From Sphingosinicella ginsenosidimutans (GTDB lineage Bacteria > Pseudomonadota > Alphaproteobacteria > Sphingomonadales > Sphingomonadaceae), in contig NZ_VOQQ01000001.1 of NCBI RefSeq assembly GCF_007995055.1, forward strand, positions 2,277,001-2,341,000: DNA of 64,000 nucleotides. Direction: 5' to 3'. Positions 1-64,000 of the stretch are shown piece by piece (the first letter of the stretch is position 1; each line of letters begins with the position of its first letter). The position numbers and the translations under genes are program-made. The notes beneath the pieces are model-generated. The model worked only from the letters and a program-made list of their open reading frames with translations. It did not search any database and had not been told where the DNA came from.

Positions 1-1145
1 GCCATCTGCGCGATGTCGGCGCGATGCGGCAAGGCGCGGAACCGCGGCATCGCCAGCACGGCGCGGAACGAGGGGAGCTGCCCGGTACGGGTCCACTCGA
101 ACTCATGCGCGGCGAGGAAATGGAGCAGCCGCGCGATCGCCCGCCGTTCCGCCGGGCTGCGCTCGGCGCCGGGGACGACCCAGGCGTGGCCGTCGACGAA
201 CGCGGCCTCGTGTCCCCAAAGGCGCGGGAACGGGCGGACGACATAGGCGCGGTACAGCGGATGGCCCGACGTTGTCGCTTCCTTGTCATAGGGCCCGATC
301 ATCCAGGTGCCGGTCGGGAAGATGCCGCCGTCGCCATTGGTGAAGCTGGCGGTCGCGGCCGGGAAGTCCTGGTTGCGGGTCGTCAGGCCCTCGGCGTTCA
401 GCGTCCGGAACAGGGTGACGATCTCGCGCGCCTCCGGGGTGTTCAGCCGGACATGCCGGGCGTCGGGAAAGATGACCGCGTTTTGGGCGATCAACCAGGT
501 GTAGAGATTGGCGACATGATAATCGGGCGCGTTCACCTGCGCCTGGATCAGATAGGGCTTGCCGGTGCGGGCGCGGAACTGCCGCGCCTGCGCCAGAAGC
601 TCGGCGGGCGAATGCGGCAGGATCGGCCGATCGCCGTCCATCAGCCCCGCCTGCGCCATCAGCCGGGTGTTGATGTGCCACAGCCGCCCGATCGTGTCCC
701 AGGGCATCCCGTAGATCCGGCCCGCCTTGACGACCCCGGCGCGGGCCGCGTCGGTGAACTGGGCGGGCTGGATCCCGGCTTCGGCGAGCAATCCGTCCAT
801 CGGCTCGAGCAGGCCGCGGCCCTGATAATCGGAGATGGTGGATTGGTGCATCGTCACCAGATCGGGCGGATCACCCGCCGCGATCTGCGCGGAAAGCTGC
901 GGATAGCCGGGCCAGGCGACCACGTTGACCTTGACCCTTATGTCCGGATTTTCCGCCTGGAAGCGGTTGATGAGCGTCGTCAGGATGCCGCATTCGGTAT
1001 CGGCGGCGGCGACGTCGGTGCTGTGCCCGTAAACCGCGCCGCATTCGCCGAAGAAGCGCTGGACGACGATCTCGACGCGTGTGTCCCGCGGCGCGCAGCT
1101 GCCGAGCAGGAGCGCCCCGGCAATGGCGAGGATCAGACGTCTCAT
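1..1145 (-). CDS. Sugar ABC transporter substrate-binding lipoprotein (partial, C-terminus off the left edge)
   Basis: This is the periplasmic solute-binding component of a CUT1-type carbohydrate importer; it would capture an oligosaccharide and pass it to the two permeases encoded upstream. The N-terminus has a lipoprotein signal (MRRLILAIAGALLLGSC) with lipobox LLGSC, so Cys17 should be lipidated. Family 1 binding-protein segments follow, such as NRFQAENPDIRVKV, PPDLVTMHQST and KAGRIYGMPWDTIGRLWHIN. About 381 residues are visible and no stop lies inside the window. The ATG overlaps the stop of the MalG-like permease by four bases (ATGA), so the gene is translationally coupled as the last visible member of the operon. 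The substrate is not readable from sequence; nearby GH43 enzymes suggest a plant-type oligosaccharide (inference). Confidence 0.88.
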   Translation of the reverse strand, partial: MRRLILAIAGALLLGSCAPRDTRVEIVVQRFFGECGAVYGHSTDVAAADTECGILTTLINRFQAENPDIRVKVNVVAWPGYPQLSAQIAAGDPPDLVTMHQSTISDYQGRGLLEPMDGLLAEAGIQPAQFTDAARAGVVKAGRIYGMPWDTIGRLWHINTRLMAQAGLMDGDRPILPHSPAELLAQARQFRARTGKPYLIQAQVNAPDYHVANLYTWLIAQNAVIFPDARHVRLNTPEAREIVTLFRTLNAEGLTTRNQDFPAATASFTNGDGGIFPTGTWMIGPYDKEATTSGHPLYRAYVVRPFPRLWGHEAAFVDGHAWVVPGAERSPAERRAIARLLHFLAAHEFEWTRTGQLPSFRAVLAMPRFRALPHRADIAQM

Positions 1146-1978
1146 CGCATCGCCGCCCCGGCCATCGCCCGAACGATCTGCTTCTGGAAGACGATGTAGA
1201 CGATGAGGATCGGGATCGAGGCGAAGACCGCCTGGGCCATCAGGAAGCCGAGCCCGCTCGTTTGCGCATAGTTCATCTGCGCCGAGGCGAGGCCGACGGT
1301 GAGGGTGAAGCGGTCGCTCGTCGTGGCCGAGATGAGCGGCCACCAATAATCGTTCCAGCTGCCGAGGAACGTGAAGACGCCGAGCGTCGCCTGGGCCGGC
1401 AGGGTGAGCGGCAGCAGCACCTTCCAGAACAGCGTCAGCCGCGAGGCGCCGTCGAGCATCGCCGCCTCGTCGAGCTCGACCGGGATCGCCCGGAAATATT
1501 GGGTCATGAAGAAGACGGCGAAGGGCGCGACCAATCCGGGAAGGATCAACCCGGGATAGCTGTTGTGCAGGTGCAGGACCGCGAAGAACTGGTGGCGCGG
1601 CAGGATCACCGCCTGCTCCGGAATGGCCAGGCCGAGCAGCACGAGGACGAAGAGCGTGCGCCGGAACGGAAAATCGAGGCGGGCGAAGCCGTAGCCGGCG
1701 AGCGAGCTCAGGATCAGGACGCCCGCCGTGGTCCCCAGCGATACGATCAGGCTGTTGAGCAGCCACCGGCCGATCTGCGAGCCGACCAGGATCGCGTGAT
1801 AATTTTCGAGCGTGTAGGGGCCGGAGAAGGCGGCGGCGCTGCTTCGCATCAGCTCCGCATTGCTCTTGAACGAGAGCAGCAGGGTCCAGATGAGCGGCGT
1901 CACCATGATCGCCGCGCCGATCGTCACGCCGATCAACGCGGGAACCCCCAGCCGGTCGCGCTGCGGCCCGCCGCTCAC
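1142..1978 (-). CDS. Carbohydrate ABC transporter permease, MalG-like
   Basis: Inner-membrane permease of the importer, 278 residues, the usual size for MalG/UgpE-type proteins. An N-terminal membrane helix (residues about 12-31, VPALIGVTIGAAIMVTPLIW) precedes the transport domain. The EAA loop that docks onto the ATPase reads ELDEAAMLDGASRLTLFWKV. I chose the GTG at 1978 because it overlaps the TGA of the upstream permease as GTGA and gives a normal-length protein; the open frame extends further upstream only through MalF coding sequence. The stop overlaps the binding-protein start by four bases. Confidence 0.9.
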   Translation of the reverse strand: MSGGPQRDRLGVPALIGVTIGAAIMVTPLIWTLLLSFKSNAELMRSSAAAFSGPYTLENYHAILVGSQIGRWLLNSLIVSLGTTAGVLILSSLAGYGFARLDFPFRRTLFVLVLLGLAIPEQAVILPRHQFFAVLHLHNSYPGLILPGLVAPFAVFFMTQYFRAIPVELDEAAMLDGASRLTLFWKVLLPLTLPAQATLGVFTFLGSWNDYWWPLISATTSDRFTLTVGLASAQMNYAQTSGLGFLMAQAVFASIPILIVYIVFQKQIVRAMAGAAMR

Positions 1979-2850
1979 CGCTCCGGCTCCCGGCGCGTGA
2001 CCAGCCAGTATTGAAGCAGGGTGACCGCCAGGACGAGGACGAAGAGCAGCTCCGCGGCGGCCGATGCGTAGCCAAGCTCCCAACGGCCGAACGCGGCCTC
2101 GTAGATGAAGAGCACCATGGTGCGCGACGCGCCGCCGGGGCCGCCGCCGGTGAGCAGCTGGACCTGGCCGAACAGCTGGAGCTGGGCCGCTGTCTGCAGC
2201 ATCACGACGAGCAGCAGCGTGCGGCGGAGCGAGGGCAGGGTGATCCGCCGGAAGGTCGTCCACTTGCCGGCGCGGTCGAGCGCCGCGGCCTCGTAGATGT
2301 CGGGGTTGATCTGCTGCAGCCCGGCGAGGAACAGCATCGTCGGGAAGCCGAGCGACCACCAGATCGTCGTGATGGCGACCGCCGGGATGACGAGGCTCGG
2401 ATCGCTGAGGAACGGGGCGGGCGCGAGCCCGAGCGCGGTGGCGCCGTAAGCGAGCAGGCCCGCATCCGGGGTCAGGATGAAGCGCCAGATCAGGGTGACG
2501 ATCGTCACCGACAGGACCGAGGAGGAAAAGAAGATCCCGCGAAAGATCGCGGCGGCGCGCGTCGCCCGGTTGAGCGCAAGCGCAAGCAGCAGGGCGATCA
2601 GGGTCAGCGGCGGGACGATCAGGAGCGCGAGCTTGATCGTGTTGACGATGGATCGCAGGAAAACCGGATCGGCGAGGAGCCGCGCATAATTGTCGATCCC
2701 GGCCCAGCGACGCGCCCCGAACAGGTCGGCATGATCGAAGCTGAGCCCGATGCCGAGCAGCAACGGATAGATCAGGATCACCAGATAGAGGAGGAGGAAC
2801 GGCCCGACGAAGGCGAAGCCCGCGTAGCGCGCCCGGCCGCCCGCGTTCAT
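1975..2850 (-). CDS. Carbohydrate ABC transporter permease, MalF/UgpA-like
   Basis: The second inner-membrane permease of the importer, 291 residues. It opens with a helix (YAGFAFVGPFLLLYLVILIY) and the phrase LFGARRWAGIDNYARLL, typical of the family. The EAA motif is IYEAAALDRAGKWTTFRRIT. Its ATG overlaps the ATPase stop and its stop overlaps the MalG start (GTGA). It is a short MalF, lacking the large periplasmic insertion of the E. coli protein, as in UgpA and LacF. It forms the translocation pore with the neighbouring permease. Confidence 0.9.
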   Translation of the reverse strand: MNAGGRARYAGFAFVGPFLLLYLVILIYPLLLGIGLSFDHADLFGARRWAGIDNYARLLADPVFLRSIVNTIKLALLIVPPLTLIALLLALALNRATRAAAIFRGIFFSSSVLSVTIVTLIWRFILTPDAGLLAYGATALGLAPAPFLSDPSLVIPAVAITTIWWSLGFPTMLFLAGLQQINPDIYEAAALDRAGKWTTFRRITLPSLRRTLLLVVMLQTAAQLQLFGQVQLLTGGGPGGASRTMVLFIYEAAFGRWELGYASAAAELLFVLVLAVTLLQYWLVTRREPER

Positions 2851-3941
2851 GTCGCCGGCTCGGCGTGGTGGCCGACATCGTCGGGACCGAACAGGTGGGC
2901 GGCGCCGCCGTCGATGGAGAGCCCGACCTTCTGGCCGATCGCGACGCGGCTGTTTCCCTGATCGGACGCCGTGATGTCCTGTCCGTCGGCGAGCTTCGCA
3001 TAGACGAGGGTGCGATCGCCGAGGCGCTCGACCAGCTGTACCTCGGCATCGGTCGTGCCCGCGCCCGGCGCCACCACGGACACCGCCTCGGGCCGCAGCC
3101 CGAGCCGCAGCGCGCCCGGCGGAAGCGCCTTGCGGGCTATGCGGGTCCCGACCTCCGCCCCGTCGCTCAGCTTCACGCGCGCATGGCCGCCGTCGCTATC
3201 CACCAGCGTCGCCGGCGCCAGCGTCATCGCCGGCGAGCCGACGAAGCGCGCGACGAAGGCGTTGGCGGGATGCGCATAGATTTCCATGGGAGTCCCGACC
3301 TGCTGGATCCGCCGTTCGTTCATCACGACGATCCGGTCGGCGAGCGTCATCGCCTCCGCCTGATCGTGCGTGACCATGATCACGGCGGCGGCGACCCGCC
3401 GGCGGAGCTGCGCAAGCTCGACCCGGGTCCGCGTGCGAAGCGCCGCGTCGAGGTTGGACAAGGGTTCATCCAGCAGGAACAGGCCGGGCTGCTTGACGAT
3501 GGCGCGGCCGATCGCGACGCGCTGGCGCTGGCCGCCGGACATCTGCGCGGGCTTCTTGTCGAGCTGATCCTTGATCTCGAGCACCTCGGCGGCCTGGGCA
3601 ATGCGCGCGTCGATCTCGTCTTTCGGAACGCGCGCGTTGCGAAGCCCGAAGGCCATGTTCTCGCGCACCGTCATGTGCGGGTAGAGCGCATAGCTCTGGA
3701 ACACCATCGCGACGTTGCGCTCCCCGGGGGGCAGCTGGTCGATCCGCCGTCCGGCGAGCCGCACCTCACCGGCGTCGGCCGTTTCGAGGCCGGCGATGAT
3801 CCTGAGAAGCGTGGACTTGCCGCTTCCGGACGGGCCGAGAAAGGCCACGAACTCGCAATCGTCCATCTCCAGCGACACGTCGTCGAGAACGCGCGTGCCG
3901 CCATAGGATTTGCGAATGTTGAGCAGCTCCAGGCTCGTCAC
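2847..3941 (-). CDS. Sugar ABC transporter ATP-binding protein, UgpC/MsmX/MalK-like
   Basis: Cytoplasmic ATPase that powers the importer. Walker A is GPSGSGKST (residues about 37-45), the signature is MSGGQRQRVAIGRA, Walker B is LFLLDEPLSNLD, and the switch histidine is VTHDQAEAM. A C-terminal TOBE/OB region of about 110 residues is present, as expected for MalK-type proteins of about 360 residues. I chose the GTG at 3941: GAGGA lies a few bases upstream and the protein then begins VTSLELLNIRKSYGG, the normal family start. A TTG at 4007 would add residues with no family resemblance. A 62-base gap with an inverted repeat separates it from the dioxygenase gene upstream. Confidence 0.92.
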   Translation of the reverse strand: MTSLELLNIRKSYGGTRVLDDVSLEMDDCEFVAFLGPSGSGKSTLLRIIAGLETADAGEVRLAGRRIDQLPPGERNVAMVFQSYALYPHMTVRENMAFGLRNARVPKDEIDARIAQAAEVLEIKDQLDKKPAQMSGGQRQRVAIGRAIVKQPGLFLLDEPLSNLDAALRTRTRVELAQLRRRVAAAVIMVTHDQAEAMTLADRIVVMNERRIQQVGTPMEIYAHPANAFVARFVGSPAMTLAPATLVDSDGGHARVKLSDGAEVGTRIARKALPPGALRLGLRPEAVSVVAPGAGTTDAEVQLVERLGDRTLVYAKLADGQDITASDQGNSRVAIGQKVGLSIDGGAAHLFGPDDVGHHAEPAT

Positions 3942-3977
3942 CCTGTCCTCTTTTATATTATTTATCGCACTTTTGTC

Positions 3978-4005
3978 GAAGCGCCTTCCGCCGTCAATGC
4001 GCTTC
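3978..4005. other. Intercistronic inverted repeat between dioxygenase and ABC genes
   Basis: GAAGCGC at 3978-3984 is repeated inverted as GCGCTTC at 3999-4005, with a 14-base loop. On the minus strand it begins at the end of the dioxygenase gene and precedes the ATPase ribosome-binding site. An AT-rich stretch follows, so it could stabilise or attenuate the downstream message, or mark a second promoter. No T-run of terminator type follows on the minus strand. Confidence 0.4.
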
Positions 4006-4846
4006 AATAAGCCGGTGTCAGCAGACCGTCGATCATGTGGTGCTGGACCACCGGCTCCAGCAGATCCGTCACGCGGCAGGTGAGGTGATCCCGGACGCGC
4101 GCGGGCAGAGCGTCGAGATAGGCGCGGGTAACCTGAAGATCGTGGTGCGCGGCATTGGTCGCGTCGGGCGCATCGACCCCCACCACCAGGACCGGGCGCG
4201 CCTCATCCGATCGGTCGGCGGTGCCGCGATGGATGGTCAGCGCCGATCGGGCCGACATGTCGCCGCGCTGCGGAAGCGTGCGGACCATCCGCTCGGCGTA
4301 GCGGGGCCACAATTCGCGCGGCGGGAACATCCCTTTCGGGCACCCCTCGATCCGGTCCCATTGCGTCCCCGGCGCAATCTCGAACGGCCCGTGCTCGGGC
4401 CTGGTGTCGACCGAGGTCAGGTTGAAGGCGAGCGAATTGAGGCGGCGTCCCACCGTCGTCGCCTCCGGGGCCGCGAAGTCGCGGTGCCACGGCTGGTCGG
4501 CCGCGCCGGGGAAGGGGATGTCGAAGCCGATCTCGACGATGCGGTAATCGGGCCCGAGCACCGACTCGCACACGGCGACGAACCAGGGATGGGTGGCGAT
4601 CTCCACGAAGCCGCGCACACGTTCGGGCTGGACCTCCACGTAGAAACGATTGGGCCCGCGGGGGAGCGCCCCGCCGGGCACGGCCCGCGCCTCTTCGTAG
4701 AGCGTTTCGATGTCCTCGCGCAGGCGATCGGCGAAGGCGACGCTGAACGCGCCCTTGAGCGCGATGATGCCGTCGCCATAGAGCCCGGCCATGATGTCCG
4801 CGGCTTCCCAGGGGCCTGCCGGCCCGGCGCTCACCGTCGAGTCCAT
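4004..4846 (-). CDS. Phytanoyl-CoA dioxygenase (PhyH) family protein
   Basis: Putative Fe(II)/2-oxoglutarate-dependent oxygenase of 280 residues. The iron-binding facial triad is visible as H-x-D (WHRDFAAPEATT, near residue 119) and a distal histidine in ALTIHRGTADRS near residue 204, followed by an arginine (DEARPVLVV) suited to bind 2-oxoglutarate. It is the first gene of the operon continuing into the ABC importer 62 bases downstream, so it may modify a compound brought in by the transporter (inference). The substrate is unknown; PhyH proteins act on lipids, amino acids, sugars and secondary metabolites. A promoter almost touching the ATG is described separately. Confidence 0.8.
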   Translation of the reverse strand: MDSTVSAGPAGPWEAADIMAGLYGDGIIALKGAFSVAFADRLREDIETLYEEARAVPGGALPRGPNRFYVEVQPERVRGFVEIATHPWFVAVCESVLGPDYRIVEIGFDIPFPGAADQPWHRDFAAPEATTVGRRLNSLAFNLTSVDTRPEHGPFEIAPGTQWDRIEGCPKGMFPPRELWPRYAERMVRTLPQRGDMSARSALTIHRGTADRSDEARPVLVVGVDAPDATNAAHHDLQVTRAYLDALPARVRDHLTCRVTDLLEPVVQHHMIDGLLTPAY

Positions 4847-4852
4847 AATTAT

Positions 4853-4880
4853 CTTATAAATGTGATTTAGTGGCTTTCAA
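4853..4880 (-). promoter_or_regulatory. Sigma70-type promoter for the dioxygenase-importer operon
   Basis: On the minus strand TTGAAA (4875-4880) is followed after 16 bases by TATAAG (4853-4858). The -10 box ends six bases before the dioxygenase ATG at 4846, so transcription would start at or within a base or two of the start codon, giving a leaderless or nearly leaderless message. No Shine-Dalgarno sequence could fit between them. The site was picked by eye. Confidence 0.55.
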
Positions 4881-4911
4881 GGCGGCATGAGATGCGTCTA
4901 TCGGGCGCCGC

Positions 4912-6309
4912 ATGTCGACTCAGCCATTCGAAGTAGAGGCCCGCGCCGAGGGCATCGCCACCCGCATCACGGTCCGCCGCGGCGAGCAGGAGCGCAGCTA
5001 TCGCCTGCCCACCGGCAACCACCGTCACTACACCTTGTTCTTCAGCGAGCTCGCCCGCGATTTCGGCACGCGCGTCCCGCACGTCAATGACGGCCCGGGG
5101 CTCGCGGCGGAGGGGGAGGAGCCGGACTGGCGTCCGCTCATCCTGGAAAATCTGAGCCCGCTCACCACCGCCGGCTATGGCGATCCCGCCGTGCTCAAGA
5201 CGCAGGACGGCTATTGGCTGGTCGCGACGTCGAACGACGCGCCCGATGCCTTTCCGATCCTGCACAGCGAGGACCTCGAGAGCTGGCGGCACGAAGGCTT
5301 CGTCTTCCCCTCGGGATCGGCGCCGGAATGGACGGCCCATGGCCGGACGGTGGGCGATTTCTGGGCGCCCGAAATGGCGAAGGTCGGCGATGAATATTGG
5401 CTCGTCTACACGGCGCGCCAGCATAGCAACGCGCTCGCCATCGGGCTGGCGAAGGCACCGCACCCGACCGGTCCGTGGCGCGATCTCGGCCACCCGCTGG
5501 TCGGCGGCTTCGCGATCAACACGACCGGCTTGCCTGACGATTCTCCGCAGGCCGTGCTGAGTGGCGGGGTTATCGACAGCCATATCTTCATCGACGCCAA
5601 TGGCGATCGCTACCTCTTCTGGAAGCGCGACACGAATGGCGTGTGGCCGCGTCCGCTCGCCGGGCTGCTGGGCCAGCAGCCGGAGCTGATCGACCGTCTG
5701 TTCTCGTCGGAAAGCGATCGCCGCACCGCCGCCTTCGCCGCCGCCGTCCTCCCCTGGGCCAACAGCCGGCGGCCGATGGAGCGATTCTTCTTCATGCAGC
5801 CGCTGATCGAGGCGGTGCTCGACAATTGGCGCCATGTGAAGGAGGTGCTCGCGACCGTCGAGCGCGCCGACTGGATCCTCGACGCAATGAGCACCCCCAT
5901 TCACGCCCAGCCGCTGTCCGGACAGGGGGAGCTGATCGGCAGCGACACGATCGTCCTGACCAACGATCTCGACTGGGAAGGCCATCTGATCGAGGGGCCG
6001 TGGGTTACGCGCCAGCAGGGCCGTTACTGGCTCTTCTATGCCGGAAACGATTTCGGGACGCCCGCTTACGGCATCGGTGTCGCGGTCGCCGATCATCCGC
6101 TTGGGCCCTATGTGAAGCAGCCCGAGCCGCTGCTGAAGTCCAGCCGCAGCTGGTGGGCGCCGGGCCATGCGTCGGTCGCCCCCGGGCTGGACGGCGAGCC
6201 GCAGCTTTTCTTCCACGCCTTCTTCCCGGGGACCGGGGGCTATAACGAGTTTCGGGCGCTCCTGACGGCGCGCCTCCATTTCGGACCGGACGGGGTGACG
6301 GTCGGCTAG
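4912..6309 (+). CDS. GH43-type glycoside hydrolase with an internal helical insertion
   Basis: Probable five-bladed beta-propeller glycosidase, 465 residues. Three acids expected for GH43 can be placed: Asp in [18 protein letters not shown] (residue about 87), Asp in [20 protein letters not shown] (about 223), and the general-acid Glu in [19 protein letters not shown] (about 361). No signal peptide is visible, so it is likely cytoplasmic and would act on imported oligosaccharides. Residues about 245-343 form a helix-rich stretch ([44 protein letters not shown]) between propeller strands, which ordinary GH43 enzymes lack. The stop overlaps the stop of the convergent GH43 gene. The ribosome-binding site is weak. 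Confidence 0.78.
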
Positions 6310-7343
6310 GGCGCCGCGGGCGCGCCCTGGACCGTTTCGGTGGGCCCGCCGTCGGCAAGGCGCGGCCAGCCGTTTCGCCAGACGAGCCGATCGAGCAGCA
6401 TCACGCGGCGCGTATTCAGCTCGTCGGCGGGGTTTTCGCGCGGCCACCTTGTGTCGACGGCGTGATAGGCGATCCACAGCTGCCCGCGGGCATCGGCAAT
6501 GACGCTGTTGTGGCCAGGCGCGGTCCATAGGCCGCGTTTCGCGAGGATGACGCCGCCGGGCTGGAAGGGGCCTGTCGCGTGCCGCGAACGGGCGACCATC
6601 ACCGCATAATGGGCGTTCGGGCCGCAGCAGGCGTCCCCGGAATAGAAGAGATAATACCATCCCCCGCGAAGCACGACCCAGGCGCCCTCGACGAGCCGCT
6701 GGTAATCATCCGGACCGGCATTTTGATGGACCTGAACCAGTTCAACCGGGCGGCTGCCGGGCGCGAAGGAGATGCGGTCGGGGGCGAGCTCCTGGACCTT
6801 GATCGGGCCGAAGCCGGAGCCCCAATAGAGCAGCCGCCGCCCGGTCGCTGGATCGTCGAAGGCCATCGGATCGATGTTGACGAATCCCGACCCGCACTGG
6901 AGCGGGTGGCCGACATCCGTGAAGGGCCCCTCGGGCCGCTCGGCCGTCGCGACCGCGAGGCAAAGGCCTGGCTCCGCGTCGGCGGGCGTCGGATCGGGGC
7001 GGGCGGAATAATAGAGATAATAGCGCCCATCGTGCCGGACGACGTGCGGCGCCCAGAAATCCTGCGTCCGGCTCGCCCAGACTGGCTTGACCGGGAGGGC
7101 ATCGCCCAGCTGCTCCCAGCGCACCAGATCGGCCGAACGCGCCACCTGGATATTGAGCATGTGGCCGTCGTGCGCGCTCTGCGTCGCATAAGCGTAATAG
7201 GCGCCGTCCGGTGCCTGGAGGATGGCGGGATCGGGAAAGTCGCGGTCGATCACCGGATTGGCGTAGGTGGCCGGCGCGCCGCGCGATCCGTCCGCGGCTC
7301 CGGTGAGGAGCGCAAGGCACAGAAAGGCGGCGGACCATCCCAT
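6306..7343 (-). CDS. Secreted GH43 family glycoside hydrolase
   Basis: Exported beta-propeller glycosidase of about 345 residues, of the type acting on arabinan, arabinoxylan or xylo-oligosaccharides. The chosen ATG gives a signal peptide ([19 protein letters not shown]); an in-frame start 14 codons earlier would only lengthen the n-region. Catalytic acids fit GH43: Asp in [17 protein letters not shown], the pKa-modulating Asp in NIDPMAFDD, and Glu in [19 protein letters not shown]. Other family phrases are TQDFWAPHV and TAPGHNSVI. It converges on the cytoplasmic GH43 gene with overlapping stop codons. Together they could form a two-step outside/inside degradation pair, with the ABC importer between them functionally (inference). 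Confidence 0.88.
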
Positions 7344-7399
7344 TCGCCCAGCATAGCAGCACAGGTCCGGGCGGACAGGGATCAAATCAGGGCCGCGGC

Positions 7400-7412
7400 C
7401 TAACCTGGATCA
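7400..7412 (+). repeat. 13-bp direct repeat, left copy (CTAACCTGGATCA)
   Basis: The same 13 bases recur in the same orientation at 12083-12095. The two copies bracket the pair of fusion genes, one just before the glycosyltransferase-mutase gene and the other just beyond the start of the GH1-RmlD gene. GGGCCGCGGC also lies within a few bases of both copies. It could be a recombination or insertion scar, or coincidence. Confidence 0.35.
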
Positions 7413-7466
7413 GCGAGATTTCGTCGCGGGCGCAGGAACCGCGCGCGTTTGCGCGACGTTCTGGAA

Positions 7467-9824
7467 ATGTCCGTAACCCGTTTTAACAGGGATTTCGAGT
7501 TGCTTCCTCCCACCGACGCCGCCGCGCCGGCCGTGCGCCCGTCCGATGCCCAGCCGGGCCTGATCTGCTTTTCCCACCTTCGCTGGAACTTCGTGTTCCA
7601 AAGGCCGCAGCACCTGATGAGCCGCTTCGCGCGCGAGCGGCGGGTCATCTACTGGGAGGAGCCCGAGCCGGCGCTGCCGGAATGCGACCCGGCGCTGGGC
7701 ATCAGGACCTGCGCGGAAACCGGCGTCGTCGTGGTGACCCCGTCGATTCCCGAGGGGCTGACGGGAGAAAAGCGGACCGCGGTGCTCAAGGAGCTGCTCG
7801 ACGGGTTCCTGGCCGGTGAGGCCGGGCCGCTCATCCATTGGTATTATACGCCGATGATGCTGCCCTTCGCGCAGCATGTGCCCGCGTCGTGCACCGTCTA
7901 TGATTGCATGGACGAGCTTGCAAATTTCCGCTTTGCGCCGGCGGAGCTCCTCCAGCTCGAGCAGCAGCTTCTCCAGCGCGCCGACGTTGTGTTCACCGGC
8001 GGTTACAGCCTCTATGAGGCCAAGCGGAACCGGCATCACAACATCCACCCCTTCCCGTCGAGCGTCGATCGCGCGCATTTCGCGCAGGCGCGCGAGCCGC
8101 AGCGCGAGCCGGCCGACCAGGCGGACCTTCCCGGGCCGCGCCTCGGCTTTTACGGCGTCGTCGACGAGCGGATGGACCTCGATCTGCTCGCCACGCTGTC
8201 CGATGCCCACCCCGAATGGTCGATCGTCATCGTCGGCCCGGTGGTGAAGGTGGACCCGGCCGATCTGCCGCGCCGGCCGAACCTGCATTATCTCGGTGGC
8301 CGAAGCTATGAGGAGCTCCCCGCCTATCTTGGCGGCTGGGACGTGGCGTTGATGCCCTTTGCGATCAACGAATCGACGCGGTTCATCTCGCCCACCAAGA
8401 CCCCGGAATATCTCGCCGGAGGTCGCCCGGTGGTCTCGACGCCGATCACCGACGTGATCCGCCATTATGGCGATGTCGAGGGCGTGCTGATCGCTGAACG
8501 CGGTGAGGCGTTTGTCCGGGCATGCGAACGGGCGATCGAACTCGGGGCCGACGGCGACTGGCTCGCCGAGGTCGACACCAAGCTTGCCAATCTGAGCTGG
8601 GACACGACCTTCGCGCGCATGGCGGGGTTGATCCGCGAGGCGATGGAGGGACCTTCACAGGCGCCCGCGATCCTCGCGCGCAGGAAGCGGCGCTGCGACT
8701 ATCTCGTCGTTGGCGCCGGCTTCGCCGGCTCCGTGCTCGCCGAGAGGCTGGCCAGCCAGCAAGGCGCGAGCGTCACCGTGGTCGACAAGCGGCCCCACGT
8801 CGGCGGCAACGCCTATGATCGCGCGGACGCGGCCGGGATCCTGATCCACCAATATGGACCGCACATCTTCCACACCAATTCCGACGAGATTTTCGGATAT
8901 CTTTCCAGGTTCACTGCCTGGCGCCCCTACGAGCATCGCGTGCTCGCGCAGGTTCGCGGCCAGCTCGTGCCGATCCCGATCAACCGAGACACGCTGAACC
9001 GTCTGTTCGGATTGAACCTGGCCAGCGAGGCGGACGCGGCCGCCTATCTGGCCGGCCGGGCCGAGCCGGTGGCCGACATCCGCACATCGGAGGACGTCGT
9101 CGTCTCCGCCGTGGGGCGCGAGCTCTACGAGCTGTTCTTCCGAGGCTATACGCGCAAGCAGTGGGGTATCGACCCGAGCGGCCTCGACAAATCGGTCACC
9201 GCCCGGATTCCGACGCGGACCAACACCGACGATCGCTATTTCGGCGACAAATACCAGGCGATGCCGCGCGACGGCTACACCGCCATGTTCGAAAAGATGC
9301 TCGACCAGCCGGGCATCGAATTGCTGCTCGGCACCAGCCATAGCGAGGTGGCGGACGAGATCGAGGCGGGGCACATCATCTATACCGGCCCGATCGACGA
9401 ATATTTCGGCTTCCGCTTCGGCCAGCTCCCCTATCGGAGCCTGCGCTTCGAGCACCGCACCCTGGAGGTGCCGACGTTCCAGCCGACCGCGGTGGTGAAT
9501 TATCCGGACCCCTCGGTGCCGTACACCCGGATCACCGAATACAAGCACCTGACCGGCCAGGCGCATCCCCACACCAGCATCACCTACGAATATCCGCAGG
9601 ACGAGGGGGATCCCTATTACCCGATCCCTCGGGCGGAAAATCAGGCGCTGTTCAAGCGTTACGAAGCGCTTGCCGATGCAACGCCGGGGGTGACCTTCGT
9701 CGGGCGGCTCGCGACCTATCGCTACTACAATATGGACCAGGTGGTGGGGCAGGCGCTTGCCGCGCATCGTCGCCTGGCCGCGCGCACGCCCGCATCGGAG
9801 ATGTGGACCGAAGCGGCGGAATGA
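7467..9824 (+). CDS. Fusion of a glycosyltransferase and UDP-galactopyranose mutase
   Basis: Two enzymes in one chain of 785 residues. Residues about 30-400 resemble a GT-B glycosyltransferase of the GT1/GT4 (TuaH-like) type: CFSHLRWNFVFQRPQHLMSRF, a Rossmann-like second half (GFYGVVDERMDLDLL, IVIVGPVVKV) and a donor-site stretch SPTKTPEYLAGGRPVVSTP. Residues about 410-775 are UDP-galactopyranose mutase: FAD-binding YLVVGAGFAGSVLAERL, VDKRPHVGGNAYD, YGPHIFHTNS, FFRGYTRKQWG, and the C-terminal GRLATYRYYNMDQVVGQAL. The mutase would make UDP-galactofuranose, which the transferase half might use for a surface glycan (inference). I chose the ATG at 7467 over a TTG six codons earlier. It ends directly against the convergent GH1-RmlD gene. 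Confidence 0.87.
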   Translation: MSVTRFNRDFELLPPTDAAAPAVRPSDAQPGLICFSHLRWNFVFQRPQHLMSRFARERRVIYWEEPEPALPECDPALGIRTCAETGVVVVTPSIPEGLTGEKRTAVLKELLDGFLAGEAGPLIHWYYTPMMLPFAQHVPASCTVYDCMDELANFRFAPAELLQLEQQLLQRADVVFTGGYSLYEAKRNRHHNIHPFPSSVDRAHFAQAREPQREPADQADLPGPRLGFYGVVDERMDLDLLATLSDAHPEWSIVIVGPVVKVDPADLPRRPNLHYLGGRSYEELPAYLGGWDVALMPFAINESTRFISPTKTPEYLAGGRPVVSTPITDVIRHYGDVEGVLIAERGEAFVRACERAIELGADGDWLAEVDTKLANLSWDTTFARMAGLIREAMEGPSQAPAILARRKRRCDYLVVGAGFAGSVLAERLASQQGASVTVVDKRPHVGGNAYDRADAAGILIHQYGPHIFHTNSDEIFGYLSRFTAWRPYEHRVLAQVRGQLVPIPINRDTLNRLFGLNLASEADAAAYLAGRAEPVADIRTSEDVVVSAVGRELYELFFRGYTRKQWGIDPSGLDKSVTARIPTRTNTDDRYFGDKYQAMPRDGYTAMFEKMLDQPGIELLLGTSHSEVADEIEAGHIIYTGPIDEYFGFRFGQLPYRSLRFEHRTLEVPTFQPTAVVNYPDPSVPYTRITEYKHLTGQAHPHTSITYEYPQDEGDPYYPIPRAENQALFKRYEALADATPGVTFVGRLATYRYYNMDQVVGQALAAHRRLAARTPASEMWTEAAE

Positions 9825-11981
9825 TCAGGCGGCGCGCACGGCCGGCGCGCGCGCGATGTCCTGAAGGTAGGATTCAAGGGCCTTGTCGAGCGGCCGCATG
9901 ATCCATCCGCGCTCGCTCGACAGCGCGGTCGAGCGGACCGGGCCGTCTTCATCCGCCAGGATCAGCTTGGGGTCCAGCCCGGCGCCCTCGGCGATCCGGA
10001 GTGCGAAATCATGCCAGCTGAGGCTGCCCTGACTGGCGAGGTGCCAGATGCCGGTCTCGCCGTCGATCAGCAGATCGAGTGCCGCATGGCACAGGTCGGG
10101 GACGAAGGTCGGCGACACGACGTGGCGCGAGGCCGCGAAGGGTCGGCCCTGGCTCAGCGCGGACAGCACGTCCCAGGCGAAATTGAAGCGGTCCCAGGGA
10201 CCGAAGAAGGCGCTGGTCCGGATGACGAGGGTTTGGGCGTCGATCGTGGCGAGCCGGCGCTCCGCTTCGGCCTTGCTTCGCCCGTACGTTGAGGTCGGGT
10301 TCGGCGTGTCGCTTTCCACATAGGCGCCACGCGCGCCGGTTCCGTCGAAGACCAGATCCGAGGAGAAGGTGACGAGGGGTATGCCGCGCTCCGCACAGGC
10401 GCGGGCAAGCAGCTCGGGGCCGAGCGCGTTGGCGGCCATGCAGGCCTCGGGCTCCCGCTCGGCGTCGTCGACGCGCACATAGCCGGCGGCGTTGATGACC
10501 GCCCAGGGCCGTGTCCGATCCAGCGCCGCGCCGATGCTCCCCGCATCGCATATCTCCAGCGCCCGCCGGTCGGACAGGCGATGGGCGAGCCCGCGGTGCG
10601 CGCAGATGCGCGCCATGGCCTGGCCCAGCGTGCCCGTCGCGCCGGTGATCAGCAACGGCGTTCCGGCCGGCTGCCGCGCATGAGTTTCGCCGGCGCACCA
10701 GGCGTAGAAATGCGCGTCCCGCCGCCACCAGCCGGGCGTCTCCAGCACCGGGTGACGGAATCGCTCGCCGCGCGCATAGGCGCTTGCCGCCCTGGCGATC
10801 ACTGTCGGACGCGGCGCCGGCGCCCGCGCGTCGAACGCGCCCGGATCGTAATGCCCATCCTCGCGGGTGACCAGCGAGCGCCAGTCGACATTGCCGAACA
10901 GGGACCAGAGCGTGACCGCGCGAAGATCGATTCCTTCGGCCCGCGCCGAAGCGGCGGCGTCCATCACCTCCGCGAGCCAGCGCAGCCCCTCCTCGCGCGT
11001 GCAGCCATGATGCACCTCGGTGATGGCGATCGGCAGGCGGTAGCGATCCCAGGCCTCGCGCGCCCGGTGGCGAAGCCCGGTTTCGAGGCCGGGCACCCGG
11101 ACGGCCTCCGCGTCGACATAGGCGATCCGCCCGTTTCCGCCGGCCGGCAGGTCCGGATAAAGATCGATCCGGTGATCGAGGAAGCGGTCGCTGGTCAGAT
11201 AGTGATTGATCCCGAGCATGGCCGGCGCCGCCGCTCCGCCGTGCAGCCGTTCGAGCTCGCGCGGCGAAATTCCCGCCCGGACCAGATCGTCGAACAATGG
11301 ATGATCCGCATCGACCCGGCCGCACAGGAGATCCCAGGACAGCCAGCGTCGCTCATTTTCGTGCCGGCTCTGCTCCAGCGCCGGCGGCGTCGCGAAGGTC
11401 TTGCCGAGATCCTCGGTCTGGACGAGCTCGGCATCGGGGTTGGTCGCGCGCAAGGCCTGCATCGCCGCTTGCGTGCCGAGACACTGATTGACCAGGGCGC
11501 GCAGGAAGGACGGATAATCGCGAAGATGCGGGTACCAATGGCCGTAGAGCGCTGAAAAGCGCGCGGTGGTGAGCGGCTCGTTGATCGGGGTCCATCGTCT
11601 GATTCCCGGATAATGCGCGCCGACCCGGGCGGCGAAGTCCGCGAATTTCGCCGGGAAATCCGGATCGAGCAGATTGGTGTAGCAGGGGCCCGAACCGTGA
11701 TGGAGCAGGCCGCCGATCACCTCGATCCCGTGCGCGTCCAGCAGCGCGATCCGCTTGTCGTTCCAGCCGAAGTCGCAGCAATCCGATCGTTCCGGCGCGA
11801 TGCTTTCCCAGAGCAGCGGATAGCGCACCGTCCGCACGCCCAGGCTCGCGATCCGCGCGATATCGTCGTCGCGGTCCCGGTGTCCGGTTTCGAGGAACTG
11901 GTCCCGCCAGCGATCGCCGACCCGGACGATCGTGCATTCGGGTCCGGCCCATAGTTCGAGCGGAGGGCGGGCTGCGATCAT
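9825..11981 (-). CDS. Fusion of a GH1-like glycosidase domain and an RmlD-like sugar-nucleotide reductase
   Basis: One 718-residue chain with two domains. Residues 1 to about 425 are a clan-A TIM barrel resembling family 1 beta-glucosidases: acid/base in RRWTPINEPLTTARF (Glu near 133), nucleophile in LPIAITEVHHGC (near 320), and VTLWSLFGNVDW at the end of the barrel. Residues about 437-715 are an extended SDR of the RmlD type: LLITGATGTLGQAMARI, VINAAGYVRVDDAERE, TFSSDLVFDG and the catalytic YGRSKAEAE (YxxxK). RmlD makes dTDP-L-rhamnose; the fused copy may reduce another nucleotide sugar. No signal peptide is seen, so the glycosidase half is intracellular. Its stop touches the stop of the convergent fusion gene with no base between. 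Confidence 0.85.
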   Translation of the reverse strand: MIAARPPLELWAGPECTIVRVGDRWRDQFLETGHRDRDDDIARIASLGVRTVRYPLLWESIAPERSDCCDFGWNDKRIALLDAHGIEVIGGLLHHGSGPCYTNLLDPDFPAKFADFAARVGAHYPGIRRWTPINEPLTTARFSALYGHWYPHLRDYPSFLRALVNQCLGTQAAMQALRATNPDAELVQTEDLGKTFATPPALEQSRHENERRWLSWDLLCGRVDADHPLFDDLVRAGISPRELERLHGGAAAPAMLGINHYLTSDRFLDHRIDLYPDLPAGGNGRIAYVDAEAVRVPGLETGLRHRAREAWDRYRLPIAITEVHHGCTREEGLRWLAEVMDAAASARAEGIDLRAVTLWSLFGNVDWRSLVTREDGHYDPGAFDARAPAPRPTVIARAASAYARGERFRHPVLETPGWWRRDAHFYAWCAGETHARQPAGTPLLITGATGTLGQAMARICAHRGLAHRLSDRRALEICDAGSIGAALDRTRPWAVINAAGYVRVDDAEREPEACMAANALGPELLARACAERGIPLVTFSSDLVFDGTGARGAYVESDTPNPTSTYGRSKAEAERRLATIDAQTLVIRTSAFFGPWDRFNFAWDVLSALSQGRPFAASRHVVSPTFVPDLCHAALDLLIDGETGIWHLASQGSLSWHDFALRIAEGAGLDPKLILADEDGPVRSTALSSERGWIMRPLDKALESYLQDIARAPAVRAA

Positions 11982-12082
11982 CCTGCGGCCGGCGTGCCCG
12001 GCCGTGGGTATCGTGGGACGTTGCGCGCATTGGTCATGCGCCTCAAAGCCGCGCGCGACGCGATCGGTTGCACGAAATCGTG

Positions 12083-12095
12083 CTAACCTGGATCA
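12083..12095 (+). repeat. 13-bp direct repeat, right copy (CTAACCTGGATCA)
   Basis: Partner of the copy at 7400-7412, same orientation. It lies about 100 bases upstream of the GH1-RmlD start and about 160 bases upstream of the orphan gene start. Confidence 0.35.
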
Positions 12096-12256
12096 ACCTG
12101 GGGCCGCGGCGGGCTGAGGAACTGGTCCAATTCGCGCAGGGCATTGCCGATGACCCAAGTGCGCCAGTTCTCCCGCAACTCCGGCACGAGTTCGTCGGGT
12201 ATGGCACAAACGTCACCACGATTGAGGCTCAGCAAGGCATCGTTTACCATGGACGG

Positions 12257-12880
12257 ATGACGGAAGCCGCTGTCGCCTACTGCAACTGCATGGAAGACGT
12301 GAAGGCTCGGCTGAGGCTCATCAAGGAGATCACCGAGGGGCGCTCTCCTCTTGGCTCGGAAGGGCTAGACGGTGAGGTCGTCTGTTTGCTCCTACGGAAG
12401 GTGCTTGAGCAGATTGCGTTCAGTTCGCTGATCGCTCACCGCGAGACCTACGAGGCCGTGCATAACGACCTCGGCAGCATCTGGCGAGCGAAGCGCCTCC
12501 TTGAGCGCATGGACAAGCTGCACCCCGAGTTCTACCCGTCTCCTATTAAGCGCGGGGTCAGCAGGCACTTGGGTGTTCACCACCACTTTGATCCGGTGGA
12601 GGACGGCTTCCTGACGAAGGACGAATTCGTCTTCCTCTACGACACGGCGAGCAGTGGCATCCACACTTGGAACCCGTTCAAGGACGCAGAGCGCGTGCTC
12701 GACTTCCAGCGCCCGATCGCGGAGTGGATTGTGCGCATCGCTGCGCTGCTGGATCACCATTTGGTTCACTTCGCTGGCACGAAGGACCTGTGGCTGATCC
12801 AGATGGACAGCCCGGAGGACCACAGGGTCCACGCATTTGTTGCTCCAATGGTGACGGAATTCCCGCCAGTCCCAGCGTGA
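12257..12880 (+). CDS. Hypothetical protein beside tRNA-Lys
   Basis: Unrecognised soluble protein of about 207 residues with no signal peptide or membrane segment. It looks mostly helical, with a dense central part (EVVCLLLRKVLEQIAFSSL, LGSIWRAKRLLERMDKL) followed by HPEFYPSP. Similar proteins of unknown function occur sporadically in bacteria, as far as I recall. Base composition is visibly less GC-rich and codon use less biased than in neighbouring genes, suggesting acquisition. The frame stays open upstream to a TTG at 12068; the ATG at 12257 is preferred although its ribosome-binding site is poor. It stands alone, close to the 3' end of the tRNA gene, a common place for accessory genes. 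Confidence 0.6.
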   Translation: MTEAAVAYCNCMEDVKARLRLIKEITEGRSPLGSEGLDGEVVCLLLRKVLEQIAFSSLIAHRETYEAVHNDLGSIWRAKRLLERMDKLHPEFYPSPIKRGVSRHLGVHHHFDPVEDGFLTKDEFVFLYDTASSGIHTWNPFKDAERVLDFQRPIAEWIVRIAALLDHHLVHFAGTKDLWLIQMDSPEDHRVHAFVAPMVTEFPPVPA

Positions 12881-13000
12881 CGGCGAAGTTCCAGTTCTGA
12901 GCCGAAACTCCGCACCGGCTAATATAGCGCTAGCATGCCAGAAGCAGCGAGCCGCAATTGGGGATCGGCGACATAAGTCGCTGATTTTTATAAAGAAAAA

Positions 13001-13076
<76 letters not shown>

Positions 13077-13164
13077 GTCGCCGGTGGGCGGTGCGCGTCG
13101 GTGTTCCGGCGCGAGGGGGGCATTTAGGGGCCGGGCGCGACGATTGCAACCGCTGTTTGCACGC

Positions 13165-14274
13165 TCATCTGCGTCGCGGATCGAGGCGGTTGCGGCGATC
13201 GATCGACATCATCACGCCAAGGCAGATCATCACCGTCATGATCGCCGATCCGCCATAGGAGATGAGCGGCAAGGGGATGCCGACGACAGGCGCGAGGCCC
13301 ATCACCATGGCGAGGTTGATCGCCATGTAGAAGAAGATGGTGGTGATGAGCCCGGCCGCGGTCAGCCGCTCGAACCGCCCCTTGGTGTCGAGCGCAACGA
13401 TGATCCCCCAGCGGATCAGAAGCGCGAAGCCGATGATGATGAACAGGCCCCCGGCAAGCCCCCATTCCTCCGCCATGGTGGCGAAGACGAAATCGGTCTG
13501 CGGCTCGGGAAGGAAGGCGAAATGGCTCTGCGTGCCCTGCAGATAGCCGGTGCCGGTCAGCCCGCCGGCGCCGATCGCGATCTTCGACTGGGTGATGTGA
13601 TAGCCGGCGCCGAGCGGATCGGTTTCGGGATCGAGGAAGATGGCGATCCGCTGCCGCTGATAATCGTGGAGCCCGAAGAAATAGGCGAGCGGGACGATGA
13701 TCGCCGCCGCCACCCCCGCGCCCACGAAAAGGCGCAGCGGGATGCCGGCGAGGAACATCACCGTGATCCCGCCAAGCGCCACCATCGTCGCGGTGCCGAG
13801 ATCGGGCTGAATCAGGATGAGCCCGGCGGGCAGGCCGATCAGGACGAGCGCCGGCCAGATCGCGGTCCAGCTCCTGATCTCGCGCGCCGGCAGCATGTCG
13901 TAGAAGCGCGCGACCACCAGGACGATGGCCGGCTTCATCAGCTCCGATGGCTGGAGCCGCACGAGCCCCAGATCGAGCCAGCGCTGCGCGCCGCCACTGA
14001 TCGCGCCAAGCGCTTCCACCAGCACCAGCATGATCATGAGCCCGCCATAAGCAAGGAAGGCCCATTCCTTGTAGAAGCTCGGCGGCAGATAACCCATCGC
14101 GATCGCCATGCCGAGGAAGACGGCGAAGCGGATGCCCTGGGGCAGCGCCCAGGTCATGTGCCCGCCGGCGGCCGAGTAGAGGATGACGAGGCCGAAACCG
14201 CAAAGCGCGATCACGATCCACAACATGCGCCACGGGAGGCTGGCGATCGGCGCCGGAAATCTTGGAAGGGCCAT
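13165..14274 (-). CDS. rodA: Rod shape-determining protein RodA (SEDS peptidoglycan glycosyltransferase)
   Basis: Polytopic inner-membrane SEDS protein of 369 residues that polymerises lipid II for side-wall synthesis with PBP2. Family marks are visible: SGGAQRWLDLGLVRLQPSELMKPA, LILIQPDLGTATM, the extracellular loop GAGGLTGTGYLQGTQSHFAFLPEPQTDFVFA, and GIPLPLISYGGSAIMTVM near the C-terminus. It is the last gene of the mreBCD-mrdA-rodA operon, 13 bases after the PBP2 stop. Confidence 0.97.
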   Translation of the reverse strand: MALPRFPAPIASLPWRMLWIVIALCGFGLVILYSAAGGHMTWALPQGIRFAVFLGMAIAMGYLPPSFYKEWAFLAYGGLMIMLVLVEALGAISGGAQRWLDLGLVRLQPSELMKPAIVLVVARFYDMLPAREIRSWTAIWPALVLIGLPAGLILIQPDLGTATMVALGGITVMFLAGIPLRLFVGAGVAAAIIVPLAYFFGLHDYQRQRIAIFLDPETDPLGAGYHITQSKIAIGAGGLTGTGYLQGTQSHFAFLPEPQTDFVFATMAEEWGLAGGLFIIIGFALLIRWGIIVALDTKGRFERLTAAGLITTIFFYMAINLAMVMGLAPVVGIPLPLISYGGSAIMTVMICLGVMMSIDRRNRLDPRRR

Positions 14275-14287
14275 CGGCAGCCGCCGC

Positions 14288-16252
14288 CTAGAGGTGGCCG
14301 GTCGGCGCCGGCGGACTTTCGCCGGCGGCCGCCGCTGCGGCCCAGGTCCGGGCGCGGGCCTCCATCCGCTGCTCGATCGTGCCGCCCCATTGCTGCTCCA
14401 TGGCGGCGAGCGTGGCCATCGCCCGGTCCTTGTCGAACAGGTAGGTCATCACGTCCCTCGCCATCGGCGCCGCGGCGCTGGCGCCGAAGCCGCCATGCTC
14501 GACCAGGAAGCAGGCGGCGTAGCGCGGCGCCTGGGCCGGAGCGAAGCAGACGAACCAGCTGTGGTCGCGCATCCGCCACGCAAGGCTCGCGTTGGAGCGA
14601 ACGCCGCTGGCGCGCTCGGCCATCGAGATGCGGCGGACCTGCGCGGTCCCGGTCTTGCCGGCCATCATTTCCGGGACGGGCAGCCGGAAACGGCTGGCGG
14701 TGCCACCGCCATTGACCACGTCGGTCATCGCGGCGCGGACGAAAGCGAGATGCTCCTCGTCGATCCCCTCGAGCGGATCGAACGCGGGCGCCGGCCCCTC
14801 GGCGATGATGCGCGGCATCACCTTGCGGCCGCTCACGATGCGCGAGACCATGACCGCCTGCTGGAGCGGATTGACCAGCACATAGCCCTGGCCGATCGAC
14901 ATGTTCACCGTGTCGTAGCTTTGCCATTCGCGGTGGAAGCGCCGCTGCAACCATTCGGGATCGGGCCAGGTCCCGTAGCGCTGCGAGGGGAAGGGCAGAT
15001 CGAACCGCTCGCCCATGCCGAACTGCCGGGCGACCGGGGAGATGTTCTGGACCCCGGCCTGGAGCGCCATCTGGTAGAAATAGATATCGCAGCTCTTCGC
15101 GATCGCCTGGTGCATCGCGATCGGGCCGTGCGGCCCGCCGGAGCAGTGGAACACGGCGTTGCCGAGGCGCCAGGCGCGTTGGCAGTTGATCCGCTGCTCC
15201 GGGTCGATCCCGGCCTTGAGCAGTGCCACCGCCGTCATCGGCTTTGAGGTGGAGCCCGGCGGATACAGGCCCTGGAGGACCTTGTTGATCATCGGATGGC
15301 GCTCGTCCTGCGCCATCATGTTCCATTCGGCGTGGCTGATCCCGTCGGAAAAGCTGTTGGGATCGTAGCTCGGCATCGACACGAAGCACAGGATGTCGCC
15401 GCTGGGCACGTCGATGACGGCGACGGCGGCCGATTGTTCGCCGCAGCGGCGCGCGACGAAGCTCTGGAGCTCGGCATCGATCGTGGTCCTGAGCGGCGCG
15501 CCGCTGACGTCGGGGCGGGTGGTGAGCTCGCGCACCAGCCGGCCGCGCGCGGTCACCTCGATCCGCGCCGCGCCGGGGCGGCCGCGCAGCCGCTGCTCCT
15601 CGACCTTTTCTATGCCGTTCTTGCCGATCTTGAAGCCCGGCGCGATCAGCAGCGGATTGCGGTTCTCGGCCTCATATTCCTCTCGATTGGGCGTGCCGAC
15701 ATAGCCGACCAGGTGACCGACGGCGGCGCCTTCGGGATAGAAGCGGGCGAAGGCGCGCATCGGCGCGACGCCGGGAAGCTCCGGCTGGCGCAGCGTGATC
15801 GCGGCATATTTCTCGAACGACAGGTTTTCGGCGACCGGCACCGGCTGGAAGCCGGCGGCGTTGGCGAGATCCTCGCGAAGCTGCGCGAGCGCATCGGGGG
15901 TGAGATCGAGAATCCGGGCGAGCTCCGCGATCACGCGCTCCTTGTCCTCGAGCCGATCGGGGATGAGATCGACGCGAAAATCGCTTCGGTTGGCGGCGAG
16001 CGGCCGGCCGTGCCGGTCGACGATCCAGCCGCGCCGCGGGGGGATCAGCCGCTCTTGAACCCGATTGTCCTCTGCCATCTCGCGATAGCGCTGGTTCTGG
16101 GCGATCGCGATATAGCCCATGCGCCCGGCGAGCAGCCCGGCGACCCCGGCCTGGGCGACACCGAGAAAGATGGCGCGCCGCGAAAAGCTGGTCGCCTGCG
16201 CCAGTTCGGTGACCGCCGGCGAGGTCGGGCGGTTGCGGCGGCGGCCGATCAT
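14288..16252 (-). CDS. mrdA: Penicillin-binding protein 2 (elongasome transpeptidase)
   Basis: Class B PBP of 654 residues that crosslinks peptidoglycan in the elongasome as RodA's partner. After a short cytoplasmic tail a single anchor helix (AIFLGVAQAGVAGLLAGRMG) is followed by the pedestal domain (ENRVQERLIPPRRGWIVDR-like region) and the transpeptidase domain. Active-site motifs are GSTSKPMTAVALL (SxxK), AKSCDIYFY (SxD in place of SxN, as is usual for PBP2) and GKTGTAQV (KTG). The ATG at 16252 overlaps the mreD stop (ATGA); longer in-frame starts upstream would overlap mreD and are rejected. Confidence 0.96.
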   Translation of the reverse strand: MIGRRRNRPTSPAVTELAQATSFSRRAIFLGVAQAGVAGLLAGRMGYIAIAQNQRYREMAEDNRVQERLIPPRRGWIVDRHGRPLAANRSDFRVDLIPDRLEDKERVIAELARILDLTPDALAQLREDLANAAGFQPVPVAENLSFEKYAAITLRQPELPGVAPMRAFARFYPEGAAVGHLVGYVGTPNREEYEAENRNPLLIAPGFKIGKNGIEKVEEQRLRGRPGAARIEVTARGRLVRELTTRPDVSGAPLRTTIDAELQSFVARRCGEQSAAVAVIDVPSGDILCFVSMPSYDPNSFSDGISHAEWNMMAQDERHPMINKVLQGLYPPGSTSKPMTAVALLKAGIDPEQRINCQRAWRLGNAVFHCSGGPHGPIAMHQAIAKSCDIYFYQMALQAGVQNISPVARQFGMGERFDLPFPSQRYGTWPDPEWLQRRFHREWQSYDTVNMSIGQGYVLVNPLQQAVMVSRIVSGRKVMPRIIAEGPAPAFDPLEGIDEEHLAFVRAAMTDVVNGGGTASRFRLPVPEMMAGKTGTAQVRRISMAERASGVRSNASLAWRMRDHSWFVCFAPAQAPRYAACFLVEHGGFGASAAAPMARDVMTYLFDKDRAMATLAAMEQQWGGTIEQRMEARARTWAAAAAAGESPPAPTGHL

Positions 16253-16767
16253 CGCGCCAGCCGCCAGCGATCGAGGGCGAGGACGATCCGCGTCGCGAGC
16301 GGATAGGCGAGCGCGGCGAGGACGAGTTGGGGAATGAGGATGGTGAATCGCACGTCGCTGCCCATGAGCAGGCCTATGTACCACGCGCCAAGGCTTTGCA
16401 GCAGGATTGCGCCGGCCGCGATCAGCCAGTCCATCCAGTAATCGCGGAAGCCCAGTCTGGTATCGATGAGCTCGGCCAAAAGGCCGATCATGGTCCACAG
16501 CAGCATCGCCTGGCCGATCGGATGGCCGGCAATCAGATCGCTGGCGAGGCCGAGGCCGAGCGGCATCCATGGCCTCCAGATTTCCGGGCGGAGCAGCCGC
16601 CAGGCAAGGAAGATCAGGAACCCGAAATCGGGGAGGAGCGGAGTCGCGGCAACGACCGGCAGCAGGGCGAGCAGGGTCGCCGCGAGGATCGACGCCAGCG
16701 GCGTGAAGCGGCGGCGAAGGTCGCGGACGGCGACCTCGGCTTCGGACGAGGCGATGCGCGTGCTCAT
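16249..16767 (-). CDS. mreD: Rod shape-determining protein MreD
   Basis: Small hydrophobic inner-membrane protein of 172 residues with about five membrane segments (ILAATLLALLPVVAATPLL, FGFLIFLAWRLL, LLWTMIGLLAELI, LIAAGAILLQSLGAWYIGLLM, LVLAALAYPLATRIVL). It joins MreC and the PBP2/RodA pair in the elongasome. Weak sequence conservation is normal for MreD; the call rests on size, hydrophobic profile and its place between mreC and mrdA. Both ends overlap neighbours by ATGA. Confidence 0.92.
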   Translation of the reverse strand: MSTRIASSEAEVAVRDLRRRFTPLASILAATLLALLPVVAATPLLPDFGFLIFLAWRLLRPEIWRPWMPLGLGLASDLIAGHPIGQAMLLWTMIGLLAELIDTRLGFRDYWMDWLIAAGAILLQSLGAWYIGLLMGSDVRFTILIPQLVLAALAYPLATRIVLALDRWRLAR

Positions 16768-17750
16768 CGCGGCGCGGCCCCGGCGCTGTTGCCCGTGGGC
16801 GCGATCGGGGCCGGACGCGGCGCGGCGCCCTGCGGTGGCTGGGGCGGGGCGGCGACGGGTGGCAAGGCAAGCTGGCTGGTCGCCGCGTCGACCGATCCGG
16901 TCACCGCCGCCGGCTGGTAGACGGGCTGTACGATCGCGAAATCGGTGCGGGCCGGATTGGCGAGCGGCCGGGCGATGGCGGTGTCGCCGTTGCGTCCGGT
17001 GACGACCGCGACGGGCACGTCCGGCGGGAAAATGCCGCCGACACCGGAGGTCACGACAATGTCGCCGACGCGGAACGGATTTTCGCCGACCTCGAGCGTG
17101 CGAAGCTCCACCGTCCCGTCGCCTCGTCCGGCGGCGAGGGCCGGGGTGCCGGTGCGCAGCGCGCGGACGGGGACGCTCGACGCGCCGTCGCTGACCAGGA
17201 GGATGCGCGAGGCCCAGCGGCCCGTGTCGAGCACGCGGCCGATCAGGCCGTCGGGCGCGCGCACCGGCTGGCCCGGGCGCACGCCCGCCGCGCTGCCCGC
17301 CGACAGGATCGCCATCCGGCGCGAGGAATCGAAGCTCGACCCGACGATGCGCGCGATCGTCACCTCGTCCTCCACGCGCTGGGCGAGGCCGAGCAGGCGC
17401 CGAAGGCGAGCATTCTCCGCCTCCGCGATGCGCGCGCGGACCAGCTCGCGCCGCTCGGCGGCAAGCTCGGCCTGGAGCCCGGCATTCTGCGATCCTGCAT
17501 TGATATAGTTGGAAATCCAGTCGCCGATCCCGGTGACGCCGCGCACCCCCGCACGGCCGGCGCCGCTCACCGGGGCGGTGAGATCGAGCGCCGCGCCCTT
17601 GATCGCGGCGAACCCGCGCGGATCGACGATGGAGATGACGAGCAGCAGGACGGCGACCAGCATCCCGGCCACGGCGATCACATAGCCGAGGAACAGCCCA
17701 TATTGCGCCCGCCGGGAGTAGCCGGGGCGCCGATTGGCGGGCGGCGCCAT
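16764..17750 (-). CDS. mreC: Rod shape-determining protein MreC
   Basis: Bitopic elongasome scaffold of 328 residues. One membrane helix (YGLFLGYVIAVAGMLVAVLLLVI) is followed by a coiled-coil stretch (AELAAERRELVRARIAEAENARLRRLLGL) and a two-part beta domain (ARIVGSSFDSSRRMAILSAGS, PVRAPDGLIGRVLDTGRWASRILLVSD, VGDIVVTSGVGGIFPPDVPV). The C-terminal 60 residues are a proline/alanine-rich tail (PPVAAPPQPPQGAAPRPAP), somewhat longer than in E. coli. It lies 12 bases after mreB and its stop overlaps the mreD start. Confidence 0.96.
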   Translation of the reverse strand: MAPPANRRPGYSRRAQYGLFLGYVIAVAGMLVAVLLLVISIVDPRGFAAIKGAALDLTAPVSGAGRAGVRGVTGIGDWISNYINAGSQNAGLQAELAAERRELVRARIAEAENARLRRLLGLAQRVEDEVTIARIVGSSFDSSRRMAILSAGSAAGVRPGQPVRAPDGLIGRVLDTGRWASRILLVSDGASSVPVRALRTGTPALAAGRGDGTVELRTLEVGENPFRVGDIVVTSGVGGIFPPDVPVAVVTGRNGDTAIARPLANPARTDFAIVQPVYQPAAVTGSVDAATSQLALPPVAAPPQPPQGAAPRPAPIAPTGNSAGAAPR

Positions 17751-17762
17751 CGTGCCCCTTCC

Positions 17763-18863
<1,101 letters not shown>

Positions 18864-18947
18864 CTATAGGATGGGCCCGCGCCCCCGGTCCACAAAAGAG
18901 TCGAACACGTCTCGCGGGTCGGCCGCGCATCGTCTAGAGACAAAATC

Positions 18948-20768
18948 ATGTCAATACGGCGTTTGCCCGAGCATCTGGTCAATCGAATCGCGGCCGGTGA
19001 AGTGGTGGAAAGACCGGCCAGTGCGTTGAAGGAGCTGGTCGAGAACGCGATCGATGCCGGTGCCACGCGCATCGCGGTGAGCCTTGCCGGCGGCGGGATC
19101 GACCGGATCGAGGTCGCCGACGACGGATGCGGCATGGCCGCGGACGAGATTGCGCTCGCGCTGGAGCGCCACGCCACCTCCAAGCTGCAGGGCGACGAGA
19201 TCGACCAGGTCGGCACCCTGGGCTTTCGCGGCGAGGCGCTGCCATCGATCGCCAGCGTCGCCCATGTGACGATCGAAAGCCGCACGCGCGGGCAGGATGG
19301 CTGGTCGCGGACCATCGACAATGGCCGGCTGGCGGGGGAGGGGCCAGCCGCACTGCCGCCGGGCACGCGGGTGAGCGTCGCGGATCTGTTCGCGAAGGTG
19401 CCGGCGCGCCGCAAGTTCCTCCGTTCGGTCCGCAGCGAATATGCCGCCTGCCTCGATGTCGTGAAGCGGCTCGCCATGGCGCGCCCGGACATCGCCTTCA
19501 GCCTCGACCATGAAGGGCGGCGCGTTCTGAGCGTCGCGGCGGGCGAGGACCGGCCGGACCGGGTCGCCGCGCTCACCGATCGCGATCTCGCCGCGAACAG
19601 CATCGCCGTCGACTATGTGCGGGGCAATGCAAGGCTCGGCGGCGTCGCCGGCCTGCCGACCTTCAACCGCGGCATCGCCGATCACCAATATCTGTTCGTC
19701 AACGGTCGCCCGGTGAAGGATCGGCTGCTGATCGGCGCGGTGCGCGGCGCCTATCAGGATCTGCTCGCGCGCGACCGCCATCCCGTCCTCGCCCTCTTCA
19801 TCGACGTTCCGGCCGAGGAGGTCGACGTCAACGTCCATCCGGCCAAGACCGAGGTCCGCTTCAAGGATCCCGCCGGCATTCGCGGCCTGATCGTCGGCGG
19901 CCTTCGCCACGCCCTCGACGAAGCCGGCCACCGCTCCGCGCAGCGGCCGAGCGCGGCGGCGCTCGGGAACTGGCAGAGTGAAACCGATCTCCACCGCTAC
20001 TCCCCCGACCTCCTCCGTCATTCCCGCGAAAGCGGGAATCCAGCTTCCTTCTTCCCCGGCGGAGGGGCCGGGCAAGGCAGCTGGACCCCCGCTTTCGCGG
20101 GGGTGACGCGAGTGCAGGATCGTTCGCAGGACTTCGCCCCCCAGGCCCGGGCCGAAGCCGCTGTCGAACCGGTCCCGCAAGCGCAATCCTTCCCCCTCGG
20201 CGTCGCGCGCGGCCAGGTCGCGGCCACCTATATCGTCGCCGAGGCGGAGGACGGGCTGGTGATCGTCGATCAGCACGCCGCCCACGAACGGCTGGTGCTC
20301 GAGCGGATGCGCCGCGCGATGGCGAATGGCGGGGTGGCGCGGCAGGCGCTGCTCCTGCCCGAAGTGGTCGAGCTGGACGAGCCCGCCTGCGACCGGCTGG
20401 AGGCACGGCTCGACGAGCTGGCCGAGCTGGGGCTGGAGCTGGAGCGCTTCGGCCCGCGCGCGATGCTGGTCCGCGCGACGCCCGCCATGCTCGGCGCGGG
20501 TGATATCAAGGGGCTCGTCACCGATCTCGCCGACGATCTCGCCGCCTTCGATTCCGCCCTCGGCCTCAAGGAAAAGCTAGACCATGTCGCCGCGACCATG
20601 GCCTGCCACGGGTCGGTCCGCGCCGGCCGCCTCCTCTCGGTCGCCGAGATGAACGCGCTGCTCCGCGAGATGGAGGTGACGCCCCACAGCGGCCAGTGCA
20701 ACCACGGCCGCCCGACCTGGGTGAAGCTCGCGCATGGCGACATCGAGAAACTGTTCGGGAGGAAATGA
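18948..20768 (+). CDS. mutL: DNA mismatch repair protein MutL (endonuclease type)
   Basis: GHKL ATPase that couples MutS mismatch recognition to strand excision, 606 residues. N-terminal motifs are ALKELVENAIDAGATRI, EVADDGCGMAADE and GTLGFRGEALPSIASV. The C-terminal domain keeps the nuclease motif DQHAAHERLVLE (near residue 441, matching DQHA-x2-E-x4-E) and the metal-site phrases MACHGSVRAG and CNHGRPTW, so this is a self-nicking MutL as in bacteria without MutH. Residues about 358-387, in the linker, are encoded by a palindromic repeat element that stays in frame (HSRESGNP ... WTPAFAGVT). Divergent from mreB. Confidence 0.96.
   Translation: MSIRRLPEHLVNRIAAGEVVERPASALKELVENAIDAGATRIAVSLAGGGIDRIEVADDGCGMAADEIALALERHATSKLQGDEIDQVGTLGFRGEALPSIASVAHVTIESRTRGQDGWSRTIDNGRLAGEGPAALPPGTRVSVADLFAKVPARRKFLRSVRSEYAACLDVVKRLAMARPDIAFSLDHEGRRVLSVAAGEDRPDRVAALTDRDLAANSIAVDYVRGNARLGGVAGLPTFNRGIADHQYLFVNGRPVKDRLLIGAVRGAYQDLLARDRHPVLALFIDVPAEEVDVNVHPAKTEVRFKDPAGIRGLIVGGLRHALDEAGHRSAQRPSAAALGNWQSETDLHRYSPDLLRHSRESGNPASFFPGGGAGQGSWTPAFAGVTRVQDRSQDFAPQARAEAAVEPVPQAQSFPLGVARGQVAATYIVAEAEDGLVIVDQHAAHERLVLERMRRAMANGGVARQALLLPEVVELDEPACDRLEARLDELAELGLELERFGPRAMLVRATPAMLGAGDIKGLVTDLADDLAAFDSALGLKEKLDHVAATMACHGSVRAGRLLSVAEMNALLREMEVTPHSGQCNHGRPTWVKLAHGDIEKLFGRK
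20018..20108. repeat. Palindromic repeat element embedded in mutL
   Basis: The left arm holds TTCCCGCGAAAGCGGGAA (20021-20038), itself a 7-bp hairpin with a GAAA loop. The right arm holds ACCCCCGCTTTCGCGGGGGT (20085-20104). The reverse complement of the right arm matches the left arm over about 27 bases with a few changes, so the whole element is a large imperfect inverted repeat of about 90 bases. Its translated reading, with SRESGNP at one end and PAFAGVT at the other, is one I know from many proteobacterial intergenic repeats. Here it is read through as MutL linker. Confidence 0.8.
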
Positions 20769-20863
20769 CGGTGTCATCTCCCGACCGCTTCGAAACCGTT
20801 GCTTACGTCCACAGCTATGTGGGCGACGAAGCGCTCCACCGCCCCCGGGGCTGAAGGCGGGCT

Positions 20864-21559
20864 TCAATTCGACGAAGTGGCGCGCGCCGCCTCGCGGACA
20901 TAGGTTCCGTCGCCGCCGGGACCGTGGATGATCAGGCTGGTGCCGGAAATGTCGAGTGCCTGATTGTCGAAATCGAAGACCTGAAAATCGTTAGGCACGA
21001 ACGTGAATGCGAGGCGGTTGCCCGCGGCCGGATCGATCGGAAAACGCTGCGGCGGAATATTGTACATCGCGAGCGCAAGCTCGATCCAGGCCGGTGCCGC
21101 GCGGCCTCGACGATCGGGGAGGGTCCAGCCGTCGTCCTGCGTATAGCCCTCGACCACCCCGCCATCGGCGAAGCCGACGCGAAGATCGATCCCGGCGAGG
21201 CCTCGGCCCTGCGGATCGGCGACGAGGACATGAAAGGGCCCGTCGCCGTGGCTCGGCGCGCCGGCGGTGAAGGCGGCGGGGACTGGGCGCGGCTGGGTGG
21301 TGAGGATCACGGCGCGCGGCGTGCTTCGCCAATTGCCCTCGGCGTGGAAATCGACCGCGCCGGCCGAGAGCATGAAGCGGAAGCGGCCATTGGCGCCGAG
21401 CTCCAGAACGGAGACGGTGTCGGGGCCGCCCTGCAATCGATAGGTGCCGACCAGCGCATTGGCGGGTGCGGCGCTCGGCGCGGGCGCCGTCTGTGCGGAC
21501 GCGGGGAGGGCGCCCACCGCGGCGAGGCAGAGCGCCGCCAGGATCGTCGGCTTCGTCAT
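20864..21559 (-). CDS. Hypothetical secreted protein
   Basis: Unrecognised exported protein of 231 residues. A signal peptide (MTKPTILAALCLAAVGALPASA, cleavage near residue 22) is followed by a beta-rich domain (GTYRLQGGPDTVSVLELGANGRFRF, FHAEGNWRSTPRAVILTT, IDLRVGFADGGVVEGYTQDDGW), suggesting a lipocalin-like or jelly-roll periplasmic protein. Its ATG overlaps the stop of the ilvC-like gene upstream (ATGA), so it belongs to the miaA-ilvC operon by position, without an obvious functional link. Confidence 0.75.
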   Translation of the reverse strand: MTKPTILAALCLAAVGALPASAQTAPAPSAAPANALVGTYRLQGGPDTVSVLELGANGRFRFMLSAGAVDFHAEGNWRSTPRAVILTTQPRPVPAAFTAGAPSHGDGPFHVLVADPQGRGLAGIDLRVGFADGGVVEGYTQDDGWTLPDRRGRAAPAWIELALAMYNIPPQRFPIDPAAGNRLAFTFVPNDFQVFDFDNQALDISGTSLIIHGPGGDGTYVREAARATSSN

Positions 21560-22539
21560 GTCGTCCCTCCCAGATCGAGAATCTCGCGCCGCACCGCCTC
21601 GATCGGATGCGCGCGCGCCGCTTCACGCGAGGCGCGGAGGCGCGGATAGCCCGCCTTCGCGTCGGCGAGGAGCTTTTCGACGAAGCGGCCGTCGCGCACC
21701 TCGGCGAGGATGCGGCGCATTTCGGCGCGGGTCGCGTCGGTGACGATGCGGGGGCCGCCGTCGAGGGCGCCGAATTCGGCGGTGTTGCTGATCGCCTCGC
21801 GCATCCCGGCGATGCCTCGCTCATAGATGAGATCGGCGATGAGCTTCACCTCTGTAAGACATTCGAAATAGGCGATTTCGGGTGCGAAGCCGGCCTCGAC
21901 CAGGGTTTCGAAGCCGGCCTGGATCAGCTCGGGGATCGTGCCCCACAGCACGGCCGATTCGTTGAACAGGTCCGCCTCGCATTCCTCGGCGAAGCTGGTG
22001 GGGAGGATGCCGACCCGGCCGCTGCCGATGGCGCCGGCATAAGAGAGCGCCAGCGCCTCCGCGCCGCCGCTCGCATCCTGATCGACCGCGAACAGCGAGA
22101 CGAGGCCCGAGCCCGCCTCGAAATCGCGGCGAAGCGCGGTTCCGGGGCCCTTGGGCGAGACGAGGAAGATGTCGAGATCGGCGCGCGGCTTGATGAGGCC
22201 GAAGCGGATCGAAAGGCCGTGCGCGAAGCCGATCGCCGCGCCCGCGCGCAGATGCGGGGCCAGCTCCTCCTCATAGATGCGGCCATGATCCTCGTCGGCG
22301 GCGAGCAGGATGGCGACATCGCATTCCGCCGCGGCTTCGGCGGCGGTGACGACCTCGAACCCCTCGCTCTGCGCCCCGTGCCGCCGGGGTGAGCCGGCGC
22401 GCAGGGCGACGGTGACCTCGACGCCGCTGTCGCGCAGGTTGAGCGCCTGCGCCCGGCCCTGATTGCCATAGCCGATGACGGCGACCCGCCGGGCGCGGAT
22501 CAGGCCGAGGTCGATATCCTTGTCGAGATAGACGTGCAT
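21556..22539 (-). CDS. Ketol-acid reductoisomerase-like protein (divergent IlvC)
   Basis: NADPH-dependent isomeroreductase of the class I IlvC type, 327 residues; IlvC converts acetolactate to dihydroxyisovalerate in branched-chain amino-acid synthesis. The Rossmann motif is RRVAVIGYGNQGRAQALNLRDSG. Catalytic residues are kept: His in GFAHGLSI, Lys in SPKGPG, Asp/Glu in EADLFNE, Glu in AYFECLTE and Ser in ISNTAE. Several normally strict stretches differ: SPKGPGTAL lacks the usual histidine after PGxxV, and AVLWGT replaces the usual AVLCGG. It may be a second, specialised copy; no other ilv genes are nearby. It starts 9 bases after miaA and overlaps the next gene. Confidence 0.82.
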   Translation of the reverse strand: MHVYLDKDIDLGLIRARRVAVIGYGNQGRAQALNLRDSGVEVTVALRAGSPRRHGAQSEGFEVVTAAEAAAECDVAILLAADEDHGRIYEEELAPHLRAGAAIGFAHGLSIRFGLIKPRADLDIFLVSPKGPGTALRRDFEAGSGLVSLFAVDQDASGGAEALALSYAGAIGSGRVGILPTSFAEECEADLFNESAVLWGTIPELIQAGFETLVEAGFAPEIAYFECLTEVKLIADLIYERGIAGMREAISNTAEFGALDGGPRIVTDATRAEMRRILAEVRDGRFVEKLLADAKAGYPRLRASREAARAHPIEAVRREILDLGGTT

Positions 22540-22548
22540 GGGCCGGGC

Positions 22549-23487
22549 CTAGGATCGCGAAAGGGCTGCGACAAGCTCGGCCTCGATGGACGGCGAGTCC
22601 AGCGCGCTTTCGAACCTCGGCCAGTCCGCGGGCGGCTGGTGACGCAGCCAGGTATATTGGCGCTTGGCATATTGACGGGTCGCCGCCTGGCCGGCCGCCA
22701 GCGCCTCGGGGCGCGTGAGCGAGCCGGCGAGGAAGGCCGCGATCTCCGGCACGCCGATGGCCCGCATCACCGGAGCGGCGGGCGACAATCCTCGCGCAAG
22801 AAGTGAGAGAACCTCCTCAATCCCTTCATCGGAAAAGATTTCCTCGAACCGCGTATCGCAGCGGGCGTAGAGCCAGGCGCGCGGCGGCAGCAGGATGATC
22901 GGGCGCAGCGCGACGCGCCCGCCGATGCCGCCGACCTTTTCCTTCTGCCAGTCGGCGAGCGGCCGGCCGGTGGACCGTACGACCTCCAGCGCCCGCGCGA
23001 TCCGGCTGGTGTCGCTCGGCCGCAGACGCGCCGCCGCGGCGGGATCCTCCCGGGTGAGCGCGGCATGAGCCTCGGCGACGGGAAGGGCGCGCACGGCGGC
23101 GCGGATCGCCGGATCGATGTCGGGGACCGGCGCGATTCCCTCGATGAGGGTCCGCAGATAAAGGCCGGTGCCACCGGCGAGGATCGGCAGGCGGCCGGCA
23201 CCGTGGGCGGCGGCGATCTCGGCTTTGGCCTCGGCGGCCCAATCGGCGGCCGAGCAGGCGAAGGCGCCGTCGCGCGTGCCGTAGAGCCGGTGCGGCGCGC
23301 GCGCTTCATCGGCTTGGGACGGACGCGCAGAAACAACCCGCAAGTCCTTGTAAACCTGGGCACTGTCGGCGTTGATCACGGTACCGTTCGCGGCCTCGGC
23401 AAGCGCCAAGGCGAGCGCCGACTTGCCGCTCGCGGTCGGGCCTGCGATGAGCGCGACCGGAGGCTTTCCAGAAGACGTCATGTTCAT
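22549..23487 (-). CDS. miaA: tRNA dimethylallyltransferase MiaA
   Basis: Transfers dimethylallyl to A37 of tRNAs reading codons that start with U. About 312 residues: P-loop [87 protein letters not shown] and [15 protein letters not shown]. The ATG at 23487 (or the one at 23481) gives the normal N-terminus; longer upstream frames run antisense through serB and are rejected. The start overlaps the divergent serB start by eight bases. It heads an operon with the ilvC-like gene. Confidence 0.95.
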
Positions 23488-24346
23488 CGCGACCCTGATA
23501 GCAAAGGACCGGCTGGCGCGCGGCGATATTTCCGCGGCGGAGGATGTGCTCGGAACGCGTGGTTTTGCGTGGATCGACGAGGATCGCGCGGGGGATTTCG
23601 TGTTTTCCGGTGATCCCGGCGCGGCGCGGCGTGGCCTGGAGGGGCTGATCGAGGATGTCGACGTGATCGTCCAGCCGCAGGCCAACCGCCGCAAGCGCCT
23701 GCTCCTCGCCGACATGGATTCGACGATGATCGGGCAGGAGTGCATCGACGAGCTCGCGGACTTTGCGGGCTTCAGGGCCGAGGTCGCTGAGGTCACCGAG
23801 CGGGCGATGCGCGGCGAGCTCGATTTCGAGGCGGCGCTCGATGCGCGGGTCGCGCTGCTCGCCGGGCTCGATGCGGCGGCGATCGACCGGTGCCGCGAGG
23901 AACGGGTGCGGCTCACGAAGGGCGCGCGGGCGCTGGTGCGAACGATGCGGGCGAACGGGGCCTATGCCCTGCTCGTCTCCGGCGGCTTCACCCGCTTCGC
24001 GCTGCCGGTCGCCGATTCGATCGGATTCGATGCGGCGCGGGCGAACGAGCTGGAGATCGAGGCCGGCGCGCTCACCGGCCGGGTGGCGCGCCCGATCGTC
24101 GGGGCCGAGGCGAAGCGGGCGGCTCTGCTGGAGACCGCGGCGGCGCGCGGCATCGCCATCGCCGAGACGCTGGCGGTCGGCGACGGGGCCAACGACATCC
24201 CGATGCTGGAGGCCGCCGGGCTCGGCGTCGCCTATCATGCCAAGCCCAGGGCGGCGGCGGCGGCGGATGCGCGGATCGAGGTGAACGACCTCACCGCGCT
24301 GCTCTACGCCCAGGGCTATGCCCGCGCGGAATGGGTCGAGGATTAG
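23480..24346 (+). CDS. serB: Phosphoserine phosphatase SerB
   Basis: HAD-superfamily enzyme releasing serine from phosphoserine, the last step of serine synthesis; about 288 residues. HAD motifs are [20 protein letters not shown] (nucleophile Asp in DMDST), [11 protein letters not shown], the conserved Lys in [10 protein letters not shown], and [25 protein letters not shown] degenerate N-terminal regulatory segment of about 75 residues precedes the catalytic core. The ATG at 23480 lies inside the miaA start region on the opposite strand. The stop overlaps the convergent PilZ gene. Confidence 0.95.
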
Positions 24347-24660
24347 GCCGGGCGGCTCATGTCGGCGGCGATCGCGGCGAGGGCGAAGGCGACCGAGCGT
24401 TCCGAACAGGCGAAGCGCAGCGACACCGCGTCGAGCGTGACGGCATCCACCCGCGCATCGATCGTCCCGGCCTCGGGATGGCTGAGGCTGACCCGATCGC
24501 CAAGCGCCGGCCGCGCATTGGTCTCGACGATCGCGCCGCGGGCATCGACGCGCCGCAGCGCCGCCGGCATCGGCATCTCGGCGACCAGCACGCACATCCG
24601 CCGCCGCCGCCAGCGCGACGCCATCGTCGACCGATTTTCGATAACCCCAGCAGCCGCCAC
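24343..24660 (-). CDS. PilZ-domain-like protein
   Basis: Small cytoplasmic protein of about 105 residues resembling a stand-alone PilZ (cyclic-di-GMP receptor) domain. An arginine-rich stretch RWRRRRMCVLVAEM stands where PilZ proteins carry RxxxR; the second motif (D/NxSxxG) is degenerate, reading VDARGAIVET. A beta-rich remainder (PALGDRVSLSHP, IDARVDAVTLDAVSLRFA) fits the fold. I chose the GTG at 24660 because AGGGG lies eight bases before it; an ATG 12 codons further in lacks such a site. Its stop overlaps the serB stop. Paired TTAA boxes lie about 50 bases upstream. Confidence 0.62.
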   Translation of the reverse strand: MAAAGVIENRSTMASRWRRRRMCVLVAEMPMPAALRRVDARGAIVETNARPALGDRVSLSHPEAGTIDARVDAVTLDAVSLRFACSERSVAFALAAIAADMSRPA

Positions 24661-24711
24661 GATTTTTCCCCTGCTCAGCAACCGCCATAAACGGCAGCCG
24701 CCAAGGCCCGG

Positions 24712-24728
24712 TTAAATCGGATGGTTAA
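24712..24728 (-). promoter_or_regulatory. Paired TTAA half-sites (spacing 9) upstream of the PilZ gene
   Basis: TTAA at 24712-24715 and TTAA at 24725-24728 stand nine bases apart, about 52 bases upstream of the PilZ start. CtrA binds TTAA-N7-TTAA; the spacing of nine makes this a weaker match than the two sites near parA. Confidence 0.3.
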
Positions 24729-24735
24729 GAAAGCG

Positions 24736-25707
24736 TCAGGGCGCGACCGGGAAACAGGCCTGGCGCGCGGCGGCGCAGGCGCGGGTCGCGGCGTCGCGGC
24801 TGGCGAGCGGGCCGGCCTGGAGACGGACGACCGCGCCGGCGCGGACGTAGAAGGGCTGGAGACCGGGAAGGCGGGCGCGGACCTGGGACCAGGCGGCGCG
24901 CGCATTGGCATCCGAGCTGAACGCGCCGAGCTGGACGCGCCACCGCCCGGACGGGGCCGGCGCGGGGGCAGGGGTGGGCGACGCGGTCGTCGACGGACGG
25001 GGCGACGGCGCTTCGGCGCGCGGCGGCTGGGCCCGGCCCGGCTGGGAAGGCGGCACATTGGTCGTCGCGATCCGCGGCGGCTGCGCCGGCGCCGGCGCCG
25101 GCGCGGGACGCGGCGGCGGGCTGGCGCTCGCCACCTGCACGTTGGCCGGGCTCGCCAGCGTCGCGGCGATCGCGCGGCCGCGCGTCTTGTCGGCGTCCGG
25201 AATGTTGCGCTCCATCTCGGCGAGCTGGGTCTGCGCATAAGGCAGGCCAGCGGCGGCGGCGCGGATCATATAGGCATAAGCACGCGGCCAATCGCGCGGC
25301 GCGAGATCGCCGTTGAACAGCGCCGTGCCGAAGACATATTGCGCGCGCGGATCGCCATGTTCGGCGGCGCGCTGGACGAAGGGCATCGCCTCCTGCCGCG
25401 GGCCGTCCTGGAACAGGAGCAGGCCGTACATCGCCTGCGCCTCGACATGCCCCGCCTCGGCCGCCTGGCGATAATAACGCTCCGCCGTCGCCATGTCCTG
25501 GGCGACGCCGCGGCCGAGCCGGTAGGCATGGCCGAGATTGAAGGCGGCATCGGCATCGCCGCGCGCCGCCAGCGGCTGCCACGCTGCGACGGCGCGGTCA
25601 TAATCGCCATGCTGCCAGGCCTCGACCCCGGCCTCGACCGTCTGGGCGGCGAGCGGGGCGGCGCAAGCGATCGCGGCGGCGGCGAGCATCCGGGAGGTCA
25701 TACGCAT
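24736..25707 (-). CDS. Sel1-repeat and SPOR-domain protein
   Basis: Exported envelope protein of about 323 residues. The signal peptide is MRMTSRMLAAAAIACAAPLAAQ. Residues about 25-165 hold Sel1-like repeats (AAFNLGHAYRLGRGVAQDMATAERYY, AQAMYGLLLFQDG, AQYVFGTALFNG, AQTQLAEMERNI). A proline/alanine linker of about 70 residues follows, then a C-terminal SPOR domain (RWRVQLGAFSSDANARAAWSQV ... VVRLQAGPLASRDAA) that binds denuded peptidoglycan at division sites. It is divergent from parA across 192 bases containing two CtrA-like sites. The start at 25707 is preferred over one five codons upstream. Confidence 0.88.
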   Translation of the reverse strand: MRMTSRMLAAAAIACAAPLAAQTVEAGVEAWQHGDYDRAVAAWQPLAARGDADAAFNLGHAYRLGRGVAQDMATAERYYRQAAEAGHVEAQAMYGLLLFQDGPRQEAMPFVQRAAEHGDPRAQYVFGTALFNGDLAPRDWPRAYAYMIRAAAAGLPYAQTQLAEMERNIPDADKTRGRAIAATLASPANVQVASASPPPRPAPAPAPAQPPRIATTNVPPSQPGRAQPPRAEAPSPRPSTTASPTPAPAPAPSGRWRVQLGAFSSDANARAAWSQVRARLPGLQPFYVRAGAVVRLQAGPLASRDAATRACAAARQACFPVAP

Positions 25708-25754
25708 CGAAAGCGGCTCCAATGAAATTTCGGGCCGGGTCTACCGGGGCGTGG

Positions 25755-25769
25755 TTAACGCCGTCTTAG
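25755..25769 (-). promoter_or_regulatory. CtrA-like box 1 (TTAA-N7-TTAG)
   Basis: TTAACGCCGTCTTAG, matching the CtrA consensus TTAA-N7-TTAA except the last base. It lies 48 bases upstream of the Sel1/SPOR start, a normal distance for a promoter-overlapping regulator site, and 131 bases upstream of parA. Confidence 0.5.
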
Positions 25770-25834
25770 CAGGAAAATCATGGCTTTGCGCCGAAACGGA
25801 GGCAGTTCGGTCCACGGCCCGTCCGCCTTCAGCG

Positions 25835-25849
25835 TTAACGTGATTTTAG
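25835..25849 (+). promoter_or_regulatory. CtrA-like box 2 (TTAA-N7-TTAG)
   Basis: TTAACGTGATTTTAG, the same pattern as box 1 and 80 bases from it, ending 51 bases before the parA ATG. Two such boxes in one 192-base divergent promoter, placed symmetrically about 50 bases from each gene, are unlikely by chance in DNA this poor in A and T. Confidence 0.55.
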
Positions 25850-25899
25850 GATCGGAAGGCCAAATCCCTCCCCAATCGTGGGGAACCGAGGATCAATTC

Positions 25900-26622
25900 A
25901 TGCGCGTTCTGGCTTTGTCGTCCCAGAAGGGCGGATCGGGCAAGACGACCCTTTCCGGGCATCTCGCCGTCCAGGCGCAGCGCGCGGGCTACGGCCCCGT
26001 CTGCCTCATCGACATCGACCCGCAAGGCTCGCTCGCCGATTGGTGGAACGAGCGCGAGGATGAAGCGCCCGCCTTCGCCCAGACCACGGTCGCGCGGCTC
26101 GGTGCGGATCTCGAGGTGCTCCGCCAGCAGGGCTTCCGCCTCGCCGTCATCGATACGCCGCCGGCGATCACCATGGCGATCCAGAGCGTCATCCAGGTCG
26201 CCGAGCTGATCGTCATCCCGACCCGCCCGAGCCCGCACGATCTGCGCGCCGTCGGGGCCACGGTCGATCTGTGCGAGCGCGCCGGCAAGCCGCTCATCTT
26301 CGTCGTCAACGCCGCGACGCCCAAGGCGAAGATCACCTATGAAGCCGCGGTCGCGCTGTCGCAGCACGGCACGGTCGCCCCGGTCACCGTCCACCACCGC
26401 ACCGATTTCGCCGCCTCGATGATCGACGGGCGCACCGTGATGGAGGTCGATCCGGGCTGCAAATCGGCGGCCGAGGTCCAGGAATTGTGGTCCTATATCG
26501 CCGACCGGCTCGAAAAGAATTTCCGCCGCACCGTCTTCGCGGCGCCGACCGCGAGCGTCCCCCACGCGATCCAGCAGCAGCGTCCCGCGTCCGGCTTCGG
26601 CCGCCGCGTGATGGGCCAGTGA
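25900..26622 (+). CDS. ParA family ATPase
   Basis: Deviant Walker ATPase of 240 residues, of the kind that positions DNA or protein cargo on the nucleoid or membrane. The P-loop is ALSSQKGGSGKTTLSGHLA (signature lysine in KGGSGKT), followed by CLIDIDPQGSLADWW and VIDTPPAITMAIQSV (Walker B). The C-terminal tail (about 30 residues, QQQRPASGFGRRVMGQ) is basic and disordered-looking. The start is the ATG with GAGGATC before it; an open frame continues upstream through the promoter. It heads an operon with an RHH-type gene and a TPR/SPOR gene. No parB or parS is visible, so this is probably not the chromosomal partition locus. Confidence 0.9.
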   Translation: MRVLALSSQKGGSGKTTLSGHLAVQAQRAGYGPVCLIDIDPQGSLADWWNEREDEAPAFAQTTVARLGADLEVLRQQGFRLAVIDTPPAITMAIQSVIQVAELIVIPTRPSPHDLRAVGATVDLCERAGKPLIFVVNAATPKAKITYEAAVALSQHGTVAPVTVHHRTDFAASMIDGRTVMEVDPGCKSAAEVQELWSYIADRLEKNFRRTVFAAPTASVPHAIQQQRPASGFGRRVMGQ

Positions 26623-26635
26623 CGGGGAGGCGGCG

Positions 26636-27217
26636 ATGATCAACGAAGCCCGCCCCTACGCGTCCTTGTCCTCCGGCCTCCTCGCCCGCAAGGGCACCGC
26701 CCGGCCGGCGATGCGCCCCCAAGGCTATTCGGGGTTCGAGGATCTCGGCTGGAACGACATGGGCGGCCATGTCGCCCCGCCGGTCGATCCCGAGGCCGAG
26801 ACGGCGATCGCCGAACATGTGCCGAGCTCGATCGCGGCGCTGACGCCGATGTCGCGCGGCGACGAGCCGCCGGTCGCCGCGCAGCAGCGCGCGATCGCCG
26901 AGAGCTTCGAGGGAGCGATCGAGCCTGACGACGAGCCGGCGTCGGCCGAGGCGCCGGAGCCCGCCGTCGCGCCCGCCGAGATCGTGCCGCTGCCCAAGCG
27001 CGCGCCCAGGGCGAAGGCGCTTCCCGAGGGCAAGAAGGCCGCCTTCACGCTGCGGCTCGATGCCGAGCGCCACCTGCGGCTGCGGCTCGCCTGTGCCGTG
27101 ACCGGCCGGTCGGCGCAGCAGATCGTGACCGCCGCGCTCGACGAGGCGCTCGCGACCATTCCAGAGATCGAAACCATGGCGGCGCGGCTGCCCGCCAAGG
27201 GCCGCAACCGCGGCTGA
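26636..27217 (+). CDS. ParA-operon partner with C-terminal ribbon-helix-helix-like domain
   Basis: Protein of 193 residues, not assigned to a named family. The first 130 residues are low-complexity, acidic and proline-rich. Residues about 132-180 (KKAAFTLRLDAERHLRLRL, TGRSAQQIVTAALDEALA) read as a beta strand and two helices like MetJ/Arc or CopG DNA-binding domains. It lies 13 bases after parA with a strong GGGGAGG site. In plasmid systems ParA often pairs with an RHH protein that acts as centromere binder and repressor; here it may be the adaptor between ParA and its cargo (inference). Confidence 0.68.
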   Translation: MINEARPYASLSSGLLARKGTARPAMRPQGYSGFEDLGWNDMGGHVAPPVDPEAETAIAEHVPSSIAALTPMSRGDEPPVAAQQRAIAESFEGAIEPDDEPASAEAPEPAVAPAEIVPLPKRAPRAKALPEGKKAAFTLRLDAERHLRLRLACAVTGRSAQQIVTAALDEALATIPEIETMAARLPAKGRNRG

Positions 27218-27240
27218 ACCGGAAACCGAGGGACAGGAAC

Positions 27241-28677
27241 ATGGATGGGATCGCCACCAAGCTCGCCACCTCGACGCTGATCGTCGCGCTGGTGATGACC
27301 GGAAGCGCCGGCCCGTCGGAAGCGATGCGCCGCGGCATGGACGTGAGCCAGGCGACCAGCCAGAGCGATCGCCAGGCCGCCGATTTCGCCGAACAGGGTG
27401 CGCGCGCGCTTCAGCAGGGCCAGCTTTCGGCCGCGCTGACGGCGATGGAGCAGGCGGTGGCGCTGTCGCCGCGCGACGCCGGCTACCGGCTGACGCTCGC
27501 CGACCTCTATCTGAAGAGCGGCCGCTTTGAATCGGCTCGCACCACCTATGCGGACGTGCTCGAGCTCGATCCGGACCGGGTTCGCGCCGGCCTCGGCTAT
27601 GCGCTGACCCAGATCGCGCTCGGCCATCCGCGCGCCGCCGTGACCCAGCTCGACATTTTCGCCGATCGCGGTTCGGCCGCCGATATCGGCCTCGCTTATG
27701 CGCTGGCCGGCGAGACGGCCAAGGCGATCCGGATGCTGGAGCCAGCCGCGCGAGCGACCGGCGCCGACGCACGGACCCGCCAGAATCTCGCGCTCGCTTA
27801 TGCGCTTGCCGGCGACTGGCGCCGCGCCCGCGCGGTCGCCGCGCAGGACATCTCGCCGCGCGACCTTCCGGCGCGGATGGAACAATGGGCCGCGATGGCC
27901 CGCCCCGACAGCGGCCAGACCAGGGTCGCCGGCCTGCTCGGCGTGAGCCCGGTCGCCGATTCCGGCCAGCCGGTGCGGCTCGCCCTCAACACCGACCCGC
28001 AGGTCCGCACCGCCGCGGCCGATCCGATGCCGGCGGCGCCGGCTCCGGTGGTGACGCAGGCCCCGGCGGCGCCGGTCGCGCTGGCATCGGCCGCGCCGGC
28101 CCCGGCCCCGGCCGATCCGGATTGGGGCGCGGCGCCTTCGCCGGCCCAGCCGACCCAGATCGCCGAGGCCGCGCCGGCCGAAGCGCCGACCTATTATACG
28201 CCGGCGCCGGCGCCGCGCCCGGCCGAAAGCCCGGCGCAGGTGCGCTATGCCGCCGCCGCGGCGACGCTCGATCGCCCCGCTCCGCATCTCGTGCGCGCCG
28301 TCCAGAGCACGCTTCCGCCCGCGCCGATCTTCCGCCGCGCCAATCCGGCCGCGCCGGTCCGCGCCGGCAACAGCCCCTATGTCGTCCAGCTCGGCGCCTT
28401 TTCGAACGAGGCCAATGCCGAGCGCGCCTGGCTCGGCGTCGCGCGGCGCTATGGGCTGAGCGGCCGCGCGCCGCTGACCACGACGATCCAGGTCAACGGC
28501 CGCACCATGCATCGCGTGTCGATCGCCGGCTTCGCCGGGCAGGGGGATGCGGCGCGGCTGTGCGGCGCGATCCGTTCGCAGGGCGGCGCCTGTTTCGTGC
28601 GGACCAATGCGGGCGACGCCTCGATCCGCTGGGCCGCCCGCTACGCGCCGAACGCGCGGCGGCAGCGCGACGTCTAG
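27241..28677 (+). CDS. TPR and SPOR-domain envelope protein
   Basis: Exported protein of 478 residues, third gene of the parA operon with a clear GAGGGACAGGAAC site. An N-terminal signal or anchor (LATSTLIVALVMTGSAGPSEA) precedes TPR-like repeats at about residues 45-220 (ARALQQGQLSAALTAMEQAVALSP, RLTLADLYLKSGRFESARTTYADVLELDP, GLAYALAGETAKAIRMLEPA). A long alanine/proline linker (about 260-370) leads to a SPOR domain (YVVQLGAFSNEANAERAWLGV ... TMHRVSIAGFAGQGDAARLC). It likely sits in the periplasm at septal peptidoglycan; how it links to the cytoplasmic ParA is unclear. Confidence 0.85.
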   Translation: MDGIATKLATSTLIVALVMTGSAGPSEAMRRGMDVSQATSQSDRQAADFAEQGARALQQGQLSAALTAMEQAVALSPRDAGYRLTLADLYLKSGRFESARTTYADVLELDPDRVRAGLGYALTQIALGHPRAAVTQLDIFADRGSAADIGLAYALAGETAKAIRMLEPAARATGADARTRQNLALAYALAGDWRRARAVAAQDISPRDLPARMEQWAAMARPDSGQTRVAGLLGVSPVADSGQPVRLALNTDPQVRTAAADPMPAAPAPVVTQAPAAPVALASAAPAPAPADPDWGAAPSPAQPTQIAEAAPAEAPTYYTPAPAPRPAESPAQVRYAAAAATLDRPAPHLVRAVQSTLPPAPIFRRANPAAPVRAGNSPYVVQLGAFSNEANAERAWLGVARRYGLSGRAPLTTTIQVNGRTMHRVSIAGFAGQGDAARLCGAIRSQGGACFVRTNAGDASIRWAARYAPNARRQRDV

Positions 28678-28708
28678 GCTTCGGGACGCTTCATCGCGAT
28701 CCCTCTGG

Positions 28709-28743
28709 AGGGCGGCCGGCGGCCAAGGCCGGCCGCCCTTTTT
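28709..28743 (+). terminator. Rho-independent terminator of the parA operon
   Basis: AGGGCGGCCGGC (28709-28720) pairs perfectly with GCCGGCCGCCCT (28728-28739) around a seven-base loop and is followed by five Ts. It lies 32 bases after the TPR/SPOR stop. Confidence 0.9.
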
Positions 28744-28789
28744 GGCATCTGCGAGTCCTCCCTGTCGCCGCGAAGCGGTGATGGGAGGC

Positions 28790-28880
28790 TGGTGGAGGGG
28801 GCTCGGGCGCCCGAATGGCCCTCCACCATGCTTCGCATGGTCCCCCTCCCCATGAAGCTTTGCTTCACGGGGAGGATCGG
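28790..28880. repeat. Multi-hairpin intergenic repeat, copy A
   Basis: Three stem-loops in a row: TGGTGGAGGG pairing with CCCTCCACCA, then ACCATGC-TTC-GCATGGT, then CCTCCCCATGAAGC pairing with GCTTCACGGGGAGG. A copy about 80% identical lies at 56555-56645. Both sit directly after the stop of a minus-strand gene (here pyrB at 28882), so the structure may end or stabilise that transcript. Confidence 0.75.
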
Positions 28881-28881
28881 G

Positions 28882-29814
28882 TCAGCGCCGCGCTCTCGTC
28901 AGGAGATCGAGGCAGGCCATTCGGACGGCGACGCCATATTCCACCTGCTCCAGCACTGCCGAACGGGCTGGATCGTCGGCGAGGTCGCCGTCGATCTCCA
29001 CCCCCCGGTTCATCGGGCCGGGGTGCATGACGATGGCGTGCGGCGCGGCGCCGGCGAGGCGGGCGCGGGTGAGGCCGTAGCGGGCGTGATAATCGCCGAG
29101 CGCGTCGTCGAGCCCGGCCTCCAGCCGCTCGCGCTGGATACGCAGCATCATCACCACGTCGGCGCCGGCAATGCCTTCGTCGAAATCGGTGAAGGCGGCG
29201 ACTCCCTCGGGCAGCGCGGCGGGGAGCAGGGCCCGCGGCCCGACCAGCCTGAGCTCGGCGCCGAGCAGCGGCAGCGCGCGGATGTTGGAGCCGGCGACGC
29301 GGCTGTGGCGGATGTCGCCGCAGATCGCGACCTTCAGCCCCTCGATCCGGCCGAAGCGGCGGCGGATGGTGAGCGCGTCGAGCAGCGCCTGCGTCGGATG
29401 CTCGCCCTGGCCGTCGCCCGCATTGATCACCGGGCAATCGACATGGGCGGCGACCTCGGCCGCGGCGCCGTTCGCCTCGTGCCGGATGACGATGAGATCG
29501 GGGCGCATCGCGTTCAGCGTCTGCGCGGTATCGATCAGGCTCTCGCCCTTGCGGACGCTGGAGGCGGCGGGATGGAAGCTCGACACCTGCGCGCCGAGCC
29601 TTTTGCCCGCGATCTCGAACGAGAAGAGCGTGCGCGTGGAATTTTCGAAAAAGGCGTTGATCTGGGTCAGCCCGGCGAGCCGGCCATCGGCCTTGCGCTT
29701 GCCGCGGTTGAAATCGATCCAGGGCTCGGCCTCGTCGAGGATCGAATTGATATCGGTGGCGGAAAGGCCCTCGATCCCGAGCAGGTGAGGGTGGGGAAAG
29801 GCGGGCGCGGACAT
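28882..29814 (-). CDS. pyrB: Aspartate carbamoyltransferase catalytic subunit
   Basis: Second step of pyrimidine synthesis: carbamoyl phosphate plus aspartate gives carbamoyl-aspartate. 310 residues from the ATG (a TTG directly before it is possible). The carbamoyl phosphate motif is [20 protein letters not shown], followed by [48 protein letters not shown] and [11 protein letters not shown]. It lies 12 bases after ruvX. No pyrC or regulatory pyrI subunit is next to it. Confidence 0.96.
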
Positions 29815-29826
29815 CAAAGCCGTGCC

Positions 29827-30300
29827 TTAGGGGGCGTCCCCCAGTCCCGCAAGCATGTCGATCGCGCCCTGGAGGATGTAGGCGGCGGCCATCTTGTCGA
29901 CGAGCTCGGCGCGGCGGGCGCGGCTCGCGTCGGCCTCGATCAGCGCGCGGGTGACCGCCTGGGTCGACCAGCGTTCGTCCCACAGCAGGATCGGCAGGTG
30001 GAGCGGGGCGAGATTGCGGGCGAAGGCGCGGACCGATTGGGTGCGCGGGCTTTCGCTGCCGTCGAGGCTCAGGGGCAGGCCGACGACCAGACCGCGCACC
30101 GCCTGATGCGCGGCGAGGGTGCGAAGCGATTCCATGTCCTTGGCGAATTTGGTCCGGCGGATCGTCTCGGCGGGGCTGGCGATCGTCCAGGCCGAATCGC
30201 ACAGCGCGAGGCCGATCGTCTTCGTGCCGACATCGAGGCCGAGGAGGCGGCCCTTGAGCGGCAGCGCGGCGGCGAAGGCGGCGGGATCGGCAACGATCAT
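29827..30300 (-). CDS. ruvX: Putative pre-16S rRNA nuclease, YqgF/RuvX family
   Basis: RNase H-like nuclease of 157 residues, implicated in 16S rRNA 5'-end maturation (earlier considered a Holliday-junction resolvase). Motifs are [17 protein letters not shown] (first catalytic Asp), [24 protein letters not shown] and [26 protein letters not shown]. The ATG at 30300 overlaps the stop of the DUF3089 gene (ATGA). Longer in-frame starts would lie inside that gene. Confidence 0.93.
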
Positions 30301-31430
30301 CGGCCGCGCCAGGCCGCCAGCCGGCGCGCGGCATCGGCGCGGATGTTCGCCCAGAAGAGCGCGTAATCGTAGACGTGGTAATTGTTGCCGGGCAGCACGT
30401 AATTGCCCATCGGCGGCAACGAGGCGACCGTCCCGACGAGGAGGAAGCCGCGCAGGTCGCAGCGGGCCGAGACGGCGTGCGGGCGGATCGTGCCGTCGCT
30501 GAAATCCTCGCTCGGCACCAGCGTCCCGGCATCGGCGTTCATCGAGGCCGCGCCGCCGCGCCGGCCGGTCAGCGGGTTGACGCACAGCATCGGCGATCCG
30601 GCCCGCGGTCCAGCCGGCCCGCGCGAGGCATCGTAGCGATCGGTGATCTGGCTGGGATCGGCGGGCTCGGCAAAGCTCTGCCACGAAAGGATGCAGCGCG
30701 CCTGATCGGGCCGCTGGCAGGCGGGAAGGCCGAGCGCCGGCAGGTCCGCGGTCTCCGAAATGGGCCAGCCGATCACATAGGCCGCGACGATCCGGTTCGC
30801 CTCGGGCGCGCCGCGGATTCGATCGGCGAGGAGGCGCATCAGATGGTAGCTGCCCTGGCTGTGCGCGGCGAGGATGATCGGCCGGTCCGCCGGCGCCTCG
30901 CGGATGAATTCCTCATAGGCGGCGCGCACGTCGCGATAGGCGAAATCCAGCGCACGCCGGGCATTGGCCTGATCGGTGAGGAAGGCGCCGAAGGTCGCCT
31001 GGCGATATTTGGGCGCCCAGACCGCGCCGATGCCGTTGAAGGCGCTCGCATCGCCGCGAACGAACAGGCGGGCGCGATCCTGCGATTCGCGATCGTCGAT
31101 CGGCGCGTTCCAGGCCGATCGCTCCATGAACGAGGTCGGGTGGATGAAGAAGACCGACACCCGCGGCGTGCCGGTCGCGCTGAAGCCGTGCGGGGTCCAC
31201 AGCGACGGGTTGTTCGGAATGTCCGGCCGCGCGATCCACAGCGATTCGTCGCGATAATTCGCGCCGGCCGGCATCGCGACCTCGTGGAAGTCGCCCCGCG
31301 GCACCAGCGCGAGCCGCATCAGGTCCTTTTCGAACAGGCGATAGGCAAGCGCCCCCGCCATGAACAGGACGGTAAGCCCCGCCACGATCCACAGGAAGCG
31401 CACCGCCGGGTGTGATCTTTTCCTCGCCAC
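30297..31430 (-). CDS. DUF3089 alpha/beta-hydrolase family protein
   Basis: Membrane-anchored hydrolase-like protein of about 377 residues. One N-terminal helix ([21 protein letters not shown]) is followed by a DUF3089 domain: [23 protein letters not shown], the nucleophile elbow [17 protein letters not shown] (AHSQG) and AYVIGWPIS. Its substrate is unknown; the family is common in sphingomonads. I favour the GTG at 31430; a TTG four codons upstream is possible. Its stop overlaps the ruvX start, so DUF3089-ruvX-pyrB may be one transcript. Confidence 0.8.
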
Positions 31431-31469
31431 CCGCGCGTCCAAGCCGATGCGGGGCCCGCTGGCAAGGGG

Positions 31470-32126
31470 TCAGGCGGCTTCGACGCCCTCCAGCAGCCTG
31501 TCCCAGCCGGTCGCGGCCATGCTCGGCCGCGCGCGCATCCGGCTCAGCCAGGCGCCCAACGCGGGATGGGGGGCAAGAATCGCCTCGCCCTCCGCGCACT
31601 GGGCGAAATAATCGAGGTGCGGGACGAGCATCAGATCGGCGAGCGAGACGGCCTCGCCGGCCATATAGGGTTGCCCTCCGATCAGCTCGGCGATCGCGGC
31701 GACGCATTTCTCCGCCGCCGGGATGGCCGGCGGGATCGTGCTTTCGTCGATCGGAATGCCGAACTTCGGCGCCACGATCCGGGCGAAGGTGATCGCGCCG
31801 CTCACCTCCGGCCGGACATGGGCATTGGTGATGCTGATGAGCTGATCCATCCGCGCGGCCTGCTTCGGATCGTCGGGCACCAGCGGCGGCGCGCTGAGGA
31901 CCCGATCGAGATAGCGAAGGATCGCGTGCGTCTCGTAGAGCCGGAAATCGCCGTCGAGGAGGACGGGGATCTTCCCGAACGGCTGGAGCGCCAGATAGTC
32001 GGGGGTCTTGTTGTGGCCCATGCCCATGGCCTGGAGCCGCCAATCGGCGCCTTTCTCCTCGAGCGTCAGCAGAACCGCGCGCACATAGGGGCTGCCCGGA
32101 ACGCCGTGAACGGTGAAGCGGCTCAT
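31470..32126 (-). CDS. Glutathione S-transferase family protein
   Basis: Cytoplasmic GST-like protein of 218 residues. The thioredoxin-like N-terminal domain reads SRFTVHGVPGSPYVRAVLLTLEEKG, with the cis-Pro in FGKIPVLLDGD and the glutathione-binding YETHAILRYLD. The helical C-terminal domain contains AGEAVSLADLMLVPHLDYF. Third gene of the ArsR-SRPBCC-GST operon, overlapping the SRPBCC gene by ATGA. It probably handles an electrophile sensed by that operon; the substrate is unknown. Confidence 0.92.
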   Translation of the reverse strand: MSRFTVHGVPGSPYVRAVLLTLEEKGADWRLQAMGMGHNKTPDYLALQPFGKIPVLLDGDFRLYETHAILRYLDRVLSAPPLVPDDPKQAARMDQLISITNAHVRPEVSGAITFARIVAPKFGIPIDESTIPPAIPAAEKCVAAIAELIGGQPYMAGEAVSLADLMLVPHLDYFAQCAEGEAILAPHPALGAWLSRMRARPSMAATGWDRLLEGVEAA

Positions 32127-32587
32127 TGCGCCGTCGCCTTCGCTGCGAAATCGGTGAAGCGGGCGAAAACGCCTGGCCAGCCATTGCCGAGCTTTTCGGC
32201 AATCTCGCGCGCCCGCGCGCCGAGACGTTCGAGATGGCGGTGCTCCAGCGTGACGCGGGTGCCGTCGCCTTCCGGCTCGAAGGTGATCTCCAGCTCGGTC
32301 TCCAGCTTCGGATCATAAGTGAAATCGGGGCCGAGCCGCCAGGCGAGCAGCAGCCGATGCGGCGGCGCCCATTCGATGACATTTCCCCACATCGTCTCGT
32401 TGCCGTCGGCATCGCGTTCGAACCAGCGGCCGCCGGGCATCGGCTCGATCACGATCGCCTCGTGCGGCTTGTTGCCCACGGTCTTGCCGCGGGCCCACCA
32501 TTCGCCCATCAGCTCGGCGAAGAGCGAAAAGGCGCGGGCCGGAGGCACGTCGACGACAGCCGATTGAACGATGGGGGCAATGGTCAC
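32123..32587 (-). CDS. SRPBCC (AHSA1-like) domain protein
   Basis: Small START/Bet v1-like ligand-binding protein of 154 residues (VDVPPARAFSLFAELMGEWWARG, GGRWFERDADGNETMWGNVIEW, LEITFEPEGDGTRVTLEHRHLE). Such proteins are often encoded with ArsR regulators. The GTG at 32587 overlaps the ArsR stop as GTGA; the frame is open further upstream only across the ArsR gene. Ligand unknown. Confidence 0.88.
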   Translation of the reverse strand: MTIAPIVQSAVVDVPPARAFSLFAELMGEWWARGKTVGNKPHEAIVIEPMPGGRWFERDADGNETMWGNVIEWAPPHRLLLAWRLGPDFTYDPKLETELEITFEPEGDGTRVTLEHRHLERLGARAREIAEKLGNGWPGVFARFTDFAAKATAQ

Positions 32588-32913
32588 GTCTGCTTCTCCT
32601 CCTCGGAAATCCGGTCGGCAAAGGCCTTGAAGGCGCCGAGCTGCTCGGCCCAGAGACCATCGAGCCAGGCGCGGATCGCGCCGATCCCGGCGGGATCGAT
32701 GCGGTAGATCCGGCGGGTGCCATTGGCTTCGTCGGTCACCAGGCCCGCCTCCTTGAGGACGCGCAGGTGCTGCGACACTGCCGGGCGGCTCACCGGCAAC
32801 CCCTCGGCGAGCGCGCCGACCGCGGACGGACGCCGGGCAAGGCGCTCGAAAATCGCCCGGCGCGTCGGATCGGCGAGGCTGGCGAGCGCGGCCGTGGCAG
32901 TTCCGTTCGTCAT
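32584..32913 (-). CDS. ArsR family transcriptional regulator
   Basis: Winged-helix repressor of 109 residues: ALASLADPTRRAIFERLARRPSAVGALA followed by the recognition region PVSRPAVSQHLRVLKEAGLV and the wing DEANGTRRIYRID. No metal-binding Cys cluster is seen, so it is of the non-metal type usually encoded with SRPBCC partners. First gene of its operon; direct repeats in front of it are a likely operator, so it is probably autoregulated. Confidence 0.94.
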   Translation of the reverse strand: MTNGTATAALASLADPTRRAIFERLARRPSAVGALAEGLPVSRPAVSQHLRVLKEAGLVTDEANGTRRIYRIDPAGIGAIRAWLDGLWAEQLGAFKAFADRISEEEKQT

Positions 32914-32937
32914 GACTTACCGTTAGTATTGACTTAC
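32913..32937 (-). promoter_or_regulatory. Direct-repeat operator/promoter of the ArsR operon
   Basis: TGACTTAC occurs at 32913-32920 and again at 32930-32937, 17 bases apart, directly at the ArsR start codon. On the minus strand this reads GTAAGTCA twice. The region is AT-rich compared with its surroundings. The spacing of nearly two helical turns suits two dimers on one face of the DNA. Confidence 0.45.
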
Positions 32938-33011
32938 ACAATCGTCAAGCGGGTTGTGCCGCCTCGAGCGGTCGGGCAATTGCGAGTCCGGAACGAAGAG
33001 GGAGTGCCTGC

Positions 33012-33500
33012 ATGAAAGAGCTGGTTATTGTCGCAATCGCCGCCCTTGCGGCGCTGCCGCTGGCCGCGCAGCCTGCCGGGCCGGCCGGCCCGATCACGCT
33101 CGATGTCCAATATACGCCGGCCGCGGCCGCATCGATTGCGCGCAACCATTATCCGATGCGGGTCTTCCTGAGCTTCGACGGCGATCCGGTGCCGGCCCAC
33201 CGCCGCGACGTCGACGAGATATCGGAGACGATCGATCTCGGCATGTCGCCGCCGCAGACGATCCCGTCGACGGCCGGGGCGCACCCGGTTCCGCTCGCCG
33301 GGCTCAACCGCGCGCGGCTTTCCTGGGTGCGCGAGGCGCGCGTTTCCGTCAGCGTCGCGCCCTTTCTGACCGACGCGCAGATCCGCAATGCACGGGCGGC
33401 CGACACGATCATCTGCCAGAGCCCGGCCCAGATGAGCATCGCCCGGGCGACCGCGCAGCCGCTGCCGATCATCTGCCGGACGATGCCGGAGACGCGCTGA
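33012..33500 (+). CDS. Hypothetical secreted protein
   Basis: Unrecognised exported protein of 162 residues. The signal peptide is MKELVIVAIAALAALPLAAQP, followed by a short domain (ITLDVQYTPAAAASIARNHY, PAHRRDVDEISETIDLGM, ARVSVSVAPFLTDAQIRNAR). A GAGGGAGTGCCTGC stretch before the ATG supports the start. It is divergent from the ArsR operon and upstream of gatC by 84 bases; no functional link is evident. Confidence 0.72.
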   Translation: MKELVIVAIAALAALPLAAQPAGPAGPITLDVQYTPAAAASIARNHYPMRVFLSFDGDPVPAHRRDVDEISETIDLGMSPPQTIPSTAGAHPVPLAGLNRARLSWVREARVSVSVAPFLTDAQIRNARAADTIICQSPAQMSIARATAQPLPIICRTMPETR

Positions 33501-33584
33501 CGGCGCGGCTTCTTGCCGCAGTGCAGCGGGGATGCTAGCCGCCATCGCGGGCCGCGCGCCGGCCCACGACAGCAAAAGGCCCCT

Positions 33585-33872
33585 ATGTCCGTCGATACCG
33601 CAACCGTTCGCCATATCGCGAAGCTCGCCCGCATCGCCGTCACCGACGCCGAGGTCGAATCGCTCGCGCCCGAGCTTTCCAACATTCTCGGCTGGATCGA
33701 GCAACTCGGGGAGGTCGATGTCTCCGGGGTCGCGCCGATGACGGCGGTCATCCCCAACAGGCTGCGCCTGCGCGAGGACGAAGTGACCGATGGCGGCATC
33801 CGCGAGGACGTGCTGAAGAACGCGCCGGTCGCCGAACACGGCTTCTTCGCGGTGCCGAAGGTGATCGAATGA
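33585..33872 (+). CDS. gatC: Aspartyl/glutamyl-tRNA amidotransferase subunit C
   Basis: Small subunit of 95 residues that stabilises the GatA-GatB complex making Gln-tRNA and Asn-tRNA by transamidation. Family phrases are [55 protein letters not shown] and [20 protein letters not shown]. The ATG at 33585 gives the standard length. Its stop overlaps the gatA start (ATGA). Confidence 0.96.
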
Positions 33873-35350
33873 GCGCGCTGACCGATCTCGGCATCGCGGC
33901 GATCCGCGACGGGGTGAAGGCCGGCGACTTTTCCGCCCGCGACGTGGCCGAGGCGTTCGTCGCCGCGGTCGAGAAGGGGCGGGGGCTCAACGCCTTCGTG
34001 GCCGAGACTCCGGACCATGCGCTCGCCGCCGCCGATGCCGCCGATGCCGCGCGCGCGTCGGGCGACCTGAAGCCGCTGTCGGGCGTGCCGCTCGGCATCA
34101 AGGACCTGTTCGCGACGAAGGGCGTCCAGACCACCGCCGGCAGCCGCATCCTCGAAGGCTTCACGCCGACCTATGAGAGCACGGTCAGCGGCAATCTGTT
34201 CGCCGCCGGCGCCGGGATGCTCGGCAAATTGAACATGGACGAGTTCGCGATGGGCTCGTCCAACGAGACCAGCGGCTATGGGCCGGTGATCTCGCCCTGG
34301 CGGCGAAGCGACGGCGGCAATGCCGCGCTCGCGCCGGGCGGAAGCTCGGGCGGCTCATCGGCCGCAGTCTCGGCGCGGCTCTGCCCCGGCGCGACCGGCA
34401 CCGACACCGGCGGATCGATCCGCCAGCCCGCCGCCTTCACCGGCATCACCGGCATCAAGCCGACCTATGGCCGCTGCTCGCGCTGGGGCGTGGTCGCCTT
34501 CGCGAGCTCGCTCGACCAGGCCGGGCCGATGGCGCGCGACGTGCGCGACTGCGCGATTATGCTCGAGGCGATGGCCGGCTTCGATCCGAAGGATTCGACC
34601 TCGCTCGACCTGCCCGTACCGGCCTGGGAGGCGACGCTGTCGCCCGATCTCAGGGGCAAAAGGGTCGGCATCCCGAGGGAATATCGGATCGACGGCGTCC
34701 CCGCCGAGATCGACGCGGTGTGGGACCAGGGCATCGAATGGCTGCGCGACGCCGGCGCCGAGATCGTCGAGGTCTCGCTGCCGCACACGAAATATGCGCT
34801 GCCGACCTATTACATCATCGCGCCGGCCGAGGCCTCGTCCAACCTCGCCCGCTATGACGGCGTTCGCTACGGCAAGCGCGTCGCGCCTGAGCAGGGCGGC
34901 CTCAACGACATGTACGAGGCGACCCGCGCCGCCGGCTTCGGCGCCGAGGTGAAGCGCCGGATCATGATCGGCACCTATGTGCTTTCCGCCGGCTTCTACG
35001 ACGCCTATTTCAACCAGGCGCAGAAGGTGCGCGCGCTGATCGCCCGCGATTTCGAGGCGGTGTGGGGGCAGTGCGACGTGATCCTCACCCCGACCGCGCC
35101 GAGCGCCGCCTTCGGCCTTGGCGAGAAGACCGCCGATCCGCTCGCCATGTACCTGAACGATGTCTTCGCGGTCCCGGCAAGCCTTGCCGGTCTGCCCGCC
35201 ATGTCGGTGCCGGCCGGGCTCGACGGGCAGGGCCTGCCGCTCGGCCTCCAGATCGTCGGCAAGGCCTTGGACGAACAGGGCGTGCTCGACGCCGGGCTGG
35301 CGATCGAGCAGCGGGCGGGGTTCACGGCGCGGCCGGAGGCGTGGTGGTGA
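33869..35350 (+). CDS. gatA: Glutamyl-tRNA(Gln) amidotransferase subunit A
   Basis: Amidase of 493 residues that releases ammonia from glutamine for transamidation. The Ser-cisSer-Lys machinery is visible: Lys in [14 protein letters not shown], the glycine/serine region [20 protein letters not shown], and [16 protein letters not shown] (cis-Ser and catalytic Ser). The ATG overlaps gatC; the stop overlaps a GTG that starts the inserted membrane-protein gene, so gatA and gatB are no longer adjacent. Confidence 0.97.
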
Positions 35351-35742
35351 CGAATAATGTCACTTCCATCGGGGTTTTTGAGCGCGATCTGCAGTACGTG
35401 AATTTTGCATTCGGAACGGCGTTCGGCGGCTATATCGGCGTCATTTTGGCGATAAGAGAACTTTCGGATTCAAAGGTAATTCTAATGATGCTGCTTGCGG
35501 CAGCAGTTAGTTCTTGGCTGATATACTTCCACAGGGTGGCAATAGACGTATTAAGAGACGGATACAAATCTCACGCTTGGTCGGTAACGTTATTTCTCAT
35601 TATCACTGCTGGGCTTCAGCTCATGTCAGCTGAAATTCAAGAATCTTATCTTGTGGCATTTAGAATTTTTCAAGCATGGTCTTACGTGCTTCTCTTCTGT
35701 CTGGGCACAAATCTGCTTTTTATGAGGCGCTTAAATGGCTGA
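35347..35742 (+). CDS. AT-rich four-helix membrane protein nested between gatA and gatB
   Basis: Unrecognised protein of 131 residues with four predicted membrane segments: about residues 17-38 ([19 protein letters not shown]), 44-66 ([18 protein letters not shown]), 78-98 ([16 protein letters not shown]) and 103-127 ([21 protein letters not shown]). It starts with a GTG overlapping the gatA stop (GTGA) and ends eight bases inside gatB. By hand count it has about 45% G+C, against clearly more than 60% on both sides, and uses codons such as TTA, ATA and AGA that neighbours avoid. This suggests foreign origin, yet it is perfectly fitted to the operon's translational coupling. No conserved catalytic motif is seen. 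Function unknown. Confidence 0.72.
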
Positions 35743-37198
35743 TTACCGCATCCAGGGCGCCACGGGCGAATGGGAGGTCGTGATCGGCCTCGAGGTCCAC
35801 GCGCAGGTCACGTCCGAGGCCAAGCTCTTCTCGGGCGCGGCGACCGCCTTCGGGGCGGAGCCGAACACGCAGGTGAGCCTGATCGACGCGGCGATGCCCG
35901 GGATGCTGCCCGTGCCGAACGTCGAGTGCATCCGCCAGGCGGTTCGCACCGGCATGGCGATCGACGCCAAGATCAACGCCTGGTCGCGCTTCGACCGGAA
36001 GAATTATTTCTACGCCGATCTGCCGCAGGGCTACCAGATCAGCCAGCTCTTCCACCCGCTCGTCGGGGAGGGGGAGATCAGCGTCGATCTCGAGGACGGC
36101 ACCACCAAGACGATCGGCATCGAGCGAATCCATGTCGAGCAGGATGCGGGCAAGCTGATGCACGATCAGCATCCCGATTATTCCTATGTCGATCTCAACC
36201 GCTCCGGCGTCGCGCTGATGGAGATCGTGTCCAAGGCGGACATGCGTTCTCCAGAAGAAGCAGGAGCTTATGTCCGCAAGCTGAGATCGATCCTTCGCTA
36301 TGTCGGGTCGTGCGACGGCAATATGGAGCAGGGATCGATGCGCGCCGACGTCAATGTCAGCGTGCGCCGCCCCGGCGCGCCGTTCGGCACGCGGACCGAG
36401 ACCAAGAACGTCAATTCGGTGCGCTTCATCATGGCGGTGGTCGAGCATGAGGCGCGCCGCCAGGTCGACCTGATCGAGGAGGGCGGCACGGTCGTCCAGG
36501 AAACGCGGCTCTACGACCCCGACCGGGGCGAGACGCGGTCGCTGCGGTCCAAGGAGGACGCGCACGATTACCGCTATTTCCCCGATCCGGACCTGCTGCC
36601 GCTGGAGCTCAGCGAGGATTTCCTCGCCGAGTGCCGGGCGAGCCTGCCCGAACTGCCCGACGCCAAGCGCGCGCGCTACGAGAGCCAGCTCGGCCTGTCG
36701 GCCTATAATGCCGCGGTGCTCACCGCCGAGGTGGAGACCGCGCGCTGGTTCGAGGCGCTGCTCGCCGAGCTTGGCGAGGATCAGGCGCAGCGCGCGTCCA
36801 ACTGGGTCATCTCCGACCTGTTCGGGGCGCTGAACAAACTTGGCAAGGGGATCGAGGACAGCCCGGTAAGTCCTTCCGACGCGGCGCAATTGCTCCGGCT
36901 CGTCGCCGACGGCACATTGTCCGGCACGCTCGCCAAGCAGGTGTTCGAGATCATGCTCGAAACCGGCGATGCGCCGGACAGGATCGTCGAGGAACGCGGC
37001 CTCAGGCAGACCAGCGACACCGGCGCGATCGAGGCGGTGATCGCCGAGGTGCTGGCCGCGAACCAGGACAAGGTCGCCGAATATCGCGGCGGCAAGGACA
37101 AGCTGTTCGGCTTCTTCGTCGGCCAGACGATGAAGGCGATGGCCGGCAAGGCGAACCCGCAGGTCGTCAACGAGCTGCTCAAGAAGGCGCTCGGCTGA
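35735..37198 (+). CDS. gatB: Aspartyl/glutamyl-tRNA amidotransferase subunit B
   Basis: Kinase/transamidase subunit of 487 residues that activates Glu-tRNA(Gln) or Asp-tRNA(Asn). Family phrases are [83 protein letters not shown] and the C-terminal YqeY-like tail ([27 protein letters not shown]). The start lies inside the end of the nested membrane-protein gene, so gatB translation may depend on reinitiation after it. Confidence 0.97.
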
Positions 37199-37204
37199 GC
37201 AAAG

Positions 37205-37237
37205 CCCCTCCACCGGCGGTTTCGGCCGGTGGAGGGG
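37205..37237. terminator. Stem-loop after gatB
   Basis: CCCCTCCACCGG (37205-37216) pairs perfectly with CCGGTGGAGGGG (37226-37237) around a nine-base loop. There is no T-run, so it may act as a Rho-assisted or bidirectional end between gatB and the convergent cupredoxin gene. Confidence 0.6.
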
Positions 37238-37279
37238 AAGCGCGGCCGATGGGGGCCGCCGCGCCTGGCTCGACGGGGC

Positions 37280-37594
37280 TCAGCGCGCCGCGACGCGCAA
37301 CTCCCCCTGCATCGCCGGGTGATAGCGGCAATAGAAGGCCACCGGCCCGGCGTGCCGAAGCGTGATTCGCCTGGCCTGGTGCGGCTGCAGCGTGACATCG
37401 AAGCTGCGATCGCGCGCGCTTGCCGTGTGCGCGACGATGTCCCGGTTTTCCCAGGTGATCGTGTCGCCGACCCGAAGGTTCGCCGGGAGCGCGCCGAACC
37501 GCATGTTCGAGAGCACGACGACATGATCGGCCGCGAGCGCCGGGCTCGCCGCGGCAAGCGCGACGAGGGCGACCGCGAGGGCGGCGCGCCTCAT
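37280..37594 (-). CDS. Cupredoxin-domain protein (plastocyanin/azurin-like)
   Basis: Exported blue-copper-type protein of 104 residues. The signal peptide is MRRAALAVALVALAAASPALA. Copper ligands fit: His in RDIVAHTASAR, then Cys, His and Met in FYCRYHPAMQGEL. It would carry electrons or bind copper in the periplasm. The ATG overlaps the stop of the DUF4142 gene (ATGA). The pair is divergent from an ECF sigma factor. Confidence 0.9.
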   Translation of the reverse strand: MRRAALAVALVALAAASPALAADHVVVLSNMRFGALPANLRVGDTITWENRDIVAHTASARDRSFDVTLQPHQARRITLRHAGPVAFYCRYHPAMQGELRVAAR

Positions 37595-38106
37595 CTCAAC
37601 GCCTGCGCCATATGTTCGGCATGGGTCTGATGCTCGGTGAAGAGCGCCAGCCCCGATTCGAGCAGCGACTTCAGCTCGGCATTGTGCGCGTTCGGGATCA
37701 GCGTGTCGCGAAGCGCGCCGTTGACGGTGCGGTGGAAGGCGATCTCGTTGGCGACATAGGCGCGATCGAAGGCGGCGCCGGTGAGGTGCGAGAGGCGATC
37801 GCGCGCCGCGGCGGCCTGAGCGGTGAGCGCGGTGCTGGTCGCATTGGCCTCCGGCGTGACGTGGAGCCGCTGCACCAGGGCGAGCGCCTGGCGGTTCACC
37901 GCCTCGTGATCGCGAACCATCGTCTCGGCGAAGGCGCGGACCGCCTGGTTGTGCGAGATCCGCAGCGCCTGGCGGCCCGCCTCGACGTCGATCTGGCCGG
38001 CGGTATAGGCGATATGGGCGATCTGCGGATCGGTCGGGGCCTGCGCCGCCGCCGGCGCGGCGATGGCGAGCGCGGCGATCGCGCCCAGCGCGAACATGGT
38101 CTTCAT
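37591..38106 (-). CDS. DUF4142 family periplasmic protein
   Basis: Exported helical protein of 171 residues. After the signal peptide (MKTMFALGAIAALAIAAPAAAQ) comes a ferritin-like/DUF4142 helical bundle with many histidines (IAHIAYTAGQIDVEAGRQALR, AFAETMVRDHEAVNRQALALVQRL, FDRAYVANEIAFHRTVNGALRD, FTEHQTHAEHMAQAL). DUF4142 proteins often occur with ECF sigma factors and stress genes; the function is not established. First gene of a two-gene operon with the cupredoxin. Confidence 0.86.
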   Translation of the reverse strand: MKTMFALGAIAALAIAAPAAAQAPTDPQIAHIAYTAGQIDVEAGRQALRISHNQAVRAFAETMVRDHEAVNRQALALVQRLHVTPEANATSTALTAQAAAARDRLSHLTGAAFDRAYVANEIAFHRTVNGALRDTLIPNAHNAELKSLLESGLALFTEHQTHAEHMAQALR

Positions 38107-38377
38107 CGTGAATCTCCCTTTTGGGCGGGCCTCGGTTCGGGCTCGCGGCCTGTTTGATGCCGGCGCCGCCGCCGCGTTCCCGGGCGGCGGAAAATTCTCC
38201 GGCGATCGCCCGCGCCGACGGGCTTTCGGGAACGTCGACCGCCCCGGCGGCATCCAATCGCCGTTTCGGGTGGGAGATGCGTCGCATGGCTTGTGCGGGG
38301 AACGACGATGCCGGGGCGCGGCGCGGGCCGATCGCCTCGCTTGCGCCCACCGAGGCGACGTGAAAGTGGAGGGGGGG

Positions 38378-39073
38378 ATGACAGCACTCGTCCAGCGCGA
38401 CCATGAGTCGCTCGACGACATGTCGCTCGCCGCGCTCGTCGCCGCGCGCGATCCCCATGCGGTGCGGCTGGTGACGACGCGCAACAACCAGCGTCTCTTC
38501 CGCGCCGTCTTCGCCATTCTCGGCAACCGGGCGGAGGCGGAGGATGCGGTGCAGAGCGCCTATCTCAAGGCCTTCGCGGCGATCGGCCGGTTCGAGGGGC
38601 GATCGGCCTTGTCCACCTGGCTCACCCGCATCGCGATCAACGAGGCGCTGGCCCGGCAGCGCGCGCTGAAGCGCCGCCGCGCCCATCTCGACGCGGCGGC
38701 CGTCACCGTGCTCGACGATTATCGGGAGACGTTCATGCAGGGCTCGATCGCCGGAACCGCGCCCGACCTGGCCCATGCGCGGGCCGAGCTCAGGCAGTTG
38801 CTCGAACGGGCGATCGCGGCGCTGCCCGCGCCGTTTCGAATCGTCTTCGTGCTTCGCGAGATCGAGGGGCAGAGCGTCGAGGAGGTGGCGGATGCGCTCG
38901 ATCTCAATCCGGCGACGGTGAAGACGAGGCATCTGCGCGCCCGTCGCCGCCTCCGCGAGGCGCTTGCCCCGGACGTCAAGGAAGCGCTCTTCGGCAGCTT
39001 CCCCTTCGCCGGCGCCGATTGCGAGGCGCTGACCGCGCGCGTCCTTGCGGCTTGGGCGCCCGAGGCGCGATAA
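38378..39073 (+). CDS. ECF-type RNA polymerase sigma factor
   Basis: Sigma70-family regulator of 231 residues. Region 2 reads LFRAVFAILGNRAEAEDAVQSAYLKAFAAIGRFEGRSALSTWLTRIAINEALARQR; region 4 reads LPAPFRIVFVLREIEGQSVEEVADALDLNPATVKTRHLRARRRLREAL. About 35 extra residues follow region 4. The ATG is preceded by GGAGGGGGG. No anti-sigma gene follows, unlike most ECF factors, so control may be transcriptional or the anti-sigma lies elsewhere. The divergent DUF4142/cupredoxin operon is its likely target (inference). Confidence 0.92.
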   Translation: MTALVQRDHESLDDMSLAALVAARDPHAVRLVTTRNNQRLFRAVFAILGNRAEAEDAVQSAYLKAFAAIGRFEGRSALSTWLTRIAINEALARQRALKRRRAHLDAAAVTVLDDYRETFMQGSIAGTAPDLAHARAELRQLLERAIAALPAPFRIVFVLREIEGQSVEEVADALDLNPATVKTRHLRARRRLREALAPDVKEALFGSFPFAGADCEALTARVLAAWAPEAR

Positions 39074-39130
39074 CGGCACGCGCGAAGCGGCGCTTTTCTT
39101 CCGGCGACGAATCGATCTAGGCTCGTGCCC

Positions 39131-40210
39131 ATGTGGCGGCGCGCCTTTCCACTGCTGCTCCTCATTGCGATACCGGCGGCGGCGTCGGCGGCGCTGCCGG
39201 TCCATGTCGGGGGCCGGGCGGTGCAGGAGGCGGACGGGAGCTGGCGGTTCGGCTGGCCGGGCGTCTATTTCGAAAGTCGTTTCCGGGGCACGGCCGTGAG
39301 CGTGGACGCAGTTCCGGGCGCCGACCGGCTGCGGCTTTCCATCGACGGCGCCGTGCGCGCCGAGCTGATCGGGCCGGGCGAGGTGCGCCTCGACATCAGC
39401 GGGCTCGATCCTGGCGACCATGTCGTCCGGCTCGACAAGGTGACGGAGAGCCAGGAGGGGAGCAGCCGCTTCATCGGATTCAGCACCGATCCCGAGGCGA
39501 CGCCGCTGGACCCGCCGGCGCGGACTCGGGAAATCGAATTTGTCGGAGACAGCTATACCGTCGGCTATGGCGATACGGCGCACGGCCCGGCCTGCACCCG
39601 CGCAGAGGTCCACGACACGACCGACACCAGCCAGGCGTTCGGCCCGCTCGCGGCGCGCCGGCTGGACGCGGATTACCGGATCATCGCTTTTTCAGGCTTC
39701 GGCGTCGTCCGCAATTATGACGGCGTCGCGCCCGGCCTCAGCCTGCCGGCGATCTACGGCCGCGCCATTCCGGGGGAGACAATGCCGTGGGATGCGGCGC
39801 GCGATGCGTGGCGGCCGCAGCTGATCGTGATCGCGCTCGGCGCGAACGATTTTTCGACCGATCTCCACCCCGGCGAACGATGGGCGAACCGCGATGCGCT
39901 GCGCGCCGACTGGCGCGCCCGCTATGTCGCCTTCGCGCGCGCGCTGATGGCGCGCCAGCCGCAGGCACGCCTGCTCCTCGTCGGCCGCGATCCCTATTTC
40001 GCCGACCTCGAACAGGTCGCCGCCGCGCTCAACCGGACGGCGCGCGAGCCGGTCGCGACACTGAGCTATGAGGGCCTTGGGCTGACCGGATGCGACCACC
40101 ATCCCGATCTCGCCGATCACCGTCGGCTCGCCGACCTGATCGTCGCCGCGGCCGGCCGGATCGCCGGCCTCGAACATTGGACCGTGGCGGCTGGACAGGC
40201 GGGGCGCTGA
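39131..40210 (+). CDS. SGNH-type carbohydrate esterase (CE2-like)
   Basis: Secreted deacetylase of about 359 residues. The signal peptide is MWRRAFPLLLLIAIPAAASA. An N-terminal jelly-roll (GSWRFGWPGVYFESRFRG, LRLSIDGAVRAELIGPGEVRLDI) precedes the SGNH domain: nucleophile Ser in EFVGDSYTVGYGD (GDS), GANDFSTDLHP (block III) and a C-terminal His in CDHHPDLADHRRLA. This layout matches CE2 acetyl-xylan/glucomannan esterases. The next genes are a transporter and a beta-xylosidase, consistent with acetylated xylan use. The ATG at 39131 is preferred over a GTG two codons before it. Confidence 0.85.
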   Translation: MWRRAFPLLLLIAIPAAASAALPVHVGGRAVQEADGSWRFGWPGVYFESRFRGTAVSVDAVPGADRLRLSIDGAVRAELIGPGEVRLDISGLDPGDHVVRLDKVTESQEGSSRFIGFSTDPEATPLDPPARTREIEFVGDSYTVGYGDTAHGPACTRAEVHDTTDTSQAFGPLAARRLDADYRIIAFSGFGVVRNYDGVAPGLSLPAIYGRAIPGETMPWDAARDAWRPQLIVIALGANDFSTDLHPGERWANRDALRADWRARYVAFARALMARQPQARLLLVGRDPYFADLEQVAAALNRTAREPVATLSYEGLGLTGCDHHPDLADHRRLADLIVAAAGRIAGLEHWTVAAGQAGR

Positions 40211-40215
40211 GGCTA

Positions 40216-40229
40216 TGTTAGCGCTCACA
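40216..40229 (+). promoter_or_regulatory. LacI-family-type operator upstream of the MFS/GH43 genes
   Basis: TGTTAGCGCTCACA is a palindrome with one mismatch in 14 bases and matches the CpG-centred LacI-type half-site pattern (TGTTAGCGCTAACA). It lies 44 bases before the chosen transporter start and just after the esterase stop. It overlaps an alternative ATG at 40229, which argues against that start. It suggests sugar-responsive control of the transporter and xylosidase by a LacI-type repressor not encoded here. Confidence 0.6.
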
Positions 40230-40273
40230 TGACGGGCGGCGGCGCATCGCCCGCGAGGGGAGGGCGAGCGCCT

Positions 40274-41524
40274 ATGGGACGGCATATCCGCGGGCTGCGC
40301 TGGTGGATCATCGCCCTCGTCATGGCGGGGACGGCGCTCAATTTCCTGACCCGATCGACGCTCGGCGTCGCCGCGCCGACGATGATGGCCGATCTCGACA
40401 TCGACGCCGAGCAATATTCGTGGATCACCGCCGCCTTCCAGATCGGCATCATGGCGCAGCCGATCACCGGCTGGTTGCTCGACATCATCGGGATTCGCGC
40501 CGGCCTGGCGCTGTTCGCCGCAGCCTGGGGCGCGATCACCATGGCGCACGGGCTGGCTGGCGGCTGGCGGGCGCTCGCCGGACTGCGCGGCGCGCTCGGC
40601 CTCGCCGAAGGGGCGGCGCACCCGGGCGGCCTCAAGGTCGTCGCCGAATGGTTCCCGGCGAAGGAGAGGGGGCTGGCGACCGGCCTCTACAATATCGGGG
40701 CGTCGCTCGGCGGCGTGCTGGCGCCGCCGCTCGTCGTCTGGGCGATCTGGATGTGGAACTGGCGCGCGGCCTTCGTCATCGCCGGCGCGCTCGGCCTGGT
40801 CTGGGCGCTGTGCTGGCGGCTCGCTTATCGCCCGCCGGCCGAGCATCCGGCGCTCGGGGAGAACGAGCGCGCGACGATCGCGGCGGGGCAGGAGCCGCAT
40901 CTCGCCGCCGGCGATGCGCGTCCCTCGTTCCTCGCCATCGCCCGCCAGCGCAATTTCTGGGGCATCGCGCTGCCCCGCTTCCTCGCCGATCCCACCTGGG
41001 GGACGCTGACCTTCTGGATGCCGCTCTACCTCACCCAGGCGCGCGGCTTCGATCTTGCCCATATCGCGCTCTTCGCCTGGCTCCCGTTCGTCGCGGCGGA
41101 CCTTGGCTGCCTGTTCGGACCGGCGGTGGCGCTGTTCCTGCAGCGTCGGGGGCTCGACCTCATCACCGCGCGCAAGGGCGCGTTCACGCTCGGCGCCGTG
41201 ATGATGACCGGGATGATGTTCGTCGGCACGGTGGAAAGCGCCTATGCCGCGATCGGCCTGCTCTGCCTCGGCGCCTTCGCGCACCAGACGCTGTCGATCA
41301 CCGTCATCGCCATGGCGCCGGACCTGTTCCGCCGGCACGAGGTCGGCACCGTCGCCGGCTCCGCCGGGCTGTTCGCGAATCTCGGCGTCCTCCTCTTCTC
41401 GCTCGCCATCGGCGGGCTGGTCGCGCGGATCGGCTATACGCCCTTCTTCGTCGCGCTCGCCTTGCTCGACCTGCTCGGCGCGGCGGTGCTCTGGGCATTG
41501 GTGAGGAGGCCCGCCGCCGCATGA
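40274..41524 (+). CDS. MFS transporter, hexuronate/ACS family
   Basis: Inner-membrane sugar-acid or sugar permease of about 416 residues with about 12 helices. It resembles ExuT/ACS transporters: RWWIIALVMAGTALNFLTRSTLGVAAP, QYSWITAAFQIGIMAQPITGWLLD, RGALGLAEGAAHPGGLKVVAEWFPAKERGLATGLYNIGASLG, and a short central loop. I chose the ATG at 40274 (MGRHIRGLRWW) because a GGGGAGGG stretch precedes it and the earlier ATG lies in an operator. Its stop overlaps the xylosidase start by ATGA; it would import xylo- or glucurono-oligosaccharides for that enzyme (inference). Confidence 0.9.
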   Translation: MGRHIRGLRWWIIALVMAGTALNFLTRSTLGVAAPTMMADLDIDAEQYSWITAAFQIGIMAQPITGWLLDIIGIRAGLALFAAAWGAITMAHGLAGGWRALAGLRGALGLAEGAAHPGGLKVVAEWFPAKERGLATGLYNIGASLGGVLAPPLVVWAIWMWNWRAAFVIAGALGLVWALCWRLAYRPPAEHPALGENERATIAAGQEPHLAAGDARPSFLAIARQRNFWGIALPRFLADPTWGTLTFWMPLYLTQARGFDLAHIALFAWLPFVAADLGCLFGPAVALFLQRRGLDLITARKGAFTLGAVMMTGMMFVGTVESAYAAIGLLCLGAFAHQTLSITVIAMAPDLFRRHEVGTVAGSAGLFANLGVLLFSLAIGGLVARIGYTPFFVALALLDLLGAAVLWALVRRPAAA

Positions 41525-43185
41525 TCCGCAACCCGATCCTGCCCGGCTTCAATCCCGATCCGTCGATCGTGCGGGTGGGCGAGGATTATTATGTCGCGAC
41601 CTCGACCTTCGAATGGTTTCCCGGCGTCCAGATCCATCATAGCCGCGATCTCGAGAACTGGCGGCTCGTCGCCCGGCCGCTCGATCGCGCCAGCCAGCTC
41701 GACCTGCGCGGCGATCCGGACGGATGCGGAGTCTGGGCGCCGTGCCTCAGCCATGACGGCCAGCGCTTCCACCTCGTCTATACCGATGTGAAGCGCTACG
41801 GCCGCACCACGACGGCCGGCGCTTCGGGCGCGAGCCTGCGCGATTTTCACAATTACCTGGTGACGGCCGAGACGATCGACGGGCCGTGGTCGGACCCGGT
41901 TCACCTCAATTCGAGCGGCTTCGATCCCTCGCTCTTCCACGACGCGGACGGGCGCAAATGGCTGGTCAACATGCTGTGGGACCATCGGCCCGGCCGCAAC
42001 CGCTTCGGCGGGATCGTCCTCCAGGAATATGACCCGCGGGCCCGCCGCCTGATCGGCGAGCGCCGGCTGATCTTCAAAGGCACGCCGCTGGGCCTTACCG
42101 AAGCGCCGCATCTCTACCGGCGCGGGGATCATTACTATTTGCTCACCGCCGAGGGCGGCACCGGCTGGAACCATGCGGTGACGATGGCGCGCGCGCGATC
42201 GATCGAAGGACCCTACGAGCTCCATCCCGACGTCCACATCCTGTCGGCGCGCGACCGGCCCGATGCGCCGTTGCAGCGCGCCGGCCATGCCGATCTGGTC
42301 GAAACGCCGGCGGGGGAGACCTGGATGGTCTATCTGTGCGGCCGCCCGCTGTCGAACCGGGGCCGCTGCGTCATGGGGCGCGAGACGGCGATCCAGAAGA
42401 TGTGCTGGGGCGCGGACGGGTGGCTGCGCACCGAGGCGGGGGACGGATTGCCCGTGGTCGAGGCCGAGCGCGGGCCATCGATCGACCAGCGGGAGGATTT
42501 CGACGCGCCCGGGCTTGCGATCGATTTCCAGTGGCTGCGGACGCCCGAGCCGGAGGCGATCTTCAGCCTTTCCGCGCGGCCCGGCCATCTGCGCCTATAC
42601 GGCCGCGAGTCGATCGGCAGCCTCTTCACCCAGGCGCTGGTCGCGCGGCGGCAGCAGGCCTTCTGCTATTCCGCCGCCTGCGCGATGGACTTCGATCCGG
42701 CGCATTACCAGCAAGCGGCGGGGCTGGTCTGCTATTATAACGCGGCGAAGTTCCATTACCTCCACGTCAGCCATGACGAGGCGCTGGGCCGGCACATCCG
42801 CGTCATGTCCGCGCTCCCCGACGCCCCGCAGGCCGACGCCTTCACCGCGCCGGTCGCGATTCCGCCGGGGCGGATCGAGCTGCGCTGCGAGGTGGATTAC
42901 GAACGTCTGCGCTTCGCCTTCCGGGCCGAGGGACAGGCGTGCTGGACGTGGATTCCCGAAATCTTCGATGCCTCGATCCTGTCCGACGAAGCCAGCGCGC
43001 CGGGCCTGCCCAATTTCACCGGCGCCTTCGTGGGGCTCGCCTGCCAGGACATGGCCGGCACCGCGCGCCCCGCGGATTTCGACTGGTTCGCCTATCGCGA
43101 GCGCGATTACGCAGCCGGCCCGACCGGGCTCGACTGGCCTGCCGCCTTGTCCCGGCTGGGAGCAGGGCCTATGTTGAGGGCATGA
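41521..43185 (+). CDS. GH43 family beta-xylosidase (GH43_11-like)
   Basis: Two-domain glycosidase of 554 residues. The propeller carries the catalytic base Asp in ILPGFNPDPSIVRVGEDYYVATSTFEWFPG (near residue 14), Asp in SSGFDPSLFHDADGRKWLVN and the acid Glu in GLTEAPHLYRRGDHYYLL. The C-terminal half (about 330-550; DFQWLRTPEPEAIFSLSARPGHLRLYGRESIGS, QQAAGLVCYYNAAKFHYLHVSHDE) is the beta-sandwich found on GH43_11 xylosidases. No signal peptide, so it acts on imported oligomers. It overlaps the transporter stop. Confidence 0.94.
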   Translation: MIRNPILPGFNPDPSIVRVGEDYYVATSTFEWFPGVQIHHSRDLENWRLVARPLDRASQLDLRGDPDGCGVWAPCLSHDGQRFHLVYTDVKRYGRTTTAGASGASLRDFHNYLVTAETIDGPWSDPVHLNSSGFDPSLFHDADGRKWLVNMLWDHRPGRNRFGGIVLQEYDPRARRLIGERRLIFKGTPLGLTEAPHLYRRGDHYYLLTAEGGTGWNHAVTMARARSIEGPYELHPDVHILSARDRPDAPLQRAGHADLVETPAGETWMVYLCGRPLSNRGRCVMGRETAIQKMCWGADGWLRTEAGDGLPVVEAERGPSIDQREDFDAPGLAIDFQWLRTPEPEAIFSLSARPGHLRLYGRESIGSLFTQALVARRQQAFCYSAACAMDFDPAHYQQAAGLVCYYNAAKFHYLHVSHDEALGRHIRVMSALPDAPQADAFTAPVAIPPGRIELRCEVDYERLRFAFRAEGQACWTWIPEIFDASILSDEASAPGLPNFTGAFVGLACQDMAGTARPADFDWFAYRERDYAAGPTGLDWPAALSRLGAGPMLRA

Positions 43186-43396
43186 GGCGCTTTCCCTCTT
43201 TCGAACGGTTCCGGCTGCATGGGAGCAGCCTGATGGCACGCACGCGGCCCTCGGGGCGGCGCGTCCACTGACGCCCGGCCCGCGAGGGCGATCATCACGC
43301 GAAAATCCGGCCGTGTCGCGGGTCCGCCCGCGCCGCGATTTCCACCGTTTGAAAGGCCGGTCGCGAAGGCGCGGCGCGGCCGAAAGGAACTCAATC

Positions 43397-43813
43397 ATGT
43401 CGACACCGATCAGCCTGCACCAGCGCGACATGCTGGTCCGCACGCTCCCCCTCGTCCGCCAGCACAAGGAGGCGATCGTCGCCCGTCTCGCCTGGGCCCT
43501 GCGCGGCGTTTCCCGCCAGCGCAGCGCCCGCGATGTCGAGACGATCGCACGCACGCTCACCGAATTGCTGATCGATCAGGCGCACAGCCTCAGCGGGACG
43601 GGCACGCTTCGTCCGCTCGACGACGTCTCGAGCCGTCACGCCGCGCTCGGCATCGACGGTCGTTTCTATTCGCGGTTCGGCGATGCGCTGGTGCCTGTGA
43701 TGAGCGACCTGCTCGGCCCGAACGTGCCGCGCGACGTCGCGCCCGCCTGGTGCGACGCATTCTGGATGGTGGTTCGCGCGCTGAAGCCGGTCAAGGTCGC
43801 GGCCAACGGCTGA
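43397..43813 (+). CDS. Single-domain globin
   Basis: Haem-binding globin of 138 residues resembling the globin half of flavohaemoglobins. Visible marks are VRQHKEAIVARLAWAL, the probable proximal His in VSSRHAALGID, FYSRFGDALVPVMSDLLG and the late helix VAPAWCDAFWMVVRAL. No FAD/NAD reductase domain follows. Likely roles are nitric oxide or oxygen binding. The ATG has AAAGGAA upstream; the gene stands alone. Confidence 0.8.
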   Translation: MSTPISLHQRDMLVRTLPLVRQHKEAIVARLAWALRGVSRQRSARDVETIARTLTELLIDQAHSLSGTGTLRPLDDVSSRHAALGIDGRFYSRFGDALVPVMSDLLGPNVPRDVAPAWCDAFWMVVRALKPVKVAANG

Positions 43814-43867
43814 CTGGCCAAGCGCGGCCCCGAGTGGTCCGGGCTCGCGGCTCAACGAGTCGCGAGC

Positions 43868-44941
43868 CTAAAGCAGCCTCAGCTGATCGCCCTGCGGCGG
43901 TTCGAACAGGTCGGTGCGCAGGGGCCGCTTCTCGATGTTGAGGCCGTGCGCCTTCACCGCGCGCTCGAATCGGGTGCGCAGCAGCGCGGCCCAGGGGCCC
44001 TTCCCGCGCATCCGGGTGAAGAAATCGGGATCGTTGTCGCGGCCGCCGCGGAGCGACTGGATGATGTGCATGACCTTGCCGGCCCGATCGGGGAAATGCT
44101 CGTCGAGCCAGGCGCGGAACAAGGGCGCGACCTCGAACGGCAGGCGGACGGGGAGGAAGAAGACGCCGATTGCCCCCGCATCGGCGGCGGCGGCGACGAT
44201 CTCCTCCAGCTCGTCATCGGTGATCCCGGGAACGACCGGCGCGATCGAGACGTAGGTGGGGACGCCCGCATCGGCGAGCCGCCTCACCGCCGCGAGGCGC
44301 TTGCGCGGCGCCGGCGCGCGCGGCTCCAGCGTCCGCGAGATCGCCGGGGTGAGAGAGGTCACCGAAAGCGCGACGCCGGCAAGGCCTTGCGCCGCCATCT
44401 GCGCGAGGATGTCGATGTCGCGCGTGACCCGGTCCGACTTGGTGGTGATCGTCACCGGGTGCCTCGTTTCGGCGAGCACTTCGAGGATCGAGCGGGTGAT
44501 CCGCCATTTCGCCTCGATCGGCTGATAGGGATCGGTGTTCGTCCCCATCGCGATCGGTCGGACCTGATAGCCGCGCCGGCCCAGCTCGGCGCGAAGCAGC
44601 TTCGCCGCATCGGGCTTGGCGAACAGGCGGCTTTCGAAATCGAGGCCGGGCGAGAGATCGTGATAGGCATGGGTCGGCCGCGCGAAGCAGTAGATGCAGC
44701 CATGCTCGCAGCCGCGATAGGGATTGATCGAGCGATCGAAGCCGACGTCGGGCGATTGATTGCGGCTGATGATCGTCTTCGGATGCTCGACGGTGACGCT
44801 GGTACGCAGCGGCGGCGCGCCGCCATCCTGCTCCTCGCGCGCGTCCAGCCAGTCCCCGTCGGCCTCGCGGACCTTCAGGTTGAAACGCGTCGGCGTGCGA
44901 TTCTCGGGCGCGCCGCGACCGGGACGGACATCGGGCCGCAT
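43868..44941 (-). CDS. PA0069/Rv2578c-type radical SAM protein
   Basis: Radical SAM enzyme of about 357 residues. The 4Fe-4S motif is YRGCEHGCIYCFARPTHAYH (Cx3Cx2C), followed by GTNTDPYQPIEAKWRITRSILEVL and TITTKSDRVTRDIDIL. This family resembles spore photoproduct lyase in outline, but its reaction is not known. The ATG at 44941 follows GGGCGG; an in-frame start 14 codons upstream is less likely. Monocistronic by position. Confidence 0.88.
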   Translation of the reverse strand: MRPDVRPGRGAPENRTPTRFNLKVREADGDWLDAREEQDGGAPPLRTSVTVEHPKTIISRNQSPDVGFDRSINPYRGCEHGCIYCFARPTHAYHDLSPGLDFESRLFAKPDAAKLLRAELGRRGYQVRPIAMGTNTDPYQPIEAKWRITRSILEVLAETRHPVTITTKSDRVTRDIDILAQMAAQGLAGVALSVTSLTPAISRTLEPRAPAPRKRLAAVRRLADAGVPTYVSIAPVVPGITDDELEEIVAAAADAGAIGVFFLPVRLPFEVAPLFRAWLDEHFPDRAGKVMHIIQSLRGGRDNDPDFFTRMRGKGPWAALLRTRFERAVKAHGLNIEKRPLRTDLFEPPQGDQLRLL

Positions 44942-45005
44942 CCGCCCGGGATTAAGCGACGGACGGGAACATATCAAGAACAATCCGCGCCGCGCGGGCG
45001 CGCGT

Positions 45006-46802
45006 TCAGTCGCCGGCGGTCTGGGTGGAGGCGGGGGCCATCGCCGTCTGCACCGGCGCCGGGCGTGGCGGGATACGCACCGCGACGGCGCCCCTCATGC
45101 CCGGGAAGCGCGGCCACATGCCCTGGGCGAGGGCGCGGCGGCTGACCGAGCTGTCGGCGTCGCGGCCCTCGTAGATCCAGTAATTGCGAAGGACGATCGG
45201 CACGTAGCCGCGCGTCTCCCAATAAGGGATCGTCTCGATGAACAGCAGCGGATCGCTCTGGTCGTAGCGGCTGTTCCACGTCGCCACCGGAAGCGGCCCG
45301 GCATTGTAGGAGGCGATCACCTTGGGAAGCAGGCCGCCGGTGCAATCCTGATCGCGCAGATATTCGAGATAGGCCTGGCCATATTCGAGGTTCACGACGG
45401 GATCGTTGAGCTGCGCCGCGGTGACGCTCGCGCCGCGCGCGCGGGCCATGTCGCCGGCGCTGCCGGGCCGGACCTGCATCAGCCCGCGCGCGCCCGCCGG
45501 GCTCACCGCTTCCGGCCGGAAGCCCGATTCCTGGAGCGCGTGGGCGAAGGCGAGCGCCGGATCGACCCGCCAGCCGCCCGCCGGCCGCCAGCTCGGCTCC
45601 GGATAGCGGTCGATCGTCTCGACCCTGGTGCCGCGCGGGCCGTTATGGGCGAGCCACATCTGGGCACTTGTGAGGTTCAGCTTCGCGGCGAGATGGACCA
45701 GGGCAAGGTGATCGCGCGGCGCGCCGATCCGGGCCTGCCAGCGAAGCAGATCGCCGGCGCGGCCCGTCTCGCCGATCTCCGTCAGCGCGACGGCGACGCG
45801 GACGTTCGAATTGCCCTCGATCGCCCGCCAGTCCCGCTCGGTAAAGGGATCCTGATCCGTCGGCGGACGGTGGATGGCGAGCGCGCTCTGGGCGAGCAGG
45901 CCGTAGAACGTCTCGCCGAGCCGGGCGGCGGCCAGGAGCCGGCCCTGCGACCGTTCGGGCCGTCCGGCCGCGACATCGGCGCGCGAGGCCCAGTAATGGC
46001 CGGCGGCGACGAGCTCGTAATCGCTTGAGCGGCCCGCCACCGCATCGAAATGGCGCGCCGCCGCGTCGTAATCGGCCAGCCGCCAGGCCGCGAGCCCGGC
46101 CACCCAGTCGCTGAGCGCAGCCCATTCGGTGGTTCCGCGCGCGCCATCTTCGGCCACGCGCAGCGCGTCGCGATCGAGGCCGTTCAGGAAATAGACCCAG
46201 GCGATCCGCTGCTGATATTGGGTGCGCGCCTCGGCGGTGAGATCGGCGCTGCGCGCGGCGAAGAGGCTTTCCGCCTCCTGCGGCCGATCGTTGACGAGGA
46301 GCGGGTTGATCAGCGGCTCGAGCTGGTCGGCGACCGGATCGCCGACGATGCGCGGGCCGCGCCCGCGCCGCGGCTGGCCGCCGAGACTGGCGAGCCGCTG
46401 GGGGGTCGGGAGGTCCGGCAGCTCGCTTGCCCCGCGGAGCGTCGCAAGCCGGGCGAGATCCGCCGCCTGGGGAAGCTCACGCGCACGCGGCAGCAGGTCC
46501 ATCAGCGGGCCGGCCTCGACACGCGGCGATCCGGGCATGGTGTAGAGCAGGGCGCGGGCGAGCGGGTGGAGCAATCCCGGCGTCATGCCGTCGAGCCGGC
46601 CGGCCGCGCTCGCCCAATTGCCCGCGTCGAGATCGGCGAAGACCGCGCGATAATTGTCGCGCTCGGACGCGCTCAGCATCCTTGGCACATCCGCCTCGCG
46701 GGCGGCGCGCGGGCCCGAGTCGGCGCCGGCGTCGGTCGCGAAGGCCGGGATGGGCGACAGGGCGATCCCTGCGGCGCAGAGGAAGAGGGCAGTGCGGATC
46801 AT
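45006..46802 (-). CDS. Soluble lytic murein transglycosylase
   Basis: Periplasmic muramidase of 598 residues that cleaves peptidoglycan to anhydro products. The signal peptide is MIRTALFLCAAGIALSPIPAFA. A long helical, TPR-like superhelix (residues about 50-420) is followed by the SLT domain: catalytic Glu in FAHALQESGFRPEAVSPAGARGLMQV, NLEYGQAYLEYL and IASYNAGPLPVATW. A proline-rich tail ends the protein. Its ATG overlaps the stop of the UDG-like gene. The longer open frame upstream runs through that gene. Confidence 0.94.
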   Translation of the reverse strand: MIRTALFLCAAGIALSPIPAFATDAGADSGPRAAREADVPRMLSASERDNYRAVFADLDAGNWASAAGRLDGMTPGLLHPLARALLYTMPGSPRVEAGPLMDLLPRARELPQAADLARLATLRGASELPDLPTPQRLASLGGQPRRGRGPRIVGDPVADQLEPLINPLLVNDRPQEAESLFAARSADLTAEARTQYQQRIAWVYFLNGLDRDALRVAEDGARGTTEWAALSDWVAGLAAWRLADYDAAARHFDAVAGRSSDYELVAAGHYWASRADVAAGRPERSQGRLLAAARLGETFYGLLAQSALAIHRPPTDQDPFTERDWRAIEGNSNVRVAVALTEIGETGRAGDLLRWQARIGAPRDHLALVHLAAKLNLTSAQMWLAHNGPRGTRVETIDRYPEPSWRPAGGWRVDPALAFAHALQESGFRPEAVSPAGARGLMQVRPGSAGDMARARGASVTAAQLNDPVVNLEYGQAYLEYLRDQDCTGGLLPKVIASYNAGPLPVATWNSRYDQSDPLLFIETIPYWETRGYVPIVLRNYWIYEGRDADSSVSRRALAQGMWPRFPGMRGAVAVRIPPRPAPVQTAMAPASTQTAGD

Positions 46803-47494
46803 GCCTTCAATCCTTCCATCAGCATCTGGAGATCTTCCCAGGCGAGCTTCTTGAGGCCTGGGGTCCGATCCATGTCCTCGGGGCGGATCGTCGCGATCGC
46901 GCGGATCGGGCCGGCCGGGGTTTCGACCTCGTGCCAGCGCCCGCGCGCGCCCGAGACCGGCGCACCGACCAGCGCCTGCGCGCACGCATCGCCGAAGAGC
47001 AGCAGCGCCTTGGGCTTCACCAGGGCGACATGGTGGCGTGCGATCGGGCCGAGCATCTTGAGGTCGTCGGCATTGAGCCGCCCGGTCGGTGTGCGGATCG
47101 GCGACAATGGCGCCAGATAGACGCTGTCGCGCGCATATCCGATCGCCTTGAGCATCCGATCGAGCAGCGCGCCCTCGTCGCCGTCGACCAGCCCTGCGCG
47201 GCCCGGCATCGAGACCATGATCATGAGATCGGCCGTGGGATCGCCTTCCGGCGCGAAGCGGCGGGCCGTCGGCGCGGCGAGCGGAAGATCCGGGCTCTCG
47301 GCGAGCCAGAGGCGGAAGGCCGCGAGATCGTCGGGCAAGCCGGACTGGACGGCCGCATCGGGAAGGTCGGAAGCGGTCGCCGTCGGCGCGGCGCTTGCCG
47401 GCTTCAGCCAGTTGCGCGGCGCTTCCGCGACGATCGTGTCGACCCCGGCATCGTGCCACCAGCCAAGGGCGCTCGTCGCCCAGTCCCCGCTCAT
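46799..47494 (-). CDS. Uracil-DNA glycosylase-like protein, probably degenerate
   Basis: Protein of 231 residues with the outline of the family 4/5 UDG fold (DLMIMVSMPGRAGLVDGDEGALLDRML, SVYLAPLSPIRTPTGRLNADDLKML, VKPKALLLFGDACAQALVG). The usual signposts are missing: no iron-sulfur cysteines, SMPG instead of the EAPG motif, and IRPED where HPS or HPA is expected. It may bind DNA without glycosylase activity, or represent a separate subfamily. It shares a start-stop overlap with the lytic transglycosylase gene downstream. Confidence 0.72.
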   Translation of the reverse strand: MSGDWATSALGWWHDAGVDTIVAEAPRNWLKPASAAPTATASDLPDAAVQSGLPDDLAAFRLWLAESPDLPLAAPTARRFAPEGDPTADLMIMVSMPGRAGLVDGDEGALLDRMLKAIGYARDSVYLAPLSPIRTPTGRLNADDLKMLGPIARHHVALVKPKALLLFGDACAQALVGAPVSGARGRWHEVETPAGPIRAIATIRPEDMDRTPGLKKLAWEDLQMLMEGLKA

Positions 47495-47626
47495 TCCTCG
47501 CTCTACCCCGTAATTTCCCGGTCCATAGAGTCAGCCGCCGACGGGCTGGTCAATCGGACAGGGCCTGTTTATCTGCCAGCCGTTGGCGGGATGCGACGAC
47601 AGGAGCCTTTCGAGGGGAGCGAGTGA

Positions 47627-49273
47627 ATGAGCGAACGCGAGTCGATGGCCTATGACGTGGTGATCGTCGGCGCCGGGCCGGCGGGCCTTGCGGCGTCGAT
47701 CCGCCTGAAACAGCTCGCCGCCGAGGCTGGGCGCGAGCTGTCGGTCTGCATCCTCGAAAAGGGATCGGAGGTCGGCGCGCACATCCTGTCGGGCGCGGTG
47801 GTCGATCCGAAGGCGGTCAACGAGCTGATCCCGAACTGGCGCGAGCTCGACAGCCCGCTGACCGTACCGGTGACGAAGAACGAGCATTGGGTGCTCACGA
47901 AGAAAGGCAAGTTCGCCTTCCCGCACCTGATGATGCCGCCGCTCATGTCGAACAAGGGTACCTATACGGTGAGCCTCGGCAATCTCTGCCGCTGGCTTGC
48001 GGGGCAGGCCGAGGCGCTGGGCGTCGAGATCTTCCCCGGCTTCGCCGCAGCCGAAGTGCTGTTCAACGACGACGGATCGGTGAAGGGCGTGGCGACCGGC
48101 GACATGGGCGTCGCCCGCGACGGCACGCACAAGAGCGATTACCAGCCCGGCATGGAGCTGCACGGCCGCTACACCTTCTTCGCGGAGGGCGCGCGCGGCC
48201 ACCTCACCAAGGAATTGAAGCGCATCTTCGCGCTCGACGCCGACAGCCAGCCGCAGACTTATGGCATCGGCCTCAAGGAGCTGTGGGACATCGATCCGGC
48301 GAAGCATGAGCCGGGCCGAGTGATCCACACCCAGGGCTGGCCGCTCGACGATGCGTGGGGCGGCGGCTTCCTCTATCACCAGGCGGGCGGGCAGGTTGCG
48401 CTCGGCTTCATCGTCGCGCTCAACTATCGCAATCCCCACCTCTCGCCCTTCGAGGAGTTCCAGCGCTGGAAGCAGCACCCCTCGATCCGCCAGTTCCTGG
48501 AGGGCGGGCGGCGCGTCTCCTATGGCGCGCGCGCGATCAACGAGGGCGGCTGGCAGGCGGTGCCGAAGCTCGCCTTTCCCGGCGGCGCCCTGATCGGCTG
48601 CGCGGCGGGCTTCGTGAACGTGCCCCGGATCAAGGGCAGCCACACGGCGATGAAATCCGCAATGCTCGCCGCCGAAAGCGCCTTCGCCGCCATCGCCGCG
48701 GACCGGGGCGGGGACGTGCTTGCCGATTACGAGCCGAACCTGCGCGCGAGCTGGGTCGGCAAGGAGCTCGCCATGGTCCGCAATGTCGAGCCGATGGTGG
48801 CGAAGTTCGGCGGCGCGATCGGCACCTTCCTCGCCGGGATCGACATGTGGATGCGCCAGATCGGCATCGGCCTTCCGTTCACGATGAAGCATCACCCCGA
48901 CAATGAGGGGCTGTGGCGCAAGGATCTCGTCGCGCCGATCGCCTATCCGAAGCCCGACGGCGTGATCAGCTTCGATCGCCTGTCGTCGGTCTTCCTCTCC
49001 AACACCAATCACGAGGAGGACCAGCCGGTCCATCTGACGCTGAAGGACCCGACGATCCCGGTCCGGGTGAACCTCGCCGATTATGACGGGCCGGAGCAGC
49101 GTTACTGCCCCGCGGGCGTCTATGAGTTCGTCGAGGAGGGCGGTTCACCCAGGCTTCAGATCAACGCGCAGAATTGCGTCCACTGCAAGACGTGCGACAT
49201 CAAGGATCCGACCCAGAACATCAACTGGGTGGTGCCGGAAGGCGGAGGAGGCCCCAATTATCCCAATATGTAA
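47627..49273 (+). CDS. Electron transfer flavoprotein-ubiquinone oxidoreductase
   Basis: ETF-QO of 548 residues passes electrons from acyl-CoA dehydrogenases via ETF to ubiquinone at the inner membrane. The FAD motif is [44 protein letters not shown] and [25 protein letters not shown] are typical. The C-terminal 4Fe-4S domain reads YCPAGVYEF and [28 protein letters not shown]. Start supported by GGGGAGC upstream. No etfAB is in the window. Confidence 0.96.
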
Positions 49274-49304
49274 GCCGCTCGTTCGCCTCTCCCTCGCCGT
49301 TGCG

Positions 49305-50921
49305 ATGGGGGCGGCCGCGGCCGGCGCGACAGCGGCGCCGACGGGCGACATCGGCACCGCATCGCCACTCTCCCGCTACGTCCAGGCCCGCCTCGCCGCC
49401 TCGTCCGGCGCCGACGACCGGGCCAGCGCCGATTTCGCCGCCGTGCTCGATGCCGCGCCGGACAACCAGATCGTCGCCGCCCAGGCGATGAGCCACGGCA
49501 TCTCGGCCGGTGACTGGCCGCTGGCGCTGCGCGGCGCGCGGGCGCTGGAGCAGGCCGGGGCGCTTCGGCCCGACGCACGCCTGCTGATCGTCGCCGACGC
49601 CTTCCGACGCCGCGACTGGGCCACGGCGCGGCGCGAGGTCGCGGCCGCCGAGCGCGAGCGGATCTTCGCCTTCATGGCGCCGATCCTGCGCGCCTGGATC
49701 GCCTATGGATCGGGCGCCGGCGATCCGCTCGCCCAGCTCGGCCAGGGCGATGGCGCCGGCGGCTATGTCGAGGAGCATCATGCGCTGCTGCTCGTCGCGA
49801 TGAACCGGCCGGAGGGCCGCGCGGCGCTCGACGCGGCGACCGGCGCGCAAAGCGTCCGATCGATGCGCCTCAGGATCGCCGGCGCCGGGTTGATCGCGAG
49901 CCGCGGCGATCGTGCCGGCGCGCTTGCCCTGCTCGCCGGGGACGACGGCCCGATCGTCGCCGCGCGTTCGCTGGTCCAGGCGGGCCGCCCGGTCTCCGGC
50001 GCGTTCGACGGCGCGAACAGCGGCATGGCCGAGCTGCTGCTCCGCTTCGCGCTCGATCTCGATTCGCGCGATCTCACCGCGCCGGCGATCGGCTTCGCGC
50101 GGATCGCGACCTATCTCGATCCGGCGAGCAGCGAGGGCTGGCTCATCGCCGCCGAGCTGACCGCGAAGGAGGACCGGCCGGCCGAAGCCGTGCCGCTCCT
50201 CGCGCATGTCGATGCCGCCGATCCCTTCGCCGACGTGGTCCGCGACACGCGCGCCCGGCTGCTGGTCGCGGCCGGGAATGCGGCTGAAGCGCTGGCCGAT
50301 GCCGAGGCGGCGGCCGGCGCGCCAGGCGCGGGCGCGAGTGACCAGATCCGGCTTGGCCAGGTGCTGATGGCGATGGGCCGCAGCGCGGACGCCGCCGCCG
50401 CCTTCGGTCGCGCGGTCGAGCTTCGCGGCCCCAACGACATGCCCGAAGCGGCGATCCTGCTCGCCCAGGCCGGCGCGCTCGACCAGGCCGGGAACTGGCC
50501 GGCGGCACGCGCCCTGCTCGAACGCGCCAACCGCATCCAGCCGAACAACGCCCTGATCCTCAACTATCTGGGCTATGGCCAGCTTTCGCACCGCGAGGAC
50601 ATGGCCGCGGCCGAACAGATGGTGAGGGAGGCGCATCGACTTGCGCCCGACAATGCGGCGATCACCGATTCGCTCGGCTGGGCGCTGTTCCTCAAGGGCG
50701 ACAAGGCCGGCGCGATCACCCTGCTGGAAAGCGCCGCGCAGGCGGCGCCCGCCGATGTCGAGATCAACGAGCATCTCGGCGATGCCTATTATGCGATGGG
50801 GCGGCGGCTCGATGCGCGCTTCGCCTGGCGCGCGGCGCGGGTCTATGCCGACGGCGAGGACGCGGCTCGGCTCGATAGCAAGATCGCCGGCGGCCCGGAC
50901 GCGCAGGCCGCCGCGCGCTGA
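49305..50921 (+). CDS. Tetratricopeptide-repeat protein (exported, start codon uncertain)
   Basis: TPR protein of about 538 residues, probably periplasmic. Repeats are seen throughout (DDRASADFAAVLDAAPDN, IAAELTAKEDRPAEAVPLLAHV, QIRLGQVLMAMGRSADAAAAFGRAVEL, and the C-terminal LGYGQLSHREDMAAAEQMVREAHRLAPDN, LGWALFLKGDKAGAITLLESA). The first ATG is at 49305, but in-frame codons just upstream, overlapping the ETF-QO end, encode [22 protein letters not shown], a better signal peptide. No ATG, GTG or TTG precedes that stretch in frame, so an unusual start such as ATT may be used. Its stop overlaps ispE by one base (TGATG). Confidence 0.78.
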   Translation: MGAAAAGATAAPTGDIGTASPLSRYVQARLAASSGADDRASADFAAVLDAAPDNQIVAAQAMSHGISAGDWPLALRGARALEQAGALRPDARLLIVADAFRRRDWATARREVAAAERERIFAFMAPILRAWIAYGSGAGDPLAQLGQGDGAGGYVEEHHALLLVAMNRPEGRAALDAATGAQSVRSMRLRIAGAGLIASRGDRAGALALLAGDDGPIVAARSLVQAGRPVSGAFDGANSGMAELLLRFALDLDSRDLTAPAIGFARIATYLDPASSEGWLIAAELTAKEDRPAEAVPLLAHVDAADPFADVVRDTRARLLVAAGNAAEALADAEAAAGAPGAGASDQIRLGQVLMAMGRSADAAAAFGRAVELRGPNDMPEAAILLAQAGALDQAGNWPAARALLERANRIQPNNALILNYLGYGQLSHREDMAAAEQMVREAHRLAPDNAAITDSLGWALFLKGDKAGAITLLESAAQAAPADVEINEHLGDAYYAMGRRLDARFAWRAARVYADGEDAARLDSKIAGGPDAQAAAR

Positions 50922-51727
50922 TGCGCGAAACCGCCTGCGCCAAGCTCAACCTCGCCCTCCACGTCCGCGCGCGTGAGGCCGACGGCTATCACCGGATCGA
51001 GACGATCTTCGCCTTCGCCGAGGCGGGCGATGTGCTGACCGCGGCGCCCGGCGCGGGGCTGACGCTCAGCGTCACCGGGCCGTTCGCGGCGGACCTTGCC
51101 GACGAGCCCGACAATCTCGTCCTTCGCGCCGCGCGGGCGCTGGCGGATCGCGCCGGGATCGTGGGCGATGCCGCGCTGACGCTCGACAAGAAGCTGCCCG
51201 TCGCCTCGGGAATCGGCGGCGGATCGGCCGACGCGGCGGCGACGCTCAGGCTGCTGCGCCGGTTCTGGCGGCTCGATATCGGCGATGAGGCGATCGGCGC
51301 GATCGCCGCCGGGCTCGGCGCCGACGTGCCCGCCTGCCTCGCCAGCCGGACGATGCGCGGCGAGGGGCGGGGGGACAGGCTGCGGGCCGTGGACCTCCCG
51401 GGGCTCGCGGGCACGCCGCTGCTCCTCGTGAACCCGCGCCTTCCGGTGTCGACCGCCGATGTCTTCCGCGCCTGGGACGGGCGCGACGGCGGCCCCCTCG
51501 GCGACTGGGAGGAGGGGCGCAACGATCTCGAAGCGCCGGCCCGGCGGATCGCGCCGGCGATCGACGAGGTCCTCGACGCACTCGCGGCGGCGCGCGTCGC
51601 CCGCATGTCGGGCTCCGGCGCGACCTGCTTCGGCCTGTTCGACTCCGCGGCGGCGCGGGACGAGACGGCGGCAGGGATCGCCGCCCGGCATCCGCATTGG
51701 TGGATGCTTGCCACCCGTCTCAAATGA
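50921..51727 (+). CDS. ispE: 4-diphosphocytidyl-2-C-methyl-D-erythritol kinase
   Basis: GHMP kinase of the MEP isoprenoid pathway, 268 residues. Substrate motif AKLNLALHVRAREADGYHRIETIF, ATP motif KLPVASGIGGGSADAAATLRLL, LGADVPACLASRT and the C-terminal ARMSGSGATCFGLF. The ATG shares one base with the upstream TPR stop. Confidence 0.96.
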   Translation: MRETACAKLNLALHVRAREADGYHRIETIFAFAEAGDVLTAAPGAGLTLSVTGPFAADLADEPDNLVLRAARALADRAGIVGDAALTLDKKLPVASGIGGGSADAAATLRLLRRFWRLDIGDEAIGAIAAGLGADVPACLASRTMRGEGRGDRLRAVDLPGLAGTPLLLVNPRLPVSTADVFRAWDGRDGGPLGDWEEGRNDLEAPARRIAPAIDEVLDALAAARVARMSGSGATCFGLFDSAAARDETAAGIAARHPHWWMLATRLK

Positions 51728-51902
51728 CCCGCGAGTCCCGTTCCGGCACGGCCCGCCGCGCCCGTTAACCACCGCAAGCCGCACGAATCCGTCGTGGCAC
51801 GCGCCTTGCGTGCTGTCCGGGGAACGGGTCGAGGCGCGCCGGGCGCGCGCCGACATTCGCCCGCGGCCCCCGCTCCACCGGGCGGGCGCCGCGCCCCCCT
51901 GT

Positions 51903-51942
51903 GCCGGGTCGTGAGCAATTCGCTCCGGCCCGGCTTTTTTTT
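51903..51942 (+). terminator. Rho-independent terminator after ispE
   Basis: GCCGGG (51903-51908) pairs with CCCGGC (51929-51934), with an inner GAGC/GCTC stem, and eight Ts follow. It lies about 175 bases after ispE and 37 bases before the crotonase start, so it could also act as an attenuator in that gene's leader. Confidence 0.8.
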
Positions 51943-51978
51943 CGAGACAAAAGGACGCGGGCGCGGCAACTTGGCCCG

Positions 51979-52707
51979 ATGATCCGCTTAGGTTGTGAAG
52001 GTAAAGTCGTCCGTCTCACGCTCGATCGGCCCGAGGCGCGCAATGCAATCCCCGGCGAAGGCTGGGACCAGATCGCCGACCGGCTGACCGAGATCGCGCG
52101 AACCGACGCCAGGCTCCTGATCGTCTCCGGAGCCGGCGGCGCCTTCTGTTCGGGCGTCGATCTGTCCGATTTCGGCCGCTTTCTTGGCGATGCGGAGGCG
52201 AGCGCGCGGCTGCGCCAGCGTATCCGCGCCGCGCTCGATCGGCTTCGCGCGCTCGAAATCCCGACGATCGCGATGATCGAAGGGCCCTGCTATGGCGCCG
52301 GGGTCGCGCTCGCCATCGCCTGCGATCTTCGAATCGCCGCACCGGAGGCCAAGTTCGCGATCACGCCGGCCAAGCTCGGCCTCGCCTATCCGCAGGAGGA
52401 CGTGCACCGGCTGGTCCGCCTGGTCGGGGCGGGGCAGGCGGCGCGGCTGCTCTTCACCGCCGGCATGATCGACGCGATGGAAGCCCGGCGGATCGGCCTG
52501 GTCGAGATCGTCGAGCCGGCGGCGGCCGCCAAGCCGATCCTCCAGTCGATGCTGGACAACAGCGCCGACAGCCTGGCCGTGCTGAAGCGCTCGATCCGTC
52601 TCACCGCCGAGGGCGTGCGAAGCGATCCGGAACAGGACCGGCGGTTCGACGCCCTGCTCTCCGGCGAGGAGGTGGCGCGCCGGCTGGATGCGCTGCGGCG
52701 GCAATGA
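51979..52707 (+). CDS. Enoyl-CoA hydratase/isomerase family protein
   Basis: Crotonase-fold protein of 242 residues. The oxyanion-hole segments are LIVSGAGGAFCSGVDLSDFG and IAMIEGPCYGAGVALAIACDLRIA, followed by AKFAITPAKLGLAYPQEDVHRL. The acid usually found in family hydratases is replaced by a Tyr-Pro-Gln-Glu stretch, so the exact reaction is open. It is translationally coupled to a small lipoprotein gene (ATGA). Confidence 0.88.
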   Translation: MIRLGCEGKVVRLTLDRPEARNAIPGEGWDQIADRLTEIARTDARLLIVSGAGGAFCSGVDLSDFGRFLGDAEASARLRQRIRAALDRLRALEIPTIAMIEGPCYGAGVALAIACDLRIAAPEAKFAITPAKLGLAYPQEDVHRLVRLVGAGQAARLLFTAGMIDAMEARRIGLVEIVEPAAAAKPILQSMLDNSADSLAVLKRSIRLTAEGVRSDPEQDRRFDALLSGEEVARRLDALRRQ

Positions 52708-53057
52708 AGCGGGCCGCCCTCGCCGCGACGGTCGCGCTGGCGGCCTGCGGCGGGCATGCACCCGCGGGCCACGGGGGCGGCGCGACGATGGATGGGCGGA
52801 TCGAGTGCCGGACCGGCGATGCTCCGTTCGCTCGCGCCTGCACGGTCGAGGAGGCCGAGAGCGGCGCGGGGCACGTGCTCACCCTTCGCAAGCCGGACGG
52901 CGGGTTCCGACGCCTGCTCGTCACGCGCGACGGACGCGGCGTGATCGCGGCCGACGGCGCGGAGCCGGCGCGCGTGAGCGTGATCGGCGACCGGCGGATC
53001 GAGGTGACGATCGGCGCCGATGCCTTCCGCCTTCCCGCGACGATCGCGCCGCGATGA
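52704..53057 (+). CDS. Small hypothetical lipoprotein
   Basis: Protein of 117 residues with a lipoprotein signal (MKRAALAATVALAACGG, lipobox LAAC). The mature part is short and beta-rich (GRIECRTGDAPFARACTVEEAES, VLTLRKPDGGFRRLLVTRDGRG, RIEVTIGADAFRLPATI). Unrecognised. It overlaps the crotonase gene before it and nnrDE after it by ATGA. Confidence 0.75.
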   Translation: MKRAALAATVALAACGGHAPAGHGGGATMDGRIECRTGDAPFARACTVEEAESGAGHVLTLRKPDGGFRRLLVTRDGRGVIAADGAEPARVSVIGDRRIEVTIGADAFRLPATIAPR

Positions 53058-54436
53058 AGGGACGCGTCATCCTGACGGCCGGGGAGATGCGCGCGGCCGA
53101 GGCGCGATCGATCGCCGCCGGGACGAGCGTCGAGACGCTGATGGAGCGCGCGGGCCAGGCCGCGGCGGCGGCGATTCGCCGCTTTGCCGGCCCGATGCCG
53201 GCGCTGGTCCTGTGCGGCCCCGGCAATAATGGCGGCGACGGCTATGTGGTCGCGCGCGCGCTCGCGGCTGCGGGGCAGGACGTTCGCGTCGCCGCGACCG
53301 GCGAGCCGAAGACGGCCGCCGCCAGCGCGGCGCGCGCGGCCTGGGGCCGGGAGGTCCATGCCCTCGCCGATGTCGAGCCGGCGCCGCTGCTGATCGATTC
53401 GCTGTTCGGGACGGGGCTCACCCGCGGGCTCCTGCGCGATGCCGCGGCAGAGCTCGAGGCGCTCGCCGGAATGGCGCGGATCACCGCCGCGATCGACCTG
53501 CCGAGCGGCATTTCGACCGACGACGGGGCGATCCTCTCGCCGGTGCCCGACTGCGATCTCACCGTCACCTTCCAGACGCTGAAGCCTGCCCATCTGCTCC
53601 AGCCCGCGGCGCGGCACATGGGCCGGATCGTCGTCGCCGACATCGGTATCGAGGCGGCCAGCGACCTCCACGAAATCGCACGCCCGCGCCTTGCCGCGCC
53701 GGGGCCGGAGTCGCACAAATTCACGCGCGGGCTCGTGACGGTGATCGCCGGCGGGATGGCCGGGGCCGGGGCGCTTTCCGCCGGCGCGGCGCTCCGGGCC
53801 GGGGCCGGGGCGGTGCGGCTCCAGGCGCGCGAGCCGGTCCACGGCGTCGCCGCGGCGATCATCCAGACCCCCGGCGATCCCCTCGACCGGATCGACGACA
53901 AAAGGATCGGCGCGCTGCTGCTCGGGCCCGGCCTCGCACCGGACGATGAAGGCCGCGCGCTTTTCGAGGCAGCGGCCGGATCGGGCCATCCGCTCGTCCT
54001 CGATGCCGGGGCGCTTCGCATCCTCGCCGACGGCGCCGCTCTGCCGGCGGCCGGGCCGACCGCCATCCTTACCCCGCATGAGGGCGAGTTCGCAGCGCTG
54101 TTCGGGGAGGACGGCGGGAGCAAGGTGGAGCGCGCCCGCGCCGCCGCGGCGAAGGTCGGGGCGGTGATCGTCTACAAGGGGCCGGACACCGTCGTTGCCG
54201 CGCCGGATGGCCGCGCGGCGATCCATGCGGCCACCGCCCATTGGCTCGCCACCGCCGGTGCGGGCGACGTGCTCGCCGGGACGATCGCCGCGATGCGCGC
54301 GGCCGGGATGGCGGCATTCGAGGCGGCCTGCGCCGGAATCTGGCTGCACGGGCGCGCTGCGGCGCTGGCCGGGCCGTTCCTGATCGCGGACGATCTGATC
54401 GCGCACCTTCCCGCCGCCTGCGCCGAATGCCTGTGA
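53054..54436 (+). CDS. Bifunctional NAD(P)H-hydrate epimerase / ADP-dependent NAD(P)H-hydrate dehydratase
   Basis: Repairs hydrated NAD(P)H; 460 residues in two domains. NnrE part (about 1-205): LVLCGPGNNGGDGYVVARAL, DSLFGTGLTRGL, ITAAIDLPSGISTDDG. NnrD part (about 215-455): SHKFTRGLVTVIAGGMAGAGALSA, LLLGPGLAPDDEG, LVLDAGALRIL, TAILTPHEGEFAALFG, VIVYKGPDTVVAAP and ATAGAGDVLAGTIAAM. The usual fused arrangement. The end overlaps the methyltransferase start by ten bases. Confidence 0.95.
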   Translation: MKGRVILTAGEMRAAEARSIAAGTSVETLMERAGQAAAAAIRRFAGPMPALVLCGPGNNGGDGYVVARALAAAGQDVRVAATGEPKTAAASAARAAWGREVHALADVEPAPLLIDSLFGTGLTRGLLRDAAAELEALAGMARITAAIDLPSGISTDDGAILSPVPDCDLTVTFQTLKPAHLLQPAARHMGRIVVADIGIEAASDLHEIARPRLAAPGPESHKFTRGLVTVIAGGMAGAGALSAGAALRAGAGAVRLQAREPVHGVAAAIIQTPGDPLDRIDDKRIGALLLGPGLAPDDEGRALFEAAAGSGHPLVLDAGALRILADGAALPAAGPTAILTPHEGEFAALFGEDGGSKVERARAAAAKVGAVIVYKGPDTVVAAPDGRAAIHAATAHWLATAGAGDVLAGTIAAMRAAGMAAFEAACAGIWLHGRAAALAGPFLIADDLIAHLPAACAECL

Positions 54437-55590
54437 GCGATGGCGACATCGTCGTGCGCCTCGCCGCGCGCGGGGACGGGGTGACGGGCGACGGCCGGTT
54501 CGTCGCCGGCGCCGCGCCGGGCGACCGGATCGCGGCCGATGGCGCGATCCTGCCCGGGGCGCACCACCAGGCGCCGCCCTGCCGCCACTTCCCGGAGTGC
54601 GGCGGGTGCCAGCTCCAGCATGTCGACGACGCGGCCTATGCCGATTATCTGAAGGATCGCATCGCCTCCGCGCTCGCGGCACAGGGGCTCGCGCCGCCCG
54701 AAATCCGCACGCCCCATCTCTCGCCGCCGCGCAGCCGCCGCCGCGCGCAGCTCAAGGCCGCGGGCGGGGTGATCGGTTTCAACGCGGAGGGAAGCCACCG
54801 CATCGTCGACATGCGCGAATGCCATGTGCTGAGGCCCGAACTGTTCGATCTCGTCGCGCCGCTGCGCCGCATGCTCACCGGCCGCGCCGGCGCCGCGATG
54901 ACGCTGGCGGACCAGGGCGTCGACTTGCTCCTCGAAGGCGTGTCCGCAGAGGGACTCGCCCAGGCCGAGGCGCTGACCGGTTTCGCCCGTACGCACCGGC
55001 TCGCCCGCCTCTCGCTCGACGACGGCTATGGGCCGCAGACGATGTGGGAGCCGGAGCCGGTCACCGCGACGCTCGGCGGCGTGCCGGTGCCGCTTCCGCA
55101 CAATGCGTTTCTCCAGGCGACGGCGGACGGCGAGGCAGCGCTGGTCGCCGCGGTGCGCGAGGCAGTTGGCGAGGCGCGGCTCGTCGCCGATCTCTTCGCG
55201 GGCCTCGGCACCTTCGCCCTGTCGCTCCGCGGGCGCGTCTATGCCGCCGAGGGCGCCCGCGATGCGGTGCTTGCGCTCAAGAGCGCGCGGCGAGAGGGCC
55301 TGTTCGTCGATCATCGCGACCTGTTCCGCCGGCCGCTCGATGCGGCCGAACTGGGCCGGTTCGAAGCGGTCGTCCTCGATCCGCCGCGCGCCGGCGCGAA
55401 GGAGCAGATGCCGCTGCTGGCCGTCTCGCCGGTCCCCCGGATCGCCTATGTGTCGTGCAATCCCGCGACCTTCGCCCGCGATGCACGGACGCTCGCCGAC
55501 GCCGGCTGCCGGCTCGACTGGGTGCAGCCGGTGGGCCAGTTCCGCTGGTCCACCCATGTCGAGCTGGTCGGCCGCTTTTCGCGCGCCTAG
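54427..55590 (+). CDS. TrmA/RumA-type RNA (uracil-5-)-methyltransferase
   Basis: SAM-dependent methyltransferase of 387 residues modifying a uridine in rRNA or tRNA. The iron-sulfur motif is CRHFPECGGCQLQH with a fourth Cys in MRECHVL. The SAM site is LVADLFAGLGTFALSLRGRVYAAE; VVLDPPRAGAKEQM and the catalytic Cys in IAYVSCNPATFARD follow. A short TRAM-like N-terminus (VVRLAARGDGVTGDGRFVAGAAPGD) is present. I cannot tell RlmD- from RlmC- or TrmA-type specificity. The stop overlaps the convergent L,D-transpeptidase stop. Confidence 0.92.
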   Translation: MPVSDGDIVVRLAARGDGVTGDGRFVAGAAPGDRIAADGAILPGAHHQAPPCRHFPECGGCQLQHVDDAAYADYLKDRIASALAAQGLAPPEIRTPHLSPPRSRRRAQLKAAGGVIGFNAEGSHRIVDMRECHVLRPELFDLVAPLRRMLTGRAGAAMTLADQGVDLLLEGVSAEGLAQAEALTGFARTHRLARLSLDDGYGPQTMWEPEPVTATLGGVPVPLPHNAFLQATADGEAALVAAVREAVGEARLVADLFAGLGTFALSLRGRVYAAEGARDAVLALKSARREGLFVDHRDLFRRPLDAAELGRFEAVVLDPPRAGAKEQMPLLAVSPVPRIAYVSCNPATFARDARTLADAGCRLDWVQPVGQFRWSTHVELVGRFSRA

Positions 55591-56324
55591 CGCATCGCCC
55601 CGGTCATCGCGGCGGCCGGCACCGGCGCGGAGGTGGCGATCGCCATGCCGACCCCGCGCGCCGTCGCCAGCGCGGTCTCGGCCGACGGGGCTTCGTCGGT
55701 GATGTGGACCACCGCGCCGACCCGCGTCACCGAATAGAGCTCGCGCGCAAAGGCGAGCGGGAGCCGGACGCAGCCGTGCGACGCCGGATGGCCGGGGATC
55801 GCGCCGGCGTGAAGGGCGATGCCGTCCCAGGTGAGCCGCTGCATGAACGGCATCGGCGCGTCATTGTAGCGGTTCGAACGATGATCGCGGTCCTTCTCGA
55901 GGATCGGGAAGGTGCCGGTCGGCGTCCGGTGGCCGGGGCGCCCGGTCGACACGGTCGTCGCGCCGATCAGCTGCCCGCCGCGATAGACATAGGCGATCTG
56001 GCGCGGGATCGAGACGACGATCTCGATCGGCCCGGCGGTTGCCCGCTCGGGATGCCAGACGAAGGCGCCGGGGTTCAGCGCCTCGATCCGTGCGGTCATG
56101 TCGCCGTCGACGGCGGGCGCGGGCGCGGGCGCCGGCGGTGCGGCGACGGGCGGCGCGACCTCGACGGTGGCGCGTTCGGCGGCCTGCGTCGCAACCGGGG
56201 CGGTGACGGCGCTGGCGGCCGCCATCGGCTCGGCGACCTGGGCGGGGGCGGAGGTGCTGGCGGCGGGGCCGAGCATCAGCGCGGCCAGGGCGGTTCCCAG
56301 CGACCAGGAATAGGAACGGATCAT
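55587..56324 (-). CDS. L,D-transpeptidase (YkuD domain)
   Basis: Exported enzyme of 245 residues that makes 3-3 peptidoglycan crosslinks or anchors proteins. An N-terminal signal (SLGTALAALMLGPAASTSAPAQ) and an alanine/proline linker are followed by the YkuD domain: EIVVSIPRQIAYVYRGGQLIGATTVSTG, RTPTGTFPILEK, IALHAGAIPGHPASHGCVRLP (HxG and the SHGC nucleophile Cys). A short alanine-rich tail ends the protein. Convergent with the methyltransferase. Confidence 0.94.
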   Translation of the reverse strand: MIRSYSWSLGTALAALMLGPAASTSAPAQVAEPMAAASAVTAPVATQAAERATVEVAPPVAAPPAPAPAPAVDGDMTARIEALNPGAFVWHPERATAGPIEIVVSIPRQIAYVYRGGQLIGATTVSTGRPGHRTPTGTFPILEKDRDHRSNRYNDAPMPFMQRLTWDGIALHAGAIPGHPASHGCVRLPLAFARELYSVTRVGAVVHITDEAPSAETALATARGVGMAIATSAPVPAAAMTGAMR

Positions 56325-56554
56325 CTCGTCTCTCCCTGAACCCCGGCACGCGCCGGAGGTCTGTGAGCGGAGAGCTAGCGATCGCGCCGGAACATGCGCG
56401 GCCCTTGCGGCGGGGGCCGCGAACGGATCGTCAAACCTGCATTCCAGCGACGAACCGGTTTCCGGGCGCGACGAAAAGAGTGAACGCCAGATTTATGGGA
56501 GCCGGCACCGCGCGCGGCGGGGGCGATTCGATCCTTCCTGTCGCCGACGGGGAC
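56325..56554. other. Intergenic region with no recognised gene
   Basis: The stretch between the L,D-transpeptidase start and repeat copy B holds the transpeptidase promoter region, but I see no convincing gene, tRNA or clear -35/-10 pair in it. Confidence 0.5.
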
Positions 56555-56645
56555 GGGGACGAGGGGCTTTCGGCGCCGGAATGCCCCTCCGCCATGCTTC
56601 GCATGGTTCCCTCCCCATGACCCTTCGCTTCACAGGGAGGATTGA
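56555..56645. repeat. Multi-hairpin intergenic repeat, copy B
   Basis: Second copy of the element at 28790-28880, about 80% identical over the part from GCGCC(C/G)GAATG through GGGAGGAT. It keeps the CCATGCTTCGCATGG hairpin and the CCCTCCCCATGA ... TTCACAGGGAGG stem. As with copy A, it lies directly after the stop of a minus-strand gene (MAPEG, stop at 56650). Confidence 0.75.
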
Positions 56646-56649
56646 AGGG

Positions 56650-57087
56650 TCAAAGCCCGTGAAGGACGCGCGCGGCCGCGTGGACGGTCAGGCCAAGCAG
56701 GCAGAAGGAGCCGCCGAGGAAGGCGAGGAAGCGCCAGCGCACGACGTTCGTTGTCGCCTGGATGAGGCTGTGGACGATGCGGAAGCCGACATAGCCCCAG
56801 GCGAGCCAGAGATTGATCCACACATCGCCGCCGCCGAGCAGGGCAAGGCTGATCGCGACCGCGTAGAACAGCGTCGGCTGCTCCATCAGATGGTTGTAGT
56901 TATGCGCCTTCCACTGGACCCAATCCTCGACGACACCGTCGAGCGAGCGGCCCGTGGAGCCGATCCTGCCCTTGAGGCTGATCCCCTTGCGCTTCATCGC
57001 GGGGAAGCGGACCAGATACATCCAGGCCATCATCACCAGCGTCCAGGCGACAAGGGCGACGACGGGGGCGAGGATGGCGGCGTGCAT
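56650..57087 (-). CDS. MAPEG family membrane protein
   Basis: Inner-membrane protein of 145 residues with four helices (ILAPVVALVAWTLVMMAWMYLV, FYAVAISLALLGGGDVWINLWLAWGYVGF, LAFLGGSFCLLGLTVHA). MAPEG marks are the NHLMEQPTLFYAV segment and AWGYVGFRIVHSLIQATTNVVRWRF, close to the ExxxxN/PT pattern of the family. Members handle eicosanoids or glutathione in animals; the bacterial roles are mostly unknown. The ATG at 57087 gives the standard length. Confidence 0.86.
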   Translation of the reverse strand: MHAAILAPVVALVAWTLVMMAWMYLVRFPAMKRKGISLKGRIGSTGRSLDGVVEDWVQWKAHNYNHLMEQPTLFYAVAISLALLGGGDVWINLWLAWGYVGFRIVHSLIQATTNVVRWRFLAFLGGSFCLLGLTVHAAARVLHGL

Positions 57088-57130
57088 CAGCGGAGGCTGC
57101 GACGGATGGCGGCGCGCGTAAAGCCTGAAT

Positions 57131-57154
57131 CCTCCCCGCCGTGAAGAGGGGAGG
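57131..57154. repeat. Short hairpin related to the multi-hairpin repeats
   Basis: CCTCCCC (57131-57137) and GGGGAGG (57148-57154) enclose GCCGTGAAGA, resembling the last stem-loop of copies A and B. It lies 13 bases after the stop of the deoxyhypusine-synthase-like gene, again 3' of a minus-strand gene. Confidence 0.5.
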
Positions 57155-57166
57155 ATGGGCGCACGA

Positions 57167-58219
57167 TCAGTCGAACATCTTCGCGAAGGCGCGCTTCGCG
57201 CGGGTCTTCCAATGTCCGCGGTGATAGGCGTCGCTGGCGAGCAGCGGCAGGACGCTGGTCGCCTCCGCATAGACCATCTGCTCGAGCGCGGTGCTTACCT
57301 TGCCCCAGCTCGCCGCCTCCTGGAGCGTCGAGGAGGAGCAGGCGCCGTCGCGAACGTCGGCGACGGTGATCTGCACCGCATATTTGTGGACCTCGACATC
57401 GTCGTGGCCGAGGATTTCGGCGCAAACGACCGTGTCCTGCGTGAAGTTCTTCGGAACGCCGCCGCCGATCATCAGCAGGCCGGTGGTGCCCGCCTTGATC
57501 TTGATGTCGGTGAGCTCGCGGAAATCGGCGATGGCGTCGAGCACCATATAGGGCTTGCCCGCCTTCATCGCCTCGACCTGATGCTTCACCAGCCCGAAGC
57601 CGGCCGAGCTGTCGACGAAGGCCGGGCAGAAGATCGGCACGTCATGTTCGTAGGCGAGCTTGACGAGGCTGTTCGGCTTCTTGCCGTGCTCGACCAGATA
57701 TTTGCCCATCTCGCGGATGAAGGCGCGCGAGGAATAGGGCCGCGCCGGCAGCGAGTCCGCGATCGCCGCGATCGTGTGATCGCAGTCCTGGAGCTGCTCC
57801 TCGTCGATATAGGTGTCGTAGATCCGGTCGATGTAGAGCGAGCGCAGCGTGTCGTCGTCGGGGATTTCGAGCGCCTGATAGTGCTTGTGGCCAAGCCCTT
57901 CGAAGAAATCCATGTCGACGATCGTGGCGCCGGTCGCGACGACCGCGTCGACCATGTTGTTGGCGACCAGATCGGCATAAAGGTCCATGCAGCCGCCGGC
58001 GCTGGTCGAACCGGCGATGACGAGGATGACCGAGCAATCCTTGTCGGCGAGCATCTGGTTGTAGATGTCCGCCGCCCGGCCGAGATCGCGGCTGGTGAAG
58101 CTCATCTTCTTCATCGCGTCGACGATCGGCCGCGCGTCGAAGCTCTTGATGTCGATATGCTCGACCGTCTTCGACAGAAGCTCCGCCTTGCGGGTGTCGT
58201 TGATCGGGGCGTCGGTCAT
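57167..58219 (-). CDS. Deoxyhypusine synthase-like protein (probable homospermidine synthase-type)
   Basis: NAD-dependent aminobutyl-transfer enzyme of 350 residues resembling deoxyhypusine synthase. Recognisable parts are RDLGRAADIYNQML, VIAGSTSAGGCMDLYADLVANNMVDAVVATGATIVDMD, GLLMIGGGVPKNFTQDT and the active-site lysine in TLQEAASWGKVST. Bacteria lack the eIF5A target; related bacterial enzymes make homospermidine or similar polyamines. The neighbouring decarboxylase would supply putrescine, so a polyamine role is likely (inference). Confidence 0.85.
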   Translation of the reverse strand: MTDAPINDTRKAELLSKTVEHIDIKSFDARPIVDAMKKMSFTSRDLGRAADIYNQMLADKDCSVILVIAGSTSAGGCMDLYADLVANNMVDAVVATGATIVDMDFFEGLGHKHYQALEIPDDDTLRSLYIDRIYDTYIDEEQLQDCDHTIAAIADSLPARPYSSRAFIREMGKYLVEHGKKPNSLVKLAYEHDVPIFCPAFVDSSAGFGLVKHQVEAMKAGKPYMVLDAIADFRELTDIKIKAGTTGLLMIGGGVPKNFTQDTVVCAEILGHDDVEVHKYAVQITVADVRDGACSSSTLQEAASWGKVSTALEQMVYAEATSVLPLLASDAYHRGHWKTRAKRAFAKMFD

Positions 58220-58236
58220 TTCAATTTCTCCGCATT

Positions 58237-58333
58237 CCCCTCCCGCTTGCGGGAGGGGTTAGGGGTGGGCCTATAGAAGGTTTGCGGGGCTGGGACACCA
58301 CCCATCCCCGGCGCCTCCAGCAATCGGGAGGGG
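58237..58333. repeat. Inverted-repeat element between decarboxylase and DHS-like genes
   Basis: The left arm (58237-58271) contains the hairpin CCCCTCCCGC-TT-GCGGGAGGGG followed by TTAGGGGTGGGC. The right arm (58298-58333) is its imperfect reverse complement (CCACCCATCCCC ... GGGAGGGG). The left-arm sequence is one I recognise as a widespread proteobacterial intergenic repeat. The element separates two co-directional polyamine genes and could end, attenuate or stabilise the shared message. Confidence 0.7.
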
Positions 58334-58335
58334 CG

Positions 58336-59526
58336 CTACAGCGTCACGACGTTCGAGGGAACCGCGCGTTCCTCGGCATCGCCCAGGTAGAGCGAGGCCA
58401 TCGGCTCGTCCTCGGCAACGACCGTGAGATCGGATCCGAAGCCGTTGAAGCGCGTGCGCATCGCGCAGCCATAGGCGCCGAGCATCCCGATCTCGAGATA
58501 ATCGCCCGCCTTCACGTCCGCCGGCAGCAGGAAGGGGCCGGCCATATGGTCGAGATCGTCGCAGGTCGGCCCGTAGAAGCTGAACGCCATGTCGCGCACC
58601 TCGGATTCGGGTTCGCGAAGCAGCTTCACCGGGAAGCGCCAGCCGACATGCGCCGCATCGAACAGCGCGCCATAGGCGCCGTCGTTGATGTAAAGCGTGT
58701 CGCCGCGCCGCTTTTCCACGCGCACCACCAGGCTCGCATATTCCGCGCACAGCGCCCGGCCCGGCTCGCACCACAATTCCGCCGAATAGGAGATCGGCAG
58801 ATCCTCGAAGGCGCGGTGGATCGTTTCGAAATAGAGCGTGAGCGGCGGCGGCTCCATGCCCGGATAGGAGGAGGGGAAGCCGCCGCCGACATCGACGATG
58901 TCGACCGTGACCGCCGCCGCGACGATCGCCGCGCGGACCCGCTCCATCGCCTCGGCATAGGCCGCCGGGGTCATCGCCTGGCTGCCGACATGGAAGCAGA
59001 TGCCGAGCGCGTCCGCCGCCTGGCGGGCCGCGATCAGCAGCGCCTTCATCTCGTCGGGCTCCGCGCCGAACTTGGCGGCGAGGCTGAGCTTGGAATGATC
59101 GGAGGAGACGCGGATCCGCACCAGCAGGTTGAGATCGGTCGCGCCGCCGGTGGCGGTGACGATCTTCTCAAGCTCCTCCATCGTGTCGAGCGAGAAGGTC
59201 CGAACGCCGTAGCGCAGATAAGCCTCCGCGATCGCCTCCTCGGCCTTGACCGGGTGCATGAAGCACAGCACCGCATCCGGCAGCGTCTCCGCCACCAGCC
59301 GCACCTCGGCGATCGAGGCGACGTCATAATGCGTGATTCCGCTGTCCCACAGCTCCTTCAGGAGATCGGGCGAGGGATTGGCCTTCACGGCATAGAGCGA
59401 CCGGCCCAGGAACTTCTCGACGAAGAAGCGGGCGGCGCGCCGGGCGGCGAGCGGACGAATGAGCGTGACCGGCTGAACCGGCCGGAGGGCGGAAGCTAGC
59501 CCCAGCGCATTATGGTGCGTGTGCAA
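58336..59526 (-). CDS. Type III PLP-dependent ornithine/lysine decarboxylase
   Basis: Alanine-racemase-fold decarboxylase of 396 residues that would make putrescine (or cadaverine). The PLP lysine is in SLYAVKANPSPDLLKELWDSG; other marks are CFMHPVKAEEAIAEA, SDHSKLSLAAKFG, CFHVGSQAMTPAAYAEAM, DIVDVGGGFPSSYPGM, ELWCEPGRALCAEYA and the C-terminal FYGPTCDDLDHM with its catalytic Cys. No ATG fits: GGAGG lies nine bases before an in-frame TTG at 59526, which I take as the start. The TTG begins one base after the stop of a small upstream reading frame. Confidence 0.9.
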   Translation of the reverse strand: MHTHHNALGLASALRPVQPVTLIRPLAARRAARFFVEKFLGRSLYAVKANPSPDLLKELWDSGITHYDVASIAEVRLVAETLPDAVLCFMHPVKAEEAIAEAYLRYGVRTFSLDTMEELEKIVTATGGATDLNLLVRIRVSSDHSKLSLAAKFGAEPDEMKALLIAARQAADALGICFHVGSQAMTPAAYAEAMERVRAAIVAAAVTVDIVDVGGGFPSSYPGMEPPPLTLYFETIHRAFEDLPISYSAELWCEPGRALCAEYASLVVRVEKRRGDTLYINDGAYGALFDAAHVGWRFPVKLLREPESEVRDMAFSFYGPTCDDLDHMAGPFLLPADVKAGDYLEIGMLGAYGCAMRTRFNGFGSDLTVVAEDEPMASLYLGDAEERAVPSNVVTL

Positions 59527-59650
59527 CTCAAGGGACCTCCAACGGGTAGTTGACGAAAGCTGCCTTGCGGTTGGAAGTCCCCATGGGGCAGCGGAGGCGC
59601 GATATATGAGCGTCCACCCCCCATGTAAAGACCCGTGTTTTCCCCCGTAT
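59527..59650 (-). promoter_or_regulatory. Leader region of the decarboxylase gene, possible speF-type regulatory RNA
   Basis: The 138 bases between the decarboxylase start and the divergent threonine dehydratase hold several runs able to fold (CCCCATGGGG, GGGGGGTGG with CCCCC runs) and a small reading frame ending at the decarboxylase ribosome-binding site. A structured RNA called speF is known upstream of ornithine decarboxylase genes in alphaproteobacteria. I cannot verify the covariance pattern here. Confidence 0.4.
59528..59584 (-). CDS. Possible 18-codon leader peptide upstream of the decarboxylase
   Basis: An ATG at 59584 opens a frame encoding MGTSNRKAAFVNYPLEVP. Its stop TGA is followed by a single base and then the decarboxylase TTG. 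The decarboxylase Shine-Dalgarno (GGAGG) lies inside this frame, so ribosomes reading the peptide would cover or expose it. No strong ribosome-binding site precedes the ATG. The arrangement resembles leader peptides in polyamine control, but it may be chance. Confidence 0.3.
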   Translation of the reverse strand: MGTSNRKAAFVNYPLEVP

Positions 59651-59664
59651 TTCCAGAGGTTTGA

Positions 59665-60621
59665 ATGACGAATCGGAAGCCCACGACCAATGGTGTCCGC
59701 GACGCGGCGAAACGCATCGAAGGTGCGGTGACCCGCACGCCGCTGCTGCCGCTCGATCGAGACGGGCGGCGCCTGTGGGTGAAGGCCGAATGCCTTCAGC
59801 AGGGGGGCGCGTTCAAATTGCGCGGCGCGACCAACCGATTGATGCAACTGGATGAATCTCGGCGCGCGGCGGGAGTCGTCGCCTTCTCGTCCGGCAATCA
59901 CGCGCAGGGCGTCGCCCTCGCCGCGCGGCGGCTCGGCATTCCGGCGGTGATCGTGATGCCGTCGGATGCGCCCGGGGTGAAGGTCGAGGGAACGCGGCGC
60001 TTCGGCGCGGAGATCGTCTTCTACGACCGCGCCACCGAGAGCCGCGAGGAGATCGGCGCGCGTCTCGCGACCGAGCGTGGCGCGACGCTGGTGCCGAGCT
60101 TCGACGATGTCGACGTGATCGAAGGGCAGGGGAGCGCCGGCGCCGAGATCGAAGGGCAGCTCGGCCGCCAGCCGCCGATGGTCGTCGTCCCCTGCGGCGG
60201 CGGCGGGCTTGCCGCGGGAATCGCGCTCGCGCTGCCGGGCAGCGAGATCGTGGTCGCCGAGCCGGAGGGCTGGGACGATATGGCCCGGTCGCTCGCGCTC
60301 GGCCATATCGTCCCGGTCGCCGAGCCGGCGCCCCCGACCCTGTGCGACGCGCTCCAGACCAAATTGGTCTCGCCGCTGACCTTCGCCGCGCTCGGCGAGG
60401 CGGGTGCACGCGGTGTCGCGGTGAGCGAGACGGAGGTGGCGAAGGCGATGCGCTTCGCCTTCGCAACCCTCCGGATCGTCGCCGAGCCGGGCGGCGCGGT
60501 CGCGCTGGCGGCGGTGCTGTCGGGCAAGGTCGACCCGCCCGAGGGCAGCGTCGTCCTGGTGTCCGGCGGCAATGTCGATCCAGCCCTGTTCGCGCATATT
60601 CTGGCGAAGGACGGGGGCTGA
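59665..60621 (+). CDS. Threonine/serine dehydratase family PLP enzyme
   Basis: Fold-type II PLP enzyme of 318 residues, either a threonine dehydratase (2-oxobutanoate plus ammonia) or a serine dehydratase/racemase. Marks are VTRTPLLPLDRDGRRLWVKAECLQQGGAFKLRGA (PLP Lys), VAFSSGNHAQGVALAARRLG, MVVVPCGGGGLAAGIALAL (phosphate loop) and VVLVSGGNVDP. It lacks the C-terminal ACT-like regulatory domain of biosynthetic IlvA, so it is catabolic-type. AGAGG precedes the ATG. Confidence 0.92.
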   Translation: MTNRKPTTNGVRDAAKRIEGAVTRTPLLPLDRDGRRLWVKAECLQQGGAFKLRGATNRLMQLDESRRAAGVVAFSSGNHAQGVALAARRLGIPAVIVMPSDAPGVKVEGTRRFGAEIVFYDRATESREEIGARLATERGATLVPSFDDVDVIEGQGSAGAEIEGQLGRQPPMVVVPCGGGGLAAGIALALPGSEIVVAEPEGWDDMARSLALGHIVPVAEPAPPTLCDALQTKLVSPLTFAALGEAGARGVAVSETEVAKAMRFAFATLRIVAEPGGAVALAAVLSGKVDPPEGSVVLVSGGNVDPALFAHILAKDGG

Positions 60622-60627
60622 GGTCCG

Positions 60628-60653
60628 CCCCTCTCCCGCGCCGGGGAGAGGGG
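60628..60653. terminator. Stem-loop between convergent genes
   Basis: CCCCTCTCCC (60628-60637) pairs with GGGAGAGGGG (60644-60653) around a six-base loop. It lies just after the threonine dehydratase stop and before the convergent lipoprotein stop; a bidirectional terminator without a T-run is likely. Confidence 0.65.
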
Positions 60654-60667
60654 CCTGGACCGGGCCA

Positions 60668-61672
60668 TCAGCGCACGCGAAGGCGCGCGGGGATCTCCTC
60701 CGTCGGGCATAGCCGCATCGGCGGGCCGGTCTCCTCATAGGTGAAGCGCATCCGCGTCGGCGAGAGAACCTCGACCTGCGACCCGTCGTCCATCTGCCAG
60801 CGGCCATGCTCGCGCTGCGGGCGGCCGACCGGCGAGAGGGTGGTGTCGGGGGTGCTCGGAAAGATCACGGCATAGCGCCGGCCGTCATAATAATAGATCA
60901 TTCCGGACGGGCGGTCGCAGCGGCTCGCTTCCTCCACGAAATAGCCGGCGGCAAGGCCGAGCGGGCCGATCGGGCGGGCCGCCTGGCGCGGCGGCGCGGC
61001 GGCCGGGGTCTCGTCCTCCATGCCCGGGATCGTGCAGGCATGGCCCTCGCCATCGTCGCCCCCGGCAGGACCATAATCGCGGCCGTTCCAGCGAAAGCGG
61101 GGGAAGCAGGTGCCCGGGCCGCCGACGATCAGGTCAGGCCATGCCGATCCGGCGCGGCGCCGGAAGAGCGGGCTTCCGCTGGCTTGGAACAGGCGGCGCC
61201 AGCCGGTCTGCGTCGGTGTGACGATCGCAAAGCCCACTCCCGACATGCCGTGGCAGGCCATTCCGGTCGAGGTGACGATCACCTCGGGCCGGCCGTCGCC
61301 GTCGAGGTCGCGGATCGCCGGCCCTTCGTCGACCGAAGGATCGGCGATTTCCGCAGGGCACGAATCCGCCGGCGAATTGCCTGGCTCGTCCGACGCATCC
61401 CAATGGCCGCCGCGCTTGTGGAGGCCGGCGGCGCGGAAGATGGCATCACGCTCCGCCGCGCTCAGCTGGGCCGCGCGCATCGGCAGGTGCCAGTTGGCGG
61501 TCGGACCGCTGTCGGCCGGTGCGGCGGCATTGGTATCCGCCGCCGCAGCCGCCGGCTTCGGGGCGTTGGATGACGTCGCGTCCGGCGCGGCGGCATTGTC
61601 GGCGGCGCCGTCACCGCAGGCGGCGAGCACCGCCGCGAGCGGCAGCAGGACAGAAAGCGGGGGGTGTCGCAT
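60668..61672 (-). CDS. Hypothetical lipoprotein with a VCBS-like calcium motif
   Basis: Protein of about 334 residues, unrecognised as a whole. The lipoprotein signal is MRHPPLSVLLPLAAVLAACGD (lipobox LAAC). An alanine-rich linker follows. Residues about 115-150 read DLDGDGRPEVIVTSTG, an FG-GAP/EF-hand-like DxDxDG motif found in VCBS and integrin-like repeats. Eight cysteines in the mature part could form disulfides. It probably sits in the periplasmic face of a membrane. Confidence 0.72.
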   Translation of the reverse strand: MRHPPLSVLLPLAAVLAACGDGAADNAAAPDATSSNAPKPAAAAADTNAAAPADSGPTANWHLPMRAAQLSAAERDAIFRAAGLHKRGGHWDASDEPGNSPADSCPAEIADPSVDEGPAIRDLDGDGRPEVIVTSTGMACHGMSGVGFAIVTPTQTGWRRLFQASGSPLFRRRAGSAWPDLIVGGPGTCFPRFRWNGRDYGPAGGDDGEGHACTIPGMEDETPAAAPPRQAARPIGPLGLAAGYFVEEASRCDRPSGMIYYYDGRRYAVIFPSTPDTTLSPVGRPQREHGRWQMDDGSQVEVLSPTRMRFTYEETGPPMRLCPTEEIPARLRVR

Positions 61673-61688
61673 CGTCAATCTCCCTAGG

Positions 61689-61709
61689 GAGCCGGCAGGA
61701 CGCCGGCTC
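61689..61709. other. Perfect stem-loop upstream of the lipoprotein gene
   Basis: GAGCCGGC (61689-61696) pairs with GCCGGCTC (61702-61709) around AGGAC, next to the palindrome CTCCCTAGGGAG (61680-61691). It lies between two minus-strand genes, so it may terminate the first or fold in the leader of the lipoprotein gene. Confidence 0.5.
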
Positions 61710-61783
61710 GACGGGATCTGATAGAAACCACGCGGCGCCAGTGTCTTGACGCGTTCCTCACGAATTTCTGAAGCTGCTTTCGG

Positions 61784-62014
61784 TCAGGCAGGGCTCCTGC
61801 CCGGACCTCCGCCTGTCACCGCGGCCACAAGGCCGGTGAGCTCGGCCAGCTCCGCCGCCCGCGCGCGCAGCTCCTCCGCGCGCATTTCGGCATCCGTGCC
61901 GGGACGCGCGGCGCGGGCGCTTTCGGCGAGCGAATCGATCAACCGCGCGAGATCGGGCAGGATCGAGCGCTCGATCGTCGCCAGCGCGCCTTCGATCGGA
62001 TCGGGCCTGGACAT
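61784..62014 (-). CDS. Small hypothetical protein
   Basis: Cytoplasmic protein of 76 residues, almost all helical and rich in Ala, Glu and Arg (IEGALATIERSILPDLARLIDSLAESAR, TDAEMRAEELRARAAELAELTGLVAAV). Heptad-like spacing suggests a coiled coil. Unrecognised. It has a clean ATG but a weak ribosome-binding site. Confidence 0.5.
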   Translation of the reverse strand: MSRPDPIEGALATIERSILPDLARLIDSLAESARAARPGTDAEMRAEELRARAAELAELTGLVAAVTGGGPGRSPA

Positions 62015-62080
62015 GGCGCGAGCCTAGAAGCGCGTGCTTAAGGCTTTGTGAAAGGCTGCGGTCGTGCCATCAGGCCGGCG

Positions 62081-62248
62081 ATGAACGGACCCGGCGCAAC
62101 CCTGCTCTCCGCCCTGATGCTCGCCGCCTTCGCGCTCGCCGGGGGCGGGCTCTATCTGCTCGTCAGGAAAAGGCAGCGGCGACAGGGCGTGCTGATGCTG
62201 ATCGCCGCCGCCGTCGCGCTCGCCAACGTCCTCATCTGGACGGCCTGA
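62081..62248 (+). CDS. Small two-helix membrane protein
   Basis: Protein of 55 residues with two membrane segments (TLLSALMLAAFALAGGGLYLLV and GVLMLIAAAVALANVLIW) joined by a basic loop (RKRQRRQ). Unrecognised. The ATG at 62081 is preferred; a GTG eleven codons earlier is also in frame. Followed by a GC-rich stem-loop. Confidence 0.5.
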   Translation: MNGPGATLLSALMLAAFALAGGGLYLLVRKRQRRQGVLMLIAAAVALANVLIWTA

Positions 62249-62255
62249 GCCGATC

Positions 62256-62280
62256 CGCCCTCCCCGGACGGGGAAGGGCG
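62256..62280. terminator. Stem-loop between convergent genes
   Basis: CGCCCTCCCCG pairs with CGGGGAAGGGCG with one bulge, between the small membrane protein and the convergent hydrolase. There is no T-run. Confidence 0.45.
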
Positions 62281-62284
62281 CGAC

Positions 62285-62941
62285 TCAGCGGATCGGGCAG
62301 CCGGGCGCCAGTCGGAAGTCGAGATAATCGTCCACTTCCTTCATCAGCTGCGGCATTTCGTTGGCGAAGAAATGGTTCGCGCCCGGGATCGTCTTGTGCT
62401 CGATCGTGATGTGGCGCTGGGTACGCAGCTTGTCGACCAGCTTCTGGGTCGCGCTCGGCGTCACCACCTCGTCGGCCTCGCCCTGGATGATGATGCCGGA
62501 GGCGGGGCAGGGGGCGAGGAAGCTGAAATCATACATGTTCGCCGGCGGCGCGATCGAGATGAAGCCGCGCGCCTCGGGCCGGCGCATCAGCAGCTGCATG
62601 CCGATCCACGCGCCGAAGCTGAAGCCGGCGATCCAAGTCACCTCGGCCTCCGGATGGATCGACTGCACCCAATCGAGCGCGCTCGCCGCATCGGACAGTT
62701 CGCCGATGCCGTTGTCGAACACGCCCTGGCTCTTGCCGACGCCGCGGAAATTGAACCGCAGCGTCGCGAAGCCGCGCTTCACGAACGTCTTGTAGAGCGC
62801 GAGCACGATCGCATTGTTCATCGTGCCGCCGCCCTGCGGATGCGGGTGGAGGATCATGGCGACGGGCGCGCGGGGGCGCGGGCCGGGGCTGAACCGGCCT
62901 TCGAGACGGCCTTCCGGCCCGGGAAAGATGACTTCTGGCAT
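62285..62941 (-). CDS. Alpha/beta hydrolase (dienelactone-hydrolase-like)
   Basis: Cytoplasmic serine hydrolase of 218 residues. The oxyanion segment is AMILHPHPQGGGTMNNAI, the nucleophile elbow is WIAGFSFGAWIGMQLL (GFSFG), and the acid and His are in IIQGEADEVVTP and IPGANHFFANE. Related proteins occur widely in alphaproteobacteria; substrate unknown. Divergent from the cysteine desulfurase gene across 125 bases with palindromic sites. Confidence 0.88.
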   Translation of the reverse strand: MPEVIFPGPEGRLEGRFSPGPRPRAPVAMILHPHPQGGGTMNNAIVLALYKTFVKRGFATLRFNFRGVGKSQGVFDNGIGELSDAASALDWVQSIHPEAEVTWIAGFSFGAWIGMQLLMRRPEARGFISIAPPANMYDFSFLAPCPASGIIIQGEADEVVTPSATQKLVDKLRTQRHITIEHKTIPGANHFFANEMPQLMKEVDDYLDFRLAPGCPIR

Positions 62942-63026
62942 GACACAGGATCCTGGTCGGCGCCGCGCGGGATGCTGGCGGCCGGGCGGTGCGCCCTATA
63001 TAGGTGCTCGTTGCAAATCGCAACTT

Positions 63027-63043
63027 TTGCGAATCGTTCGCAA
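63027..63043. promoter_or_regulatory. Fur-like palindrome in the hydrolase/desulfurase promoter region
   Basis: TTGCGAATCGTTCGCAA is a perfect 7-bp inverted repeat around TCG and fits the alphaproteobacterial Fur pattern TGC-N9-GCA. It lies 23 bases upstream of the cysteine desulfurase ATG. A second, shorter inverted repeat (GTTGC-N5-GCAAC, 63010-63024) adjoins it. Iron-responsive control of iron-sulfur assembly is plausible (inference). Confidence 0.5.
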
Positions 63044-63066
63044 CAAGGCGAAGTCCGACCGTATCG

Positions 63067-64000
63067 ATGCTCTATCTCGACTATCAGGCAACGACCCCGC
63101 TCGCACCCGAGGCGCTCGAGGCGATGCTGCCCTGGCTCGGCGGGCCGGGAAGCGACGGCTTCGCCAATCCGGCGAGCCAGTATCGCGCCGGCCGCGCGGC
63201 CGCCGTCGCGGTCGAGATGGCGCGCGACCATGTGGCGAAGCTCCTGCCTCCCGGCGGCCAGGTCTATTTCACGTCCGGGGCGACGGAGGCGCTGAACTGG
63301 GCGCTCGTGTGCGGCGCGCGGCTGAAGCCGGGCGGCCTCGCCGGAAGCGCGATCGAGCATCATGCGGCGTTGCAGCCGCTCGAAGCGCTGGGCGGCACGC
63401 TGGTCCCGGTTGGCGCTGACGGGCTGGTGCCGCCGCCGGATGCGTCGATGCTGCCCGAAAACGGTCTCGTCGCCTTGATGCTGGTCAACAACGAGGTCGG
63501 GACGATCCAGCCGGTCGCCGATTATGCCGAAGCGGCCCGTGCGCGCGGGAGCCTGCTGCTGTGCGACGCCGTCCAGGGTTATGGGCGGATGGCGATCCCG
63601 GACGGGCCGGACCTGATCGCGATCAGCGCGCACAAGATCCACGGGCCCAAGGGCATCGGCGCGCTGTGGGTGCGCGACGGGCTGCGGCTGCCGCCGCTGC
63701 TGCTCGGCGGCGGGCAGGAGAGGGGGATGCGATCGGGCACCGTCTCGCCCGCCCTCGTCGCCGGATTCGGCATGGCGGCGAAGCTGGCGGTCGAACGGAT
63801 GGAGGCCGACAGGGCGCATGTCGCGCGCCTCCAGCGGGTCGCGCTCGAACGGCTCTCGGACTGGACGGTCAACGGATCGCTCGACCATCGTTATCCGGGC
63901 AATCTCAACGTGCGGCGCAAGGGCGTGAACGGCGTGCGGCTGCTGTCGGACGTGCGGCGGGTGGCCTTCAGCCTCGGCAGCGCCTGCGGCAGCGGATCGG
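63067..64000 (+). CDS. Cysteine desulfurase (NifS/IscS type), partial
   Basis: PLP enzyme that mobilises sulfur from cysteine for iron-sulfur cluster and thio-cofactor synthesis. About 311 residues are visible and the C-terminus is off the right edge. Marks are MLYLDYQATTPLAPEALEAM, VYFTSGATEALNWAL, AIEHHAALQPLEAL, MLVNNEVGTIQPVADY, LLCDAVQGYG and the PLP lysine in ISAHKIHGPKGIGALW. The persulfide cysteine is in FSLGSACGSGS near the edge. Confidence 0.94.
   Translation, partial: MLYLDYQATTPLAPEALEAMLPWLGGPGSDGFANPASQYRAGRAAAVAVEMARDHVAKLLPPGGQVYFTSGATEALNWALVCGARLKPGGLAGSAIEHHAALQPLEALGGTLVPVGADGLVPPPDASMLPENGLVALMLVNNEVGTIQPVADYAEAARARGSLLLCDAVQGYGRMAIPDGPDLIAISAHKIHGPKGIGALWVRDGLRLPPLLLGGGQERGMRSGTVSPALVAGFGMAAKLAVERMEADRAHVARLQRVALERLSDWTVNGSLDHRYPGNLNVRRKGVNGVRLLSDVRRVAFSLGSACGSGS

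Follow-up and report, generated by a model that had tools for sequence, protein, structure and literature searches.

The junction between gatA and gatB in the Sphingomonadaceae is a gene-capture site. It is probably constrained by translational coupling, with the AT-rich gene inside the gatCAB operon of the window (the whole 64,000-nt stretch of Sphingosinicella ginsenosidimutans DNA analysed here) as one of the captures. This gene overlaps its neighbours by 4 nt and 8 nt, so that the geometry of a coupled pair is present on both of its sides (Table 1). Its GTG (35347-35349) and the TGA stop of gatA (35348-35350) share the 4-nt overlap GTGA; a second GTG, in frame with the gene, is found at 35344 and the end of gatA as a whole reads GGAGG-CGTGGTG-GTGA. 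The frame has 131 open codons, and the chance of an ORF bridging the 384-nt gap between gatA and gatB was about 0.001 in 1000 dinucleotide shuffles.

Table 1. Features of the gat operon around the inserted gene (positions in the window)
Feature	Position	Strand	Remarks
gatC	33585..33872	+	overlaps gatA by 4 nt (ATGA)
gatA	33869..35350	+	C-terminus PEAWW-stop
GGAGG, Shine-Dalgarno-like, inside gatA 3' end	35335..35339	+	7 nt upstream of GTG 35347; duplex energy for this region -9.5 kcal/mol
AT-rich gene, predicted four-helix membrane protein, 131 aa	35347..35742	+	start inside gatA stop; stop 8 nt inside gatB
GAGG inside 3' end of inserted gene	35724..35727	+	7 nt upstream of gatB ATG; duplex energy for this region -5.6 kcal/mol
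gatB	35735..37198	+	start ATGGCTGA; TGA stop of the insert at +8

The original prediction described an AT-rich gene for a four-helix membrane protein, wedged between GC-rich genes with start-stop overlaps at both ends, and all of this was borne out. The G+C content of the gene is 44.2% (0.48, 0.37 and 0.47 at the three codon positions) against 70.7% for gatA and 65.7% for gatB (third positions 0.91 and 0.88). The protein has four hydrophobic stretches and its predicted model consists of four helices (mean pLDDT 85.2, pTM 0.73), pointing to a location in the membrane. A foreign origin had also been proposed. A single-sequence search of 5.8 billion proteins returned only the window protein itself and relatives at 70% and 65%, and the one match among 397 Sphingomonadaceae genomes was the window's own. 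Within the genus, 31 loci from 26 genomes gave matches only to two copies of the window's own sequence, so the gene is private to this genome among the genus genomes compared; it is absent from all 23 of these loci that are parsed junctions of other genomes. Foreign composition and absence from close relatives thus agree with the proposal, and the gene was presumably acquired laterally. The closest relative in the genus by gatB (90% identity) carries an unrelated membrane gene (L003:905-1501), about 200 codons long and AT-rich as well (39% G+C), with the same start-stop geometry as the window gene.

Inserts of more than 15 nt are present in 79 of 131 parsed gatA-gatB junctions of the Sphingomonadaceae, the window's own included; the other 52 have gaps of 15 nt or less. 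Of the 25 loci parsed outside the family, 20 have gatA and gatB no more than 15 nt apart. A quick tree of 159 gat loci implies at least 32 changes between presence and absence of an insert. The inserts span 32-2679 nt at 39-74% G+C. Their contents are unrelated to one another and include genes for four-helix membrane proteins, PIN-domain (VapC-like) proteins, Trypco2, acyltransferases and glycosyltransferases, as well as palindromic repeats with no evident product, which we take to be REP-like. VapC-like genes were read by us in 12 survey loci, as were their VapB partners. A PIN domain was found in all seven of the 12 that were searched and also in the L155 protein, which lies outside the survey set (8/8, E 2.2e-15 to 1.8e-8). 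The match to Trypco2 is above the cut-off in L005 (E 2.4e-5) and below it in L061 (E 0.022). UPF0114 is found in L004, an acyltransferase gene in L039 and a family 2 glycosyltransferase gene in L035. The short inserts of L007, L095, L091, L057 and L065 encode peptides of 39-63 residues that have a hydrophobic or amphipathic stretch and, in most cases, a basic (charged) tail behind it; the four of these that were searched had no Pfam match. In L154 and L155, from the same genomes as L180 and L179, a VapB/VapC-like pair lies between a four-helix gene and gatB.

Nine of the 10 unparsed, non-fragment loci were re-read with up to 20 kb of sequence, together with one more genome of the family. In seven of these 10 extended loci gatA lies about 2.2-5.5 kb upstream of gatB behind an island, and in three no gatA was found within about 20 kb of gatB. 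The islands of L212, L214, L215, L216, L218 and L220 are about 3-5.5 kb long and have some genes on the opposite strand; by our own reading most of their genes resemble glycosyltransferase, acyltransferase and other membrane-protein genes.

Most inserts up to the size of a gene are crossed by one frame. We called an insert bridged when a single ORF has its start codon at the gatA stop and ends within 15 nt of the gatB start. By this definition 47 of 57 inserts of 16-650 nt are bridged and 10 are not, where shuffles expect 16.1 bridged. The excess is seen at 16-200 nt (31/37, 14.2 expected) and at 201-650 nt (16/20, 1.5 expected), and when one insert is kept per sequence cluster (32/39, 9.5 expected). 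With the GTG at -7 as the only start allowed, 30 of 37 shorter and 15 of 20 longer inserts are bridged. Removal of one or two bases lowers these counts to 7 and 13 for the shorter inserts and to 0 and 2 for the longer ones, and reversal of the inserts leaves 19/37 and 3/20; palindromic repeats stay bridged when reversed. Above 650 nt a single ORF from the gatA GTG bridges only 2 of 22 inserts. In 11 of 12 loci with a VapC-like gene, the end of that gene falls at +1, +4 or +8 relative to the gatB start.

The gatC-gatA junction behaves in the same way. Inserts of more than 15 nt occur in 20 of 89 survey junctions, none longer than 200 nt, and 18 of the 20 are bridged (8.4 expected; one per cluster, 10/11 against 4.9). 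These inserts are 17-151 nt long, many of them repeat-like, and their bridging ORFs have short overlaps such as ATGA and TAATG.

Bridging could be a by-product, if captured genes overlap in operon style anyway and short repeats just happen to be open frames in GC-rich DNA and go untranslated. Overlaps of -4 and -8 are indeed common across bacteria, as a review describes (PMC12548453), and chance bridging of short inserts is already high at 14.2 of 37, given GC-rich DNA and the stops built into the gatB start. However, the excess holds up against shuffled, clustered and frame-shifted controls and is seen again at gatC-gatA, and ordinary co-directional gaps of 16-200 nt (from the window and the stretches of eight relatives, with simple gene calls of our own) show no such excess (5/45 bridged, 2.8 expected). 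We therefore regard a by-product as very unlikely.

The reading that we prefer, capture under coupling, would work as follows. The 3' end of gatA carries a Shine-Dalgarno sequence and, usually, a GTG that lies within or next to the gatA stop, and in insert-free genomes gatB starts at this signal. Foreign DNA landing at the junction would take the signal over, so that gatB would be best served when ribosomes translate the whole of the new DNA and terminate on the gatB start, where they could reinitiate. If gatB is served in this way, most of the short or gene-sized inserts that persist would form a single bridging ORF, be it a genuine gene or repeat DNA. Coupling would then be the selective cause of the bridging frames.

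The signals around gatB are consistent with this. Insert-free gaps run from -4 to +11 nt, which places the Shine-Dalgarno stretch of gatB in the gatA end or nearly so. A Shine-Dalgarno energy of -4 or lower is found before gatB in 52 of 52 junctions lacking an insert and in 35 of 79 with one, the background being 201 of 655 random places inside gatA; the gatB start contains a stop at +8 in 8/52 and 37/79, respectively, and the two Fisher tests on these contrasts carry no correction for kinship. As an insert separates gatB from the Shine-Dalgarno sequence in the gatA end, gatB would rely on coupling, and its translation may depend on the inserted ORF; against this, the gatB of the window retains a fair Shine-Dalgarno sequence (-5.6). 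Reporter work found reinitiation almost lost with spacers of about 20 nt (PMC10666635), whereas one study covered in a review saw no effect on coupling up to +25 nt (PMC12548453). GatA and GatB also fit the finding that the members of a coupled pair are often subunits of the same complex (PMC10666635). Coupling is not indispensable everywhere, to judge from the islands between gatA and gatB (about 2-5.5 kb, in part with oppositely oriented genes) and from the loci with no gatA within about 20 kb.

The window gene had been suggested to be possibly an old insertion kept for the sake of coupling. This fits the pattern, since inserts here keep the handover from gatA to gatB. The 23 genus relatives examined lack a GC-adapted homologue, which would have made this an ordinary ancestral gene, whereas more distant genera have such homologues at exactly the same junction, and the window gene is therefore not a one-off insertion. 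The proteins of L059, L060, L112, L123 and L099 and the window protein all have hydrophobic sequence for four helices and a motif N-x3-G-x5-Y-x-G. The motif lies in helix 1 and a W in helix 4, and the window protein conforms in both alignment and model. A family profile search, which scored 7997 candidates, found 140 proteins; among the 120 listed, the named ones are mostly from Sphingomonas and Sphingobium. By profile, 9 of 397 Sphingomonadaceae genomes are carriers, five of which had contributed to the profile (G029, G112, G179 and G263 had not, and the G179 match spans 47 positions only), and the gene lies between gatA and gatB in all nine. The same holds at 24 of 24 loci in a scan of named genomes, at least three of which are also among the nine carriers, and in 21 of the 24 a 406-nt insert runs from the gatA stop to +4 of gatB. 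At L178 the gene begins 414 nt past the gatA stop, so something else precedes it within the insert. In what was searched, the four-helix family is restricted to the gatA-gatB junction, and its presence changes at least 11 times on the quick tree of 159 gat loci.

Profile scores place the window protein as a remote, AT-rich member of this family. With a Sphingomonas-only profile it scores 6.6 bits, below the best of its own shuffles (8.4), while P0003 and P0004 score 14.0 and 11.9 bits against 11.6 for the best of 1963 decoys. When the profile is extended by L059, L099, L156 and L157, leaving the window clade out, the window protein, P0003 and P0004 score 19.9, 18.9 and 20.6 bits, and the highest score among 3507 decoys is 17.3. 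Between the two clades, a profile-profile comparison aligned 24 residues only.

It could be argued that an ancestral gatA-X-gatB gene descended vertically, with numerous losses and a drift towards low G+C in the window lineage. All located members of the family are at the same place, and the Sphingomonas branch is GC-adapted (GC3 0.74-0.90) and under purifying selection, with dN/dS of 0.08-0.39 across ten pairs, two of which are the same sequences under two locus names. However, the gene is absent from the 23 genus relatives examined, and only 9 of 397 genomes of the family carry it. Additionally, the window protein is only 18-35% identical to the other junction members while gatA is 77-84% identical, and the divergent, sporadic members (window, L059, L099, L156 and L157) all have low GC3 (0.41-0.56). 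Vertical descent is thus improbable in our judgement.

Searches of Pfam, NCBIfam, PADLOC and PHROGs returned no significant match for the window protein (P0001); PADLOC has no model for it at E<=1, and the SMODS-associating 4TM effector (S_4TM, PF18159) is not among its Pfam matches. A structure search with the predicted model returned generic helical bundles only, none of them informative. No described family was found for the four-helix proteins among the Pfam matches of family members and the other family searches. A GtrA-like identity was rejected: only two columns aligned with the L216 protein, which we take to be GtrA, and GtrA is not among the Pfam matches of 99 family members.

On another account, function drives the hotspot: conflict or surface-variation genes collect there, with the four-helix protein acting in defence, as a toxin or in exclusion under the shelter of the essential operon. 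The other occupants lend themselves to this, namely the PIN-domain VapC-like genes and Trypco2 in L005 (L061 being below the cut-off), the acyltransferase, the family 2 glycosyltransferase and the larger islands with similar-looking genes, and L154 and L155 hold four-helix and VapC-like genes in one junction. L099, a divergent family member, weakly matches the PADLOC '4TM effector' (E 0.031) and Pfam S_4TM (E 0.74, 9.5 bits, under the cut-off of 26.9). Against it, the window protein itself gave only the null results above, and repeats with no evident product occupy the site too. We consider this account unlikely. The proposal that the window gene is of a selfish or immunity type accordingly found hints only in other occupants of the site, and an accessory membrane effector of conflict type is a best guess for the four-helix protein that we hold with low confidence.

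The capture reading might be taken further, although we regard the extension as doubtful. The gat operon would be a natural platform for gene birth as well as gene capture: the gatA end would give a ribosome site and a start codon, the gatB start would often close off the other frames with stop codons, and landing DNA, even repeats, would be turned into translated ORFs by selection for coupled synthesis of GatA and GatB. The four-helix gene would be addicted to its place, as its loss would uncouple gatB.

The junction may offer a route by which repeat DNA becomes a translated gene. It is also a natural experiment on the strength of selection for coupled subunit synthesis, with many insertions in one operon scored by the passage of ribosomes.

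It is already known that the gatA-gatB junction takes genes, in Moraxella and in Caulobacter and its relatives, and that repeats can insert with a coupled ORF. A literature search of an open library, at listing level, on Sphingomonas gatA-gatB, gatCAB insertions, operon ORFans and intercistronic coupling ORFs found no Sphingomonadaceae report. New here are the size and diversity of the capture site within one family, the statistical case for inserts with a passing frame at two junctions of the gat operon, and a membrane protein family tied to the gatA-gatB site for which no described family was found. In Moraxella the bro beta-lactamase gene lies at the same junction and has reportedly spread by horizontal transfer (PMC4073114, PMC8406222); those are other bacteria, however, with one recurrent gene of known function that alters the GatA C-terminus rather than many kinds of insert. 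The genes X, Y and Z that interrupt gatCAB in Caulobacter, Brevundimonas and Phenylobacterium are likewise variable genes, gained and lost between gatA and gatB in Alphaproteobacteria (PMC4221894). We liken them to the Sphingomonadaceae inserts by position; the published passage mentions neither overlap geometry nor coupling and places gatA and gatB of strain K31 under different promoters (PMC4221894). Termination-reinitiation pairs share NTGA and -8 overlaps, membership of one complex and a strong dependence on distance (PMC10666635; cf. PMC6728339), but the published passages describe no interrupted pair restored by a bridging ORF (PMC10666635). Closest to the short inserts are the mycobacterial MIRU elements, inserted short repeats that land at the start codon of a gene with an ORF coupled to that gene at -4 nt (PMC12548453). 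The MIRUs are a single repeat family found at various genes, whereas in the Sphingomonadaceae many unrelated sequences have entered the junctions of one operon.
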